NCBI RefSeq assembly: GCF_032921865.1
Contig: NZ_CP136684.1
Location: forward strand, 602,501 to 666,500
DNA: 64,000 nucleotides
Source of the DNA: Thalassospira lucentensis
GTDB taxonomy: Bacteria > Pseudomonadota > Alphaproteobacteria > Rhodospirillales > Thalassospiraceae
Direction of reading: 5' to 3'
Part shown: one piece after another, positions 1 to 64,000 of the stretch
Numbering within the stretch: position 1 is the first letter of the stretch
Layout: each line of letters opens with the position of its first letter
Notes under the pieces: model-generated
What the model was told of the DNA's origin: nothing
Database searches by the model: none
The model's input: only the letters and a program-made list of their open reading frames with translations
Translations under genes and position numbers: made by a program

Positions 1-99
1 TGAAAGCCATCATCGGGGTCAGACCCTTTCGATGGAAGCAACGGACAGGGAATAGGGATCAATCCCGCCCGCGAAGGTCTTTGATGCCATTGGACGAAG

Positions 100-135
100 C
101 GCAGGATCGAAGGTTCACGATCCTTGCGGTCTTTT
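100..135 (+). terminator. Rho-independent terminator of an upstream gene
   Basis: The arms CGCAGGATCG (100-109) and CGATCCTTGCG (118-128) pair with one bulged base around a short loop, and a T-rich tract follows directly. It probably ends a plus-strand transcript that enters from before the window. No coding sequence can be supported in the first 100 bases. Confidence 0.55.
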
Positions 136-152
136 TTGTCTTTCCCTCTGAG

Positions 153-189
153 ACGGCCCTGCTACTCCACGGCAGGGCCGTTTCTTTTT
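153..189 (+). terminator. Second tandem terminator
   Basis: Perfect 10-bp inverted repeat, ACGGCCCTGC (153-162) against GCAGGGCCGT (172-181), followed by TTCTTTTT. It lies just downstream of the hairpin at 100-128, so transcription from the left seems to be stopped twice before the SDR gene. Confidence 0.8.
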
Positions 190-217
190 GACCAGAGCGT
201 AAAAGCCGCGCCATAGT
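188..217 (+). promoter_or_regulatory. Candidate sigma70-type promoter for the SDR gene
   Basis: TTGACC (188-193) and CATAGT (212-217) are separated by 18 bases, 33 bases upstream of the SDR start. The -35 box overlaps the T tract of the preceding terminator. The -10 matches the consensus at four of six bases, so this is only a candidate. Confidence 0.35.
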
Positions 218-249
218 ATCGCCCGACGTTGATTTTCGGGGAAACATCC

Positions 250-990
250 ATGACAAAAACCGTTCTGATCACCGGTGGATCACGCGGCATTGGCCGTGCC
301 ACCGCCATTCTGTGTGCGCAAAACGACTGGAACGTCGCCATCAGCTATGTCGGCAACAAGGAAAGTGCCGATGAAACCTGTGCGCTGTGCGAACGGGCCG
401 GACGAACCGGCAATGTCTTCGCCCAGAAATGCGACGTGAAATACGAACAGGACGTCCTGGACCTGTTTCAGGCAACGCTTGACCGGTTCGGCACAATCGA
501 TGCGGTTGTCAATAATGCCGGGATCGTCGCCCCCAAAAGCGATCTGGCGGATATGAGCATCGAACGGATGAAATCGGTGTTTGATACCAATGTGCTGGGG
601 GCTTACATCGTGGCCCGCGAAGCTGCACGCGCCCTGTCACATGCGGGCGGTTCAATCGTCAATGTATCCTCGATGGCCTCCAAACTGGGATCACCGGGCG
701 AATATGTTGATTATGCCGGATCCAAGGGCGCGATTGATACCCTGACGATCGGGCTTTCCAAGGAACTTGGCCCCAGGGGCATTCGCGTCAATGCCGTGCG
801 GCCGGGCATTATTGATACCGATATCCACGGCAGTGCCGGCCGACCGGAACGGGTTGCCGAACTTGGCCCGTTCTGCCCGCTGGGACGGGCGGGCAAGGCA
901 AACGAGGTCGCCAATCTGATCTACTGGCTGCTCTCAGATGATGCGTCCTATGTCACCGGGGCACTGATTGACGTGGCTGGCGGGCGATAA
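250..990 (+). CDS. SDR-family NAD(P)-dependent oxidoreductase
   Basis: Classical short-chain dehydrogenase/reductase of 246 residues, a normal length for the family. The N-terminal TGGSRGIG is the Rossmann cofactor loop, NNAG the structural motif near residue 90, and the later YAGSK holds the catalytic Tyr and Lys with an upstream Ser in NVSS. The start at 250 is chosen because GGGGAA sits 7 bases before the ATG; an upstream in-frame start would add seven unrelated residues. The fold is certain but the substrate is not; glucose/ribitol or 3-oxoacyl type reductases look similar. It seems to stand alone behind its own promoter. Confidence 0.88.
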   Translation: MTKTVLITGGSRGIGRATAILCAQNDWNVAISYVGNKESADETCALCERAGRTGNVFAQKCDVKYEQDVLDLFQATLDRFGTIDAVVNNAGIVAPKSDLADMSIERMKSVFDTNVLGAYIVAREAARALSHAGGSIVNVSSMASKLGSPGEYVDYAGSKGAIDTLTIGLSKELGPRGIRVNAVRPGIIDTDIHGSAGRPERVAELGPFCPLGRAGKANEVANLIYWLLSDDASYVTGALIDVAGGR

Positions 991-1068
991 CATGATCCGC
1001 GGCAGGATTTGACTGCGATGATCCTGTCCGGCACTCTGCACCCTGCATTGAGCGGAAAGGAAGCCGAG

Positions 1069-2424
1069 ATGAGCATCGTCAGCGCCAGCCGAAACAATCT
1101 GATTGCGCGTGAACTCAAACGTGTCGATGGCCGCACCCCGCGTGCAAGGACCAAGCTTGCCAAACATCAGAAAATGGCTGCCAATCCATTCCGGTTCCTG
1201 CGGGGTGCCGCCCAGATGTTTTATGGCGACCTGAAATCCGGTCGTATCGTCCTGCCCGAAAGTCTGACGGACAAACGGCTGATTACCGCCATCATGGGCG
1301 ATTGCCATCTGGTGAATTTCGGGCTTCTGACCGAAGACGGGTCACATGGCGACGATGTGATTTTCTGTCCTAATGATTTCGACGATGCCTGTTTCGGGCT
1401 GGCAAGCTGGGATCTGGCGCGGTTCTGTACCAGCCTGTTTCTGGCCTGCGACTATGCCGACGGACTAACGAATGACGATTACGACAGTGACGAAATGAAT
1501 GATCTGTCTGGTCTTGAAGCGGCCAGCCAGAAGGATGCGAAAAAGGCCGCGGACGCATTCCTGAAAAGCTACCGGAAGACCCTGGAAAAGATCGTTTCCG
1601 ACCCGGATCACCGCCGCAGTGCTGTTTTGAAATTCTCCAAGGGCCATATCCTTGAAGCTGCGCGCGAAAAGGCTTTGAAACGGGCCGCAGGGGGCAAGAA
1701 GTTTGAAACCAAAAGCGCACTTGGCAAGGCGGTCGAACTGACCGATGGCACATTGCGGTTCCGCGACCTTCCGGAACGTTACAAGCGTCTGGATGCGGCC
1801 ACCATGTCAGAAATCAGACGCGTTTTCCGCCCCTATGTCGATGACAGCATCCTTGATATCGTTCTTCGCGTCGGGGCGGGCACCGGATCGGTCAATATGG
1901 ACCGGTTTTATCTTCTGGTCGGGCCCGATGAGGTCGACGGGCCGGAAGATTTGCCGCTATGTCATATCGTCGAAATCAAGCAACAGCGCGAAGCCGCCCC
2001 TATCCACCATTTCCCCGATATCAGCCCGAATAACCGCCTGAACCCGGCGCATCTTTCGGTCGACTGCCAGCGGGTGATGCAGCGCCGCCCCGACCTTGTG
2101 CTTGATGAAGTCGTCTGGCGCGACGACCACTGGCTGGTGCGATCCCGCCACCATGCACGGGTCGGTCTTGATCCCGAGGATATCTGCCTTGCCACAAAGA
2201 ACCCGGGCAAGGCGCTTAAGCAATATGCCAGATCATGCGGCTCCGCGCTGGCACTGGCGCATGCGCGCGGCGACATCCGGTCCACCCGGTTCGAGGAAAC
2301 CATGATCAGGGCGCTTGATCGCGATGCGGAAGGACTTGTTGCCGCAGCAGAAGGCTATGCCGATCAAACCATGTGCGATTGCCTTGCCCTGCAAAAAATG
2401 GTGATGCCGCCCCTTCTGAGTTAG
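1069..2424 (+). CDS. DUF2252 family protein
   Basis: A 451-residue protein recognised as DUF2252 (COG4320) from the stretches around NPFRFLRGAAQMFYGDL and GDCHLVNFGL and the later kinase-like acidic segments. Members are thought to resemble aminoglycoside-phosphotransferase/kinase folds, but no reaction is established. The start at 1069 is preferred over an in-frame ATG 20 codons upstream because GGAAAGGA lies in front of it. It follows the SDR gene by about 80 bases on the same strand and might share its transcript. No signal peptide or membrane segment is seen, so it is probably cytoplasmic. Confidence 0.8.
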   Translation: MSIVSASRNNLIARELKRVDGRTPRARTKLAKHQKMAANPFRFLRGAAQMFYGDLKSGRIVLPESLTDKRLITAIMGDCHLVNFGLLTEDGSHGDDVIFCPNDFDDACFGLASWDLARFCTSLFLACDYADGLTNDDYDSDEMNDLSGLEAASQKDAKKAADAFLKSYRKTLEKIVSDPDHRRSAVLKFSKGHILEAAREKALKRAAGGKKFETKSALGKAVELTDGTLRFRDLPERYKRLDAATMSEIRRVFRPYVDDSILDIVLRVGAGTGSVNMDRFYLLVGPDEVDGPEDLPLCHIVEIKQQREAAPIHHFPDISPNNRLNPAHLSVDCQRVMQRRPDLVLDEVVWRDDHWLVRSRHHARVGLDPEDICLATKNPGKALKQYARSCGSALALAHARGDIRSTRFEETMIRALDRDAEGLVAAAEGYADQTMCDCLALQKMVMPPLLS

Positions 2425-2545
2425 CAAATGTCTTGCGGCATTTATGCATGGCGGACATTCTGCCAGCCGCGCATTTGCCGATATCAAAAACGCGGCCTGT
2501 CGATACAATTCCGGCGTTGTGTTCTTGTTGGAGCAACGCACATAA

Positions 2546-3307
2546 ATGGACGACTTTTTCTGGTGGATCGTTCTGATCGGCTTTGCCGCACAGCTTGTTG
2601 ATGGTGCGCTTGGCATGGCCTATGGCCTGACATCGACATCGCTCCTGATCAGCATCGGCCTGCCCCCGACGCAAGCCAGTGCCACAGTGCACGCCGCCGA
2701 GGTTTTCACCACCGCCGTTTCCGGCACATCACATCATTTCGCGCGCAATGTTGACTGGAAAATGGTCAGGACACTGGCGATTGCCGGTTCCATCGGCGGG
2801 GCTGCCGGGGCGGCGTTGCTGTCATCGGGGATCGGCGAATATCTTGCGCCGTTTGTCGCCCTTTACCTAAGCGCACTGGGCGTTCTGGTCATTGCCAAGG
2901 CGGTGCGCAAGGTACAACCGCCTGCGGCGATGCGCGGGCTTGCCCCGCTTGGTCTGGTTGGCGGGTTCCTTGATGCGGTTGGTGGCGGCGGATGGGGACC
3001 GATCGTATCAAGCACGCTGGTCTATCGCGGCCATGCCGAACCGCACCGGATGCTGGGCACCTCGGCGGCATCGGAATTTTTCGTGACAGTGATGATCACC
3101 GTGACCTTTGCCGGGCATTTCGGACTGGAAAGTTTCGGGATGGCGGCACTGGCACTGGTGATCGGCGGCGTGCCCGCCGCACCGCTTGCCGCCGTGCTTG
3201 TCCGCATCATCCCGCGCAAACCCCTGATGATCGCGGTCGGATTGCTGATCGTGATCCTTGGCGGGTTCGGGATTTACCGGTTTGTCAGTGCGTTGCTGGT
3301 GGCTTAA
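2546..3307 (+). CDS. TauE/SafE (TSUP) family membrane permease
   Basis: A 253-residue polytopic membrane protein with about eight hydrophobic segments. The N-terminal GFAAQLVDGALGMAYG and the mid-protein repeat GLVGGFLDAVGGGGWGP are the two duplicated TSUP signatures. The family exports small sulfonates, sulfite or similar anions across the inner membrane; the substrate here cannot be read from sequence. Its stop codon overlaps that of the convergent prmA in the shared TTAA at 3304-3307, so no terminator separates them. Confidence 0.85.
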   Translation: MDDFFWWIVLIGFAAQLVDGALGMAYGLTSTSLLISIGLPPTQASATVHAAEVFTTAVSGTSHHFARNVDWKMVRTLAIAGSIGGAAGAALLSSGIGEYLAPFVALYLSALGVLVIAKAVRKVQPPAAMRGLAPLGLVGGFLDAVGGGGWGPIVSSTLVYRGHAEPHRMLGTSAASEFFVTVMITVTFAGHFGLESFGMAALALVIGGVPAAPLAAVLVRIIPRKPLMIAVGLLIVILGGFGIYRFVSALLVA

Positions 3308-4185
3308 CCAACCACCAGCGTCGTCCATTCCTCGACCGGGAAACGCTTGACCAGTGACAGGCCAACATCGCGGTAGGCCGACAGGACAAACTGTTCCTGA
3401 TGGGACAGAAGCCCCGACAGAACCACATAACCCCCTTCGGCCAGCGTACCGCGCAGGTCGCGTGCCATATGGCGCAACGGACGGGCAAGGATATTGGCAC
3501 ACACAATGTCGTAATAACCGGCATTGCGGATGCGCACGTCGCTAAAGCCGTTGGAATGGATCGCGGTGACCAGATCGGTGATCTTGTTGATCCGGGCATT
3601 TTCACGGGCAACGCGCACCGATGCGGCATCGATATCAGCCATCATCACCGGGCAGCGCCACGTTTTGGCACATGCCATGCCCAGAATGCCGGACCCGCAG
3701 CCCATATCAAGCGCGTTGTAACGGTACGAATGTTTGGCGATCCAGTCGATTGCCGCAAGGCACCCCTTGGTCGTCTGATGTTCGCCAGATCCGAATGCCA
3801 GACCGGCATCGACCTGCAAACCGGTTTTGGCAACCGGAATACCGTCTTCCCAGTGCGAGCCATGAACATAGAACCGGCCAACCGAAATCGGCTTGAAGCT
3901 GCGCAGATTGTCGCTGACCCAGTCTTTGGGCTCGTAGGTGCCAAATTCGACCACCGGCACATCAACACCGACCGCAGACGCCATCAATGATACGGCGGTT
4001 TCAACCGCAGTCTTGTCAAGATGATCACCCGAAAAGCCTTCGACCTTCCAGGGCGCAGTCGGATCGCCCGGCCGTTCGAAATGCGACAGGGCATCGCAAT
4101 GCTCATACAACGCCTCGGCAAAGGCCGGGGCATATTTGCCATCAACCTCGAAGGTGAAATTATAGCAACGAACGGTTTCGGTCAT
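3304..4185 (-). CDS. prmA: Ribosomal protein L11 methyltransferase
   Basis: A SAM-dependent methyltransferase that modifies ribosomal protein L11. The signature GLAFGSGEHQTTKGCL is followed by the SAM-binding DMGCGSGILGMAC and the motif CANILARPL, with the usual C-terminal EWTTLVV. The 293 residues match the family. The start at 4185 (MTETVRCYNF) is preferred to a start 13 codons upstream because the conserved N-terminal beta strand begins there. It lies 60 bases downstream of the helicase gene on the same strand, so cotranscription is likely, and its end overlaps the end of the convergent permease. Confidence 0.92.
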   Translation of the reverse strand: MTETVRCYNFTFEVDGKYAPAFAEALYEHCDALSHFERPGDPTAPWKVEGFSGDHLDKTAVETAVSLMASAVGVDVPVVEFGTYEPKDWVSDNLRSFKPISVGRFYVHGSHWEDGIPVAKTGLQVDAGLAFGSGEHQTTKGCLAAIDWIAKHSYRYNALDMGCGSGILGMACAKTWRCPVMMADIDAASVRVARENARINKITDLVTAIHSNGFSDVRIRNAGYYDIVCANILARPLRHMARDLRGTLAEGGYVVLSGLLSHQEQFVLSAYRDVGLSLVKRFPVEEWTTLVVG

Positions 4186-4245
4186 ATCGCTTCTCGCAAG
4201 ATTGCGGCGGCCGTTTGACCGCACCAGAAATAATGTCCGGGCGGC

Positions 4246-6651
4246 TTAACCCGGCAGGATGAAACTGTCGACCACTTTCTTTGTGCCGACACCTTCGAAA
4301 TGGATTTCAAGCTTGTTGCCATCGACCGCCTTGACGGTACCGGGGCCGAATTTGCGATGACGTACCGCATCGCCGACCTTGTATTTCGATGATTTCGAAC
4401 TGGTGGTGTAGCTGGTTTCACCATCCGGCTTTACATCAATCACATTTTTGCGCACCCGGTCCTGCCATCCCGCGCTGGCAAACCGGCGTTCACCCGTCCC
4501 GCCATAGGGGTTATAGCTTTCCGCCGGTTTGTTATCCGCCCAGCTTGGCATTTTCATCCAGTCGTCGGCCCCCCATGCACCGGGCGATACATTGCCGCGA
4601 TGATTGCCAAGGCCGGTGTCGCTGATGCGTTCGACATGCTCGTCCGGCAATTCATCGACAAAGCGCGACGGCAGGGCCGATTGCCACTGGTTATAAATCC
4701 GCCGGTTGGCCGCATAGGAAACAGTGGCACGTTTGCGTGCGCGCGTGATGCCGACATAAGCCAGACGGCGTTCTTCCTCCAGGCCCTTCACCCCGCTTTC
4801 ATCCATGGCGCGCTGATGGGGGAAAACGCCTTCTTCCCAGCCGGGCAGAAAGACATAGTCAAATTCCAGCCCCTTGGCCGCATGCAGGGTCATGATGGTG
4901 ACTTTTTCCTGATCGGCGTTCTGTTCGTTTTCCATCACCAGCGACACATGCTCAAGGAAGCTGGTCAGGTTTTCAAACTCCCCAATCGCAGATACCAGTT
5001 CTTTGAGGTTCTCCAGACGGCCGGGCGCATCGATTTCCTTCGATGTCCGCCACATATCGGTATAGCCGCTTTCGTCCAGAACCGTTTCAAGCACCGCCAC
5101 ATGCGATGTGGTTTCAAGCATCTCTCGCCAGCGTTTGAAATCGCCCAGCAACCCGCCAATCGCCTGACGCATTTTGGGTTTGAGTTCCTCGGTCCCGATC
5201 AGATCAAGCGCCGCCGCCGGAAGCGAAACCGCCTGATCACGCGAATATTGATGCAGGGTTTGCAAGGTCGCCTTCCCCACCCCGCGCTTGGGCACATTGA
5301 CGATGCGTTCAAACGCAAGGCTGTCATCAGGTTGGGCGACCATGCGGATATAAGCCAGCGCATCGCGGATTTCCTGACGTTCATAGAAGCGCGGTCCGCC
5401 AACAACCCGGTAAGGGATACCCAGCGTGATCAGCCGTTCCTCAAACTCGCGGGTCTGGAACCCGGCACGAACAAGGATCGCCATATGGGATGCGCCAACA
5501 CCCTTGCTTTGCAGGGCTTCGATATCCTCGCCAACCAGCCGCGCCTCGGCCTCACCATCCCAGACACCTTTGACAAAGACCTTTTCGCCGGTATCAAGTT
5601 CAGTCCAAAGCTCCTTGCCCAGACGACCATCGTTAAAGGTGATCAGCTTGGACGCAGCCGCCAGAATATGCGGGGTGGAACGATAATTCTGTTCCAGCCG
5701 GACGACCTTGGCACCGGGGAAATCGGACTCGAAACGCAGGATGTTGCCGACCTCGGCCCCGCGCCAGCTATAGATCGCCTGATCATCATCACCGACACAG
5801 CAGATATTGCGATGAACCATCGCCAGCGCGCGCAGCCAAAGATATTGGGCCACGTTGGTATCCTGATATTCATCGACCAGAACATAGCGGAAGGTTTCCT
5901 GATAACGGCGCAGGATTTCCGGATGTTTCTGAAACAGGGTCAGGCAATGCAGCAAAAGATCGCCAAAGTCGGCCGCATTCAGAACCGCCAGACGTTCCTG
6001 ATAGATTTTATACAGGTACTTGGCCCCACCATTGGCGAACTCGACACTTTCATTGACCCGTTCGGGTGAAAGCCCCTTGTCCTTCCAGCGCTGGATGATC
6101 CCCATCAGTTGCTTGGCAGGCCATTTTTTCTGATCAATCTGTTCGGCATCCATGATCTGCTTAAGCAGGCGGACCTGATCATCGCTATCAAGGATCGTGA
6201 AGTTTGATTGCAACCCGACCAGTTCGGCATGGCGGCGCAATAGGCGGGCCGCCAGCGAGTGGAAAGTCCCCAGCCACCATCCTTCAACCGGACGGCCCAG
6301 AGCATGGGCGACACGTTCCTGCATTTCCTTGGCCGCGCGGTTGGTAAAGGTCACGGCAAGAATTTGCTGCGGATGCAGGCGCTCCGTCTGTCCCTTGGTT
6401 TCCAGCAGATGGGCAAGACGGGTCGTCAGAACGCGCGTTTTCCCCGTCCCGGCACCTGCCAGCACCAGCAACGGACCATCAAGCGTTTCGACCGCTTCGC
6501 GTTGCTCGGCATTCAGATTGGCAAGGTAATCGGGTGCGGGTGCGTCCTGAAGGCGCATTTCCGGGCTTGCGGCGAATTCATCGATTTCAAAGGGATCATC
6601 CATCATGTCGGGATATATAACATGCTCTGCAAACGGGGCCAGTATTGGCAT
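4246..6651 (-). CDS. UvrD/PcrA-type ATP-dependent DNA helicase
   Basis: Superfamily I 3'-5' helicase of up to 801 residues. Visible motifs are the Walker A loop LAGAGTGKTR (about 65-75), motif II VDEYQDTN, YSWRGAEV, the motif V/VI block VTIMTLHAAKGLEFDYVFLPG and RRLAYVGITRAR. The C-terminal YKVGDAVRHRKFGPGTV segment is the Tudor-like RNA-polymerase contact of PcrA/UvrD. It acts in nucleotide excision and mismatch repair and on stalled replication or transcription. The start is uncertain: ATG 6651 and ATG 6606/6603 are all possible, and none has a clear ribosome site. Confidence 0.92.
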   Translation of the reverse strand: MPILAPFAEHVIYPDMMDDPFEIDEFAASPEMRLQDAPAPDYLANLNAEQREAVETLDGPLLVLAGAGTGKTRVLTTRLAHLLETKGQTERLHPQQILAVTFTNRAAKEMQERVAHALGRPVEGWWLGTFHSLAARLLRRHAELVGLQSNFTILDSDDQVRLLKQIMDAEQIDQKKWPAKQLMGIIQRWKDKGLSPERVNESVEFANGGAKYLYKIYQERLAVLNAADFGDLLLHCLTLFQKHPEILRRYQETFRYVLVDEYQDTNVAQYLWLRALAMVHRNICCVGDDDQAIYSWRGAEVGNILRFESDFPGAKVVRLEQNYRSTPHILAAASKLITFNDGRLGKELWTELDTGEKVFVKGVWDGEAEARLVGEDIEALQSKGVGASHMAILVRAGFQTREFEERLITLGIPYRVVGGPRFYERQEIRDALAYIRMVAQPDDSLAFERIVNVPKRGVGKATLQTLHQYSRDQAVSLPAAALDLIGTEELKPKMRQAIGGLLGDFKRWREMLETTSHVAVLETVLDESGYTDMWRTSKEIDAPGRLENLKELVSAIGEFENLTSFLEHVSLVMENEQNADQEKVTIMTLHAAKGLEFDYVFLPGWEEGVFPHQRAMDESGVKGLEEERRLAYVGITRARKRATVSYAANRRIYNQWQSALPSRFVDELPDEHVERISDTGLGNHRGNVSPGAWGADDWMKMPSWADNKPAESYNPYGGTGERRFASAGWQDRVRKNVIDVKPDGETSYTTSSKSSKYKVGDAVRHRKFGPGTVKAVDGNKLEIHFEGVGTKKVVDSFILPG

Positions 6652-6810
6652 TCAATCAAGTGGCGATATCGGGTTGCTTATTGTGCAACAAATCGGGAAC
6701 GTCGACCAATTTTTTCCCTGAAAATATTTTTCCGCCTGCTTTTCTGCGCCAGTTTTTCCGCTGCCTTGCGTGAACAGTCATAACGACAATCACCACGCAA
6801 GGAGCCCCCG

Positions 6811-7572
6811 ATGAGCGGCATCGACAGTCTGAGTGCCAGTCTTGCGCAAATATTTGGCCCGTCACAATCATCGGCCAGCAGCCAGTCTACCGAAAGCAGT
6901 AGCGGCGTAGAAGGCATTGGCGGATTTGCGCTCGCCAGTGCGCAAAGCACGGCCTCGACACAGGCGGTCGACGCGGTTTCGGAAATTGCTGCCAACGGAC
7001 AGGGCAGCGTTGATCAGCTTTCTGATCAGATCAAAGCCATGCTGCTCGAAATGCAGGAAAGCACGGATACATCGGCCACCGATGGCGATTTTGACGCGCA
7101 GCAACTGTTTGATGACCTTGATACCGATGATGACAGCACCCTGACCAAGGATGAATTCCTGGCAGGCAAACCCGACGATGTCAGCGATGAAATGGCTGAA
7201 AACCTGTGGTCGATGATGGCAGGTAGCGAAGCCGAAAGCATTTCCCAAGACGATTACCTGACAGGCATGGCTCCCCCACCCGGTGCCACAACGACTACGG
7301 CAGCAGCGGATGAAAGCACGGACAGTTCATCTGGTGGTGACAGTGCCGCAACAGCCGATACCGAAAGTTACGACCCGCTTGATACCAACGAAGACGGCAT
7401 TGTCAGCCTTGCCGAACTGATGGCTGCCGCCCCGGCGGACGAAACTCCATCCGCCAGCAGCCTGCCCGACACCAGCAGCCAGACCAGCAGCACAGGCGAT
7501 GACGCCGCCGCCACCATCGGCAATGGCGCAACACCGTTCGATAACCGCCTGATGGCACAGTTGATGTCATAA
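6811..7572 (+). CDS. EF-hand calcium-binding protein, low complexity
   Basis: A 253-residue acidic protein rich in Ser, Thr, Asp and Ala. Two canonical EF-hand loops are visible: DTDDDSTLTKDE at 104-115 and DTNEDGIVSLAE at 191-202, each with Asp/Asn at positions 1, 3 and 5 and Glu at 12. Calcium binding is therefore likely; the biological role is unknown. There is no signal peptide or membrane segment. A strong AAGGAG lies 7 bases before the start. Both neighbours are on the minus strand, and a hairpin terminator at 7620 follows, so it is monocistronic. Confidence 0.85.
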   Translation: MSGIDSLSASLAQIFGPSQSSASSQSTESSSGVEGIGGFALASAQSTASTQAVDAVSEIAANGQGSVDQLSDQIKAMLLEMQESTDTSATDGDFDAQQLFDDLDTDDDSTLTKDEFLAGKPDDVSDEMAENLWSMMAGSEAESISQDDYLTGMAPPPGATTTTAAADESTDSSSGGDSAATADTESYDPLDTNEDGIVSLAELMAAAPADETPSASSLPDTSSQTSSTGDDAAATIGNGATPFDNRLMAQLMS

Positions 7573-7619
7573 CTGATCGCGTAATACCGGGTCTCTTCGA
7601 CGAAGCGAGAACCCCAACC

Positions 7620-7657
7620 TGCCGTCGGCCACGATATCAAACCGGCGGCATTTTTTT
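7620..7657 (+). terminator. Terminator of the EF-hand gene
   Basis: TGCCGTCGG (7620-7628) pairs with CCGGCGGCA (7642-7650) with one G-U pair, and seven T residues follow. It lies 47 bases after the EF-hand stop and just before the end of the convergent chloride channel gene. Confidence 0.8.
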
Positions 7658-7680
7658 GCCTGCCACGTTCGGGAAAGCCC

Positions 7681-9474
7681 CTAGAACAGCTTGGGCGGCG
7701 CATCGCCGCGTTCTTCGCTTTGCAGTTCCAGAAGCGCGTTGTTATAGGCCATCATCGCGTCCTTTTCGTGGACGAAACCGACCATAAGACGTTCTTCCTC
7801 GTTATTGATCACCGGCAGGTGTTCCTCGCCGGTCTGTTCCATCAGACGCACGGCCTTTTCGATGCTGTCAGTACGCAGCAGAACCGGCGGCTTGGATCGG
7901 GCGACCTGCCCTGCGGTGACTTCTTCGCCCATTTCCGGATCAAACGCCGCATGGCGCAAATCGGCCAGTGTGATCGTACCGTGCAACCGGCCGTCATCAT
8001 CAATCACGAACAGTTCGGAATAAGGTGCATTGATCAGCTTTTCGCGAATGGACGGCATCCCGTCGCCAAGCGGCACGGTCTGATATTCCGCCTTCATGAT
8101 GTCGGCGACCTTCATCATGCGCAGCAAATTCATTTCCCGGCCCCAGCGGGTCGAAAGCCCCCGGCATTTAAGCTGCCAGGCAAAAAACGATCCGCCTTGG
8201 AACTGGTCCATCACAATTGATGCAATCACCGATGCCACCATCACCGCAATCGTCAGGGCATAGTCGCCGGTCAGTTCAAAGATGATCAGGGTCGTTGAAA
8301 TCGGCGCGCCAAGCATGGCCGCCGCCACCGCCCCCATGCCGACCAGTGTATAGGCCCCGTACCCCGATGACAGATCGGGGAAAATCGCCGTTGCCGTCAC
8401 CCCGAATGCCCCGCCCAGCATCGCACCAAGGAAAAGGGCCGGACTGAAAATCCCGCCCGCAAAGCCCATGCCGATGCAGATCGCGACCATTGCGGCCTTC
8501 ACGATCAGAAGCTGTACGAGAAATGACCAGCCATACGCCCCGTAAAGCGCATCATTCATCGCACCATAACCAACGCCGACAATCTGCGGGAACTTGATCG
8601 CAACAATACCGATCACAAGCCCCGCCACTGCGGGCCGCAACCAGCCCGGAATTTTCGATGCCTTGGCCGCCATTTGCACCACCGGGATGGCACGCGTTAC
8701 GCAAATCGCGGTGATCCCCGCCGCAACTCCCAAAAGCGCAAAGGCCGGAAATTCCAGAAACGACTGGATTTCATTGGCCGGCAACAGAAAGGCGATGTCG
8801 CTGCCGAAATAAAGCCGGGTGATGATCGTACCGGTCACCGATGCCAGAACAATCGGTGCAAATGCGGTCAGGGCATAATGGCCAAGGGCAACCTCGTGGG
8901 CAAACAGCGCGCCCGCCAGCGGCGCATTGAAAGACGCCGCAACCGCGGATGCCACCCCGCATCCAAGCAGGGTGCGCGCCGTGCTGCGCCGCAGATGAAG
9001 AATACGCGCCAGCCACGCCCCGAACGACGCCCCCATATGGACAACCGGCCCCTCGCGGCCAAGCGACGCACCGGTTCCCAGCGACACCGCGCTGATGAAC
9101 ACCGATTTGATCCCACAGCGTGACGACATGCGTGCATCGTGAAACAGGGCGGCATCAACCACGTCGGCCACCCCGTGGGTACGCCGTTCGGGCAAAAACC
9201 GGTAAATGAAAACCCCGACAAACAACCCGCCCAGTGTCGGCACCATGATCAAATGCCACGCCGGAAGATGCGCAAGATATTCATGGACCGCTTCCTCGCC
9301 CGAACCAAAGGTCAGCAACTGCACAAACAGGATGCCTTCGCGAAACAGGATGGTCCCGCCCCCGGCCATCGCGCCGACCACAAGTGCCAGGATCGACAGC
9401 ACAAGCTGCTCGCTTTTGACGATACGTCGCAATTGCCCAAGCAACTGGTTGGATTTGAAAAGCTTTTCGGCCAT
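7681..9474 (-). CDS. ClC-family chloride channel/exchanger with CBS domains
   Basis: A 597-residue voltage-gated ClC protein. The selectivity motifs GREGPVVHMG (around residue 138) and GGIFSPALFLG are clear, and the Glu of GREGP corresponds to the external gating glutamate of H+/Cl- exchangers. After the membrane domain come two CBS domains (about 445-575), which in this family bind adenine nucleotides and tune gating. It sits in the inner membrane, probably for acid or osmotic response. It is single, convergent with the EF-hand gene and divergent from the MFS gene. Confidence 0.92.
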   Translation of the reverse strand: MAEKLFKSNQLLGQLRRIVKSEQLVLSILALVVGAMAGGGTILFREGILFVQLLTFGSGEEAVHEYLAHLPAWHLIMVPTLGGLFVGVFIYRFLPERRTHGVADVVDAALFHDARMSSRCGIKSVFISAVSLGTGASLGREGPVVHMGASFGAWLARILHLRRSTARTLLGCGVASAVAASFNAPLAGALFAHEVALGHYALTAFAPIVLASVTGTIITRLYFGSDIAFLLPANEIQSFLEFPAFALLGVAAGITAICVTRAIPVVQMAAKASKIPGWLRPAVAGLVIGIVAIKFPQIVGVGYGAMNDALYGAYGWSFLVQLLIVKAAMVAICIGMGFAGGIFSPALFLGAMLGGAFGVTATAIFPDLSSGYGAYTLVGMGAVAAAMLGAPISTTLIIFELTGDYALTIAVMVASVIASIVMDQFQGGSFFAWQLKCRGLSTRWGREMNLLRMMKVADIMKAEYQTVPLGDGMPSIREKLINAPYSELFVIDDDGRLHGTITLADLRHAAFDPEMGEEVTAGQVARSKPPVLLRTDSIEKAVRLMEQTGEEHLPVINNEEERLMVGFVHEKDAMMAYNNALLELQSEERGDAPPKLF

Positions 9475-9800
9475 ATCGGGTTACCGGCGGGAACGGGTGA
9501 AACAGGAAGCTGTCATATGATCACAAGGTGTTGCGAATAAAAGGTAAAGGTCGGCAAATCCAGTGATATTTGCCAATAGCTGCCCCTTGCCTGATGCAGA
9601 TGATGACCGCGGGTTACCTCAAATGCGTTGCCAAGGCCGGTCAGGTTCGGGCCAAGTCGATGACGCGACAGTGCTTTTTTCAGAAAACCATCATTGATCT
9701 TCGAACGGGAAATAACGCATGCTTGACGTCATACAGGTTTCCGAAGCCTGCGGGACTTTCCCCGAATAACAATAAATTCCTTTTTCAGGACTTCCGATAA
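9475..9800. other. Intergenic region between divergent transporter genes
   Basis: These 326 bases separate the ClC gene from the MFS gene. Open frames here lack ribosome sites and recognisable protein character, so none is called. A TTGACG stands at about 9722-9727, but no convincing -10 box is found at the right spacing. The region turns AT-rich before the MFS start and presumably holds both promoters. Confidence 0.4.
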
Positions 9801-11045
9801 ATGACTGAAAGTCAAAAATCGGGCGCCACCATCGCCCGTCCGCTTCCGGGTTTTGTCGAATTCGTTGTGTTAATGGCAATCACGATTGGTCTGGTTGCGC
9901 TTTCGATCGACAATCTTTTACCCGCATTTGGTCCGATCGCCCTGGATTACGGCATCGAGGACGGCAACCGCATGCAGTTGCTGATCTATGTTTTCATGAT
10001 TGCCTTTGGCCTGATGCAGATTGTCTATGGGCCGCTGGCTGACAGTTTCGGCCGCAAACGCGTTTTGATGCTGGGTCTTTTCATTTATGCCATCGGGACC
10101 GTCATGGCGATTTTTGCCGACAGTTACGATCACCTTCTGGTCGCGCGTTTCGTTCAGGGGCTTGGCGCGGCGGCCCCGCGCGTCCTGACGATTGCGATCA
10201 CGCGTGACTGTTTCGAAGGCCGCGAAATGGCCCGCGTCATGTCGTTCGTGATGATGATCTTTATCATCGTGCCGGTCTTTGCCCCGGCATCGGGCAGCCT
10301 GATCCTGGCGCTTGCCAACTGGCACATGATTTTCGTCAGCACCCTTGTGCTGGCGATCATTATTGCCGTCTGGTACAGCCTGCGAATGCCCGAAACGCTT
10401 AATCCCGAATACCGGCATAAACTGTCACTCAACCGGATTGCGCGCGATATCAAAACCACCATCACCACTCGCCAGACGCTGGGTTATGCAACGGCGATGG
10501 GGCTGATGTTTGCCTGCCTGATGGCCTATATCGGATCGGCACAGCAGATTTTCGAAACCGAGGTTTACGGACTTGGCGTCTGGTTCCCGCTGGTGTTCGG
10601 GATGATCGCCGCCTGCATGAGCGTTTCATCCTTCGTCAATGCCCGCCTTGTCCGCAAGATCGGCATGCACAAGCTGTCGCAGGGGGGGCTTCTTGTGATG
10701 GCAATCAGCAGCCTGATCAATCTGGGCATCGCCTTTGCCTTTGACGGTGCCCCGCCGCTTCCGGTGTTTGGTGTCGGTCTTACGGTCACACTGTTCTGTT
10801 TTTCCATGACCATGCCAAACTTCAATTCGCTGGCGATGGAACCGGTTGGCAGGATTGCCGGCACCGCATCCTCGATGATCGGGGTTTACAGCACCCTGAT
10901 CGGTGTTGTCGCGGGCGGGATCATCGGCCAGTTGTTCAATGGCACGGTCATTCCGCTGATTGGCGGTTATCTGGTGCTGGCGGTGCTGGCCATCGTGATT
11001 GTCGGCATCACCGAACGCGGGAAGTTTTTCCACGCGACGCACTGA
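9801..11045 (+). CDS. Bcr/CflA-type MFS multidrug transporter
   Basis: A 414-residue major facilitator with 12 hydrophobic segments. The loop between segments 2 and 3, GPLADSFGRKRVLMLGL, is the MFS motif A, and ARFVQGLGAAAPRVL resembles the drug-H+ antiporter motif of the Bcr/CflA group (DHA1 family). It should export drugs or other small compounds by proton antiport in the inner membrane. AGGA lies about 10 bases before the ATG. It is monocistronic and ends 16 bases before a strong bidirectional terminator shared with metH. Confidence 0.87.
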   Translation: MTESQKSGATIARPLPGFVEFVVLMAITIGLVALSIDNLLPAFGPIALDYGIEDGNRMQLLIYVFMIAFGLMQIVYGPLADSFGRKRVLMLGLFIYAIGTVMAIFADSYDHLLVARFVQGLGAAAPRVLTIAITRDCFEGREMARVMSFVMMIFIIVPVFAPASGSLILALANWHMIFVSTLVLAIIIAVWYSLRMPETLNPEYRHKLSLNRIARDIKTTITTRQTLGYATAMGLMFACLMAYIGSAQQIFETEVYGLGVWFPLVFGMIAACMSVSSFVNARLVRKIGMHKLSQGGLLVMAISSLINLGIAFAFDGAPPLPVFGVGLTVTLFCFSMTMPNFNSLAMEPVGRIAGTASSMIGVYSTLIGVVAGGIIGQLFNGTVIPLIGGYLVLAVLAIVIVGITERGKFFHATH

Positions 11046-11061
11046 TGTCCGATCAAATGTA

Positions 11062-11097
11062 AAAAAGCCCCGCAGCCGGAAAGCTGCGGGGCTTTTT
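11062..11097. terminator. Bidirectional terminator between MFS gene and metH
   Basis: AAAAAGCCCCGCAGC (11062-11076) and GCTGCGGGGCTTTTT (11083-11097) form a perfect 15-bp stem with a 6-base loop. The A and T runs on both sides let it end the MFS transcript on the plus strand and the methionine operon on the minus strand. Confidence 0.93.
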
Positions 11098-11108
11098 GTT
11101 TGATACGA

Positions 11109-13754
11109 TCACGCCTGACGGGGATCGTAATTCAGGTTCGGCGCCAGCCAGCGTTCTGCCTCGGCCAAAGTCATGCCCTTGCGTTCGGCATAGCTTTCGA
11201 CCTGATCGCGTTCGATCTTGCCAAGGCCGAAATATTTGGCTTCGGGATGGGCGAAATAGAACCCGCTGACCGAGGATGCCGGGGTCATGGCACAGCTTTC
11301 GGTCAGTCTGACACCGACATTCTTTTCCGCATCGAGCAACTGCCACAGCGTGCGTTTTTCCGTATGTTCCGGGCAGGCCGGATATCCCGGTGCCGGACGG
11401 ATACCGCGATAGTTTTCGGCAATCAGTTCCGCATTCGGAAGGTTCTCATCCGCCGCATAACCCCAAAGCTCCTTACGCACCTTTTCATGCATGCGTTCGG
11501 CAAAGGCCTCGGCAAATCGGTCGCCAAGGGCCTTGACCAGAATGGCGTTGTAATCGTCATGCTCGGCTTCAAGCTTTTTGGCGATTTCTTCGACCTGCGG
11601 CCCGGCGGTGACGACGAAGCCACCGATATAATCGGTCTTACCGGATTCCTTGGGCGCGATGTAATCGGCAAGGGCGCGGTTCGGGCGTGAATTGTTTTCA
11701 CGGAACATCTGCTGGCGAAGCGTGCGCAGCATTACCGGTTCATTCTGATCGGGTGCCGGGGTGACTTCGATATCGTCACCCACCGAATTGGCCGGCCAGA
11801 TACCGACAACCGCACAGGGCTTGAACCATTTTTCATCGACAATGCGTTTGAGCATCGCCTTGGCGTCTTCGTAAAGGCCACGTGCGGTTTCACCGACCTT
11901 CTCGTCCTGCAGAATATCCGGGAAACGGCCATGCAGTTCCCAGGTTTCAAAGAACGGCTTCCAGTCGAACCGTTCAACCAGTTCGGCCAGATCAAAGGTT
12001 TCAAACCGGGTAATGCCCGGTTTGGCCGGTGCGGGAACATCATAGGCATCCCAGTCAAGCTGCACCTTGTTGGCGCGCGCGTCCGCAATGGCAAAACGTT
12101 TTTTCTGCAATTGCTGGGCGGCGTGTTTTTCCGCCATCGCGATATATTCCGCCCGGATTTCCGCAGCAAACCGTTCCCGGTGGGTCTCAGACACAAGCTG
12201 GCTTGCGACACCCACCGCACGCGATGCGTCAATCACGTAAACCACCGACTTGTTATAGTTCGGGGCAATCTTGACTGCGGTATGGACCTTGGACGTGGTT
12301 GCGCCACCGATCAGAAGCGGGATGTTGAGCCCCTCTCGTTCCATTTCGGCCGCCACATAGGTCATTTCCTCAAGCGACGGCGTGATCAGGCCCGAAAGAC
12401 CGATCATGTCGACCTTTTCGGCCTTGGCGGTTTCGATGATTTTCTGGGTCGGCACCATCACGCCAAGATCAAGGACCTCGAAATTATTACATTGCAGGAC
12501 CACGCCCACGATGTTCTTGCCGATGTCGTGCACATCACCCTTGACCGTCGCCAGCAGGATTTTGCCGTTGGTTTCGCGCACCCCATCCTTTTCCGCCTCG
12601 ATGAACGGAATCAGGTAAGCCACGGCCTTTTTCATCACGCGCGCGGATTTGACCACCTGGGGCAGGAACATCTTGCCCGCACCAAACAGGTCACCGACCA
12701 CATTCATGCCATCCATCAACGGCCCTTCGATAACGTGAAGGGGTTTGTCGGCCTGCTGGCGGGCTTCTTCGGTGTCTTCTTCGACGAACTCGGCAATGCC
12801 ATTGACCAGCGCATGGGCCAGTCGTTCATTGACCGGCTTTTTGCGCCATTCCAGATCGACTTTCTTCTCAGGCCCGCCGGTGCCCTTGTATTTTTCGGCA
12901 ATTTCCAGCAAACGGTCGGTCGCATCCGGGCGACGGTTCAGGATCACGTCCTCGACCCGTTCACGCAGTTCAAGCGGGATTTCCTCATACACCACAAGCT
13001 GACCGGCATTGACGATGCCCATATCCATGCCGGCCTGCGTTGCATAATACAGGAACACGGAATGCATCGCTTCGCGGACCGGATTGTTCCCCCTAAACGA
13101 GAAGGAAACGTTGGAAACACCGCCGGAAATCTTGGCGTATGGCAGGCGTTCCTTGATCAGCTTGCAGGCCTCGATGAAATCGACGGCATAATTGTCGTGT
13201 TCCTCGATCCCGGTCGCCACCGCAAAAATGTTCGGATCGAAAATGATGTCTTCGGGCGGGAAGCCGACCTTGTCGACCAGCACGCGATAGCTGCGTTCGC
13301 AAATCTCGATCTTGCGGGTAACCGTATCGGCCTGCCCTTTTTCATCAAAGGCCATCACGACGACAGCGGCACCATAACGGCGCAGAAGACGTGCCTGCTT
13401 GATAAAGGGTTCCTCGCCTTCTTTCAGGCTGATGGAGTTGACGATCCCCTTGCCCTGAAGACATTTCAGACCGGCTTCGATCACGTTCCATTTGGAACTG
13501 TCGATCATGATCGGCACGCGGGCAATATCGGGTTCGGCCGCCAGAAGATTGACGAATTTGACCATCGCCGTTTCGGCATCCAGCATCGCATCGTCCATAT
13601 TGATGTCGATGATCTGCGCGCCGTTTTCGACCTGCTGACGGGCAACCTCAAGGGCCGCGTCGTAATTTTCCTCGACGATCAGGTTTTTGAACTTGATCGA
13701 TCCTGCGACGTTCGTGCGCTCGCCGATATTGATGAATCTTGAAATGTCACTCAT
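11109..13754 (-). CDS. metH: Cobalamin-dependent methionine synthase, folate/B12/SAM part
   Basis: An 881-residue protein equal to the C-terminal three quarters of MetH. In order: pterin-binding domain starting with [13 protein letters not shown], cobalamin cap, B12 domain with the cobalt-ligand motif GDVHDIGKN, and the SAM-reactivation domain with [12 protein letters not shown]. It moves a methyl group from methyltetrahydrofolate via cobalamin to homocysteine, whose domain is encoded by the next gene upstream, 35 bases away. A separate homocysteine subunit is known in several alphaproteobacteria, so this is a natural split and not damage. It is the last gene of the operon. Confidence 0.95.
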
Positions 13755-13789
13755 GGGTCTGTTCGATCTCTTTTTTCAGCTTCCCGGCA

Positions 13790-14863
13790 TCAGGCGGCGT
13801 TGAACGGCTCAAGGCCCGAAAGGCGCATTTTCGGCTCGATCACGGGCAGTTTGCGCGGATTGGCATTTGCCACCGCATCGGCAATCGCCTTGATATGGGG
13901 CGGCGTCGTGCCACAGCAGCCGCCCAGCAGATTGACCATGCCGGTATCGGCCCATTCCTTGACCAAAGCCGCCATTTCGGCATCCGACTGGTCATATTCG
14001 CCAAATTCGTTGGGCAGGCCCGCATTGGGATAAACCGAAACCCGGCATTCGGCAATGCGTGACAGTTCCTGAACATAGGGGCGCAACTGTGCCGCCCCCA
14101 ATGCGCAGTTAAGCCCGATCGAGAACGGCTTGGCATGACGGACCGAATTGTAAAACGCCTCGGTGGTCTGTCCCGAAAGGGTCCGGCCCGACGCATCGGT
14201 GATCGTGCCCGAAATCAGAACCGGCACATCTTCACCGCGTTCTTCAAGCACTTCGTCGATGGCAAACAGGGCCGCCTTGGCATTGAGCGTATCGAAAATG
14301 GTTTCCACCAGAAGCGCATCCGCCCCGCCATCCAGAAGACCATTGACGGCTTCCTTATAAGCTTCGCGTAGCTGATCGAAGTTAACACCGCGGAAACCCG
14401 GATTGTTCACATCGGGCGAAATCGATGCGGTGCGGTTGGTCGGGCCGATGGCACCATTGACAAAGCGCACATCGCCGGGATGGGCGGCTTCCCATTCATC
14501 ACAGGCCGCACGCGCGATTTTCGCACTTTCGTAATTGATCTCGTAGGCAAGGCTTTCCATACCGTAATCGGCCTGCGCAATTGTCGTCGCACTAAAGGTA
14601 TTGGTCCCCTGAAGGTCCGCACCCGCGGCAATATATTGCAGATGGATATCCTTGATGATGTCAGGCCGGGTCAGGGACAGCAGATCGTTATTGCCCTTCA
14701 GATCCTGTTTCCAATCGGCAAAGCGTTCGCCGCGATAATCTTCCTCGCTCAGCTTGTGCTTCTGGATCATGGTGCCCATCGCACCATCAAGGATCAGGAT
14801 TTTGTTCTCGGCCCGTTTACGCAGCAGGGCAATGCGTTCCTTGCGGTCATTCATCATCGTCAT
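13790..14863 (-). CDS. metH: Methionine synthase homocysteine-binding subunit
   Basis: About 357 residues forming the homocysteine S-methyltransferase barrel of methionine synthase. The zinc cysteines lie in GLNCALGA and [10 protein letters not shown], and [10 protein letters not shown] marks the first strand. It supplies thiolate-activated homocysteine to the partner encoded immediately downstream. The start at 14863 ([10 protein letters not shown]) is chosen because earlier residues are not family-like and would run into the end of metF; ATGs at 14857 and 14854 are alternatives. It lies 40 bases after metF in the same operon. Confidence 0.92.
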
Positions 14864-14903
14864 CCAGTCGTTTTGATCATGCAGGCTGTTTGGGCGGGCC
14901 GGT

Positions 14904-15845
<942 letters not shown>

Positions 15846-15884
15846 TTATGCGTTATTATTGTTGGCGATAAGCCTGCCCGACTA

Positions 15885-16862
15885 TTACTCGGCGGCCTCG
15901 TTATTGTTATTTGCCTGCAATGCCTTCTGCCCCTGCTCCGATGCATGTGCGGACCAGATCCGCACCGTCAAGGGTTTGCCGGGCAGGCTTATGACATCAC
16001 CGGGCGAAAGTTCACATGCGCGAAACCACGTATTGATCGCCCCGTCTTCAAAACCAAGCCGACGGTGCGCGTGCTCCTCGCGCAGTTCCTCACGGTCATG
16101 GGTGGCGAAATCAACCACCACCAGCCTGCCATTCGGGGCCAGCACACGGGCGGCTTCGGCAATGGCGGCTTCGGGGCGTTCGGCGTAATGCAGCACCTGA
16201 TGCAGGGTCACAACGTCAAACATCCCGGCGGGATAGGGCAGTTGATACATATCGGCCTGCCGTACCAGACAGTTTGACAGATCGGCACGCTGCAAGCGCG
16301 CCCGGGCAACCGCCAGCATCTCGCGCGACATATCAACGCCGACACCCTCTTCGGCCGTTTTGCCCAGAAGTTCCAGAATCCGGCCCGTGCCGGTACCGAT
16401 ATCAAGAATCCGGCCGCCGGAAAGATCGCCGATGGCATCAATCAGGGCCTGCTCGACGACCGTTTCATCAATATGAAGCGACCGGATGCGATCCCAGTCA
16501 TCGGCATTGGCCCGGAAATATTCGCGGGCAATCTGTTCGCGCTGCGCCTTGACCTGCTCCAGCCGGGCACGATCCAGGGCCAGTATCTCGTCACTTTCAG
16601 GCAGAAGGGCAAGAACCGGCTGAACCAGTTCCGCACCGGGGCCGCTATTGGGGGTGCGATAAAATACCCAGGTGCCTTCACGGAATCGGACAAGCAACCC
16701 GGCTTCGCACAGCAGTTTAAGATGGCGCGACACACGCGGCTGGCTCTGCCCGATGATCTGGGTGATCTCGCTGACGGTCAGTTCGCATTCGGCACAGATC
16801 GCCAACAGGCGAAGCCGTGTCGCTTCTGCCGCCGCGCGCAATCTCGCAAGAACCTGTTCCAT
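15885..16862 (-). CDS. ArsR-family regulator fused to a SAM-dependent methyltransferase
   Basis: A 325-residue two-domain protein. Residues 1-90 are an ArsR winged helix with the recognition region SQPRVSRHLKLLCEAGL; residues 140-260 are a class I methyltransferase with DIGTGTGRILELLG. Since it heads the metF-metH operon and an inverted repeat overlaps its own promoter, it is probably an autoregulating repressor of methionine genes that senses SAM or S-adenosylhomocysteine, as proposed for SahR-type regulators. That role is inference; the domains are clear. GGAGG lies 7 bases upstream of the ATG. Confidence 0.85.
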   Translation of the reverse strand: MEQVLARLRAAAEATRLRLLAICAECELTVSEITQIIGQSQPRVSRHLKLLCEAGLLVRFREGTWVFYRTPNSGPGAELVQPVLALLPESDEILALDRARLEQVKAQREQIAREYFRANADDWDRIRSLHIDETVVEQALIDAIGDLSGGRILDIGTGTGRILELLGKTAEEGVGVDMSREMLAVARARLQRADLSNCLVRQADMYQLPYPAGMFDVVTLHQVLHYAERPEAAIAEAARVLAPNGRLVVVDFATHDREELREEHAHRRLGFEDGAINTWFRACELSPGDVISLPGKPLTVRIWSAHASEQGQKALQANNNNEAAE

Positions 16863-16889
16863 TTCAGCGCCTCCATTGATCTGACCAAA

Positions 16890-16918
16890 GATATAAAGAT
16901 ATGTTTATATTTAATCAA
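16890..16918 (-). promoter_or_regulatory. Promoter and ArsR-type operator of the methionine operon
   Basis: Read on the minus strand, TTGATT (16918-16913) and TATATC (16895-16890) are spaced by exactly 17 bases. A perfect 7-bp inverted repeat, ATATAAA (16891-16897) and TTTATAT (16904-16910), covers the spacer and the -10 box. Binding there would block RNA polymerase. It lies 28 bases before the start of the ArsR-methyltransferase gene. Confidence 0.7.
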
Positions 16919-17166
16919 GACCTATTTACCCACTCAAAAGGAGTATGGCAAAAAGGCAACATGCCAAATCCCATTGATCAGGCTCATAATTTTGTGTGCT
17001 GGCGTTTAAAACTTCCCTATGCTAACCACATGAATATCTGAGACGTGTGCATCGCACATTCCTGTTTTCTTCGCGGGCAGCAGGTTGGGTAATGTTCTTG
17101 AAGTCCCGATTTCAAGGGCGTCTCGGGGTCGGGGAAAGTTTGTATCGAAATCGTTTGGCAAAAATA

Positions 17167-17952
17167 ATGAAACTTCGAACTTTGCTTTCGCTGTGCGCTG
17201 GTGCATCTCTGTCCATGCTGACAGCATGCGCGTCCACCCAGCCGGCACAGGACACAAGTGACTATGACCCCCTCGAACCGGTAAACCGGGTCGTTCACGG
17301 GGTGAATGGTGCCGTTGATTTTATGGTCCTTTACCCCGCCGCCATGTGGTATCGCGACATCGCGCCCCAACCGGTCAAAACCGCCGTCCGCAGCTTTGTG
17401 CGCAATATCGGTGAACCGGTCAATGCGCTGAACTCGCTGCTTCAGGGTGACCCTGATCAGGCCGCTAACTCGGTGCAGCGCTTCATCATGAACACCACGA
17501 TCGGCTTCCTTGGTTTCAATGATGTGGCTGCCGATTTCGGCATCGCCTATCATTCCGAAGATTTCGGCCAAACTCTTGGCCATTACGGCATCGGTGGCGG
17601 TCCTTACATCGTCCTGCCGCTGCTTGGTCCGTCGAACCTGCGTGATACCGCCGGTATTGCGGTCGATTATGTAAGCAATCCGCTGACCTGGGGCAGCCGG
17701 AACAGCGAAACCCTTGATACGCTCTATCTCGGTTCGCTGGCTCTGACCGCACTCAATGCGCGCTACAGCACGCTCAACCAGCTTAACGAATTGCAACAAA
17801 CCTCGATTGACTATTATGCTGCTTTGCGTAGCCTCTATCGTCAGCAACGTAACGCCGCCATTCGCAACGGCGCAGAACCTTCTGCACCGGAATTCGAAGA
17901 CGAAAGCGCTTCTGCCGACTTTGATGACGCGTTTGAAGCAGCAGCAAATTAA
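17167..17952 (+). CDS. mlaA: MlaA/VacJ outer-membrane lipoprotein
   Basis: A 261-residue lipoprotein of the Mla pathway, which removes misplaced phospholipids from the outer leaflet of the outer membrane. The start at 17167 gives a lipoprotein signal with lipobox LTAC; an upstream extension of 40 codons would bury it. Family marks are YDPLEPVNRVVHGVN near the mature start and GIGGGPYIVLPLLGPSNLRDT. It passes lipid to the periplasmic MlaC, encoded next with overlapping stop and start. The inner-membrane mlaFEDB genes are not in this window. Confidence 0.93.
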   Translation: MKLRTLLSLCAGASLSMLTACASTQPAQDTSDYDPLEPVNRVVHGVNGAVDFMVLYPAAMWYRDIAPQPVKTAVRSFVRNIGEPVNALNSLLQGDPDQAANSVQRFIMNTTIGFLGFNDVAADFGIAYHSEDFGQTLGHYGIGGGPYIVLPLLGPSNLRDTAGIAVDYVSNPLTWGSRNSETLDTLYLGSLALTALNARYSTLNQLNELQQTSIDYYAALRSLYRQQRNAAIRNGAEPSAPEFEDESASADFDDAFEAAAN

Positions 17953-18614
17953 TGGTTCGATCGAACATGAAAAGCAGAATTGCGATTCCCGCTTTGGCGG
18001 CAGCAATCGTCAGCGTGACCGGCCTTATGGCCGGTCCTGCATTTGCAGGTAACGCGACTTCCGCATCGTCCCATACGGTCGAAGTCGCAGCCAGCCGCAG
18101 TGCAACCGACGTCATCAAAACCCTTGCGAGCGAGGCAATTGTCGGCCTGACCGATCAATCGCTTAGCAACGACACCCGCCGACAGAACTTTGTCGCGCTG
18201 ATGGATCGTTACTTCGCAATGGATGTGATTTCCCGGTTTGTCCTCGGGCGCTATTGGCGCTCCATCTCCGAGGAAGAACTCAACGAGTTCGCCGACCTCC
18301 TGCAGGACTATCTGGCCCTTAACTATGCCAGCCAGTTCAAGGATTTCAATGGCGAGCAGTTCGTTGTCGGCGACGAGAAACAGCAGAACAAGGATACGTT
18401 CGTCAACTCGCAGTTCGTCCGCCCGGACGGCCCGCCGGTGTCGATCGTCTGGCGTCTGCGCGAATTCGGTGATGAATATAAAATCATTGATGTGACCGTC
18501 GAAGGCCTCAGCATGGGCATCACCCAGCGCGACGAATTTACCGCTGTCATCCAGAAAAATGGTGGCGAGGTTTCCGCCCTGACAGAAAACCTGCGGGCGA
18601 AAGTCGGAAAATAA
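17952..18614 (+). CDS. mlaC: MlaC-family periplasmic phospholipid-binding protein
   Basis: A 220-residue secreted protein (Tol_Tol_Ttg2/MlaC family) with an N-terminal signal ending at GPAFA. It carries phospholipid between MlaA in the outer membrane and the MlaFEDB transporter. Visible family features are the helix with RYFAMDVISRFVLGRYWR and the later VDVTVEGLSMG-like strand (here DVTVEGLSMGITQRDEF). Its ATG shares the A of the mlaA stop codon (TAATG), which suggests translational coupling; an ATG at 17967 is an alternative start just before the signal. A terminator follows at 18641. Confidence 0.9.
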   Translation: MVRSNMKSRIAIPALAAAIVSVTGLMAGPAFAGNATSASSHTVEVAASRSATDVIKTLASEAIVGLTDQSLSNDTRRQNFVALMDRYFAMDVISRFVLGRYWRSISEEELNEFADLLQDYLALNYASQFKDFNGEQFVVGDEKQQNKDTFVNSQFVRPDGPPVSIVWRLREFGDEYKIIDVTVEGLSMGITQRDEFTAVIQKNGGEVSALTENLRAKVGK

Positions 18615-18640
18615 TTCCGTCGCAACCGGAACAGAAATCA

Positions 18641-18675
18641 AAAGCCACCGGCGATGATTTGCCGGTGGCTTTTTT
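18641..18675 (+). terminator. Terminator of the mlaA-mlaC operon
   Basis: AAAGCCACCGGC (18641-18652) pairs perfectly with GCCGGTGGCTTT (18661-18672) and a T run follows. It lies 26 bases after mlaC. Confidence 0.92.
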
Positions 18676-18717
18676 CATGCTTGCGGCCCGAATGCCAACC
18701 CAAGATGCCCGCAAAGA

Positions 18718-18742
18718 AAAGGCCGCCCGATGGGCGGCCTTT
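18718..18742 (-). terminator. Terminator of ettA
   Basis: AAAGGCCGCCC (18718-18728) against GGGCGGCCTTT (18732-18742) makes an 11-bp stem with a tiny loop. On the minus strand it is followed by a T-rich tract, placed 4 bases after the ettA stop codon. Confidence 0.88.
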
Positions 18743-18746
18743 GTCA

Positions 18747-20430
18747 TTAACCGCGGGTCAGCGGCTTGTATTTGATGCGATGCGGACGATCCGCCGCGTC
18801 GCCATAGCGGCGTTTGTAATCCGCTTCATATTCCTGATAGTTGCCTTCGAACCATTCGACATGCGAATTGCCCTCATAGGCTAGGATGTGGGTCGCGATA
18901 CGGTCAAGGAAGAAACGATCGTGCGAGATAACCACGGCACAACCGGCAAATTCCAGCAGACCTTCTTCAAGCGCACGCAGCGTATCGACATCAAGATCGT
19001 TGGTCGGTTCGTCAAGCAGCAGAACGTTCGCGCCCGATTTCAGCATCTTGGCAAGGTGAACGCGGTTACGTTCACCACCTGAAAGCTGCCCGACTTTCTT
19101 CTGCTGATCGGCCCCTTTGAACGCGAACTGCGATACATAGGCACGCGAGCTCATCGGACGTTTGCCCAGAAGGATTTCGTCCAGCCCGTCAGAAACTTCC
19201 TGCCAGACGGTTTTGTTCGGATCAAGCGAGTTCACGCGACTGATCGACATAGCCCATCTTGACGGTTTCACCGATCTTGAGCGTACCGGCATCCGGTTTA
19301 TCACTGCCAGTCAGCATCTTGAACAAAGTGGTTTTACCCGCACCGTTCGGACCGATCACACCAACGATGCCCCCCGGCGGCAGACGGAAATGCAGATCAT
19401 CAAACAGAAGCTTGTCACCAAATGCCTTGGTCAGACCTTCGGCCGTGATCACCTCGTTACCAAGGCGTTCGGCAATCGGAATAACAATCTTGGTTGAATC
19501 CGGAACCGCCTTGGCGGCTTCCGCAACGAGATCGTCATAGGCACGGACACGGGCCTTGGATTTCGCCTGACGGCCTTTCGGGTTCTGACGGATCCAGTCC
19601 AGTTCGGATGCAAGCTGTTTCTGACGGCTGCCTTCCTGACGGGCTTCCTGATCCAGACGCTTCTGCTTCTGTTCGAGCCAGGATGAATAGTTGCCTTCGT
19701 ACGGGATGCCCTGACCACGGTCGAGTTCAAGGATCCAGCCGGTAACGTTATCAAGGAAGTAACGATCGTGGGTGACCAGAATGACAGTGCCCTGATAATC
19801 TTCAAGGTGACGTTCCAGCCACGCAACCAATTCCGCATCCAGATGGTTGGTCGGTTCGTCAAGCAGCAGGATATCAGGCTTTGCCAGCAACAGACGGCAA
19901 AGCGCAACGCGGCGGCGCTCACCACCCGAAAGCTTGCTTACGTCGGAATCCTTGGGCGGGCAGCGCAGCGCGTCCATGGCGATATCAAGCGTCCGCTCAA
20001 GATCCCAGCCATTGGCCGCATCAATGCGTTCCTGCAATTCGCCCTGCTCGGCGAGGAGATTGTTCATCTCGTCGTCGGTCATCGGCTCGCCAAACGCCAT
20101 GCTGATTTCGTTAAAGCGCGCCAGATCGTCAACAATCTGACCACAGCCTTCCATAACGTTACCCAGAACGTCCTTTGCCGGGTTCAGCTGCGGTTCCTGT
20201 TCAAGGTAACCAACACGGACACCCTCGGCAGGCCAGGCTTCACCCGAAAAATCCTTTTCGATACCCGCCATGATTTTAAGCAGGGTCGATTTACCGGCAC
20301 CGTTGTTCCCGAGAACACCGATCTTCACACCCGGCAGGAAGGACAGCGTGATGCCTTTGAAAAGTTCACGACCACCCGGAAGGATCTTGGTCAGGTCCTT
20401 CATGACGTAAATATACTGGTAGGATGCCAT
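18747..20430 (-). pseudogene. ettA: EttA-type ABC-F ATPase, frameshifted
   Basis: Energy-dependent translational throttle A, an ABC-F protein that binds the ribosomal E site. The first 400 or so residues from MASYQYIYVM hold the Walker [37 protein letters not shown], and the second GPNGAGKTT. The frame then ends at 19222 after VDQSRELA, while the remaining 150 residues, with [15 protein letters not shown] and [11 protein letters not shown], continue in another frame. Removing one T at 19231/19232 restores [18 protein letters not shown], the expected family sequence. It is thus an extra base: sequence error, real mutation, or less likely programmed +1 frameshifting. GGGGAA precedes the start at 20430. 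Confidence 0.9.
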
Positions 20431-20968
20431 TAAATTCCCCATCCAAAATGTGAGAAATCCCGGACCATGCCGGGACATGCGGATCATCGCATTGCGACCA
20501 TCCAGAAAGCTTTGCCCGTTTGTAACCGACCGGCCCCTTACAAACAATGACAAACAACGGCAATCACTGTGATGCGCTTTGAATGTGTGCGGGTGGAAAC
20601 GACGCGGGCCAAAACGCGTCGCAAAACACCCCGTTCGGGGCAAAATCAACCGTTAATAATGCAGAATCAAACAAATATGCGCGTATTTCGATTAAAAACA
20701 GCATGTCATTGTGCAGCGCCGAACAATGTCGAAAAAATGGCGGATTTTGTGGGTTTTTTCAGTGTTTCCAGCAGGTTGGGGAACGCAGGAGCACTAATAT
20801 ATACGACTAATGATTAGCTTCTGGCGCATTCTGAAAACTGTTATCGAATTTGTTGGCAATGGTGTGTGCAGACGCCACCACTGCATCAAAAGCAGGCGGA
20901 CCGGGACAAAAAAGAACTCAATAACCGGTCGGCAGGGAAGTTTTCATTTTCTAGGAAGGAGACGCGCT
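20431..20968. other. 538-bp regulatory gap between ettA and the symporter operon
   Basis: No protein-like frame is seen in this AT-rich gap between divergent genes. It holds two small dyads: AAATATGCGCGTATTT at 20673-20688 (one mismatched pair) and CTAAT-G-ATTAG at 20807-20817, the latter just after a TAATATATA stretch. Either could be an operator of the downstream symporter operon. Promoter boxes could not be assigned with confidence. Confidence 0.4.
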
Positions 20969-21226
20969 ATGGATGAGCAAAGCGCAGCCTACTGGAAGCG
21001 AAACGTAAAACTGGTGACCACTTTGCTGATCATCTGGTTTGTCGTTTCCTACGGTTTCGGCATCTTGTTTGTCGATGCGATGAACAGCATCAAGATTGCG
21101 GGCTTTGAGCTCGGATTCTGGTTTGCCCAGCAAGGGTCCATTTACGTCTTTGTCGCGTTGATTTTCGTCTACGTGAGCAAGATGAACAAACTGGACCGTG
21201 AATTCGACGTTCACGAAGACGACTGA
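20969..21226 (+). CDS. DUF4212 sodium/substrate symporter small subunit
   Basis: An 85-residue membrane protein with two transmembrane helices, starting MDEQSAAYWKRN. It belongs to the DUF4212 family, always found beside a VC_2705-type sodium:solute symporter and believed to be its small subunit. AAGGAG sits 7 bases before the ATG at 20969, and the longer in-frame reading from 20810 lacks a ribosome site. The large subunit follows 35 bases downstream. Confidence 0.92.
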   Translation: MDEQSAAYWKRNVKLVTTLLIIWFVVSYGFGILFVDAMNSIKIAGFELGFWFAQQGSIYVFVALIFVYVSKMNKLDREFDVHEDD

Positions 21227-21261
21227 CGTCAACAAAGTTCCGGATCCGGGGAGACAGACAA

Positions 21262-23028
21262 ATGGATCTTACTACCCTTACCTATATTGTCGTCGGTCTG
21301 AGTTTCGCGCTGTATATCGGCATCGCGATCTGGGCCAAGGCAAGCACCACCGGCGAGTTTTATGTCGCTGGCAAGGGCGTTAACCCGGTCGTCAACGGTA
21401 TGGCGACCGCCGCAGACTGGATGTCTGCTGCATCCTTCATTTCAATGGCCGGCCTGATTGCCTTCCTTGGCTATGGCGGCTCGGTTTACCTGATGGGCTG
21501 GACCGGCGGCTACTGCCTGCTGGCAATGCTTCTGGCACCTTACCTGCGTAAGTACGGCAAATTCACCGTGCCGGAATTCATCGGCGACCGTTACTATTCC
21601 AAAGCAGCGCGTATCGTTGCCGTTATCTGCCTGATCTTCATCTCGTTCACCTATGTTGCAGGCCAGATGCGCGGCGTTGGTATCGTGTTCTCGCGCTTCC
21701 TCGAAGTCGAAATCCTGACCGGCCTGATCGTCGGCATGGGCATCGTCTTCATCTATGCCGTTCTTGGCGGCATGAAGGGCATCACCTACACCCAGGTGGC
21801 ACAGTATTGCGTGCTGATCATTGCCTATACCATTCCGGCAATCTTCATCGCCTTCCAGCTTACCGGCAATCCGCTGCCGCAGCTGGCATTCGGTTCCACG
21901 GTTAACGGCACGGGCGATTACATGCTCGACCGTCTGAACCAGATCGTGACCGAACTGGGCTTCCTTGAATATACCACCACCAGCAAATCGACGATCGACA
22001 TCTTCTGCATCACGCTTGCGCTGATGGTCGGTACGGCAGGTCTGCCGCACGTTATCGTCCGCTTCTTCACGGTTCCGAAGGTCCGCGATGCGCGTTCTTC
22101 GGCCGGTTGGGCACTGGTCTTCATCGCGATCCTTTACACCACTGCCCCGGCAGTTGGCGCAATGGCTCGCCTGAACCTGACCGAAACCGTCCAGATCGGC
22201 GCCGTTGGCGATCCGGAAGGCAACCTTAAAGTCGAAGATCGTCCGGACTGGATGAGCCGTTGGGAAGCCACCGGCCTCCTGAAATTCGAAGACAAAAACG
22301 GCGATGGCCGTATCCAGTACTATAACGATGCCAACAAGGACTTTGCCGCCAAAGCCGCCGAATATGGCTGGGCCGGTAACGAACTTAAAGTTGACAACGA
22401 CATCATGGTTCTGGCCAACCCTGAAATCGCACAGCTTCCGAACTGGGTGATTGCCCTTGTCGCTGCCGGTGGTATTGCCGCCGCACTGTCAACGGCAGCC
22501 GGTCTGTTGCTTGTGATTTCGTCGGGTATCTCGCATGACCTTCTGAAAGGCACATTGACGCCGGATATGACAGAAGGACAGGAACTGATGGCCGGTCGTA
22601 TCGCAGCAGCCGTTGCGATCCTGATTGCCGGTTATCTGGGATACAATCCGCCCGGCTTCGTGGCGCAGGTGGTGGCCTTTGCCTTCGGTCTGGCTGCCGC
22701 ATCGCTGTTCCCGGTTATCATCATGGGGATCTTCTCCAAGAAGGTTAACCGTGAAGGCGCGATTGCCGGGATGCTTGTCGGCCTGGTCTTCACCATGGGT
22801 TATATCATGTCCTACAAGGGCATCTTTATCCCGGTGCTGATCGAAAACGTTCCGGCAAACTGGCTGTTCGGCATTTCGCCGGAAGGCATCGGTGTTGTTG
22901 GTATGATCCTGAACTTCCTCGTTGCTTTCGGCGTGTCGAAAGTTACGGCGGAACCGCCGGCACATATCCAGCACATGATTGAAGACATCCGCGTTCCGAA
23001 AGGAGCCGGTGGCGCCGTTGACCACTAA
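21262..23028 (+). CDS. Sodium:solute symporter (VC_2705 subfamily)
   Basis: A 588-residue SSS-family transporter with about 13 helices. The start MDLTTLTYIVVGLSFALYIGIAIWAKA and GFYVAGKGVNPVVNG-like loop (EFYVAGKGVNP here) are typical of the acetate/organic-acid branch, and ATAADWMSAASFISMAG is the sodium-site region. A soluble insert near residues 310-375 (LNLTETVQIGAVGDPEGN onward) is characteristic of the DUF4212-linked subfamily. Acetate or another short organic acid is the likely substrate, by analogy. GGGGAGA precedes the start. A hairpin terminator follows, before two further genes on the same strand. Confidence 0.9.
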   Translation: MDLTTLTYIVVGLSFALYIGIAIWAKASTTGEFYVAGKGVNPVVNGMATAADWMSAASFISMAGLIAFLGYGGSVYLMGWTGGYCLLAMLLAPYLRKYGKFTVPEFIGDRYYSKAARIVAVICLIFISFTYVAGQMRGVGIVFSRFLEVEILTGLIVGMGIVFIYAVLGGMKGITYTQVAQYCVLIIAYTIPAIFIAFQLTGNPLPQLAFGSTVNGTGDYMLDRLNQIVTELGFLEYTTTSKSTIDIFCITLALMVGTAGLPHVIVRFFTVPKVRDARSSAGWALVFIAILYTTAPAVGAMARLNLTETVQIGAVGDPEGNLKVEDRPDWMSRWEATGLLKFEDKNGDGRIQYYNDANKDFAAKAAEYGWAGNELKVDNDIMVLANPEIAQLPNWVIALVAAGGIAAALSTAAGLLLVISSGISHDLLKGTLTPDMTEGQELMAGRIAAAVAILIAGYLGYNPPGFVAQVVAFAFGLAAASLFPVIIMGIFSKKVNREGAIAGMLVGLVFTMGYIMSYKGIFIPVLIENVPANWLFGISPEGIGVVGMILNFLVAFGVSKVTAEPPAHIQHMIEDIRVPKGAGGAVDH

Positions 23029-23060
23029 TCGGTCGACTGGTTTGCAAGAAACCTGTTGCT

Positions 23061-23095
23061 GGCCCCCGGAAGTTATTCCGGGGGCCTTTTCTTTT
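23061..23095 (+). terminator. Terminator or attenuator inside the symporter operon
   Basis: GGCCCCCGGAA (23061-23071) and TTCCGGGGGCC (23076-23086) form a perfect 11-bp stem with a 4-base loop, followed by TTTTCTTTT. It lies 33 bases after the symporter and 48 before the next gene, so downstream expression needs read-through or a promoter of its own. Confidence 0.9.
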
Positions 23096-23142
23096 GCCTC
23101 GAAGTCGGGCAACAATGCACCACGACAGGGAGGAATGGTCAT

Positions 23143-25011
23143 ATGAGTCTGGAACTAAAAGAAATCAGCGATTTCCTCAAACAGCATCACCCCTTCGATC
23201 TGTTGCCAGACGACGTGATCGAGGCGTTGCCAAAGCGCCTTACCGCGCGCTATTTCCGCAAAGGCACCAAAGTCCTCTCACCTGAACAGCAATGCCTGCA
23301 TCTGCATATTATCCGGACGGGCGGAACCGAAACACGCGATCCCGATGGCCAGCTTCTGGCCCGCCTTGGTGAAGGTGAATGTTTCGGCGTACGCGCGATG
23401 TTCCGCAATGGCAAGGCCGCCAACAACATCACCATGCTCGAGGACAGCCTTGTCTATCTGCTGCCCGAAAAGGATTTCCACGATCTGGCGGGGAAATACC
23501 CGCAGTTCAATTACTTCTTTGAACAGATGGGCGGTGCCCGCCTTCGCAGCGGCATGCAGTTGCTTGAAAAACGTGATGATGATCAGCTTAAACTGATGTC
23601 CATCCGGGTTTCCGATCTGATCGCGCGTGATCTGGTCAGTATCGATATCGGTGCATCTATTCTCGAAGCAGGCAAGCTGATGAGTGCCGAACGGGTTTCC
23701 TGCCTGCTGATCACGCAAAACGGGGACGAGGTTGCCGGTATCATGACCGACCGTGACCTGCGCAACCGCGTTGTTGCCGAAGCCCGATCCTTTGACGAAC
23801 CGGTGACAAATATCATGACCCCGAACCCGATCAGCATCGGGCCGGACGATTATGCCTTTGACGCGCTTCTGACCATGACGCGCAACAATGTCCGTCACCT
23901 TCCGGTGATGAAGGATGGCAAGGCAATCGGCGTGATTACCACCAACAACCTGCTGGCGCGCCAATCGCTTTCCGCCGTCCACATGGTGGGCCGCATCCGC
24001 AAGATGACCAGACCGGCAGACATGGCAAAGGTCATTGCGCAAATCCCCGAATTGCTCAGCAACCTGATCGAAGCCGGGGCGACATCGCGCAATGCGGGGC
24101 ATATCGTCACCACCCTTTCGGATGCGGCAACATCGCGCCTGCTGCAACTGGCCGAGGAAAAATTTGGCCCGCCGCCTGTCCCTTATGTCTGGATGGCGGG
24201 TGGATCACAGGGGCGGCAGGAACAGACCGCCCTTTCGGATCAGGATAACTGCCTGATCCTTGATGACGCCTATGATCCCGAACAGCACGGGGATTATTTC
24301 AAATCACTGGCCGATTTTGTCTGTGATGGCCTTGATACCGTCGGCTACATCTATTGCCCCGGCGAGATGATGGCGAAAACCGACGAATGGCGTCAGCCTG
24401 TCCGTGTCTGGCAGCAATATTTCAACAAATGGATCGAACAGCCCGAGCCAAAGGCCCTGATGCTGTGTTCCGTCTGGTTCGACCTGCGGGTGATCCATGG
24501 GACACGTGCGATCTTTGAAGACCTGCATCGGATGATTGTCACCAAGGCAAAGGGCAACCGCATTTTCCTGGCCTATATGGTTGGCAACGCCCTCACCCAT
24601 CATGTGCCGCTTGGCTTCTTTAAAAACTTTGTCATGATCCGTGGCGGCGAACATGATCGCACGCTGGATATGAAACATAACGGCGTGGTGCCGATTGTCG
24701 ATATCGCGCGCATCCATGCGCTTGCGAACGGCATTGACGTGGTCAATACCTATGAACGGCTCGAGGCCGCGATGGCCTTCCCCTCGATCAGCAAACAGGG
24801 GGCATCCGACCTTCTGGATGCGTTTGAATTCATCAGCATAACGCGCCTGAAACATCAGGTCCGGCAAATTCGTGACGGGGATCGCCCCGATAACTTCCTG
24901 CATCCCGAAAGCCTGTCGGCATTTGAACGCACCCATCTGAAAGATGCGTTTTCGGTGATCAAGAATCTCCAGGCCGCCCTTGAAAGCGCCTTTGGCAAAA
25001 GCGGGACATAA
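23143..25011 (+). CDS. cNMP-like/CBS/DUF294 nucleotidyltransferase regulator
   Basis: A 622-residue cytoplasmic protein in four parts: a cyclic-nucleotide-binding-like domain (about 10-135), two CBS domains (160-280), a DUF294 nucleotidyltransferase domain with GGSQGRQEQTALSDQDN (about 345-360), and the DUF294 C-terminal helical domain. The GlnD-like GS..R.E.T..SDQDN motif implies nucleotidyl transfer, possibly to control the symporter; this is inference from constant co-occurrence with it. GGGAGGA precedes the ATG at 23143. The next gene starts 2 bases after its stop. Confidence 0.88.
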   Translation: MSLELKEISDFLKQHHPFDLLPDDVIEALPKRLTARYFRKGTKVLSPEQQCLHLHIIRTGGTETRDPDGQLLARLGEGECFGVRAMFRNGKAANNITMLEDSLVYLLPEKDFHDLAGKYPQFNYFFEQMGGARLRSGMQLLEKRDDDQLKLMSIRVSDLIARDLVSIDIGASILEAGKLMSAERVSCLLITQNGDEVAGIMTDRDLRNRVVAEARSFDEPVTNIMTPNPISIGPDDYAFDALLTMTRNNVRHLPVMKDGKAIGVITTNNLLARQSLSAVHMVGRIRKMTRPADMAKVIAQIPELLSNLIEAGATSRNAGHIVTTLSDAATSRLLQLAEEKFGPPPVPYVWMAGGSQGRQEQTALSDQDNCLILDDAYDPEQHGDYFKSLADFVCDGLDTVGYIYCPGEMMAKTDEWRQPVRVWQQYFNKWIEQPEPKALMLCSVWFDLRVIHGTRAIFEDLHRMIVTKAKGNRIFLAYMVGNALTHHVPLGFFKNFVMIRGGEHDRTLDMKHNGVVPIVDIARIHALANGIDVVNTYERLEAAMAFPSISKQGASDLLDAFEFISITRLKHQVRQIRDGDRPDNFLHPESLSAFERTHLKDAFSVIKNLQAALESAFGKSGT

Positions 25012-25013
25012 CA

Positions 25014-25703
25014 ATGGGCCTGCGTCAGAAAATCATCGATAGCGACTTTTACCGCCAGATTGTCCAGCGTCGGGCAACCGGGCCGCTTCGCGCCTATTAC
25101 GATATCCCTGCCGCCGATCCCGATACGCCGGTCCGCGATGTCGAATTTGTCGCCCTTGATCTGGAAACCACCGGCCTTGATCCGAAACAGGATGAAATCG
25201 TTTCGATTGGCCTTGTGATCATTCGCCGCCTTGAAGTCGATTTTTCAAGCTGCCAGCATCTTCTGGTACGCCCCAAAAAGGAACTCAGCGAAAGCTCGGT
25301 GATCGTGCATCGCATTTTCGATACCGATGTCGAACAGGCACCCGATATCGAAATCGCGCTGGCCCATATCCTGCCGATTCTGGCCGGGCGGGTTCTGGTG
25401 GCCCATCACGCACCGATTGAACTGGGCTTTCTTGGTCATGCCTGCAAACGTTACTTTGGCGCATCCCTGCAAATGCCGACCGTCGATACGCTGGTACTGG
25501 CCCTTCGCGATCTGCACCGGCAGGGGCAACCGATGAAGGCCGGGGCGCTGAAACTGGAATCACTGCGCCATACCCACAACCTGCCGCCGTATCGCGTTCA
25601 CAATGCCCTTTCCGATGCGATTGCCGCATCGGGCCTGTTTCTGGCACAGATTGCCAAGCGTGATCCGAAAGGTGAACTTGAGCTTCGCCGCGTGCTGCGC
25701 TAA
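25014..25703 (+). CDS. DEDD 3'-5' exonuclease, DnaQ/epsilon-like
   Basis: A 229-residue protein with the exonuclease motifs of the DnaQ fold: Exo I LDLETTGLDPKQDEIVSIG (Asp-x-Glu), Exo II around LVAHHAPIELGFL, and Exo III HNALSDAIAASGLF with the catalytic His and Asp. It lacks the rest of a polymerase subunit. This kind of exonuclease recurs after the CBS/DUF294 gene in symporter operons, and the 2-base gap here argues for coupled translation. Its physiological substrate is unknown. Confidence 0.88.
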   Translation: MGLRQKIIDSDFYRQIVQRRATGPLRAYYDIPAADPDTPVRDVEFVALDLETTGLDPKQDEIVSIGLVIIRRLEVDFSSCQHLLVRPKKELSESSVIVHRIFDTDVEQAPDIEIALAHILPILAGRVLVAHHAPIELGFLGHACKRYFGASLQMPTVDTLVLALRDLHRQGQPMKAGALKLESLRHTHNLPPYRVHNALSDAIAASGLFLAQIAKRDPKGELELRRVLR

Positions 25704-25778
25704 TCCGTTATCAGGGGAAACGGGAACACCCGCCAGACTGATCAAGTCATAACAATAAATCAGGGGACTTCGCGCCGG

Positions 25779-26294
25779 ATGTATGTGTTTATTCTGACGA
25801 CCGTTGTGGTCGGTTTTGCCTGTGCCGGTGTCGTCATGCTGCTGTTTCGCCTGTGGGGGCGAAAGGCACCGAAATATGTCATTCCATTTGTCGCGGCAAT
25901 CGGCATGTTTGCCTACATGATCTGGGACGAATATAGCTGGTTTGATCGCTATTCGTCACGCCTGCCGGGACAGATCAGCATCGTGCAGACTTTTGCCGAC
26001 GAAAATCCGTTTGCACCCTGGACGCTGATTTCAGCCCCAGTTAACCGCTTCACCGCCATCGACAGCGAAAAGATTGTCGTTAATCCGGATAACCCCGATC
26101 AGAAGCGGGTCACCACCCTGCTGCTTAAAAAGGGTGCCGAAACGCTCGCCCTTACCCATCTGGTGGAATGCGGTGCGAACAGGCGCGGATATATCACCGC
26201 CCAAACCGAACTGGATGCCAACGGTTTCCCGACCGGAATTGATGAATGGTTCGCCATGAATGACGACGATCCGCTGCGATCGGTCTGCAACTGA
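25779..26294 (+). CDS. Conserved-looking membrane-anchored protein, function unknown
   Basis: A 171-residue protein that I do not recognise. Residues 1-26 and 33-52 are hydrophobic and probably form two transmembrane helices. The remaining 115 residues are soluble, contain two cysteines (VECGANRRG and the C-terminal SVCN) and would face the periplasm if both ends lie on that side. It lies 75 bases after the exonuclease on the same strand and is closed by a terminator at 26320, so it may be the last gene of that unit. Confidence 0.65.
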   Translation: MYVFILTTVVVGFACAGVVMLLFRLWGRKAPKYVIPFVAAIGMFAYMIWDEYSWFDRYSSRLPGQISIVQTFADENPFAPWTLISAPVNRFTAIDSEKIVVNPDNPDQKRVTTLLLKKGAETLALTHLVECGANRRGYITAQTELDANGFPTGIDEWFAMNDDDPLRSVCN

Positions 26295-26319
26295 ACCGGA
26301 TATTCCAACCATTCAAGAC

Positions 26320-26349
26320 AGGGATCGGCATTGCCGGTCCTTTCTTTTT
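26320..26349 (+). terminator. Terminator before modABC
   Basis: A 10-bp stem with two G-U pairs, left arm A-GGGATCGGC (26320-26329), a 3-base loop, right arm from 26333, then TTCTTTTT. It isolates the upstream membrane protein gene from the molybdate operon. Confidence 0.72.
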
Positions 26350-26393
26350 GGCGATCCCGACCGGTTTCGTCCTGACGGTGCAGGTGGTTGACG

Positions 26394-26423
26394 CCCCGCT
26401 ATATTTCATGAAATATAGCGGGG
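26394..26423. promoter_or_regulatory. ModE-type operator, perfect 30-bp palindrome
   Basis: The left arm CCCCGCTATATTTCA (26394-26408) is exactly mirrored by TGAAATATAGCGGGG (26409-26423). The core CGCTATAT...ATATAGCG agrees with the known ModE box. TTGACG (26388-26393) directly abuts its left end as a probable -35 box, so the -10 region falls inside the right arm. A bound ModE should therefore shut off modABC when molybdate is plentiful. Confidence 0.85.
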
Positions 26424-26463
26424 ATTGTTACCCCTTCCCAACCCCATCAGCACGGTTTTTCTC

Positions 26464-27252
26464 ATGCGCCATCTGATCCAAACCGGTCTTGCTTCCCTGC
26501 TGCTTCTGGCTGCCGCAACCACCGCCCGCGCCGAGGAAATCACGGTCTTTGCCGCCGCCAGCCTCACCGATGCCATGACACAGGTAGCCCAAAGCTATGC
26601 CACGGCAACCGGGGACACATTGCAACTATCCTTTGCCAGTTCATCGACACTGGCCCGTCAGATCGCCGCAGGCGCCCCGGCTGATCTCTATATTTCAGCC
26701 AATCAGAAATGGATGACCTGGCTTGCCGATCAGAACCTGATTGCCGCCAACAGCCGCCATGACCTTCTGGCCAATGCGCTTGTCCTGATTGCACCCGCCG
26801 ACAGCGACCTTGCCCCGATCACGATCAATTCCCAAACCGATCTGACCAGACTGATCGGTGACGAGGACCGCATTGCCGTTGGCGACCCGGACCATGTCCC
26901 GGCGGGGATTTACGCCAGACAGGCACTTGAAAACCTTGGTCAGTGGGATGCCATCGAACCAAGGCTGGCACGCGCCGATAATGTGCGAGCCGCCCTGGCA
27001 CTGGTAGAACGGGGCGAGGCACCGCTCGGCATTGTCTATGCCACCGATGCCGCCATCGCGACCGATGTTAAAATCATCGCCACCTTCCCCGAAAACAGTC
27101 ATCCGGCCATTACCTATCCGGTTGCCATCACCACCGGGCAAACAAACCCCGCCGCGGTAAAATTGCTGGCGTGGCTTTTGGGGGATGACGCGGGCATCAT
27201 TTTTGCGGAATATGGTTTCAACCGCCCGGCAACCAGCCCGAAGACACAATAA
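26464..27252 (+). CDS. modA: Molybdate ABC transporter substrate-binding protein
   Basis: A 262-residue periplasmic binding protein. The signal peptide runs from MRHLIQTGLA to ATTARA, followed by EEITVFAAASLTDAM, the usual ModA start with anion-binding Ser residues, and later SSTLARQIAAGAPADLYISANQ. It captures molybdate and delivers it to ModB. The start at 26464 is preferred because the upstream in-frame TTG at 26425 lies right at the operator. Six bases separate it from modB. Confidence 0.93.
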   Translation: MRHLIQTGLASLLLLAAATTARAEEITVFAAASLTDAMTQVAQSYATATGDTLQLSFASSSTLARQIAAGAPADLYISANQKWMTWLADQNLIAANSRHDLLANALVLIAPADSDLAPITINSQTDLTRLIGDEDRIAVGDPDHVPAGIYARQALENLGQWDAIEPRLARADNVRAALALVERGEAPLGIVYATDAAIATDVKIIATFPENSHPAITYPVAITTGQTNPAAVKLLAWLLGDDAGIIFAEYGFNRPATSPKTQ

Positions 27253-27258
27253 CAAACC

Positions 27259-27951
27259 ATGATCACACTCACCGAAGCCGAGATCGAAGCCCTGCTGCTT
27301 AGCCTGCGCATTTCCGGCGTGGCGGTGATATGTGCCCTGCCCTTTGCCATTCTGGCCGCATCCCTTCTGGCGCAGGCCCGCTTTCCCGGCAGGATTTTGG
27401 TCGATGCCCTGGTGCATCTGCCCCTCATCCTGCCACCGGTTGTGATGGGCTATCTGCTGCTGATCAGTTTTGGCACCCGCGCGCCGCTTGGCGCGTGGTT
27501 GCTGGAAACGTTTGATATCCGTCTGATTTTCAGTTGGACCGGGGCGGCACTGGCCGCGGGGATCGTCAGCTTCCCGTTTCAGGTGCGCGCCATCAGGCTG
27601 GCACTGGAAAACATCGACCCCGGCCTTTATCACGCCGCCGAAACGCTGGGGGCCGGGCCGGTCGACCGGTTCTTCAGCCTGACATTGCCGCTGGCCCTGC
27701 CCGGTATCATTGCCGGGGCGATTACCGCCTTTGCCGCAAGCCTTGGCGAATTTGGGGCCATCATCACATTTGTGTCCAACGTTCCGGGTGAAACACGCAC
27801 CCTGCCGCTTGCGATCTATACCGCGATCCAGACACCGGGCGGCGAACTGGCCGCCGCACGCCTTGCAGCCATTTCCATCGGACTTGCCCTGATCGGGCTC
27901 GTACTTTCGGAATTTGCCATGCGCCATATTCGCAAAAGGGCCCGCGCATGA
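27259..27951 (+). CDS. modB: Molybdate ABC transporter permease
   Basis: A 230-residue inner-membrane permease with about five helices. The LPLILPPVVMGYLLL segment and the cytoplasmic EAA-type loop AAETLGAGPVDRFFSLTLPLALPG, which docks onto the ATPase, identify ModB. It ends in an ATGA overlap with modC, so the two are translated together. Confidence 0.93.
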   Translation: MITLTEAEIEALLLSLRISGVAVICALPFAILAASLLAQARFPGRILVDALVHLPLILPPVVMGYLLLISFGTRAPLGAWLLETFDIRLIFSWTGAALAAGIVSFPFQVRAIRLALENIDPGLYHAAETLGAGPVDRFFSLTLPLALPGIIAGAITAFAASLGEFGAIITFVSNVPGETRTLPLAIYTAIQTPGGELAAARLAAISIGLALIGLVLSEFAMRHIRKRARA

Positions 27952-29063
27952 GCATTTCCGTCGATATCCGCCACAAGATCGGCAAGCTGGACCTGCATGC
28001 GCAGTTCGATATTGCCGAGCCCGGCATTACCGCCCTTTTTGGCCCGTCGGGCAGCGGCAAAACCACCATCATCAATGCGATTGCCGGGTTGCTGCGCCCG
28101 GATCGGGGGCGGATCACCATCCATGACCGCCCTGTCTATGACAGCATGAAGCGGATCAATCTGGCACCGCGCAAACGCCGGGTTGGCTATGTGTTTCAGG
28201 ATGCCAGACTGTTCCCGCATCTGAGTGTCGCGGCCAACTTGTTTTACGGCCATAAACGTTGCGACCGGCCCATGAACAAAGCCGCCTACGATGATGTCAT
28301 CACGATGCTCGGTATCGGCAATCTGCTATCGCGCCGCCCCAACCTTCTTTCCGGCGGCGAGAAACAGCGCGTCTCACTCGGCCGGGCATTGCTCGGCAAT
28401 CCGGAAATCCTGCTGCTGGACGAACCGCTCTCGGCCCTTGATCAGGGCCGCAAGAACGAGATCATCCCCTATCTGGAAAATCTGCGTGACGCACGGCAAT
28501 TGCCGATCCTTTATGTCAGCCACGCGATTGATGAAGTCGCCCGTCTGGCCGATCATATGGTGGTGATGGAAGGTGGCAAAACGCTTGCCAGCGGATCGGT
28601 GTTTGACATGCTGGGCCGAACCGACCTTGCCCCGCTTGCCGGGCAGTTCGATACGGGAACCGTGCTGCCCGCCACGGTCAAAAGCCGCGACCCGCAGGGT
28701 GTCATAAGCTTCCTTGACTGTGCCGGGCAACGATTTGTCGTACCCTTCCTTGGCAAGAAATCCGGAAGCCCGGTGCGCCTGCATATCCGGGCACGTGATG
28801 TGATGATCGCCCGGACAGCCCCGACCGGGATAAGCGCCAACAACGTCCTGCCGGTAACGATCCGCGATATCGCCGATAATGGCGGCGATACGCTGGATGT
28901 CACACTGGGGCTGGGTCATGACGATACCGGTGAAAACCGCACAATCCATGCCCGCATCACCCAATGGTCGGCAACACGCCTGAAACTTGCCATCGGACAA
29001 AGGGTCTTTGCGGTGATCAAATCGGTCACGGTCGACGGGCATTTGCGCGCCGACGATCTTTAA
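27948..29063 (+). CDS. modC: Molybdate ABC transporter ATP-binding protein
   Basis: A 371-residue ATPase that drives molybdate uptake. Walker A is GPSGSGKTT, the signature LLSGGEKQRVSLGRALL, Walker B ILLLDEPLSALD, and the H-loop lies in YVSHAIDEV. Residues from about 295 form the C-terminal Mop/TOBE molybdate-sensing domain (SANNVLPVTIRDI), giving a possible trans-inhibition site. Its stop codon overlaps that of the convergent modE-like gene in TTAA at 29060-29063. Confidence 0.93.
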   Translation: MSISVDIRHKIGKLDLHAQFDIAEPGITALFGPSGSGKTTIINAIAGLLRPDRGRITIHDRPVYDSMKRINLAPRKRRVGYVFQDARLFPHLSVAANLFYGHKRCDRPMNKAAYDDVITMLGIGNLLSRRPNLLSGGEKQRVSLGRALLGNPEILLLDEPLSALDQGRKNEIIPYLENLRDARQLPILYVSHAIDEVARLADHMVVMEGGKTLASGSVFDMLGRTDLAPLAGQFDTGTVLPATVKSRDPQGVISFLDCAGQRFVVPFLGKKSGSPVRLHIRARDVMIARTAPTGISANNVLPVTIRDIADNGGDTLDVTLGLGHDDTGENRTIHARITQWSATRLKLAIGQRVFAVIKSVTVDGHLRADDL

Positions 29064-29440
29064 GACCCGTCTTCGGTCGGCGGGGACGGATCATCTGCCA
29101 GTTCATCGGCAAGCCTGCGCAACTGATCCGCCAACGCTTCATCCGCACGGGTTTGCGCATCGTCGTAAATCGCAATGATCCGCATCCCCGTCCCGGTCAG
29201 GCTGGCCCCGCCACGGCCTGCACCCCCCATCCGGGTTTCAACAACCGGGGCGGCAAAGCTTCTGTTCAATTCTTCAAGCAGCATCCATGCCCGGCGATAG
29301 GACATGCCCATCGACCGCGCCGCCGCCGAAATTGACTGTTCACGATCAATCGCGCGCAGCAGATCGATCTTGCCATAACCAAGGCGAACCCCATCGGGCA
29401 ATTCGATTTTAAGCCGGATTTTAAGGTCGGTTTTTCTCAT
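29060..29440 (-). CDS. Short ModE-like regulator, DNA-binding domain only
   Basis: A 126-residue winged-helix protein of the LysR-like ModE N-terminal type: LLRAIDREQSISAAARSMGMSYRRAWMLLEELN, then the wing with ETRMGGAGRGGASLTGTG. Classical ModE proteins are about 260 residues with two C-terminal molybdate-binding Mop domains, which are absent here. It faces modC tail to tail, and the ModE-type palindrome lies before modA, so it is the obvious repressor candidate. How it would sense molybdate without the Mop domains is open. The start is ATG 29440, the first in the frame. Confidence 0.85.
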   Translation of the reverse strand: MRKTDLKIRLKIELPDGVRLGYGKIDLLRAIDREQSISAAARSMGMSYRRAWMLLEELNRSFAAPVVETRMGGAGRGGASLTGTGMRIIAIYDDAQTRADEALADQLRRLADELADDPSPPTEDGS

Positions 29441-29506
29441 GACGGACAATCTAGCGCCTTGGTCACATGCGCGCTACTGCCAACCGTAAACCGGGTGCAG
29501 ATACAA

Positions 29507-30454
29507 TCAGTTAACCGGGCTCACCAGCGTCCCATCGGCAAACCACTGTGCCAGATTATCGACCACCATCTGCGCCATCGCGTCGCGGGTTTCAACCGTG
29601 CCACTGGCGTTGTGGGGATACAGCACGACATTGTCAAACTCGGCAAAGGCACGGTCCATATGCGGTTCATTATGGAACACATCAAGCCCCGCCCCGGCAA
29701 TCACGCCATCCCGAAGTGCCGCAATCAGGGCCGGTTCATCAATCACCGAACCACGGGCGATATTGATGACAAAACCACGCGGGCCAAGTGCCTTCAGGAC
29801 GTCGGCATTGATGATCCCCTGTGTCGCCGCCCCGCCGGGGCAGGAAACCATCAAAACATCCGCCCAGTTCGCGAGCCCGATCAGATCGGCCTCATAATGA
29901 TAATCGACCGGTTTTTTGGACCGTCCGAAATAACCGATTTCCATGCCAATCGGCTCCGCCCGCGACGCAATCGCCTGCCCGATCCGGCCAAGCCCGACAA
30001 TGCCAAGTTTCTTGCCGCGTGCCGTTGTGGTTAACGGCATCGCCCCCTTTTCCGACCATTGTCCGCTGCGCGCCCAATGATCACCAACAACCAGCCGCCG
30101 AAGCGTCGCCAGCAGCAGCATGATCGCGGTATCGGCAACATCGTCATTCAAAACATCGGGCGTATTGGAAACGCGAATACCGCGCGCCGTACAGGCCGCG
30201 ATATCAATCGCATCATAACCGACCCCGAAACTTGTAATGACCCTAAGGTTCGGAAGCTTCCCGATCAGCTCCGTCGGCACCCCGACCCCGGCGGTCGAAA
30301 CAAGGGCTGTAATCCTGTCCGCCACATTGGCCAGAAACGCATCCTTGTCCGTCGCCTGATCCCAGCGATGCAGTTCATATTTCGCAGCAAGTTCTTCCAT
30401 ATGACGCGGCCGGATGGCCGAAACGACGAGGATATGTTTGTCAGAACGCGACAT
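29507..30454 (-). CDS. D-2-hydroxyacid dehydrogenase (NAD(P)-binding)
   Basis: A 315-residue enzyme of the D-isomer-specific hydroxyacid dehydrogenase family. The Rossmann motif GKKLGIVGLGRIGQAIA lies near residue 150; the catalytic Arg is in NIARGSVID, the Glu in FHNEPHMD and the His in LYPHNASGT, where PHxGS is usual. Glyoxylate/hydroxypyruvate reductase is a plausible role. GGAG precedes the ATG. It is transcribed divergently from the sarcosine oxidase operon, about 245 bases apart, which might link it to glycine or glyoxylate metabolism. Confidence 0.87.
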   Translation of the reverse strand: MSRSDKHILVVSAIRPRHMEELAAKYELHRWDQATDKDAFLANVADRITALVSTAGVGVPTELIGKLPNLRVITSFGVGYDAIDIAACTARGIRVSNTPDVLNDDVADTAIMLLLATLRRLVVGDHWARSGQWSEKGAMPLTTTARGKKLGIVGLGRIGQAIASRAEPIGMEIGYFGRSKKPVDYHYEADLIGLANWADVLMVSCPGGAATQGIINADVLKALGPRGFVINIARGSVIDEPALIAALRDGVIAGAGLDVFHNEPHMDRAFAEFDNVVLYPHNASGTVETRDAMAQMVVDNLAQWFADGTLVSPVN

Positions 30455-30638
30455 CGGGGCTTCTCCGTTGGTGGCGGGAGGTCACAGACTAGCGGCATGC
30501 AACTTGTAAAACAAGAGAACAGGGCAATTAACAGGCCCGCGCACATGCCCCCTGAACTTGCCACCTGTCGCTGCGCCATTGCACACTACCTGCCCGGATG
30601 GCGAATATGTACAACAGATATGACGCAAATATCCAATC

Positions 30639-30648
30639 GCGACGTCGC
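30639..30648. promoter_or_regulatory. Short palindrome in the sox promoter region
   Basis: The perfect 10-bp palindrome GCGACGTCGC lies 52 bases before soxB in the divergent control region. It is short enough to occur by chance, so an operator role is only suggested. Confidence 0.25.
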
Positions 30649-30699
30649 AAATTCACATCTAATCGTGCAAAATCATGACACTTGGTGGAGCCGCTTCTC

Positions 30700-31953
30700 A
30701 TGACGCATTTTTCTGCTTTGTCGCTGTTAAAGAATGCTCTTACAGGACAAAAGAACTGGCAGGAGCAATGGCCCGACAGCCAACCGAAGGCAGAATATGA
30801 TGTCGTCATTGTCGGTGCTGGCGGTCACGGGCTTGGCGCGGCCTACTATCTGGCCAAGGAACATGGCATCACCAATGTCGCCGTGATCGACAAGGGTTGG
30901 CTGGGTGGCGGCAATACCGGGCGCAACACCACGATCATCCGGTCAAACTATCTTTATGATGAAAGTGCGCGGCTTTATGACCATGCCGTTGATCTCTGGG
31001 AAGGTCTTAGCCAGGATCTGAATTACAACGTCATGTTTTCGCGCCGCGGCGTTCTGATGCTCGCACACAATGTTCACGACGTTCAGTCTTTCCAGCGCCA
31101 CATCCATTCCAACCGCCTGAACGGTGTCGATAACCGCTGGCTCACGGCCGAGGAAGCCAAGGAATTCTGTCCGCCGCTTAATATTTCGCCCAATGCACGC
31201 TATCCGGTCGTCGGTGCCGCGCTTCAGATGCGTGCCGGAACCGCCCGCCATGATGCGGTTGCGTGGGGCTATGCGCGCGGGGCATCGCAACGCGGTGTCG
31301 ACATCATCCAGAACTGCCCGGTCACCGCGATCCGCCGCGGGCCGGATGGCGCGGTCGAAGGTGTTGAAACCGCCAAGGGCTTTATCCGTGCGAAAAAGGT
31401 CGCGGTTTCTGCCGCCGGTCACACCAGTGTCGTTATGGAAACCGCCGGTGTGCGCATGCCGCTTGAAAGCTATCCGTTGCAGGCACTGGTATCCGAACCG
31501 GTCAAGCCGATCTTCCCCTGTGTCGTCATGTCCAACACCGTGCATGCCTATATCAGCCAGTCGGACAAGGGCGAACTCGTGATCGGGTCGGGCACCGATC
31601 AATATACCAGTTATTCGCAACGTGGCGGCCTGCCGCTGATCGAACATACGGTTGCCGCGATCTGCGAGATTTTCCCGATCTTCAACCGCATGCGGATGCT
31701 GCGCAAATGGGGCGGCATTGTTGACGTGACCCCGGATCGCTCCCCGATCCTTGGCATGACCCCCGTCCCCGGCCTTTACGTCAATTGCGGCTGGGGCACG
31801 GGCGGGTTCAAGGCCACACCGGGGGCTGCCCATACGCTTGCATGGACGGTTGCCAAAGGCACCCCGCATGACATCAACGCCCCCTTCACGCTGGACCGTT
31901 TCCGGACCGGCCGTCTGATTGACGAAGCGGCCGCAGCCGCCGTCGCACACTGA
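30700..31953 (+). CDS. soxB: Sarcosine oxidase subunit beta
   Basis: A 417-residue flavoprotein subunit of heterotetrameric sarcosine oxidase, which oxidises N-methylglycine to glycine and passes the methyl group to tetrahydrofolate. The FAD-binding [18 protein letters not shown] is near residue 35, [17 protein letters not shown] follows, and the C-terminal [18 protein letters not shown] is typical. The start at 30700 is supported by GGTGGAG upstream. It is the first gene of soxBDAG; soxD follows 11 bases later. Confidence 0.95.
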
Positions 31954-31964
31954 GGAGAACGAAC

Positions 31965-32285
31965 ATGCTTCTCATCCATTGCCCCTATTGCGATGAAACG
32001 CTGCCGGAACTGGAATTCACCTATGGCGGCGAAGCCCATATCGCGCGTCCGGAAAATCCGGCGGACAAAACCGATGATGAATGGCGCGATTTCCTGTTTA
32101 TCCGCACCAATGTCAAGGGACCGCATTTTGAACGCTGGCGTCATGCCCATGGCTGCGGCCGGTTCTTTAACGCCGTGCGCGACACCGTCTCGGACCGGTT
32201 CCTGACGACATACAAGGCAGGCGAACCGCGCCCTGACCTTGCCGTTTTGCTTGAAGATGCCGCAAAGAAGGAGCCTTCGAAATGA
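31965..32285 (+). CDS. soxD: Sarcosine oxidase subunit delta
   Basis: A 106-residue zinc-containing subunit. The N-terminal LLIHCPYCDE carries the first zinc cysteines and WRHAHGCGRFFN the remaining His/Cys ligands. It stabilises the alpha-beta complex. GAGGAG precedes the start, and its TGA overlaps the ATG of soxA (ATGA). Confidence 0.95.
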   Translation: MLLIHCPYCDETLPELEFTYGGEAHIARPENPADKTDDEWRDFLFIRTNVKGPHFERWRHAHGCGRFFNAVRDTVSDRFLTTYKAGEPRPDLAVLLEDAAKKEPSK

Positions 32286-35275
32286 CCGCTTTCCGTGTTC
32301 CGGGGCGTGGCCGGGTCCTTCACAATCGGCCGGTTTCCTTCACCTTTGATGGCGATACCTATCAGGGCCTTGAAGGCGACACTGTCGCATCTGCCCTGAT
32401 CGCCAATGGTGTTCACCTGATGGGGCGTTCGTTCAAATATCATCGTCCGCGTGGCCCGATTGCGGCGGGATCAGAAGAACCCAATGCCCTGATCGGAACG
32501 CGCCGCGGCAAGGGGCAGTTTGAACCCAACACGCGCGCAACCGTGCAGGAAATCTGGAACGGGCTTGAAACCAGCAGCCAGAACAAATATCCCAGCCTGA
32601 AATTTGATATCGGCGCGATCAATGACCGCCTTTACATGCTGTTTTCCGCCGGGTTCTATTACAAGACCTTCATGTGGCCACGCTCCTTCTGGGACAAGGT
32701 TTACGAGCCCTTCATCCGGGCGGCTGCCGGTCTTGGCGTGTCACCGACCGAACCCGATCCGGACAATTATGCATCCCGTTATCTGCATACCGATATTCTG
32801 GTTGTCGGTGCCGGTCCTGCCGGTCTTGCCGCCGCACGTGCCGCGGCGGAATCCGGGCTTCGCGTGACACTGGTCGATGAAAACGCCGAACCGGGCGGAA
32901 CGATATTAAGCGAACCACAGGCAAAAATTGACGGCAAACCGGCATGGGACTGGCTGGAGACCGAGCTTGATACCCTGACCGACCTTGGTGTCCGGATCAT
33001 GACCCGCACCACAGCGATTGGCTATTACCATCAGAACATGATCGGCCTGTGTCAGAAACTGACCGATCATCTCGAAAAACCGGCCGCCAGCACCCCGCGG
33101 GAACGGATGTGGCGGGTCCGCGCCAAACAGGTCATTCTGGCGCAGGGTGCACTTGAAAAGCCGCTGGTATTTGATGGCAATGATCGTCCGGGCGTGATGC
33201 TGGCCGGGTCGGCGCAAACATATCTGAACCGCTATGGCGTGCGTGTCGGAAACAATGTCGTTGTGGTTACCAGCCATGACAGCGCATGGTATGCGGCCTT
33301 TGATCTGGCATCGGCCGGAACGAAGATCGAAGCCATTGTCGACACCCGCCCGACCCCGAATGCCGACCTTGTCAAAGAAGCCGCCGCACGCGGGATCACG
33401 GTCTTTGCCGGTTATACCGCAACCGGCACCTCGGGCCGCCTGCGCATCAAATCGGTGCGGATCAACAAGGTTGAAAATGGCACCGTTATGGCCGCCCAGA
33501 CATTGGCTTGCGACAGCCTTCTGGTCTGCGGGGGCTGAACTCCGTCGCTCCATCTGTTTTCCCACACCAAGGGGACGCTTAAATGGGATGACCAAAGCCA
33601 GACCTTCCTGCCCGACCGCATTACCGAGGATTGCCAGATCGCCGGTGCCGGGCGTGGCCTTTGGGGGATCGAAGCCGCCCTTAATGACGGGGCCGCGATG
33701 GGCGCTACGGCGGCCAGGGCGCTTGGCAAAACCGCCACGGTCAAAACGCTTTCGGTTGCCGATGATCGCCCCGGTTCGGGTGCCAGCCACACCGAACTTC
33801 CGACCGACCTTGATGCTGGCAAGGCCCGCGCCTTTGTCGATTATCAGAACGATGTGACGGCCAAGGATCTGCGCCTTGCCGTGCGCGAAGGCATGCGCTC
33901 GATCGAGCATGTCAAACGCTACACCACCAATGGCATGGCAACCGATCAGGGCAAGATGTCAAACATCAACGGCCTGAACATTGCCGCCGATGCGCTTGGC
34001 AAGAAACAGCCCGAAGTCGGCCTGACCACCTTCCGCCCGCCCTATACCCCGACGACCTTCGGGGCGTTTGTCGGCTATCACAAGGGTGATCATTTCGAGG
34101 TCACCCGCAAAACCCCCATCGATAGCTGGGCCGAGGAAAACGGCGCCGTGTTCGAACCGGTCAGCCTGTGGCGTCGTGCATGGTATTTTCCCAAGGACGG
34201 CGAGGATATGGACGCCGCCGTGCGTCGCGAATGCCGCGAAACGCGCAAATCGCTTGGCATGTTTGACGCATCAACCCTTGGCAAGATCGAGGTGGTCGGC
34301 CCCGATGCGGTTGAATTCATGAACCGCATGTATACCAACCCCTGGACCAAACTTGCCCCCGGTCGCACCCGTTATGGCCTTTTGCTTGGCGATGATGGTT
34401 ATATCCGCGATGACGGCGTGATTGGCCGTCTGACCGATGACCGTTTCCACATCACCACCACCACCGGTGGGGCGGCGCGCGTCCTGAACATGATGGAAGA
34501 TTACCTTCAGACGGAATGGCCGGATCTGAAAGTCTGGCTGACCTCGACCACCGAACAATGGGCGACAATTGCGCTGAACGGTCCGAATGCGCGCAATCTT
34601 CTGGCCCCGTTTGTCGAGGGGCTCGATATTTCCGACGAAGCCTTCCCGCATATGTCGATTGCCGAATGCTCGGTTGCCGGTTTCCCGGCCCGCCTGTTCC
34701 GGGTCAGCTTCACGGGCGAACTTGGCTTTGAGGTCAATGTCCCTGCCCGCCATGGCCGGGCCCTTTGGGAAACGCTGTTCGCGGCGGGTCAGAAATACGA
34801 TATCTGCCCCTATGGCACCGAAACCATGCATGTCCTGCGTGCCGAAAAGGGCTTCATCATTGTCGGTCAGGATACCGACGGGACGGTGACGCCTTATGAC
34901 GCGGGTGCCGGATGGGCCGTTGGCAAAAACAAGCCCGACTTTGTCGGGATGCGGGCCCTTAACCGCCCGGACCTGACGGCAGAAGGCCGCAAGCAACTGG
35001 TCGGGCTTCTGACCGATGATGGCACGTCCAAACTTGAAGAAGGCGCGCAGATTGTCCTTGATCCGAACCAGCCGATCCCGATGAAGATGGTCGGCCACGT
35101 GACATCGTCCTATCACAGCGACGCGGCAGGTCGCCCGATTGCCCTTGCCCTGATCGAAGGCGGCCACGGCAAGACCGGCGAAACGGTTTATATCCCGATG
35201 CCGGACCGGACGATCAGGGCCACCATCACCGGCACGGTCTTTTACGACCCCGAAAATGCGCGTCTCAAACTTTAA
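32282..35275 (+). pseudogene. soxA: Sarcosine oxidase subunit alpha with in-frame stop
   Basis: Encodes the large NAD- and folate-binding subunit. Codons 1-418 hold the 2Fe-2S-like N-terminus (GDTVASALIANGVHLMGRSFKYHRPRG) and the Rossmann domain VVGAGPAGLAAARAAAESG. Codon 419 (33536-33538) is TGA, but the same frame runs on as TPSLHLFSHTKG and through the C-terminal GcvT-like domain to a normal end, 997 codons in all. The family has Trp here (GGW-P), so TGG has become TGA by one base. Either the gene is inactive or the base is wrong. Downstream soxG is intact. Confidence 0.92.
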
Positions 35276-35307
35276 ATTCCAAGGTCATACAAGCGGAGAT
35301 GACTGCA

Positions 35308-35859
35308 ATGACTGCACATATCGACCTGTCCAAAGCCGGGATACTGGCCGAAAGCTCCGCCGTGCGTGTAGCACTTCTGCCCCCTGTCGCCCGCTTTTCC
35401 CTTCGGGCCGCAACGCCGGAACAAAAAGCCCTGTCAAAGGCGCTTGGCATAACCCTCCCGGCCAAAATCGGTCAGTGCGGGCGCAAAGGGGATATTGAAA
35501 TCATATGCCTTGGCCCGGACGAATGGACGATCATCGCCCCCGAAGATCAGGCAGGAATGATCACCGATGCCTGTGCGGCGATCTATGCCAAAACCCCGCA
35601 CAGCCTGACGGAAATTTCCGACCGCGAAGTCACCCTGCAAATCACCGGCCCAAAGGCCAGCGACCTTATCACCATCGGATGCCCGCGCGACCTTGATCAG
35701 CTACCAACCGGCGAAGCACGCCGCACGGTTTTTGATGGTGTGTCGGCGGTGCTTTGGCGGGATGGCGATCAGGATTACCGCCTCGATCTGTGGCGCTCCT
35801 TCGCCCCGCACGTCATCGCCCTTCTGGAAACGGGTTGCGCTGAACTGGCGGGCGAATAG
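35308..35859 (+). CDS. soxG: Sarcosine oxidase subunit gamma
   Basis: A 183-residue subunit of sarcosine oxidase, weakly related to the GcvT fold. VALLPPVARFSLRA near the start and GDIEIICLGPDEWTIIAPE plus LTEISDREVTLQITGPKASDLI identify it. AAGCGGAG is 9 bases before the ATG at 35308, which makes that start better than ATG 35299. It is the last gene of the operon; no strong terminator was seen in the 56 bases before the convergent gene. Confidence 0.9.
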   Translation: MTAHIDLSKAGILAESSAVRVALLPPVARFSLRAATPEQKALSKALGITLPAKIGQCGRKGDIEIICLGPDEWTIIAPEDQAGMITDACAAIYAKTPHSLTEISDREVTLQITGPKASDLITIGCPRDLDQLPTGEARRTVFDGVSAVLWRDGDQDYRLDLWRSFAPHVIALLETGCAELAGE

Positions 35860-35915
35860 CGCGATGCCCTTATATGAGAAAAGGACTTTCTGGCTGATCT
35901 CGCGTCAGCCATCCC

Positions 35916-38078
35916 TCAGAAACTCGCCTCTCTAATAAGGCCTGCAACGACCGCCTCGTAAAGGCGGCGTGCCCAGCTCATGGGTTCTGCGTCAATCTGT
36001 AACGTACCGCGCTGCATCATGGAAAAGCCCGCCTCAACCGGGGTGTTTTCCTTGCCCGTTGCAACGACCCCCTCCACCTTGAAGACCGGGTCATGCGGTG
36101 TATAGCGGCCCTCCCTGTCAACCGTCGCGGCGATTGTTCCGCCATGGACCGCGGCAAGTGCAGGTGCCTCGATATAAGTGCTGTTAAACCGCTCGACCGT
36201 TCCGATCCCGATTTCCAGAACGGGTTGCGTAACCTGTTCGGGATAGAACTTTGCCGAAGGCCCGTTTCCAATCCGGGCGATATCGCGCTGGGATACATAG
36301 GCGACGACTTCCCATGCCGAACGTTCGCTGGCACCGACAATCCGCGCAATCGGGGTGCGCGGTGCGATCCAGTCGCCAACCCGGAGATCCTCGGTCAATT
36401 CACGAACAAAGCCGTCAATCGGTGCCCGCAGGGTCAAAAGATCCTGGCGGGCTTCCAGTGCAACGATCCGGGCGGCCAGACGGCGCATTTCCTGAAGACG
36501 GGTGGCATAGTCGCCAAGATCATCCCGGCTGGCCTCGGTTTGCGCCAGCAATATCCGCGCCTCGGCAAGTTCCAGTTCCCGGATACGGTGTTCGGCATCA
36601 AGTTCCGGCGCGCTCAGGATGGCAATCGTATCCCCGGCACGGACCCGGTCCCCTTTTTTGACCGTGATTTCGGCAATCTGGCCTGCAACCGTGCTGATGA
36701 TTTCCGCATCATTGCCGGCCTGAAGCACCGCATCTGCGGAAACACGTGATTGCCAGGGCACGAATGTCAGAACCGCCAGCACCAATAATAGCAATCCGGT
36801 CACGATCAGAGACGGTGTTGCTTTTGCCAAATGGCGATCTTTCCACCAGTGTTTCATTTCGCTGAAAACCGGAATGACGATGAACCACGCGATTTCGACG
36901 ACAAAAAGGATAATGCCGAGAACCTTGAAAAACAGGTGGTAAACGACAAGCGCGATGCCAAGAAACAGAAAGAAGCGATAAATCCACACCGAAATCGCAA
37001 AAACCGTCAGCATCCGCCGCTTTTTTCGCGGCATCGGTTCCGGGGCCGGATGCCCGAACCGGAAAAGCATTTCGCGGATCGTCCATTTGGCCATCGCAAA
37101 GGACCGGTTTTGCAGATTGGCAATACCCAGAAAATCCGACAGCAGATAATAACCGTCAAACCGCATGAAAGGGCTGAGATTGATCAGAAGCGTTGTGATC
37201 CAGGTCGTCGTCGCCAGCAGGAACACCGCACTTTGCAAGGGTCCCGGCGGCACAATATGCCAGAAAAAAGTCGCCAGCAGCGCCAGCGCCAGCTCGACCC
37301 GGATACCCGCCGCCGCAATGCGCAGCCTTTTTTCCTTGCTGATAATCCGCCACGCATCGGATGTATCGGTATAAAGCACCGGATACATCACCAGAAACGC
37401 AACCCCCATCGACGGAACCCGGCAGCCATAGCGCGCCGCACTATAGGCATGCCCGAATTCATGAAGGATTTTGGCCAGGGTCAGGGTGATGGCCATCCAC
37501 ACCACACCCTGCCAGTTGGCAAAGCCCATGAATGTCGACACAAACAGGTCCCATTGGCGCAATGTCAGGAAAATGCCGATGATGCCCAGAAACAGCCCCC
37601 CCAACTGAACAGGTCGCGATGCAATCACATCGGCAATGGCCTGGGTTCTGCGCAGGAAACTGTCCGGATGAACCAGCGGGACACGAACAAAAAGGTAATT
37701 GTGGATCGCCCATTTCCAGAAGGGCGGCTTGCCGGCATTGGCAATGCGCGAAAACTCGGCCACGGTCTCGCTGCTGTCACGCTGCAACAGGCCATTGCCA
37801 TGCAGGAACTTTATCAGTCCGCTCAGCGATGCTTCGTCAATTGTCAGAACCGTATCGCGGCAGATCCGGTCAATGATCGCCTGCCCCTGCCGCAACGGCC
37901 ACCGGCGCAGCATTTCAAACGCGGCATAGCCGATCCTGAAATAGCGGTTGCGTACCGGGTCATGGATCGTCCAGCACGGCGCGCCATATTCATCGGTTCC
38001 GGCAGGCAGAAGTCGCAGGTCTTCGCGAAGCGGCGGTACGACCATATCCTTTGCCTGATCCTGCGATGCGATTGCCAT
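35916..38078 (-). CDS. M50-type membrane metalloprotease fused to HlyD-like adaptor
   Basis: A 720-residue fusion. Residues 15-100 resemble a PqqD-like small binding domain. The membrane part (about 160-440, six or more helices) has the zinc motif HEFGH at 206-210 and the second-metal-ligand segment FMRFDGYYLL with Asp308, the marks of site-2 (M50) proteases. After the last helix (423-440), residues 455-700 form a biotinyl-lipoyl/HlyD adaptor with ISTVAGQIAEITVKKGDRVRAGD and a long hairpin. It lies 4 bases after the GAF-like/HlyD gene. I infer that it handles or cleaves the leader of the giant protein encoded at the head of this cluster. Confidence 0.85.
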   Translation of the reverse strand: MAIASQDQAKDMVVPPLREDLRLLPAGTDEYGAPCWTIHDPVRNRYFRIGYAAFEMLRRWPLRQGQAIIDRICRDTVLTIDEASLSGLIKFLHGNGLLQRDSSETVAEFSRIANAGKPPFWKWAIHNYLFVRVPLVHPDSFLRRTQAIADVIASRPVQLGGLFLGIIGIFLTLRQWDLFVSTFMGFANWQGVVWMAITLTLAKILHEFGHAYSAARYGCRVPSMGVAFLVMYPVLYTDTSDAWRIISKEKRLRIAAAGIRVELALALLATFFWHIVPPGPLQSAVFLLATTTWITTLLINLSPFMRFDGYYLLSDFLGIANLQNRSFAMAKWTIREMLFRFGHPAPEPMPRKKRRMLTVFAISVWIYRFFLFLGIALVVYHLFFKVLGIILFVVEIAWFIVIPVFSEMKHWWKDRHLAKATPSLIVTGLLLLVLAVLTFVPWQSRVSADAVLQAGNDAEIISTVAGQIAEITVKKGDRVRAGDTIAILSAPELDAEHRIRELELAEARILLAQTEASRDDLGDYATRLQEMRRLAARIVALEARQDLLTLRAPIDGFVRELTEDLRVGDWIAPRTPIARIVGASERSAWEVVAYVSQRDIARIGNGPSAKFYPEQVTQPVLEIGIGTVERFNSTYIEAPALAAVHGGTIAATVDREGRYTPHDPVFKVEGVVATGKENTPVEAGFSMMQRGTLQIDAEPMSWARRLYEAVVAGLIREASF

Positions 38079-38082
38079 CCGC

Positions 38083-39411
38083 TCAGAACCCGATCATCTG
38101 GCGCAGGGCCGAAAGCGGCCGACGGAAAAGGAACAGCGCCAGGGGAACATGGTCCCCCATGATCTTGGCCGATCCCTTCAACCCGATACGGGGAATGTCA
38201 TCCGGACTGTCAAAGCGCGCCACCGCCTGATAGGCCAATATGCCTTCGGGCGTTTCCTTTGGCTGATAGGCGGCATATTCAAGCGTTGCATCAACCGAAC
38301 CAAGCGGATCAGCATCCAGAAACAGTCGAACTTCCGCCCCCGATTGCAGGGCGATGGCATCGGAAACCGGAATGGAAATGCCAAGTTCGGCGGCATCGGG
38401 TGCGGCAATGGCCATGACCTGTTCACCGGTTGAAACAGGTCGCCCCCGCCAGTCATTGGAATCACTGAAAATGGCGATGCCCGATTGCGGTGCCCTGACC
38501 TCAACCTGCGAAAGCTGATATCGGCTGAATTCCGCCTGTTCCTGACGCAGGGCCAGACGGGTCTGCGACAGGGCAACTTCGGCACGGCCTTTGGCGTCAC
38601 CAAATGCCTGCTGCGATGCACGGCGCAGTTCAGCCTCGGCGGTATCGACCGCGCGCAGGGCGATTTCATAATTGGCCCGGAATTCCGCATCCTCGAAGGA
38701 AAACAGAAGATCGTCCTTTGCCACCGGTGCGTTCGGGCGGACGTGGATTTCGCGAATAACGCCGGTGATCGGGGCCGCAATCATGACCGGATCACGTGGC
38801 ATGACTGTCGCAGGCGCGATAATGCTTTGCCGAACCGGGATCGACAGCACAATGACAAGACCGATCAAAACCCCGGCCACAACGGCGCGGCGTTTTTTCC
38901 CGGCCTCAAACATCCCGCCCCGCCTTTTGCGCGGACGAAGCGCATTCCACGCATGGCCAAGCGCATCGGTCAGTTGTTCAACAAGAAGAAGCTCCCCGTC
39001 CTGCCATTCCGGGGCCCGGATCAGCAACAGAAGGCCAAGCGATGTACCATCCGGGGCAAGAACCGGCTGGGACATGATATTGTCCTGAAGAAACTCCCGC
39101 CAGTCCGCCTCCAACTCCCCGCCATCCGCGCTACGCGATAATGTCCGTTTCTGATCGGACCGGATGTTGCGATTGGCAAGCTTTTCGACAAACCGGATAT
39201 AGGGGGCATTACGGTCCACCGTCGGCACGTTCGAAACAGCCACCACCCGCAATTTCCCGTCCAGCCCGTGCGCGAGCAATACCGCCTGCTGATAGGAAAT
39301 CAGACGGCGCGTTTCGGTGACCGCGACGAACTGAAGTGCGGTCATATCCCGGGCCTGACGGATGGATTTTTCAATGCCCAGCAAAATTGCGGATGCTGTG
39401 ATGGTACTCAT
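38083..39411 (-). CDS. GAF-like domain fused to HlyD-type membrane fusion protein
   Basis: A 442-residue fusion. Residues 1-155 are cytoplasmic and look like a GAF fold (LISYQQAVLL, SQPVLAPDGTSLGLLLL). One helix at 176-193 crosses the inner membrane. The periplasmic part begins with IIAPATVMPRDPVMIAAPITGVIREIHVRPNAPV, a lipoyl half-motif, followed by a coiled-coil hairpin and a beta-barrel. It is the second adaptor of the cluster and might join a cytoplasmic signal to the export channel. The ligand of the GAF-like part is unknown. Confidence 0.82.
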   Translation of the reverse strand: MSTITASAILLGIEKSIRQARDMTALQFVAVTETRRLISYQQAVLLAHGLDGKLRVVAVSNVPTVDRNAPYIRFVEKLANRNIRSDQKRTLSRSADGGELEADWREFLQDNIMSQPVLAPDGTSLGLLLLIRAPEWQDGELLLVEQLTDALGHAWNALRPRKRRGGMFEAGKKRRAVVAGVLIGLVIVLSIPVRQSIIAPATVMPRDPVMIAAPITGVIREIHVRPNAPVAKDDLLFSFEDAEFRANYEIALRAVDTAEAELRRASQQAFGDAKGRAEVALSQTRLALRQEQAEFSRYQLSQVEVRAPQSGIAIFSDSNDWRGRPVSTGEQVMAIAAPDAAELGISIPVSDAIALQSGAEVRLFLDADPLGSVDATLEYAAYQPKETPEGILAYQAVARFDSPDDIPRIGLKGSAKIMGDHVPLALFLFRRPLSALRQMIGF

Positions 39412-39461
39412 TTTACCCGTCGGTTCTGGTCGCGCGCGGCTTGATCCTGTGCCGGAAGCCG

Positions 39462-40268
39462 TCAGGATTCCGGTTCAAAAACAGCGACACCGCTCATTCC
39501 CGGCAACAGCGTCCCGGCATCGCCATTTATGGCTGCAAAGACTTTAACCGTCTGGCTGACCGGGTCAATATCGGCACCGATCCGTTCGGTGGTTGCCGCA
39601 ATGACCGATCCCGTTTCCTCGATCCGTGCCTTGAAGCTCTGCCCGGTCGAAAGCCACGACAGCCAGCTTGACGGCACGATCAGTTCAAGTTCGAGATTGC
39701 CCGAACCAATGATTTCCATCAGTTCATCACCGGGATTGGCAATCTGATAGGGCTGGCTCAGCCATTGAACCACTGCCCCGTCGTAGGGTGCCGTAATCTT
39801 GCAGCGGTCAAGATACACATCCTGAAGCTGCAACTGCGCAAGTGTCCGGTCCCTTGCGGCTTCGGCCATCACGACATCAAGCTCGCCGACACTGCGCAAT
39901 TCAAACAGGCGTTTTTGCGATTTCAGCTGGGCATCGGCCTGGCGATAATCGGCTGCCGCGGTTGCGCGCTGTGCCTTGTAAGCCGCACAGTCGAACGAAA
40001 TCAGCAGATCGCCCTTGCGAAATGCCTGCCCCGGACGCACCGCGATCCTGTCAATTCTGGCGGCAAGTTCGCCGGCAAGAACGGCGCGATCCTGTGTGGT
40101 CACCAGAACCCGTGTTTCGAGGGGGTCCGTTCTTTCCTGCGCATCTGCCGAAACCGGCAACAAAAAAGCCGAAACCGCAAGCGTGCAGAACATGCTTGCG
40201 GCGGCGGTAAATCTGCGGCCCGGATCGTCAATCCGATATCCGCGCAACGACGTCATGGCAAAAAGCAT
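39462..40268 (-). CDS. Periplasmic adaptor (HlyD/RND-MFP type)
   Basis: A 268-residue adaptor with a signal peptide ending near VSADAQE. The lipoyl part ELAARIDRIAVRPGQAFRKGDLLISFD, a short coiled coil (RATAAADYRQADAQLKSQKRLFELR) and ITAPYDGAVVQWLSQPYQIANPGD are typical of membrane fusion proteins. Its ATG at 40268 shares the A of the tolC-like stop (TGATG), showing translational coupling with the outer-membrane partner. It is the third adaptor-like protein of the cluster and the smallest. Confidence 0.85.
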   Translation of the reverse strand: MLFAMTSLRGYRIDDPGRRFTAAASMFCTLAVSAFLLPVSADAQERTDPLETRVLVTTQDRAVLAGELAARIDRIAVRPGQAFRKGDLLISFDCAAYKAQRATAAADYRQADAQLKSQKRLFELRSVGELDVVMAEAARDRTLAQLQLQDVYLDRCKITAPYDGAVVQWLSQPYQIANPGDELMEIIGSGNLELELIVPSSWLSWLSTGQSFKARIEETGSVIAATTERIGADIDPVSQTVKVFAAINGDAGTLLPGMSGVAVFEPES

Positions 40269-41851
40269 CACTGAACAGCGGCCTGCTTCATTTCATTTTC
40301 TGCCACCGGGCCTTTGTCCCCTTCGGCCACGGTAACCGGTGCATCATAATCCCCCTGGTTCCAGCGCGTCAAAACCTCGCCGACGCTCCGGGCAAGGGTA
40401 TCGACCGAATCATCGGGAATATCGTTCGGGAACGGATCCGCCCCGATCGAGGCAAACAGACGGCCATAGGATGCCTGCATGTCGGCATAGGCCATGTCGC
40501 GTTGCAGATTGCTGAGCAACGCCCGGACATCGGCCCGGATCGCCTGCCCCTCGCCGACCGCATTGGCCGACTGGCTGGCATTGACGGTTTCCGATATCTG
40601 GTCCTGCACCGATGCGATCCGGTCGGTCAGTTCAAAATCGCGCTTGGCATAGGCAAAACGCAGTTGGGCGATATTGACCTGACTGATGACCGCCATGCTC
40701 AGTGCAAGGCGGCGCACTTCCGAAAGTTCGATCTGGCTGTCGGCAAGGCGCATGTTTGCCGGTGCCTTGAACAGCTGCATCAGGTTCCACGAAAGATCAA
40801 GCGACCCCTCGTACCAGTCGGAATTGACCTTGTAGCTGTCGGTCGTGTGATTGATACCCGCACTGAAATTAAGGCCCGGCACCATCTGCACGATGGCGAT
40901 CTTTGCTTCCTGCTGGTTGATCCGCAACTGATAGGCTTCCGAACGCAGTTCCGAACGGTTTTTCAGGGCTTCGAGTTCAAGTTCCTCGGCACTCATCGTC
41001 AGAACCGGCATCGGGCCACTGTCGGGCTCAACCGCCGCCTCGACCGTAAAGTCGCTATCGGGATGAATATTCATCAGAACCGCAAGCTCGGTGCGGGCTT
41101 CGACCAGCTGACGCTGGCGGGTTTCAAGCTCGCGCAGGGTCAGAAGAAGGTCTTCCTGATAGGTCAGCGCATCAAGCGGCGCACCAACCCGTTCGCGCAC
41201 CTGCGTTTCCGACCGCGAAAGTGCCGTGCGAACCTTTTCCAGGACCGGCTTGAACTGCACCAGCGCCCGTTCGGCTGCGGCTGCGCGCCAATAGGCACTG
41301 CGCGTATCATTGATAACGTTATGGATCACCTGGCGGCGGCGTTCCTTGACGATAAGCGCCATGTCCGCCTGCTGATGGGCGCGCATATAGCCAATGGCAA
41401 AATCCAGCACATTCCAGCTTACCGTCAGGTCGCTATCGCGGATTTTCTTGTCCGAACTGATCGAGGTAGAGGTCTTGTCCTCGTTGAACGTGAAATCCGG
41501 ACGGCTGCGCTGTGTCCAGCCCGAACTGGCCACAACATCGGGCAGAAGATTGACATTGGCAACGTCAAGCTGCCCCATCGCCACCGCTTCTTCCATCAGT
41601 TTCAGCCGGTGATCAAGGTTGTATTTAAGCGCACGTGCAATCGCTTCTTCAAGCGTCAGCGGACCGGTGATCTTTTCCTGTTTTTCAAACAGACGCGCCA
41701 GATCCTTCTCAACGCGCGCATTGTTTTCTGTCACCGTCAACGGCTCCGGCGCAACGGCACAGGCCGATAACAATGCCGCCGTTGTCAGTGCGACGGCCAC
41801 ATTCCGCCATTTTCGGAAAGTCCCGGGAAACTTTAAAGCACGATAAACCAA
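40268..41851 (-). CDS. TolC-like outer-membrane efflux lipoprotein
   Basis: A 527-residue outer-membrane factor. Starting at TTG 41851, preceded by GGGGGAA at a spacing of 7, it has a lipoprotein signal with lipobox LSAC. Two repeated OEP halves follow, with helices such as PLTLEEAIARALKYNLDHRLKLMEE and the later ALKNRSELRSEAYQLRINQQEAKIAIVQ. The ATG at 41902 would add 17 charged residues before the signal and is less likely. It forms the exit duct for the adaptors encoded downstream. Confidence 0.88.
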   Translation of the reverse strand: MVYRALKFPGTFRKWRNVAVALTTAALLSACAVAPEPLTVTENNARVEKDLARLFEKQEKITGPLTLEEAIARALKYNLDHRLKLMEEAVAMGQLDVANVNLLPDVVASSGWTQRSRPDFTFNEDKTSTSISSDKKIRDSDLTVSWNVLDFAIGYMRAHQQADMALIVKERRRQVIHNVINDTRSAYWRAAAAERALVQFKPVLEKVRTALSRSETQVRERVGAPLDALTYQEDLLLTLRELETRQRQLVEARTELAVLMNIHPDSDFTVEAAVEPDSGPMPVLTMSAEELELEALKNRSELRSEAYQLRINQQEAKIAIVQMVPGLNFSAGINHTTDSYKVNSDWYEGSLDLSWNLMQLFKAPANMRLADSQIELSEVRRLALSMAVISQVNIAQLRFAYAKRDFELTDRIASVQDQISETVNASQSANAVGEGQAIRADVRALLSNLQRDMAYADMQASYGRLFASIGADPFPNDIPDDSVDTLARSVGEVLTRWNQGDYDAPVTVAEGDKGPVAENEMKQAAVQ

Positions 41852-41932
41852 GACGGTATTCCCCCAAGTAAATTCAAATTCCCGAATATCTGCCCGATAC
41901 ATATCCGGTGATCCGTTGCATCATCCGGGCCT

Positions 41933-42049
41933 GTTCCGGTTCTGTCCAGAAACCGGAACATCCCTTTTCCCATATTGCCCCGCGCCTGATCTTTCACAAC
42001 CGGTCGGGGCATTTTTCAATCCGGCGGTCAGACAGGTGCGACCGCCGGA
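41933..42049. repeat. Three hairpins between the giant-protein gene and the exporter genes
   Basis: The 240-base gap between the giant gene (end 42092) and the TTG start of the tolC-like gene (41851) holds three inverted repeats: GTTCCGGTT/AACCGGAAC (41933-41959), TGCCCCG/CGGGGCA (41976-42011) and TCCGGCGGTC/GACCGCCGGA (42020-42049). None has a T run on the minus strand, so they look more like attenuators or RNA-stability elements than plain terminators. Confidence 0.7.
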
Positions 42050-42091
42050 AAAACATCAAGAAAATCATCGATCAAATCATCAAGCAATTCA

Positions 42092-45000
42092 TCACGCCGG
42101 AATACGATAGGTGCCCAGAACCTGATCAAGCAGCATCGTTTCCATTTCGGCGGCATCGCCAAACGCCGCCAGTTGCGCGGTGAAATCGTCAAGCGCTTTG
42201 GCCAGTTCGGCCTCGCCCTTGCCATCGCTCATGGCCTGATCACCGTTGCCATCGCCCGTGGATGTCTCACCACCTGTGCCACCTTCGGTGCCCGGGCCCT
42301 CGCCCCCGGGTGAAGGCGCTCCCAGAATACCGTCATTGCCAACAGGTGTTCCGGTTCCCGCTTCGCCACCGACACCGCCGCCAAATCCGCCGCCGAAGCC
42401 GCCGCTGCCCAAACCACCACCAAGGCCACCGCCCAGACCACCACCCAAGCCGCCACCGCTCAGGCCACCACCACCAAGGCCGCCACCGATACCACCGCCC
42501 AAGCCACCACCAAGACCACTGCCCCCGAAGCCACCGCTCGTCAGAACAGCACCGCCGCCACCGCCCAGTCCGGTGGTAACACCCAGCCCGCTACCGGCCT
42601 GGTTGATGCTAAGCCCTGCCGAAACCGGCGTGCCGGAATTGCCAATCGGGCTGGTATTGCCCAACTGGCCCGTCACGGTTGTCTGGATCGGGCCACCGGA
42701 AATGAACTGTCCGCCCGAACCACTGCCATTCGATCCCGCACTAAGCGCATTGCTGACCGGCGTCCCCGCATCCCCGCCCGATCCCGGCGTTTGCAGGATC
42801 GGCGGTATCGTTACGACCGGTGCAGGTGGCGGTGCGGGCGGCGGCGGTGGTGGCGTTACCACCGGCGCGGTCACCCTTACCGTGACCGTGCTTACCGTAC
42901 TGCTGTTGCCGTCGATATCAGAAAGCGTCACGCTGATCGTACGGTTCCCCGCCGTCGGCGTGCCCGAACTGTTTTCATAGGCAACAGCACGCACCAGCTC
43001 CTGGATATTTGTCAGATTGGCCGCGGTATTAAAGTTGATCCGAAGGGTATTGCCCGCGGCAATATTGTTTGCCAGCGTGCCGATAATCGTCCCGTTGACA
43101 CGCACATTCGATCCGGTTGTCGTACCGTCAAGCGTAACAGTACCGGCTGTATCGATCTTGAGAATATCCTGTGACGCAGAACCACCACCGGTGATGCTGA
43201 CCGTAAGGTTGCCGCCATTGCTAAAAGCACCCGCCTGGAAATCAGCATCCGATACGGTCGCATTCTGCCCGGCATCAAGCTTGACCGTCTGCCCGGTTGT
43301 ATAGGCAATGCTGTCGCCTGAAAGGCCGCCGATGGCCGGGCGGGCGGTAACATTGACCGTAACCGTATCGGTGTCGGTATCCGTGCCGTCCGATGTTAAG
43401 ACGGTAATCGTTTGCGAACCGGTCGTGGTTGCTGTGTATCGCAGATTGGCCAGTGTCGCATTGACATCGGCGACACTGCCCGAAATCTGGATGGAATTGG
43501 TGCCGCCACCCGTGATGGTCGCATTGCCCGTCGTGGTAAAGGTCCCCGCACCATTCGGCACCGAGACTGTGGTGGTGACGGTCGCGCTATCGTCATCACC
43601 AACCGAGATACCGGTAATTGCCTTCGCCTCGCCAGCAACAGCGGACTGGGAGCCCGGCAGGGTATTGACCGGCGCATCATTGACGGCACTGACCGCAACC
43701 GTCGCCGCGATGGACACACTTGCGGCATCCGCACCACCATTGGCCGTGCCACCACTATCGGTAATGCCGGTAAGCGTCACGACGCGGCTCGATGTACCGG
43801 GATTGTCACTGGTTGAGGAATAGGTCATGCCATCGACCACGGTTTGTGCTTGCGCCGTCGTCATGGTACCGCCGGTAATCGTGATCGTTGCCACGCCCCC
43901 GGTGACCGAAATGTTATAGCTCAGTCCGTTGCCACCGGTGGTCGTCCCCGATGTGCCATCGGTCAGGGCAATGGCCGTACCGTCAAGCGTGATACGGTCG
44001 CTCGCTTCGGCATTGGTAACCGTAAAAGTCATGCCCGAAATCGTCTGGCCGGTTTCAGCCGTTCCGATGGTCACGCCAGAAAACAGATCAACCGCCGTGC
44101 CATTTTCGGTAAAGGTCGGGGTGCCGCCGGTGGCCGAAACCGTCGGCGCATCGTTGATACCCACCACATTGACCGTGATCTCGGCGGGGCTGGAGGTAAA
44201 ACCACCCGAGTCATCGGTTAATGTCACCTGAACCGTACGCGCCCCCGTGGTCGGATCATCAGTACTGTTGTTGCTGTACTGAATGGCCGCCAGAAGGCTC
44301 GCGACCCGTGCAGGTGTCGCATCTTCATTGAAGTTGATAACCAGATCGTTGCCTGCTGCAATATTGTTGGCCAGCGTACCGATCACCACGCCCCCGATGG
44401 TGACATCCGAACCGGCCGTGCCTCCAGACAGAATACTCCCACCAATTGTCAGGATATCCTGCGCCGCGTCGCCGCCTGCGGTAATACTGACGGTCAGATT
44501 ACCACCGTTGAAATTGGCATTGTCACTGTCGGCAACAGTCGCCGCCGTTCCGGTATCAACGGCAACCGCGCCGCCGCCTTCGGTATAGGTGACACTATCA
44601 CCATCCAGATTGCCGATAACCGGGGCGAAAACGATATTCACGCTACTGTTGGCAGCCGTGCTGTTGGCTTCGCTATCATTGACAACAAAACTGATCGTGC
44701 GCGTCCCGGTCGCTGGCGAAGCGTCCGCGTTGCTGAAGGTCACGGAACGCAGGGCGGCCTGCCATTGCGCCAGTGTCGCCGTCCCCCCCTCCGATTCCAG
44801 GCTCAGAACGCCGGTTCCGGCATCATAAGTCCCGGTAATATTCCCAAACGCCCCGCCGGGGGTAAAGCCAAGTGTATCACCGGCGGCCTGACCTCCCGTG
44901 ATCGAAACGGTTGCCGAGGCCAGTGTGGTATCATCCACATCCAGGACCGTCAGGCTGTTACTGATAACGATCTCCGTACCACTTCCAGCCGAGAAATTGA

Positions 45001-48000
45001 CACTGTTGCCGCCATTGGCCAATGCGGGCGCATCATTAACAGCATTCACCGTGACAGTCGAAGCGATAGTAACAGAAGCACTGTCGACACCCCCGTTTGC
45101 TGTCCCGCCACTGTCGGTAACGCCGGTCAAGGTCACAACACGGTTGGCTGTACCGGGATTTTCACTGGTTGAGGAATAGGTCATGCCGTCAATGACGGTT
45201 TGTGCCGACGCCGTCGTCATGGTGCCACCCGAAATCGTGACCGTCGCGATGCCGTCTGCAATCGACACATTATAATTCAGGCTATTGCCGCCGGTGGTGC
45301 CTGAAGCCCCGTCCGAGAGAGTAATGGCCGTACCGTCAAACGTGATGCGGTCGCTGGCTTCGGCATTGGTAACCGTAAAGGTCATGCCCGAAATCGTCTG
45401 GCCGCTTTCGACCGTGCTGATTTCCACATCGGAAAACAGATCAACCGCCGAACCGTTTTCGGTAAAGCTCGGCGTGCCACCGGTCGCACTCAGGGTTGGT
45501 GCGTCATTCACACCGGTAATCGAGACCGTAACCTGATTTGTTCCGACGGAATTCAATGAACCATCATTGAATGTGTAGTCAAGTGCGACGGAACTCGCCG
45601 GTGCCTCGGAGCTATTGCTATATGCAATATTCTGCATCGCAGAATTCACCAGAGCAGTTGTCGCATTGGAGTTGAACGTCAGTTCAAGCGTTCCGGCACT
45701 GTTCGTCGTGACCGTACCAATCGTTGTTCCGTTATAGGTAAGGTCGCCACTCTCCGTCAGACTTCCGAGCAAGCCGCTATTGCTAAAGACATCGTTGCTG
45801 TTTGCACCGCCATTACGAACAATGGTCAATGTCGCACCAGCATAGCTACCAGCCGCATCAAGCTCTGCGTCAAGCACCGTGACATTGCTGTCTAGCACAA
45901 CAACACTGCCATTTTCTGTAAAGGACGGCGTACCATCAAGGTTGGAGAATGTTGGCGCATCATTAACAGCATTCACCGTGACAGTCGAAGCGATAGTAAC
46001 AGAAGCACTGTCGACACCACCATTTGCTATCCCGCCACTGTCGGTAATACCGGTCAAGGTCACAACACGGTTGGCGGTACCGGGATTTTCACTGGTTGAG
46101 GAATAGGTCATGCCATCAATGACGGTTTGTGCCGTCGCTGTCGTCATACTGCCACCCGAAATCGTGACCGTCGCGATGCCGCCTGCAATCGACACATTGT
46201 AAGTCAGGCTGTTGCCGCCGGTGGTGCCTGAAGCCCCGTCCGAGAGAGTAATGGCCGTACCGTCAAGCGTGATACGGTCGCTGGCTTCGGCATTGGTAAC
46301 CGTGAAGGTCATGCCCGAAATCGTCTGGCCGCTTTCGACCGTGCTGATTTCCACATCGGAAAACAGATCAACCACCGAACCGTTTTCGGTAAAGCTCGGC
46401 GTGCCGCCCGTCGCACTCAGGGTCGGCGCATTATTCACCCCCGTGATGGATACAGTCACAGATCCGGTCGCCGTCCCCGGATTGTCGCCCGTACCCTGCG
46501 CATTGCCGGAGTTGCCATCACTGAATGTCCAGTCAATCTGCACGCTTGACGCCGGGTCATCCGACGAGTTGCTGTAACGGACCGCCTGCATCACTTGATT
46601 GACAAGTGCGGTTGTCGGGATCGTTCCATTGTTCTGGAACGTAATCGTCAACTGACCATCAATTGATGTGTCAAAACTCGCAATAACATTGCCACCGCTT
46701 TCGATATTCGATCCGTTTACCGTCAGGCCGCCGCCAGAAATCATCGAAAACACGTCAGAGGCATTCGCACCGCCACTGCGCACCAGCACGAATGACGCCC
46801 CGGCAAAATTGCCATTTCCGCCATTGAGCGATCCAAGCTCATCATCCGAAACCGTTACATCACCATCAAGGACAACAGCACTGCCATCCTCGGTAAAGGA
46901 CGGGGTACCATCCAGATTTGACAATTCAGGGGCATCGTTGACTGCGGTTACGTTGATCTGGGTCGTACCGGCCGCGATAGCACCGCCACCTTTCCCGTCA
47001 TTCACTGTCGCGGTAATCTGGGCAACATTGCTACCGGTCACATTTGACTCTGCCGTATAACGAATACGACTGGAGGCATCGAGATACGTATTGATGTCCG
47101 CCGCACTACCCACAAGGGTAATTGTTCGCGCGTCCACAAGCGTTCCGACCACCCCGTTGCCAACAGATGCGCCATCCGCCGGGGTTGCAAAGGTTCCCGC
47201 AGTCGCAACAAGCGTCAGTGTGATGGTATCACCGTCAACATCGGCAAAGCTCGATGACGAAAGATTGACGTTTGACAACGTGTCTTCCGCAACCGAAATA
47301 CTGGCGGGCATTGACCCGCTCGGGTTGTCGTTTACAGCCGTCGCATTAAGCGTAATGGTGCCCTCATCGGGGCCGGTATCCGCCGCATCACGAATACGGG
47401 TTGTGATCGAAACGTCCTGATCCCAGTGTTCCGACGGCGTGAAAGCAACCGCCGCAAGTGCCGCATTCACATCCGAAACCGATCCGGTAACTGTCCACAC
47501 ACCTGAGACCGAATTATAGTTCGATGTTGCAGACCCGAAAGTGCCGGTGCTCAGACTGCCCGCCGCACTGTCGCCAAGTGTCAGGGTCGCGGTAACTGTG
47601 TCACCGTCAACATCGGCAACAACGATATCGCCAAGCGCAACACTACCCCCATCTTCGGTGAATGGCACCGTTTGCGTCAGATTGGTCGCCGTCGGCGCGG
47701 TGTTACTGACAGCAGGACTGAGATTCAGATTGTCAATCGCCAAGGCGCCATTTCCTGTAAAGGTGAAACGCACCTCGTCAACCGCGTCATAGGCACTGCC
47801 AAAAGTCAGGGTACCAAAATAACCGTTGGTATCCCCGTTCTGATCAAGGTTGTTGTAAGTAATGGCACCCGTACTATCATCGACCGTAAGATCGACTGTA
47901 TCTGAAGTCCCGGAAACTAAAACCCCATCTTTATATCCTGCGATGGTTACACTCGTTCCAAAGTTATTAAAGTGGTTGCCAATGTCAAAGGAGTTGAGAT

Positions 48001-49006
48001 CAAAGTCCGTACCGTCGGTGGATTTAAAGTAGAAAGAGGAAACACCTGCTATACCGACATGATTGAGTATGATGGCTCTATCCCCTGCTTCGCCATCAAG
48101 GTTGAGATCCGTTTGCAACTCATCACTGCTCGGGGTGGCTATACCTACTGCAGAACCCGCCCCGAAGGTCCAGTCCCCCACCACAACCGACGTTACATCG
48201 TTCTGATTGATCAAGCCTTCATCGTCAAAGTTCTCATTGGTCGCTGCCAGAACATCGGCAAAGGATTGCATGGCATTGTCGGCAAAGATAACCGGCGTTT
48301 CGATATCACCGCTGGCGGCTTCCATATCCCAGTCACCGCCAAGCGCATCGGCCCCTGTCATATCGTCGGACGCGGAAATATCCGCACCGGTCAGTGCGGC
48401 AAGCTGGTTGATGAAATCCTGCCCGCTGCCATCCGCCCCAATATTACAGCCATAAAGAACAATATCGCCGGTTTCGGAAAGCGCATTGCCAATCAGTTGC
48501 AGCGCATCCGCATTGGCCGCAAGCGTATCAAGTGTCAGCGCCCCGCCACCAAGGTTAAGTGCGCCGGTACCCCCGTGGCTTAGGATATGCAGCCCGTCGA
48601 TCCCCGACATGCCATCAAGTACCGATGCAATATCGCTAACCGTCGCATTCTGCTGTAAAATAATGACTTCGACATTCGCGCCAAGTCCGTCAATCAGGGT
48701 CTGATAATCCTGAACCGACGGATCAACAATCACCACATCCTTGCGATCATCATTGGCAATACCGCCAACCGCAGCAGGTACGTGATCCGCATTATCGCCC
48801 GCGTCATTCGATGACTGGCTGTCACTATCCGCATGGGCATTTTCGGCCTCTGCCTCGGCGGCGGCATCCTGGGCGGCTTCGGCTCCTGTGGCGGCACCGG
48901 CAGCGTCGAACATGAAGCGCTGCTCAAGGGCGATAGGTGCAATATCGGACCAGGTATTCTGTACCATTGTATGGTTGCGGTCCCGTGCTGTCATGTTTGC
49001 AGCCAT
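42092..49006 (-). CDS. Giant DUF4347 cadherin-like repeat surface protein
   Basis: A 2304-residue protein. Residues 27-36 are LEQRFMFDAA, resembling the LEPR-XLL-type leader of very large exported proteins; an acidic Ala-rich stretch follows. Residues 90-255 are a DUF4347 domain (VVIVDPSVQDYQTLIDGL, HILSHGGTGALNLGGG, VLYGCNIGADGSGQDF). Then come about 1700 residues of cadherin/VCBS-like repeats with recurring NDAPTLSATGGTPSFTENG and TFTVTNAEASDRITLDGTAI blocks, a Pro-rich linker, a Gly-rich stretch and a charged C-terminal tail. No Sec signal or RTX nonapeptides are seen. The start at 49006 has ACGGGGTG upstream. It is probably an adhesin or matrix protein exported by the genes that follow. 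Confidence 0.9.
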   Translation of the reverse strand: MAANMTARDRNHTMVQNTWSDIAPIALEQRFMFDAAGAATGAEAAQDAAAEAEAENAHADSDSQSSNDAGDNADHVPAAVGGIANDDRKDVVIVDPSVQDYQTLIDGLGANVEVIILQQNATVSDIASVLDGMSGIDGLHILSHGGTGALNLGGGALTLDTLAANADALQLIGNALSETGDIVLYGCNIGADGSGQDFINQLAALTGADISASDDMTGADALGGDWDMEAASGDIETPVIFADNAMQSFADVLAATNENFDDEGLINQNDVTSVVVGDWTFGAGSAVGIATPSSDELQTDLNLDGEAGDRAIILNHVGIAGVSSFYFKSTDGTDFDLNSFDIGNHFNNFGTSVTIAGYKDGVLVSGTSDTVDLTVDDSTGAITYNNLDQNGDTNGYFGTLTFGSAYDAVDEVRFTFTGNGALAIDNLNLSPAVSNTAPTATNLTQTVPFTEDGGSVALGDIVVADVDGDTVTATLTLGDSAAGSLSTGTFGSATSNYNSVSGVWTVTGSVSDVNAALAAVAFTPSEHWDQDVSITTRIRDAADTGPDEGTITLNATAVNDNPSGSMPASISVAEDTLSNVNLSSSSFADVDGDTITLTLVATAGTFATPADGASVGNGVVGTLVDARTITLVGSAADINTYLDASSRIRYTAESNVTGSNVAQITATVNDGKGGGAIAAGTTQINVTAVNDAPELSNLDGTPSFTEDGSAVVLDGDVTVSDDELGSLNGGNGNFAGASFVLVRSGGANASDVFSMISGGGLTVNGSNIESGGNVIASFDTSIDGQLTITFQNNGTIPTTALVNQVMQAVRYSNSSDDPASSVQIDWTFSDGNSGNAQGTGDNPGTATGSVTVSITGVNNAPTLSATGGTPSFTENGSVVDLFSDVEISTVESGQTISGMTFTVTNAEASDRITLDGTAITLSDGASGTTGGNSLTYNVSIAGGIATVTISGGSMTTATAQTVIDGMTYSSTSENPGTANRVVTLTGITDSGGIANGGVDSASVTIASTVTVNAVNDAPTFSNLDGTPSFTENGSVVVLDSNVTVLDAELDAAGSYAGATLTIVRNGGANSNDVFSNSGLLGSLTESGDLTYNGTTIGTVTTNSAGTLELTFNSNATTALVNSAMQNIAYSNSSEAPASSVALDYTFNDGSLNSVGTNQVTVSITGVNDAPTLSATGGTPSFTENGSAVDLFSDVEISTVESGQTISGMTFTVTNAEASDRITFDGTAITLSDGASGTTGGNSLNYNVSIADGIATVTISGGTMTTASAQTVIDGMTYSSTSENPGTANRVVTLTGVTDSGGTANGGVDSASVTIASTVTVNAVNDAPALANGGNSVNFSAGSGTEIVISNSLTVLDVDDTTLASATVSITGGQAAGDTLGFTPGGAFGNITGTYDAGTGVLSLESEGGTATLAQWQAALRSVTFSNADASPATGTRTISFVVNDSEANSTAANSSVNIVFAPVIGNLDGDSVTYTEGGGAVAVDTGTAATVADSDNANFNGGNLTVSITAGGDAAQDILTIGGSILSGGTAGSDVTIGGVVIGTLANNIAAGNDLVINFNEDATPARVASLLAAIQYSNNSTDDPTTGARTVQVTLTDDSGGFTSSPAEITVNVVGINDAPTVSATGGTPTFTENGTAVDLFSGVTIGTAETGQTISGMTFTVTNAEASDRITLDGTAIALTDGTSGTTTGGNGLSYNISVTGGVATITITGGTMTTAQAQTVVDGMTYSSTSDNPGTSSRVVTLTGITDSGGTANGGADAASVSIAATVAVSAVNDAPVNTLPGSQSAVAGEAKAITGISVGDDDSATVTTTVSVPNGAGTFTTTGNATITGGGTNSIQISGSVADVNATLANLRYTATTTGSQTITVLTSDGTDTDTDTVTVNVTARPAIGGLSGDSIAYTTGQTVKLDAGQNATVSDADFQAGAFSNGGNLTVSITGGGSASQDILKIDTAGTVTLDGTTTGSNVRVNGTIIGTLANNIAAGNTLRINFNTAANLTNIQELVRAVAYENSSGTPTAGNRTISVTLSDIDGNSSTVSTVTVRVTAPVVTPPPPPPAPPPAPVVTIPPILQTPGSGGDAGTPVSNALSAGSNGSGSGGQFISGGPIQTTVTGQLGNTSPIGNSGTPVSAGLSINQAGSGLGVTTGLGGGGGAVLTSGGFGGSGLGGGLGGGIGGGLGGGGLSGGGLGGGLGGGLGGGLGSGGFGGGFGGGVGGEAGTGTPVGNDGILGAPSPGGEGPGTEGGTGGETSTGDGNGDQAMSDGKGEAELAKALDDFTAQLAAFGDAAEMETMLLDQVLGTYRIPA
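42355..42577 (-). repeat. Glycine-rich low-complexity coding stretch
   Basis: About 75 codons dominated by Gly with Leu, Phe and Ile in GGGLGGGLGG-like units, near the C-terminus of the giant protein. Next to it (about 42780-42870) lies a Pro-rich linker with six consecutive prolines. Such stretches act as flexible or surface-exposed linkers and expand or shrink by slippage. Confidence 0.85.
45028..45515 (-). repeat. Near-identical internal duplication, copy 1
   Basis: This segment of the giant gene recurs at 45955-46442 at a fixed offset of 927 bases (309 codons), with only scattered differences. A more diverged relative is at about 43680-44150. The high DNA identity shows recent duplication or gene conversion within the repeat region. 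Confidence 0.85.
45955..46442 (-). repeat. Near-identical internal duplication, copy 2
   Basis: This is the partner of 45028-45515, offset by 927 bases. Both encode one cadherin-like unit, including the conserved ASDRIT(L/F)DGTAITLSDGAS block. An in-frame unit of 309 codons can be gained or lost without breaking the gene. Confidence 0.85.
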
Positions 49007-49028
49007 AATTATCACACCCCGTCTTGCG

Positions 49029-49082
49029 TTTCGGGCAACCCGCGTCACCCGAAAACCCCGTACTGCCTTGCAATAATTGCAA
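49029..49082 (-). promoter_or_regulatory. Dyads in the leader of the giant gene
   Basis: TTTCGGG (49029-49035) mirrors CCCGAAA (49048-49054), a 7-bp hairpin ending 22 bases before the start codon. Just upstream, TTGCAAT-A-ATTGCAA (49068-49082) is a perfect 15-bp palindrome. The first could act in the mRNA leader, the second as a DNA operator. No promoter boxes could be assigned securely. Confidence 0.45.
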
Positions 49083-49339
49083 TAAAACTTCCGCCATACA
49101 TCAGGCCGACACATCTCGCCAACTCTTGGATCAAAAGCCCGGATGTGCCGACTGCCGCATGAACTGCTACCAAAAGTAGCCGATCAAAAGACAAAAATCG
49201 AATGAACATATACCATTGACAGAATATGTCAGTTTTCTACGCCTCGGTATGCATTACCATCCTGAGGCAACCTTTTCGGGCAAATGGCATTTGAAATGTT
49301 CGCCATCGTACATGTTAAGAAAAGATAATCTATCAGTGA

Positions 49340-49368
49340 TTGGTCTCCGGTCTATATCTTTGTATAAT
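49340..49368 (+). promoter_or_regulatory. Promoter of the tail-collar gene pair
   Basis: TTGGTC (49340-49345) and a perfect TATAAT (49363-49368) are 17 bases apart, about 70 bases before the first collar gene. Upstream, TGACA-gaata-TGTCA near 49214-49228 is a small dyad that might bind a regulator. The rest of the 430-base divergent gap shows no gene. Confidence 0.65.
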
Positions 49369-49439
49369 ACCTGTGACCGGTCAGAATCAAGACCTGTCAG
49401 CATGAAATCTCGATTTTCAGTGTTTTTGGGGAGATGATC

Positions 49440-50159
49440 GTGAAGAAAACAACCATATTCTGCTTCTTGCCGACCCTGGCCTTTGCCGGGATGCTTGGCA
49501 CATCGCAACCGGCCAGCGCCTGCGGGGAAGAGGCCTATACTGGCGAGACCTGTATTACAGCCGCCAGCTATTGCCCGCGCAATACCGTCGAGGCATCCGG
49601 CCAGATCCTTGCTATTAACGATAATCAGGCCCTGTACTCCCTTATCGGATGCACGTTTGGCGGTGATTGCAAGACGAGTTTCGGGATTCCTGACCTGCGC
49701 GGTCGCGCCCCGGTTTCTTATGGGCAAGGTCCGGGACTGTACCCCCGTCAATTCGGACAATATTACGGGACCGAAGCAATCACCCAGACAATCGACCAGA
49801 TGCCAGCCCATAACCACGACGCAACCTTCACCCCGAACGGTGGCGGCGGTGGTGGAACAGATGCCTCGGTGATGGTCTCCCAGGATCCGGCAACAACCGA
49901 TTCCCCTGCCGGCGGCAAGTATCTGGCAAAGGCCACCACAGGCTTGGCACCAATCAAAATCTATAATAACGGCACCAACCTGACCGAACTTGAAGGTGTT
50001 TCGGGCGGCGGCGGTGGCGGCTCGACCGGGGGTACCGTTACGGTTGGTGTTACCGGCGGCACCGAGACCGGCGGCACCCAGCCGATGGAAGTTGCCGGGC
50101 CGCGTCTTGCGATGCGCTATTGCATTGTAACCAATGGCCTCTATCCGCCACGCCCCTGA
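49440..50159 (+). CDS. Exported phage tail-collar (microcystin-dependent-protein-like) protein
   Basis: About 239 residues with a signal peptide (MKKTTIFCFLP to PASA). The mature part matches the tail-collar/Mdp family: ASGQILAINDNQALYSLIG, FGIPDLRGRAPVSYGQGPG, QMPAHNHDATF, a Gly-rich loop and GPRLAMRYCIVTNGLYPPR. Six cysteines in the mature chain, absent from ordinary family members, suggest three disulfides. The GTG at 49440 has GGGGAG at a spacing of 6; ATG 49434 would overlap that site. It is 55 bases before a close paralogue and divergent from the giant gene, so a joint surface role is possible. Confidence 0.82.
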   Translation: MKKTTIFCFLPTLAFAGMLGTSQPASACGEEAYTGETCITAASYCPRNTVEASGQILAINDNQALYSLIGCTFGGDCKTSFGIPDLRGRAPVSYGQGPGLYPRQFGQYYGTEAITQTIDQMPAHNHDATFTPNGGGGGGTDASVMVSQDPATTDSPAGGKYLAKATTGLAPIKIYNNGTNLTELEGVSGGGGGGSTGGTVTVGVTGGTETGGTQPMEVAGPRLAMRYCIVTNGLYPPRP

Positions 50160-50214
50160 TACCGGTCAGGAAATGAAAATCACCTGTCACTACGTTTGAT
50201 GACATGAGGTTCAA

Positions 50215-50937
50215 ATGTCTGCAAAAATTTCACGAAAATCACTGACCGGGATTGCCGGGATTGCCATGGCCACATCGCTCCTTGCCTTTTCCGGTCCGGC
50301 GCGTGCCTGCGGCGCGGATGCCTATCTCGGCCAGGTCTGTTCGATGGCGATCATGAACTACTGCCCGGCAGGCACCGAGTTAGCTGCGGGACAGCTCCTC
50401 GACATATCGGATAATCAGGCCTTGTTCGCGCTGCTTGGCTGCGAATTTGGCGGGGATTGCCGTTCGACATTCCGGCTTCCTGATTTACGCGGGCGGGCTG
50501 CCGTGGGATATGGCTCCGGTCCCGGACTTGATCCCCATCCTTTTGCACAGCCTTACGGGAGAGAATACACCTATCAGTCGGTTGATCAGATGCCGCCCCA
50601 TTCCCATACGGCAACCTTTACCCCGTCGGGTAGTGGGGGCGGTGGTGGCGGAACCGATGTCTCGGTCGCGGTTTCCCAAGATGCGGCAACAACCAATTCC
50701 CCCGCCGGGGGCAAGTATCTGGCCAAGGCGACCACAGGTTTGGCACCAATCAAAATTTACAATGACGGCACCAACCTGACCGAACTTGAAGGCGTTTCGG
50801 GCGGTGGCGGAACATCCGGTGGCGGTACTGTCGAAATCGGGGAAACCGGTGGCGGAGAATCCATGCCGATTGCCGGACCGCGGTTGGCGATGCGCTATTG
50901 CATCGTGACCGAAGGCATTTGGCCGCCAAGATCCTGA
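50215..50937 (+). CDS. Second exported tail-collar protein, tandem paralogue
   Basis: A 240-residue paralogue of the preceding gene with a signal peptide ending at GPARA. ELAAGQLLDISDNQALFALLG, FRLPDLRGRAAVGYGSGPG, QMPPHSHTATF and GPRLAMRYCIVTEGIWPPR align along the whole chain, and the six cysteines are conserved in position. The block AGGKYLAKATTGLAPIKIYN is identical in both, so the pair arose by tandem duplication. GAGG precedes the ATG. Tail-collar domains form trimeric fibre parts in phages; the secreted bacterial forms have no settled function. Confidence 0.83.
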   Translation: MSAKISRKSLTGIAGIAMATSLLAFSGPARACGADAYLGQVCSMAIMNYCPAGTELAAGQLLDISDNQALFALLGCEFGGDCRSTFRLPDLRGRAAVGYGSGPGLDPHPFAQPYGREYTYQSVDQMPPHSHTATFTPSGSGGGGGGTDVSVAVSQDAATTNSPAGGKYLAKATTGLAPIKIYNDGTNLTELEGVSGGGGTSGGGTVEIGETGGGESMPIAGPRLAMRYCIVTEGIWPPRS

Positions 50938-51828
50938 CCACGAAATCCTGATAACTTCCAGGCAGCAAGCAGCCTGGCGATGATGGATGCAACGGCAGAA
51001 CAGCTCAGCCAAAACCGGACTTCCCGCACTCAGGGAAGTCCGGACGAACCTCGGGCTTTCGTATCCTCACCTGCGGAACGCAGACAGGCCTCCCCGGCCA
51101 CGACCCACTCTGGTACCTTCCGGCCATGAAGACATTTCCGGCAACAAGCGAACCCCGGACAAATCTCGTGCCTCCACCAATCTCGCCAAACAGGCCATCT
51201 CGGGCCCGCCCCCCCGTTTCGGTCACCTCCGGCCATGGCAACACTTCCCGACCGAGGCATAGACAAACTTCGGGCGCACGGGCCCCACCTGTCCACCATC
51301 GTCGGGCCACAACTCACTGCTGCCCCCTGCTGCCATTCCTGCCGCTCCCGGCAAATTTAACGCTCCTTTCCCCAAAAGACGCACCTCTCCCATCATGACA
51401 AATGACCGGGTTGGTTCTCTTAGTCCCTTTACAGAATACCGCCATAATGGCTCCGCCAGCCGCCGCCCCACATCCTGCGGAATGCCCCGCCGCCCTGCCC
51501 GTGTCGATGTCCGTATCTTTGCCGCTGCATCCTGATCACCTCTTTCATCCGGCCCCAAACGCAAAAACCCGCAAGGCACAAGGCCTTGCGGGTTTCGGTC
51601 CGGGTGCATTTCTCCCGTTGACTTTTCTCTTATGCCACAAATAAAAGAACAAATCAAGAACTTTTTTCAGAAAATTACATGATAAGCAAGATGTGGCACA
51701 TGCCCATTGGATGGTGTCACGTGCCAGAAAAGCTGACATTTCACCCGCGGTCACTTTTATGGGCTCAAAAACATGAACGTCGGCACACTCGGCCAGCCTG
51801 TCAGATCCGGTTGATTGTTTTCCGGTCT
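50938..51828. other. 890-bp region without a supported gene
   Basis: No reading frame here has a ribosome site or protein-like composition; the longest (51223-51657, minus) has no recognisable content. The DNA is C-rich on the plus strand up to 51400. It contains a perfect 11-bp hairpin CCGGACTTCCC/GGGAAGTCCGG at 51015-51043, probably ending the collar operon although no T run follows, and a terminator at 51561-51594. TTGACT near 51618 may be a -35 box, but no gene follows it. Confidence 0.5.
51561..51594 (-). terminator. Terminator downstream of the MarR/small-protein unit
   Basis: AAACCCGCAAGGC (51565-51577) pairs with GCCTTGCGGGTTT (51583-51594). On the minus strand a run of five T follows, so it should end leftward transcription from the small gene at 51829-52002 and marR. 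On the plus strand the T run is only three. Confidence 0.75.
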
Positions 51829-52002
51829 CTACTTCCCGGACTGAAGTTTTGAATCCGAATATGCTTGTCTCAGATGGGTGACATCCCTCTCAAGACGATG
51901 AATTCTTTGCTCGAGATCAAGCAGATAATCCCCCTCTGGATCATCAACCCATTCAAACTTTCCGACGCAACCCTGACACTTTTTCCATAACCGCTGAAAC
52001 AT
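51829..52002 (-). CDS. Small coiled-coil protein of unknown function
   Basis: A 57-residue frame beginning MFQRLWKKCQGCVGKF and ending in a charged, heptad-like helix (LLDLEQRIHRLERDVTHLRQAY). It has a CxxC pair at residues 9-12. GGGAG lies 8 bases before the ATG at 52002, a good ribosome site, which supports translation. It follows marR by 76 bases on the same strand. I do not recognise a family; a small regulatory or membrane-associated peptide is possible. Confidence 0.5.
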   Translation of the reverse strand: MFQRLWKKCQGCVGKFEWVDDPEGDYLLDLEQRIHRLERDVTHLRQAYSDSKLQSGK

Positions 52003-52078
52003 TTCAGTTTCTCCCTTTTCGTCCGACCAAAGCCAAATTCCTGCAAAATTGGCTCTCCTCTGCATTGCGACATAACCG

Positions 52079-52564
52079 CTACGATAATCTGTTCAAGACG
52101 CTACAAAGTTCGCCCAATGCATGTTCACCGGAAATACGGCACCCTAGGTCCGCCTCAAATCCTTCCACAAGCTCACGTGCCTGCCTCAGAAGACTCGCCC
52201 CATCCGGGGTAAGTGCAATCCTATGGGCACGACGGTCCTTCCGATCTTCATCCCGAACAACCAATCCACGTCGCACCAACGGCGCAAGATTGGCCGTAAT
52301 CGTGGCGTGATCCTTTCCAAGCAGCTCTGCCAGATCTTTCTGACGAAGGTCGCCATCCAAGCCGATGGCATCCAAAATCATCAACTGTGAACCGGTTATT
52401 CCGATCGACTGCAAGACGCTGTTAAGACGCCTTGAAATCACACGGTTGACCCGCTGCAAAACAAAGCAGAAACGTCCGGATAACGGTATGTCGCCGTTTG
52501 CCTGTATCGGTTTTGTCCCCGACGGGTTTCTCTTATTCTGCTGCATTATTCGGGCGTTTTTCAT
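52079..52564 (-). CDS. MarR-family transcriptional regulator
   Basis: A winged-helix regulator of about 161 residues. The MarR core is SGRFCFVLQRVNRVISRRLNSVLQ, GSQLMILDAIGLDGDLRQKDLAELLGKDHATITANLAPLVRRGLV and the wing DEDRKDRRAHRIALTPDG. It starts inside the end of the RND permease gene: ATG 52564 or 52546, neither with a good ribosome site, so translation may be coupled to the pump. A role in regulating the pump or a separate stress response is inference. Confidence 0.87.
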   Translation of the reverse strand: MKNARIMQQNKRNPSGTKPIQANGDIPLSGRFCFVLQRVNRVISRRLNSVLQSIGITGSQLMILDAIGLDGDLRQKDLAELLGKDHATITANLAPLVRRGLVVRDEDRKDRRAHRIALTPDGASLLRQARELVEGFEADLGCRISGEHALGELCSVLNRLS

Positions 52565-55500
52565 GGAGGCCAATGTTTGCAGGAGCCCGTTCCATGTCAG
52601 ACGCCGGTTTGATCCGGAACCAAACGGCATAAAGCGCAGGCAGGAAGAGCAGGATCAGAACTGTCCCGGCAGCAGTCCCCCCAATCAGCGTGTAAGCCAT
52701 TGAGCCCCAGAACACCGAATGCGTCAGAGGAACAAAGGCCAGTACAGCCGCAAGAGCCGTCAGGATGACCGGTCGCGCACGCTGGACCGTTGCCTCGACA
52801 ACAGCATGATAGTCATCAAGCCCCGCGGCGCGGTTATCCTTGATCTGCTCTGTCAGGATCAGGGTGTTGCGCATCAAAATCCCGGCCAACCCGATCAATC
52901 CCAAAATGGCGTTGAAACCAAAGGGTTGATTGAAGGCGATCAGTGTCGGAACAACCCCGACAAGCCCCAATGGCGCGGTCAGCATGACCATGGTCATGGT
53001 CGACAGGCTCCGGACCTGCAGGATGATAACGATCAGGGTGGCAGCAATCATTGCCGGGAAGATTTTTGCAAGGGCCGTATTTGCCTTGACCGATTCCTCG
53101 ATGCTTCCGCCCATTTCAATGCGATATCCGACCGGAAGCGACGCAATCAGCGGCTGAAATGCCTCCATAATCTGCTTTGAAACCTCTGGCGGCTGCGTTG
53201 CCTCGTTGATGTCCGAGCGGACCGTGATCACCGGTGTGCGATCACGCCGTTTCAGGACCGGTTCTTCGAGCTGTATTTCGGTTCTTCCGATCTGATCGAG
53301 CGGAATTTGCTGTCCGTCCCGGCTCATCAACGAGAAATCTGCAAGCCGGGCAGGATCAAGACGCGTTTCCCCGGCACTGCGTGCCACGACAGGTACATTG
53401 CGAATGTTTTCGCGAACCTGCGTCACCGGAATCCCCGTCAGCAGGAACTGCATCTGCTGTGCCGCCTCGGCCGGTGACAGGCCAATAAGATTGAGACGGT
53501 CCTGATCCGGCGTGAAGCGCAGGACCGGCGCACGGTTGCCCCAGTCGCGATTTGCCTGCCGGACATCGGGAACCTTGCGCATGATCTCCAGCGCCTTTTC
53601 GGAAATCTCGTAAAGCTTTTCCGGGTCAGGCCCGGTAATACGAAACTCGACGGGGAACGGGGTATAGGGACCGAACACCAATTGCGTAACACGAACATAG
53701 GCTTCCTGTGCAAGTCCGTCGGATACGGCCTTCCGAAGGCGATGTTTCAGTGCCTCCCGCCCTTCTGCGTCCGGTGTCAGAACCACGATCTTGGCAAAGG
53801 ATGGATCAGGAAGTTCGGGCGCCATTGCAAAAAAGAAGCGCGGCGCGCCCTGCCCGATATAACTGGTAACGATCTTTGCCTCGGGCTGTTGTTGCAGCCA
53901 GTTTTCAATCTTCTCGACCGCTGCCGTTGTGGTTTCGATGCTCGTCCCTTCGGGCAGGCGCACCTCAACCAGCACTTCGGGGCGATCCGACGTCGGGAAG
54001 AATTGCTGCTTGATAAGCCCCATTCCGGCCCCGGAGAGAAGGAAGGCAAAGACAACAAGGCCACATGTCAGGAATTTGTGACGCACGGCATAACGGATCA
54101 GCCCGCGAAGACGCCGATAATTCGGTGTGTCATAGATCGCGTGATGGCCACCTTCGACCGGCTTGATCGCCGGCAGCATCTTGACGCCAAGATAGGGCGT
54201 GAAAATCACCGCCACAAGCCAGGAGACAATAAGCGCGAAACCGACAATCCAGAAGATATTGCCAGCATATTCACCCGCACTGGAACTGGCAAAACCAACC
54301 GGCATCAAACCAATGATCGTGACCAGTGTACCGGAAAGCATCGGGGCTGCGGTGTGGCTCCAGGCATAGGCCGCGGCCTTGATGCGATCCATGCCCTCTT
54401 CCATTTTGACCACCATGACCTCGATGGCGATGATGGCATCATCGACAAGCAGGCCAAGCGCCAGAATAAGCGCGCCAAGTGTAATACGATCAAAAAACCT
54501 GCCGGTTTCCAGCATAATCAGAAAGACAACGGCAAGAGTCAGCGGAACAGCAGCCGCAACAACGATCCCGACCCGCCAGCCAAGACTGATCAGGCTCACC
54601 AGCAGAACAACCCCAAGCGCCATGGCGAATTTCATCATGAACTCGCCCACGGCCGCGTTGATATTCACGGCTTGGTCACTGACCTTCTCGAAGCTGATGC
54701 CAAGCGGCAATGTCTTTGCGATGGCAGCAGACCGGTCTTCCAGTGCTTCGCCGAGGTCCAGTCCGTTCCAACCCTGTTGCATCACGACTGACAACAGGAG
54801 TGCCGGTTCACCGTCATGACGGATAATGTAGGTCGGCGGATCTTCATATCCACGACGAACCTCGGCAACATCCGAAAGCTTCAGCGTACGGCCACCCGCA
54901 ACAATCGGCGTATCCGCGATGGTCTGGATGCTGTTATAGGCGCCATCAAACCGAAGGAAGACCTGCGGACCGCGTGTGTCGATTGAACCGGCTGGCGTAA
55001 CGGTGTTCTGGCGTTGCAAAGCACCCGCAATCTCTTGCATCGATATGCCGAGTGTCGCGAGCTTCGCATAGGAGAATTCAACAAAAATCTGTTCGGCCCG
55101 CTCGCCAAGAATATTGATCTTCTTGACGCCGGGAACATGCAAAAGGTCCTGACGGATCGTTTCGGCCTGCCGGACCAGATCGCGCATCGGCATGCCCCGG
55201 GCCTGCAGGGCATACAGAGCAAAACTTACATCCGAATATTCATCATTAACGAAGGGACCCACGACGCCGGACGGCAGATTGCGGGCTTCATCCCCCAGTT
55301 TCTTGCGTGCCTGATAGAACTCTTCGTCAACTTCTGACGGCGGCGTACTGTCTTTCAATGTGACAGTCAGAAAGGCATATCCGGGGCGCGTTATCGTCTC
55401 TACACGATCATACCATGCCAGTTCCTGAACCCGCTTTTCCAACGGTTCAGCGACAAGGTCCTGCATCTCGCGCGCGGTTGCTCCGGGCCATGCGGCTGTC

Positions 55501-55646
55501 ACGGTCAGCGTCTTGATGGTAAAGGAGGGATCTTCCGCCCGGCCCAAATTTACAAAGGCGTAAATCCCGGCGGCGGCCAGCAGAATGATAAAGAATAATG
55601 TGACAGCTCTCTCGCGAACGGCGAGCGCGGAAAGATTGAAACGCAT
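52533..55646 (-). CDS. RND efflux transporter permease
   Basis: A 1037-residue inner-membrane pump of the AcrB/HAE type. Twelve helices in two halves and large periplasmic loops are visible; GLLVDDAIIAIEVMVVKMEEG carries the proton-relay aspartates of helix 4, and the second half has GLIGLAGILMRNTLILTEQIK. It exports drugs or other hydrophobic compounds together with the adaptor encoded upstream, whose stop overlaps this start (TGATG). No outer-membrane partner is encoded next to it. Confidence 0.92.
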   Translation of the reverse strand: MRFNLSALAVRERAVTLFFIILLAAAGIYAFVNLGRAEDPSFTIKTLTVTAAWPGATAREMQDLVAEPLEKRVQELAWYDRVETITRPGYAFLTVTLKDSTPPSEVDEEFYQARKKLGDEARNLPSGVVGPFVNDEYSDVSFALYALQARGMPMRDLVRQAETIRQDLLHVPGVKKINILGERAEQIFVEFSYAKLATLGISMQEIAGALQRQNTVTPAGSIDTRGPQVFLRFDGAYNSIQTIADTPIVAGGRTLKLSDVAEVRRGYEDPPTYIIRHDGEPALLLSVVMQQGWNGLDLGEALEDRSAAIAKTLPLGISFEKVSDQAVNINAAVGEFMMKFAMALGVVLLVSLISLGWRVGIVVAAAVPLTLAVVFLIMLETGRFFDRITLGALILALGLLVDDAIIAIEVMVVKMEEGMDRIKAAAYAWSHTAAPMLSGTLVTIIGLMPVGFASSSAGEYAGNIFWIVGFALIVSWLVAVIFTPYLGVKMLPAIKPVEGGHHAIYDTPNYRRLRGLIRYAVRHKFLTCGLVVFAFLLSGAGMGLIKQQFFPTSDRPEVLVEVRLPEGTSIETTTAAVEKIENWLQQQPEAKIVTSYIGQGAPRFFFAMAPELPDPSFAKIVVLTPDAEGREALKHRLRKAVSDGLAQEAYVRVTQLVFGPYTPFPVEFRITGPDPEKLYEISEKALEIMRKVPDVRQANRDWGNRAPVLRFTPDQDRLNLIGLSPAEAAQQMQFLLTGIPVTQVRENIRNVPVVARSAGETRLDPARLADFSLMSRDGQQIPLDQIGRTEIQLEEPVLKRRDRTPVITVRSDINEATQPPEVSKQIMEAFQPLIASLPVGYRIEMGGSIEESVKANTALAKIFPAMIAATLIVIILQVRSLSTMTMVMLTAPLGLVGVVPTLIAFNQPFGFNAILGLIGLAGILMRNTLILTEQIKDNRAAGLDDYHAVVEATVQRARPVILTALAAVLAFVPLTHSVFWGSMAYTLIGGTAAGTVLILLFLPALYAVWFRIKPASDMERAPANIGLHEKRPNNAAE

Positions 55647-56764
55647 CAGTTCGCCGCCTCTGCCTGAAGGGTCGTTCGGATTGCAGTACCGTCCGCAAGC
55701 AGATGCGCACCAAGGGCAACAATCTCCTGTCCTTCATTGATCCCGGTCACAATTGCGGTTTCTTCCCCAAGCTTCCTGATCTGTACCGGTACAAACTGCA
55801 CAGACGCGGAATCCTGCGTGATCGTCCAGACACCCGTTCGACGGCCATCATCAAGAACCGCGCCAATCGGCACCACGACGCCTGATTGCTGGTCCTGGCT
55901 GGCAATCGAAACCGTCACTGTTGCGCCAAGTGGCGCTGAGGCGGCTTTACCTTCAAGCACATAGCGGGATTCATAGGTACGCGTCAGCGGATCGGCAGCA
56001 TCAGATATCTGCCGCAAACGCGCGTTCCCGTGCGCTTCATTCTGTCCATAAACACTGGCGATAGCCACGGATCCGATTTCAGGACGGATCGTTTCAGGAA
56101 GGGCAATAACCGCCTCCCGCGGCCCGGCATGGGCAAGCTGAATGACGGTTTGCCCCGCAGCGATGACCTGCCCCGGTTCGCCAAGTGTCGCAACCACTGT
56201 TCCATCGGCATCGGCTAACAATGTGGAATAGGTTGCTTCATTTTCGGCCACTTTCGCATCCGCTTGTGCAGCGGCCAATTGAGCTTGTGCCGTATCGCGG
56301 ATCGCCTTGACCTGTTCATAACGTTGCCGACTGGCCGCCAGCCCGTCCTTGACCAGTGCTGCGTATCTTTTCTCGTCTGCCTGCGCCTGCACAAAGGATG
56401 CACGCGCCGCCGCAACCGCATTGCGTTTTGCCGTCAGGGCAAGCTGCAAATCCGTCTCGTCAAGTCTCATCAAAGGCTGCCCTGCTTCGACCTGCTGTCC
56501 GACATCGACAAAACGTTCGACAATTTTGCCCGGCACGCGAAATCCCAGATTGCTTTGAACCCGCGCGGCAACGGTGCCCGTGAAAGAACGCTCAGCCCCA
56601 TGAACACCCGCCGCCCTTGCAACTTTCACCAAAACCGGTGCTTCACGCGGATCTGTCGCCGCCGACGCTTCGCCGGGTGCGGATTGCGAGAGAACAGCAA
56701 ACCCGATCGCCCCGACAGTTGCCAATGCGACCGCACCAAAAAGAAATAGCCGTTTGCGCCTCAT
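55646..56764 (-). CDS. RND efflux periplasmic adaptor
   Basis: A 372-residue membrane fusion protein with an N-terminal anchor or signal (MRRKRLFLFGAVALATVGAIGFAVL). It has the first lipoyl half VQSNLGFRVPGKIVERFVDVGQQVEAGQPL, an alpha-helical hairpin (about 115-185), and beta-barrel segments. The start ATG at 56764 has AAAGG upstream; a GTG at 56779 is less likely. It is the first gene of the pump operon and lies behind TAGAT-N10-ATCTA operators. Confidence 0.9.
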   Translation of the reverse strand: MRRKRLFLFGAVALATVGAIGFAVLSQSAPGEASAATDPREAPVLVKVARAAGVHGAERSFTGTVAARVQSNLGFRVPGKIVERFVDVGQQVEAGQPLMRLDETDLQLALTAKRNAVAAARASFVQAQADEKRYAALVKDGLAASRQRYEQVKAIRDTAQAQLAAAQADAKVAENEATYSTLLADADGTVVATLGEPGQVIAAGQTVIQLAHAGPREAVIALPETIRPEIGSVAIASVYGQNEAHGNARLRQISDAADPLTRTYESRYVLEGKAASAPLGATVTVSIASQDQQSGVVVPIGAVLDDGRRTGVWTITQDSASVQFVPVQIRKLGEETAIVTGINEGQEIVALGAHLLADGTAIRTTLQAEAAN

Positions 56765-56800
56765 AGCGGAGCCTTTCACTGGAAAACTTAACCGACAAAT

Positions 56801-56849
56801 TAGATTACATACGACATCATTAATTCATTTAGATTTCGATCGCAATCTA
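56801..56849. promoter_or_regulatory. TetR-type operators before the RND operon
   Basis: TAGAT-N10-ATCTA stands at 56830-56849, with a degenerate second copy TAGAT-N10-ATCAT at 56801-56820. Both lie within 90 bases of the adaptor start. The same spacing recurs before tetR and before the SDR gene, pointing to one repressor for all three. Confidence 0.7.
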
Positions 56850-56919
56850 TTTTATGCACAAGGCACGGCTGAAACCAGGGGACTCTCCGATCACTTGCAC
56901 CGGGACGGAAAACCGGATA

Positions 56920-56939
56920 TAGATGTTAGTTGAAATCTA
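56920..56939. promoter_or_regulatory. TetR-type operator before tetR
   Basis: TAGAT (56920-56924) and ATCTA (56935-56939) are separated by 10 bases, exactly as in the RND and SDR control regions. It ends 17 bases before the tetR start, implying autorepression. Confidence 0.72.
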
Positions 56940-56956
56940 ACTACGGATATCAAGCA

Positions 56957-57529
56957 ATGCGTGTCAGCCGTGAACAAGCCACCCGAAACCGTCAGAATGT
57001 GATCGACGTCGCCAGCCGTCTGTTCCGGGAACACGGATTTGACGGGATTGGCCTCAAGGATCTGATGAAAAGTGCCGGATTAACTCAGGGCGCTTTTTAC
57101 AAACAGTTCGCCTCAAAAGAGGACCTTATCGCACAGGCATCGCAACGCGCGCTCGGGGGATCGACGGAACAATGGATCGAAGCCACCGAGAAAAATCCGG
57201 ACAATCCGCTTGAGGCCGCGGTCGCATTCTATCTCAGCAAGGACCATCAGGAAGCCAGAATGGATGGCTGCCCGATCGTCGCACTTGGTGCCGATGCCGC
57301 CCGGCAAAGCCCTGACGTCAAAGCTTCATTTGAAGCTGGCGTGAAGGCTCATCTTGACGTGCTTGGCCAAATGATTTCGACAGCCAGCGAGGCAGAGCGG
57401 GAAGAAAAATCAATCGCCATCCTGTCGCTGATGGTTGGTGCCCTGACATTGGCCCGAGTTGTCAACGACCCGGAGATGGCAAAATCATTTCTGGATGCTG
57501 CGGCCAAAAAAGTCCGGGAAATCGCCTGA
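56957..57529 (+). CDS. TetR/AcrR-family repressor
   Basis: A 190-residue regulator. Residues 1-55 are the TetR DNA-binding domain with VIDVASRLFREHGFDGIGLKDLMKSAGLTQGAFYKQFASKEDLIAQA; the remainder is the helical ligand domain with DGCPIVALGADAAR, similar to the TetR subgroup that often sits next to SDR genes. The ATG at 56957 is the first in frame; the operator precedes it directly. It is divergent from the pump operon and upstream of the SDR gene, so both are predicted targets. The inducer is unknown. Confidence 0.92.
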   Translation: MRVSREQATRNRQNVIDVASRLFREHGFDGIGLKDLMKSAGLTQGAFYKQFASKEDLIAQASQRALGGSTEQWIEATEKNPDNPLEAAVAFYLSKDHQEARMDGCPIVALGADAARQSPDVKASFEAGVKAHLDVLGQMISTASEAEREEKSIAILSLMVGALTLARVVNDPEMAKSFLDAAAKKVREIA

Positions 57530-57949
57530 GATCGCGACCACCAAGCATTTTGCGAAGAACAGAATGTCGGGACGAACATGTCCCGTCAGGAATCTGGCAA
57601 TTTCGAAAATCGCTGCCCAGCATAAAGCTCCTGTTCACGGGGCTTCGTGCGCCAATGCGACGCCCTCCTTCAATACAAAGCCTGACAGCCTTCTTCTCAC
57701 TGTCATGCATCATGAAGTGCGGTAGCACGCGTGATCAGGACCGCACCCGCCGCTTCTATCGCATGACCAGGCACGATGCCACCTACCTCCACACTCACAC
57801 AATATATCGGGTCGCCCCTGCAGCCTGCAGGACAGACGACCTCACGACCGCCAAAGCCTCCGCCTCAAGGAACAGGCCATTTGACGGGAAAAATCCCCCA
57901 GCAGTCAGATGCTCTGCCTGATCACATATTATTTCCTGCGACAGCTAGT
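57530..57949. other. Gap between tetR and the SDR operators
   Basis: About 420 bases with no supported gene. One open frame (57550-57921) has no family resemblance or ribosome site. No clear terminator for tetR is seen. Confidence 0.4.
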
Positions 57950-57998
57950 TAGATTTCGATTGAAATCTAACTTATTTATAGAGTATGAACGAAATCTA
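57950..57998. promoter_or_regulatory. Double TetR-type operator before the SDR gene
   Basis: The first site, TAGAT-N10-ATCTA at 57950-57969, extends to perfect 10-base arms GTTAGATTTC/GAAATCTAAC at 57948-57971. A second, TAGAG-N10-ATCTA, lies at 57979-57998. A weak -10 box, TATAGA, falls at 57977-57982 between them, with a poor -35 inside the first site, so binding would cover the promoter. Confidence 0.78.
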
Positions 57999-58055
57999 TT
58001 CACTCAGTCGGACAATGCTGGGGATTCCATCATCCCAAAACAGGAAAGAACAACC

Positions 58056-58863
58056 ATGCCGAATTCTAAAGTTGTGGTCGTAACCGGCGTATCGTCTGGC
58101 ATTGGCCGCGCTACTGCCATCAAGTTTGCCCAAATGGGCTGCCGGGTCTTTGGGACCGTGCGAAATATTGAAAAAGCACAGTCCATAGAAGGCGTTGAAC
58201 TGATCGAGATGGATGTCCGCGACGAAACGGCTGTTCAAAATGGTGTTCAAGCCATCATTGCGCAGGCCAATCGCATTGATGTCGTGATCAACAGTGCGGG
58301 CGTGACCCTGCTCGGCGCGACAGAAGAGACCTCTATTGCCGAAGCACAGTCGCTATTTGATACCAACGTTTTTGGCATCCTGCGCGTCGTAAAAGCTGTC
58401 CTGCCCTACATGCGCGAACAAGGTTCGGGGCGCATTGTTAATATCAGCTCGGTACTGGGTTTTCTTCCTGCGCCGTATATGGGCCTCTATTCAGCATCGA
58501 AGCATGCTGTTGAAGGCCTCTCGGAGACTTCTGGATCATGAAGTCCGCAAGTTTGGAATCCGGGTATCGCTTGTCGAACCGTCCTTCACCAAGACCAATA
58601 TGGACATCAATGCGCCGCAGACAACGTCCACAATCTCCGCCTATGACAAGAACCGCAGCACTGTATTCGAAGCCATTCAAAAGAATGTCCACAAAGCCCC
58701 CGAGCCCGATGAAGTCGCCACCACGATTGTCAATGCAGCCTTGGGTACATGGAAGATGCGACGGACACCAAAAGGCGAGGCCTCGCTTCTCAGAAAACTG
58801 CGACGGTTCATGCCTTTCGGCCCGGTGGATTCCGGCCTCAGGAAAACCTTTGGGCTTTCCTGA
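58056..58863 (+). pseudogene. SDR-family oxidoreductase, frameshifted
   Basis: A classical SDR of about 268 residues when repaired. The first frame runs MPNSKVVVVTGVSSGIGRA to YSASKHAVEGLSET and stops at 58541; the rest (LDHEVRKFGIRVSLVEPSFTKTNM to the end) continues one frame over from 58531. Dropping one T at 58529/58530 joins them without loss. The cofactor loop TGVSSGIG, NSAG and catalytic YSASK are all in the first part, but the substrate-binding part would be lost. AGGAAAG precedes the start. It is predicted to be repressed by the adjacent TetR. Confidence 0.9.
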
Positions 58864-58944
58864 ACGGATTAGCACCATAACCCCGAATTACGAGAACCGA
58901 CGGAAGGAAACTCTCGCACACTTTCACCTCTGGAAGGCTCAGCA

Positions 58945-59628
58945 TCAACAAAACCGGTATCCAACTCCCGGCTCGTTTTCGATATAGGTCGGGTTCAGCG
59001 GATCATCGCCAAGTTTCTGGCGCAGATGACCAATATAGATACGCAGATAATGCGTTTCACTTTCCTGCGCAGGTCCCCAGATTTCGCGCAAAATCTGTTG
59101 ATGGGTCACAATCCGGCCTGCGTTACGCGCCAGCAGGGTCAGGAGTGCGAACTCCTTTTTGGTGAGTTTCAATTCGTTCTCACCCTTAAAAACCCTGTGC
59201 GCGGCCAGGTCGATCTTCAGCTCGCCCGAAACAATCTCGCTACTGGTCAGGTCTTCGGATTTGCGGCTGCGTAAGATAACCCGCACCCGTGCGATCAATT
59301 CGGCAATTCCGAACGGCTTGGTCACGTAATCGTTTGCGCCACGGTCCAATGCAGTCACTTTTTCTTCCTCATTGGCACGCACGGACAGTACGATAATCGG
59401 GACCTCACTCCATTCCCGGATTTTCGCCAAAACCTCCTGCCCATCCAGATCGGGCAGTCCAAGATCAAGAATGACAAGATGCGGGGTTTCAAGGGCACAT
59501 TTCTCGATGCCGGATTTGCCGTTTTCGGCCTCGATCACCTCATACCCTTGCGCGCCAAGGCTGATCCGCAGGAATTTGCGAATTTGCGGTTCGTCATCAA
59601 TGATCAGCACTTTGGCCTGATCGCGCAT
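58945..59628 (-). CDS. kdpE: KdpE response regulator
   Basis: A 227-residue OmpR/PhoB-type regulator of the high-affinity potassium pump genes. The receiver has IIDDEPQIRKFL and the phospho-Asp in LVILDLGLPDLDG; the C-terminal winged helix ends HYLRIYIGHLRQKLGDDPLNPTYIENEPGVGYRF. The start at 59628 has AAGGAAA upstream and follows the kdpD stop by one base, so the pair is translationally coupled. It is the last gene of the operon and convergent with the broken SDR gene. Confidence 0.95.
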   Translation of the reverse strand: MRDQAKVLIIDDEPQIRKFLRISLGAQGYEVIEAENGKSGIEKCALETPHLVILDLGLPDLDGQEVLAKIREWSEVPIIVLSVRANEEEKVTALDRGANDYVTKPFGIAELIARVRVILRSRKSEDLTSSEIVSGELKIDLAAHRVFKGENELKLTKKEFALLTLLARNAGRIVTHQQILREIWGPAQESETHYLRIYIGHLRQKLGDDPLNPTYIENEPGVGYRFC

Positions 59629-59629
59629 G

Positions 59630-62359
59630 TCAGTTTCCTTCCGCACTGCCATCCTGCAAATCCTCGTCATCTTCTGCAACCGTCGGCATCGCGGTCATCG
59701 GCAGCGTTATGGCAATGGTTGTGCCCACACCCTGCGGCCCGTCGAGTGCAACGATACGTCCGCCGTGCGCCTCGATAAAACCGCGGCAGATCGATAATCC
59801 AAGCCCCGTACCCGCCACCTGGCTATCGCCTGCGCGAACACGATAGAAAACATCAAAAACAGCCTGCCGGGCTTCGGCCGGAATACCGCGCCCGTTATCC
59901 GATATCTCGACCACCATCCGTGTTTTATCTGCCTTGGCACTTACTGTAATCCGACCATCATCAGCGGTATGCTTTACAGCATTATCAAGAACATTGAACA
60001 GAACCTGTTCGATCAGAACCGGATCAAGCTGGATCGGTGACAGATCGGGCGACACTTGCACATCAAAGGATCGCAAACCGGCATATTTGCGGACATGCTT
60101 GACCGCACGACCGATGATCTCGGCCAGATCGGACCATTCCTTTTTCGGCTGCAAGGCACCATAGCCAAGCCGCGTCATATCCAGAAGGTTCTGGACGAAC
60201 CGGTTCAGACGTTCGCTTTCCTCCAGGATGGTCTGGGTAAGCTGCCCGCGATCCTCTTCTCCCATGCTGTCGCCATAGCTTGATAATGTCGTCGCCGACC
60301 CGATGATCGATACCAGTGGGGTGCGCAAATCATGCGATACCGAAGACAAAAGTGCCGCGCGGAGCTGCTCGGTCTCGCTCAGCAATCGTGCTTCTTCGAT
60401 ATCGGTCGCAAGACGGGTACGCTCAACAGCAACCGCAACCTGATCGACAAGCGCCTCAAGCAGGCGACGCTGGGAAGGCCCCAATGTGCGCGCATCTTCC
60501 CTGAAGCGGACACCAAGAACACCAAGCGGTCCCTGCGGGGTATTCACCGGCATGAATAGCCATTCTGCTGTAGGCAGGGTTTCCGATCGCCATCCGGCCG
60601 GTTTGGAATGCTCCCACGCCCATTCGGCGGCCCCCCAATCCTTAAGCCCCAACTGGTCTTCTGGCGGGTAGGCTGCGGTAATTTCCAACGATCCGTCCGC
60701 ACCCGGCTGCAGGACCATCGACTGACAATCAAGCGTCGCGGCCACATGATGCACCGCCGCCCACAACACATCGTCAAGCGACGCCGCCGCTGCAATCTTG
60801 CGACTGAAATCATAAAGATTGGCGGTGCGCTTGCCGCTGGTTTTCATGGCATCGACCTGAAGGCGCAGACGTCCTGCCAGATTGCCAACAATGACCGAAA
60901 CAATCAGGAAAAATACGATGGTAATCAGCTGTTCATGATGGAACACCGACAGGGTGTAATAGGGAACAGTGAAGAAGAAATTGTAGGAAATGAAAGACAG
61001 CAGACTGACGGCAATCGACGGCCACATGCCGCAACGGATTGCAGTTAACAGTACCGCCAGAAGATAAATCAGCGACAGATTGCCAAGCGGCACATAGCGG
61101 TCGGCAAAAAGTGCGGCAACGGTTGCCACAGTAACGCTGCCAAAGACCCATGAAAGGCTGCGTGACCGCCAGCTTCCGGGCTCGAACGGATTGTCCGAGA
61201 TCAGCGAACGTTTTTTCTCATCCGCGTCCGCGGCAATGACCGTAACATCAAAACCCTCGGCATTCTCAAGCAGCTTGCGCGCCACATTTTCACGCAACAA
61301 TCCGGTCCAGCGTCTTCGCCTTGGCCGTCCGATCAGAAGACGCGTGACATTGCGTTTGGACGCCAATGCGGAAATCTCGCGTGCCAAATGGGATTCCGCC
61401 TGGAGCGTGACAATTTCCGCCCCCAACTGTTCCGCCAGACGCAGTGCTTCGGCAATGTCATCTTTTTCGGCATTCGCCATCCGGTCGTCGCGTGGTGTTT
61501 CGACATGCAAGGCGATCCACGGAACACGCTGGCGTTCTGCCATCCGCTTGGCCGTGCGCACCAGCTTTTTGGCCACCGGACTTTCATTCAGGCACACCAT
61601 CAGGCGGTCCTGCGTCGGCCATGGGCCGCTGACCGCATGGGTACGCATATATTCCAGCATCTGTGCATCAATGCGTTCGGCGGCAATACGCATCGCCAGT
61701 TCGCGAAGTGCGGTCAGATTTCCCTTGCTGAAGAAATGCCGGAGCGCGCGCCCCACCTGATCGATGACATAAACCTTGCCATCGCGCAGTCTTTGCAAAA
61801 GATCATCAGGCGGCAGATCGATCAGTTCAATTTCATTGGCTTTTTCAAGGAAACTGTCTGGCAGGGTTTCGCGTACGCGAACACGTGAAATCCGGGCGAC
61901 AATATCGTTCAGGCTTTCAAGATGCTGGATGTTCAGCGTCGTATAGACATCAATCCCGGCATCAAGCAGTTCATCAATATCCTGATAGCGTTTTTCGTGA
62001 CGACTGCCCGGCACATTGGTGTGTGCCAGTTCATCAACAAGGGCGATTTCCGGCTTGCGCCAGATGATCGCGTCAATGTCCATTTCCCCAAAAACACGGC
62101 CCCGATGCAAAAGCCTCTTGCGCGGCAATGCTTCAAGACCGCGCAAGAGGTTTTCGGTTTCCACGCGCCCGTGGGTTTCGACAATGCCGACAATAACGTC
62201 CCGCCCCTCCTTCCGCCGTTCCTGCGCGGCCTGAAGCATGGCATAGGTCTTTCCGACGCCGGGATAGGCGCCCAGAAAGATCTTGAGCTTGCCCCTTTCA
62301 TCCTTGCGGGTCTGTTCCAGCAGGGCTTCGGGGGATGGACGGTCCTCTTCGTCGGTCAT
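59630..62359 (-). CDS. kdpD: KdpD potassium-sensing histidine kinase
   Basis: A 909-residue sensor kinase. Residues 20-230 are the KdpD N-terminal domain with Walker-type GAYPGVGKTYAML; a universal-stress-like part (about 250-370) follows, then the four-helix DUF4118 membrane segment (about 400-490), a GAF domain, the H-box SSVSHDLRTPLVS and the ATPase N/G boxes (NVLDNAVKH, DNGRGIP). It autophosphorylates under low potassium or salt stress and passes phosphate to KdpE. Length and order are normal for the family. Confidence 0.95.
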   Translation of the reverse strand: MTDEEDRPSPEALLEQTRKDERGKLKIFLGAYPGVGKTYAMLQAAQERRKEGRDVIVGIVETHGRVETENLLRGLEALPRKRLLHRGRVFGEMDIDAIIWRKPEIALVDELAHTNVPGSRHEKRYQDIDELLDAGIDVYTTLNIQHLESLNDIVARISRVRVRETLPDSFLEKANEIELIDLPPDDLLQRLRDGKVYVIDQVGRALRHFFSKGNLTALRELAMRIAAERIDAQMLEYMRTHAVSGPWPTQDRLMVCLNESPVAKKLVRTAKRMAERQRVPWIALHVETPRDDRMANAEKDDIAEALRLAEQLGAEIVTLQAESHLAREISALASKRNVTRLLIGRPRRRRWTGLLRENVARKLLENAEGFDVTVIAADADEKKRSLISDNPFEPGSWRSRSLSWVFGSVTVATVAALFADRYVPLGNLSLIYLLAVLLTAIRCGMWPSIAVSLLSFISYNFFFTVPYYTLSVFHHEQLITIVFFLIVSVIVGNLAGRLRLQVDAMKTSGKRTANLYDFSRKIAAAASLDDVLWAAVHHVAATLDCQSMVLQPGADGSLEITAAYPPEDQLGLKDWGAAEWAWEHSKPAGWRSETLPTAEWLFMPVNTPQGPLGVLGVRFREDARTLGPSQRRLLEALVDQVAVAVERTRLATDIEEARLLSETEQLRAALLSSVSHDLRTPLVSIIGSATTLSSYGDSMGEEDRGQLTQTILEESERLNRFVQNLLDMTRLGYGALQPKKEWSDLAEIIGRAVKHVRKYAGLRSFDVQVSPDLSPIQLDPVLIEQVLFNVLDNAVKHTADDGRITVSAKADKTRMVVEISDNGRGIPAEARQAVFDVFYRVRAGDSQVAGTGLGLSICRGFIEAHGGRIVALDGPQGVGTTIAITLPMTAMPTVAEDDEDLQDGSAEGN

Positions 62360-62398
62360 CTTGCGTCGATCAAAGCCTTTCGTATTTATCCTGTCATA

Positions 62399-62563
62399 TC
62401 AGAACCATCGGCGGATCACCCGGATAAATCGCCGATAGACTGACAGCACCTTGCTCCGGAGCCAGACAGCGCGCATTTCCTCTGCCTCGCGCTGAACCTG
62501 TCTTTGCCGGGCACCGGACTGCCGAAAGACAGCCCGATACCCTGTATTTTTGGAATAATCCAT
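62399..62563 (-). CDS. Small basic protein between kdpC and kdpD
   Basis: A 54-residue frame, MDYSKNTGYRAVFRQS at its start and VLSVYRRFIRVIRRWF at its end, rich in Arg with an amphipathic C-terminal helix. The ATG follows the kdpC stop by only 4 bases, which fits translational coupling; there is no separate ribosome site. It fills most of the 208-base gap before kdpD. I know of no standard kdp gene of this kind (KdpF is hydrophobic and lies before kdpA). A role in Kdp assembly or signalling is speculation. Confidence 0.5.
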   Translation of the reverse strand: MDYSKNTGYRAVFRQSGARQRQVQREAEEMRAVWLRSKVLSVYRRFIRVIRRWF

Positions 62564-62567
62564 CGGA

Positions 62568-63134
62568 TCAGGACGACATTTCGTCCAAAGCCAGATTCAG
62601 CATCAGAACATTGACCCGCGGCTCTCCGATCAACCCAAAGGTTCTATCTTCAATATGGGCTGCAACCAGTTCCTCCAGATCATTGAGCGGGATGTTTCTG
62701 GCTTTAGCCACCCTTTCCATCTGGAAGCGGGCACTTTCGGGCGAGATATCGGGGTCAAGTCCGCTGCCCGATGCCGTCAACAAATCCATTGGCACCGGGC
62801 GATTGCCGTTTTCCGCCGAAAGATCAAGGGCACGGGCCTTGATCCCGTTGACCAGTTCCCGGTTCGTCGCCCCAAGATTGGAACCACCGGAATTATCGCC
62901 CTCATAGCCATCGCCGGCATAGGAAGGGCGCGGATGGAAATAGCGATCACCTTCAAACTTCTGGCCGATCAGGCGCGAACCGACGACAACGCCATCCTTT
63001 TCAATCAGGCTGCCATTAACTTCCTCCGTAAACAGCCCCTGACCGATCCCGGTCATTGCCAGCGGATAGGCAACACCGGTTATCACCGTCATCACAGCAG
63101 CCATGCCAATGGCCGGACGTAACAAGTTCAACAT
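62568..63134 (-). CDS. kdpC: Potassium-transporting ATPase subunit C
   Basis: A 188-residue single-pass subunit of the Kdp pump. The N-terminal helix RPAIGMAAVMTVITGVAYPLAMTGIGQGLF is followed by GSRLIGQKFEGDRYFHPRPSYAG, ASGSGLDPDISPESARFQMERVA and the end RTFGLIGEPRVNVLMLNLALD, all hallmarks of KdpC. GGAGAA precedes the start at 63134. It lies 13 bases after kdpB. Confidence 0.95.
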   Translation of the reverse strand: MLNLLRPAIGMAAVMTVITGVAYPLAMTGIGQGLFTEEVNGSLIEKDGVVVGSRLIGQKFEGDRYFHPRPSYAGDGYEGDNSGGSNLGATNRELVNGIKARALDLSAENGNRPVPMDLLTASGSGLDPDISPESARFQMERVAKARNIPLNDLEELVAAHIEDRTFGLIGEPRVNVLMLNLALDEMSS

Positions 63135-63147
63135 GACAAATTCTCCG

Positions 63148-64000
63148 TTAAACCAGACCGACGGCATTGATCAGAAGGTCAATGACCTTGATGCCGACAA
63201 AGGGAACGATCAGGCCACCAAGGCCATAGATCAGAAGATTTCGACGCAGCAGAGCCGCCGCACTGCCCGGCGTAAACCGTACCCCGCGCAGAGCCAGCGG
63301 GATCAGGGCGATAATGATCAGGGCATTAAAGATCACCGCCGAAAGGATCGCACTTTGCGGGCTGGCAAGCCCCATGATGTTCAGCGCACCAAGCTGCGGA
63401 TAGGCCGCAATGAAAAGCGCGGGCAGGATCGCGAAATACTTGGCAACATCGTTGGCAATCGAAAATGTTGTCAACGCGCCCCTGCTGATCAGCAACTGTT
63501 TGCCGACCTGGACGATCTCGATCAGCTTGGTCGGATCGCTATCAAGGTCGACAAGGTTGCCCGCCTCGCGTGCGGCCTGGGTGCCATCATTCATCGCAAC
63601 CCCGACATCTGCCTGTGCCAAGGCCGGCGCATCGTTCGATCCGTCACCGCACATCGCCACCAGACGCCCGCCTTCCTGTTCCTGACGGATCAGTTCCAGT
63701 TTCTTCTCCGGCGTTGCCTCGGCCAGAAAATCATCCACCCCGGCCTCGGCAGCGATTGCCGCAGCCGTTAACGGGTTGTCACCCGTAATCATGACGGTCC
63801 GGATGCCCATGGCACGCAGTTCGGCAAACCGTTCACGAATGCCCGGCTTGATGATGTCTTTCAGATGAATGACACCCATGATCTTGTGGTTTTTCGCGAC
63901 CACAAGCGGCGTACCACCTGATTTGGCGATGCCATCAACGATCCGGCCAAGTTCGGCAACCTGCGGACCCGCTTCGGCATATGCCCGCATCGCATCCCCG
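63148..64000 (-). CDS. kdpB: Potassium-transporting ATPase subunit B, C-terminal part
   Basis: The last 283 or so residues of the P-type ATPase KdpB, open at the window edge. Visible are [30 protein letters not shown], the hinge [21 protein letters not shown] (Cys in place of the usual Thr, as seen in other alphaproteobacteria), [19 protein letters not shown] and the final helices. The phosphorylation site DKTGT lies outside the window. It hydrolyses ATP to drive potassium uptake through KdpA, expected just beyond. Confidence 0.95.

Follow-up and report, generated by a model that had tools for sequence, protein, structure and literature searches.

The window, that is, the whole 64,000-nucleotide stretch of Thalassospira lucentensis DNA that was analysed, carries a tetR gene with a divergent RND pump operon on one side and an oxidoreductase gene on the other, and the inverted repeat TAGAT-N10-ATCTA recurs before all three. 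The features are listed below; the putative operators S1 to S5 are palindromic and are given without strand.

52533–55646, reverse strand: RND pump, closest to MexK among solved structures
55646–56764, reverse strand: RND periplasmic adaptor (membrane fusion protein), TIGR01730, 182 bits against a cut-off of 94.9
56801–56820: putative operator S1, weaker, 2 mismatches, nearest the RND operon start; 18 of 20 positions invariant in four Thalassospira loci
56817–56845, reverse strand: predicted RND operon promoter, TTGCGA-N17-TAATGA, with a poor second hexamer
56830–56849: putative operator S2, exact, in the RND operon promoter; 16 of 20 positions invariant
56895–56923, forward strand: candidate tetR promoter, TTGCAC-N17-TATAGA, from cross-genome upstream comparison
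56920–56939: putative operator S3, exact, in the tetR promoter, overlapping a -10-like hexamer; 20 of 20 positions invariant in four loci
56957–57529, forward strand: tetR, 190 aa, with a TetR_N domain, an LmrA/YxaF-like (TetR_C_13) C-terminal region and one cysteine, Cys105
57570–57818, reverse strand: thiolase remnant, 3' part, 65–70% DNA identity; thiolase whole in G014 and G015
57950–57969: putative operator S4, exact, in the SDR promoter, overlapping a -35-like hexamer; 19 of 20 positions invariant in four loci
57954–57982, forward strand: candidate SDR promoter, TTTCGA-N17-TATAGA, without TTG, placed by analogy
57979–57998: putative operator S5, 1 mismatch, in the SDR promoter, overlapping a -10-like hexamer; 15 of 20 positions invariant
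58056–58863, forward strand: SDR oxidoreductase, NCBIfam PRK06179, frame broken near 58500–58541

The regulator belongs to the TetR family by its TetR_N domain (PF00440, 51.1 bits against a cut-off of 24), and an AlphaFold2 model of the monomer (pLDDT 87.2, pTM 0.81) has the all-helical TetR fold and matches TetR structures, the nearest solved folds being 2fd5, NemR 4yze and operator-bound PA2196 4l62. Its C-terminal region scored 25.1 and 24.5 bits with TetR_C_13 and TetR_C_13_2, below the gathering cut-off of 27 for both, and the protein is regarded as related to the LmrA/YxaF-type subgroup and not filed as a member. Among solved structures the pump scored highest with MexK (854 bits), followed by 6vej (762 bits), which we take to be TriC, and the next best reached 205 bits. 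Adaptor and pump form one operon without an outer-membrane gene, as in MexJK-type systems. The next gene downstream, on the reverse strand at 52079–52630, is of the MarR family and overlaps the end of the pump gene; it is kept in three Thalassospira relatives at 78–93% identity and might place the pump operon under a second regulator.

The earlier note had reported exact dyads with a 10-base spacer at the three promoters and a second, weaker copy at the RND and SDR promoters. All of the positions and the spacing proved right, and both weaker copies are present, starting 29 bp from the exact copy in either pair. Its argument that five such sites near a TetR gene are hard to attribute to chance held for the exact ones: the whole genome (4,733,519 bases) contains five exact dyads, three of them in the window within 1.14 kb, so the dyad is rare outside the locus, and the outcome that the note had named as adverse, a dyad common across the genome outside promoters, did not occur. 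The same argument failed for the weaker copies taken by count alone. With up to two mismatches allowed, 14 matches occur in the window where 8.1 would be expected, and 4 of 100 shuffles also reach 14; at up to one mismatch the genome has 43 dyads against 28 for the reversed control pattern. The weaker copies thus prove nothing by number, and the two-mismatch count in the window, barely above chance, was dropped in favour of conservation, which supports them as likely sites: across four Thalassospira loci S1 has an identical place and the same 29-bp spacing, and S5 lies 29 bp from S4 in all four.

A weight matrix was trained on 163 tetR-upstream sites from 80 loci (see below), a set that includes the Thalassospira counterparts of S2 and S3 and excludes those of S4 and S5. 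The five window sites scored 40.0 (S2, the top-scoring site of the window), 35.1, 34.0, 29.4 and 18.0, and the next best position scored 2.2. The two exact dyads outside the window were considered as further targets and set aside. One (C2:797763) is within an ORF and the other (C2:4130193) 255 bp beyond an ORF end, and their A/T-rich cores (TTAAAAATAA, GTAATAAAAA) have A or T at 10 of 10 and 9 of 10 positions, respectively. The same-species genome G060, moreover, has no exact dyad besides the three of the cluster.

The closest named genomes are those of Thalassospira, and 29 genomes of the genus were scanned for the exact dyad. They contain 21 copies, compared with 15 matches to the reversed control pattern in all. 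Twelve copies belong to the cluster genomes G000, G060, G014 and G015, with three in each, six lie elsewhere and the remaining three stand upstream of a 33–37% identical TetR in G002 and G013. Before this more distant gene, G013 has two exact tandem dyads 26 bp apart (L023 2065–2110) and G002 has tandem dyads at the same distance, one exact and one with a single mismatch (L024 2068–2113); in L023 the surrounding genes are unlike those of the window. All five sites with their 29-bp spacings are kept in G060, G014 and G015. When the four loci are aligned, 88 of 100 operator positions prove invariant, versus 94 of 218 other intergenic positions. A TetR at least 85% identical was found together with the SDR in G000, G014 and G015 among the 60 genomes searched, a set to which G060 does not belong. 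For the 43–46% identical homologues L019–L021 of the same genus, no dyad within two mismatches was present in the stretch examined.

More distant relatives were obtained from a genome-collection scan seeded with two peptide words from the DNA-binding half of TetR. The best 80 of the 212 found, 59–92% identical to the window TetR, span Thalassospira, Mesorhizobium, Azospirillum, Microvirga, Rhizobium, Agrobacterium, Sinorhizobium, Bosea and others, and three of them (L039–L041) are the G060, G014 and G015 loci again. When one mismatch is allowed, 77 of the 80 relatives examined have a dyad in the 250 bp ahead of tetR, usually in tandem. No such dyad was found in that interval in L068, L070 and L078; L070 and L078 have a proximal dyad at two mismatches, and in L068 the proximal site is absent even at that tolerance. 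The 163 upstream sites form 72 neighbour pairs 27–31 bp apart, 54 of which are at 29 bp. Spacer length was varied as a control: tetR-upstream matches numbered 163 with spacer 10, 0–1 with spacers 5–9, 11–13 and 15, and 20–24 each with spacers 4, 14 and 16. The matches with these last three may stem from half-sites that overlap within the tandem array. In the remainder of the 1.245 Mb covered by the 80 loci, spacer 10 gave 44 matches and other spacers gave 2–16. Of the 32 exact dyads counted over 14 whole genomes that carry a related tetR, 23 belong to the tetR locus, compared with 3 matches for the reversed control; in the L081 genome the sole exact dyad lies outside it. The sites are thus co-conserved with TetR, whose recognition-helix stretch is almost invariant in the 80 relatives. 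On the pSymA plasmid of Sinorhizobium meliloti 1021 (L135, 1068259–1080816), two exact dyads lie at -63 and -34 before tetR, the RND pump is 87.5% identical to that of the window, and an adaptor gene and a thioesterase gene are present.

Promoter candidates were derived by comparing upstream regions across genomes; a sigma-70 scan covering this region predicted none where the operators lie. A TTG lies exactly 17 bp ahead of the TATAGA position in 66 of the 79 loci with a proximal operator, and the sites overlap this TTG-N17-TATAGA arrangement at tetR: TATAGA takes in the first bases of the proximal operator, and TTG falls inside the distal operator where there is one. The TTG is present at this distance in 52 of 61 tandem loci, with no other offset exceeding 10 of 61, and in 14 of 18 single-operator loci, which comprise three Thalassospira and most Azospirillum loci. 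Since the single-operator loci retain it, TTG appears to be a true -35 element and not just a part of the dyad. We infer that two dimers would each cover one promoter hexamer, which would account for the 29-bp tandem spacing. In the window, the hexamers of the RND and SDR promoters are poorer than those of tetR.

The composition of the locus varies among the 80 relatives. Counted with fixed score limits, and with some loci ending at contig ends, an adaptor is present in 65, an RND pump in 65, an SDR in 54, FabF in 51, a MATE pump in 14, an MFS pump in 10, a thioesterase in 8 and a thiolase in 2. Sites outside the tetR promoter region, counted at a matrix score of at least 20, occur in 19 of the 80 loci. 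They precede the SDR in 14 loci, namely three of Thalassospira, nine of Azospirillum, where they lie in a region common to the adaptor gene and the SDR, one of Agrobacterium (L107) and one of Rhizobium rhizogenes (L116). For L086, one of the Azospirillum loci, the SDR was located through the gene-content count. Sites also precede a MATE pump in L107 and L116. In L107 (Agrobacterium salinitolerans) and L116, a tandem operator stands 4 kb from tetR, before the MATE gene (3926–3972 and 3928–3974, respectively, relative to the tetR start); a third pump class would therefore belong to the regulon. Other outlying sites lie upstream of tetR beyond 260 bp (L061, L075, L079 and L094) or, in L052, ahead of a 150-aa ORF of no assigned family. 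In 40 of the 54 loci with an SDR no operator directly precedes this gene, and in 38 of these the SDR follows tetR on the same strand, often preceded by FabF, so co-transcription with tetR would be possible.

On the SDR side, the window differs from its relatives. The SDR frame is whole in G060, G014 and G015 and broken in the window, where sequencing error as the cause is not excluded; the two pieces scored 270 and 144 bits against the PRK06179 cut-off of 310, whereas the four intact SDRs scanned (Thalassospira, Azospirillum, Chelativorans and Agrobacterium) scored 375–433 bits, all above it. In G014 and G015, tetR and the SDR are separated by genes for a thiolase, a Bcr/CflA-type MFS pump and a hotdog thioesterase. 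Because this thioesterase–MFS–thiolase operon diverges from the SDR, the SDR-side sites occupy a shared divergent promoter region in these genomes. In G060 (L039), no thiolase, MFS pump or thioesterase was found between tetR and the SDR. The thiolase remnant of the window corresponds to residues 333–387 in two frames (E 1.4e-6), and a translated search of 57530–57950 with all query proteins returned, besides this pair, only matches with E of 0.1 or worse. The regulon is thus eroded in the window strain, with the SDR frame broken and the thiolase–MFS–thioesterase operon gone save for the thiolase remnant, and the SDR branch is probably decaying there. A regulon inferred from a single genome may therefore be partly dead in that genome.

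Judged from sequence comparison, the operator sites are almost certainly real, and with high probability they form a real local regulon of this TetR. The mini-regulon over pump, tetR and SDR that the earlier note had proposed is strongly supported by four Thalassospira loci and by 77 of the 80 relatives, three loci being shared between the two sets. The part of its proposal in which one compound co-induces the pump and an oxidoreductase fared unevenly. Sites do precede both genes; co-induction of a working oxidoreductase is doubtful in the window strain, because the SDR frame is broken there and intact in relatives. Induction of all parts by one compound is a prediction of the model.

We consider it very probable that the dyads are operators of the TetR encoded at 56957–57529, which would repress tetR, the RND operon and the SDR until an inducer releases it. 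A palindromic operator in the regulator's own promoter, as predicted here, is the usual TetR-family arrangement, and the locus belongs to the known class of TetR-controlled efflux loci. Without inducer, TetR dimers, the presumed binders of the dyads, would occupy the -35 and -10 elements of the promoters of tetR, the divergent MexJK-like RND operon and the SDR, and would keep RNA polymerase off. A toxic compound or thiol-reactive agent would then release TetR and open all the promoters together. An operator and promoter layout is thereby proposed for a TetR group of many rhizobia, azospirilla and marine alphaproteobacteria.

As to the signal, most TetR pump repressors act by non-covalent binding of hydrophobic ligands, and we give somewhat better than even chances to the reading that this TetR is an ordinary pump repressor of that kind, like FrrA or MexL, with a plant flavonoid, a quinolone-type signal or a biocide as candidate ligand. 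The kinship of the pump to MexK points this way. MexL–mexJK of Pseudomonas aeruginosa likewise pairs a TetR-type repressor with an adaptor–pump operon; we know of no SDR, FabF or MATE partners of that system. PMC9323910 reports that MexL represses mexJK, that MexJK together with partner channels extrudes triclosan, erythromycin and tetracycline, possibly HHQ as well, and that it plays no part in wild-type resistance. PMC6018408 describes the double-dimer operator of QacR and the similarity of MexL to NalD. In Bradyrhizobium, FrrA–FreCAB and BjG30 are alphaproteobacterial loci with a TetR beside an RND pump; the account in PMC4070704 has them respond to genistein and has further enzyme genes at BjG30. 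These two are likened to the present locus by description, and their pumps are described there as three genes, as opposed to two here. Ordinary ligand binding alone explains neither the conserved cysteine nor the presence of FabF, thiolase and SDR genes as partners.

An alternative, which we hold to be possible though rather unlikely, is a thiol switch: an electrophile or oxidant would attack Cys105, much as happens at Cys106 of NemR and Cys100 of AltR. The agent could be a quinone, an unsaturated carbonyl, an organosulfur compound or a cerulenin-like poison of fatty-acid synthesis; the pumps would expel it, the SDR would reduce it and the spare FabF would replace the poisoned enzyme. The cysteine is highly conserved. 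A GC[PA] motif is present in all 80 relatives (in the Brucella thiophenivorans homologue, L118 8001–8567, which has an internal stop codon, only beyond that stop), cysteine occurs just once in 62 of the 80 proteins, and the Cys105 column is invariant in 28 aligned relatives. The GC motif also occurs in other TetR relatives, such as 2fd5 and 3qbm, and in remote paralogues, however, and may be structural. In the alignment with NemR structure 4yze, Cys105 pairs with the sole cysteine of the aligned stretch, which, given a two-residue numbering offset, would be Cys106; the aligned stretch stops short of the partner lysine of NemR. NemR, the repressor of nemRA-gloA in Escherichia coli, resembles the present protein in its TetR fold (TM-score 0.77–0.80; 51.7 bits with the family profile), in the place of this cysteine and in the autoregulation predicted here; it differs in sequence (21–22% identical in the fold alignment), in its gene partners and presumably in its operator. 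According to PMC5297802, NemR has six cysteines, as against one in most relatives here, and Cys106 is conserved among NemR homologues and critical for the response to reactive chlorine.

Two further cysteine-sensing regulators share features of layout. AltR, the thiosulfinate-responsive TetR repressor of Pantoea ananatis (PMC13178969), is likened here by description: its inverted-repeat operator lies partly over the -10 box, several boxes occur in one cluster, and Cys100 is essential for sensing. Its half-sites CAATCTAC and GTAGATTG contain the same TAGATTG word, but they are reversed and differently spaced (CAATCTAC-N6-GTAGATTG), and its genes are different. DitR of Stenotrophomonas maltophilia (PMC9342713), which responds to diamide, senses by cysteine and has several boxes around the -35, -10 and +1 positions of one promoter; unlike the present TetR, it has the operator CATAC-N5-GTATG, two conserved cysteines and an MFS pump.

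The enzymes at the locus bear on the same question. In all four genomes checked that have a locus FabF, this gene is additional to another FabF of the genome that scores higher, and three genomes without it, the window's own included, have one FabF each (limit E 1e-120). Against the thiol switch, FabF is missing from the Thalassospira and Azospirillum loci. The conserved, mostly lone cysteine and the spare FabF of many loci hint at an electrophile or an inhibitor of fatty-acid synthesis as inducer, and the cysteine together with the FabF, thiolase and SDR partners suggests, without proving it, a thiol-reactive or acyl-type poison as the signal. A more speculative, indeed doubtful, proposal is that the locus is a lineage-wide module by which alphaproteobacteria defend themselves against thiol-reactive inhibitors of fatty-acid synthesis. 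In it, a TetR with one conserved sensing cysteine would occupy -35 and -10 by way of tandem 20-bp operators and would govern up to three classes of pump (RND, MFS and MATE) along with acyl enzymes for sparing or repair, namely a second FabF, thiolase, thioesterase and SDR. Were this so, the cell would expel the poison and also replace its target. Because a MexK-like pump is tied here to fatty-acid-type enzymes and a conserved cysteine, the inducer can be searched for.

Whichever signal applies, another protein might bind the dyads, either the product of the MarR-type gene or another TetR, but we regard this as improbable. The MarR gene does follow the pump in the window and in the three Thalassospira relatives in which it was looked for. 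The dyad, however, tracks tetR: among the 77 loci with a site, 75 have the nearest copy beginning 32–38 bp ahead of the start of the gene. The closest TetR paralogue in the genome (L030, 36% identical) has no exact or one-mismatch dyad in the 3.5 kb examined. That the dyads are products of chance or hairpins is next to impossible, since a terminator-like stem predicted at 57947–57972, covering S4, is set against a fixed spacer and place recurring in 77 of 80 loci and against genome-wide rarity, which exclude this as a general explanation.

Binding by the adjacent TetR thus remains the preferred reading. A search of open-licence papers found none on a TetR–operator–FabF–SDR–RND locus among the matches listed, and a search for the Sinorhizobium homologue by guessed locus tags likewise found no paper among the matches listed; a text search with part of the operator sequence yielded nothing useful there either. 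PMC10269605, PMC5591287 (a reference entry) and PMC5793154 were also consulted. Further along the window, two tandem paralogues on the forward strand (49434–50159 and 50215–50937) carry the phage tail collar domain (Pfam PF07484), and by eye their N-termini resemble signal peptides.
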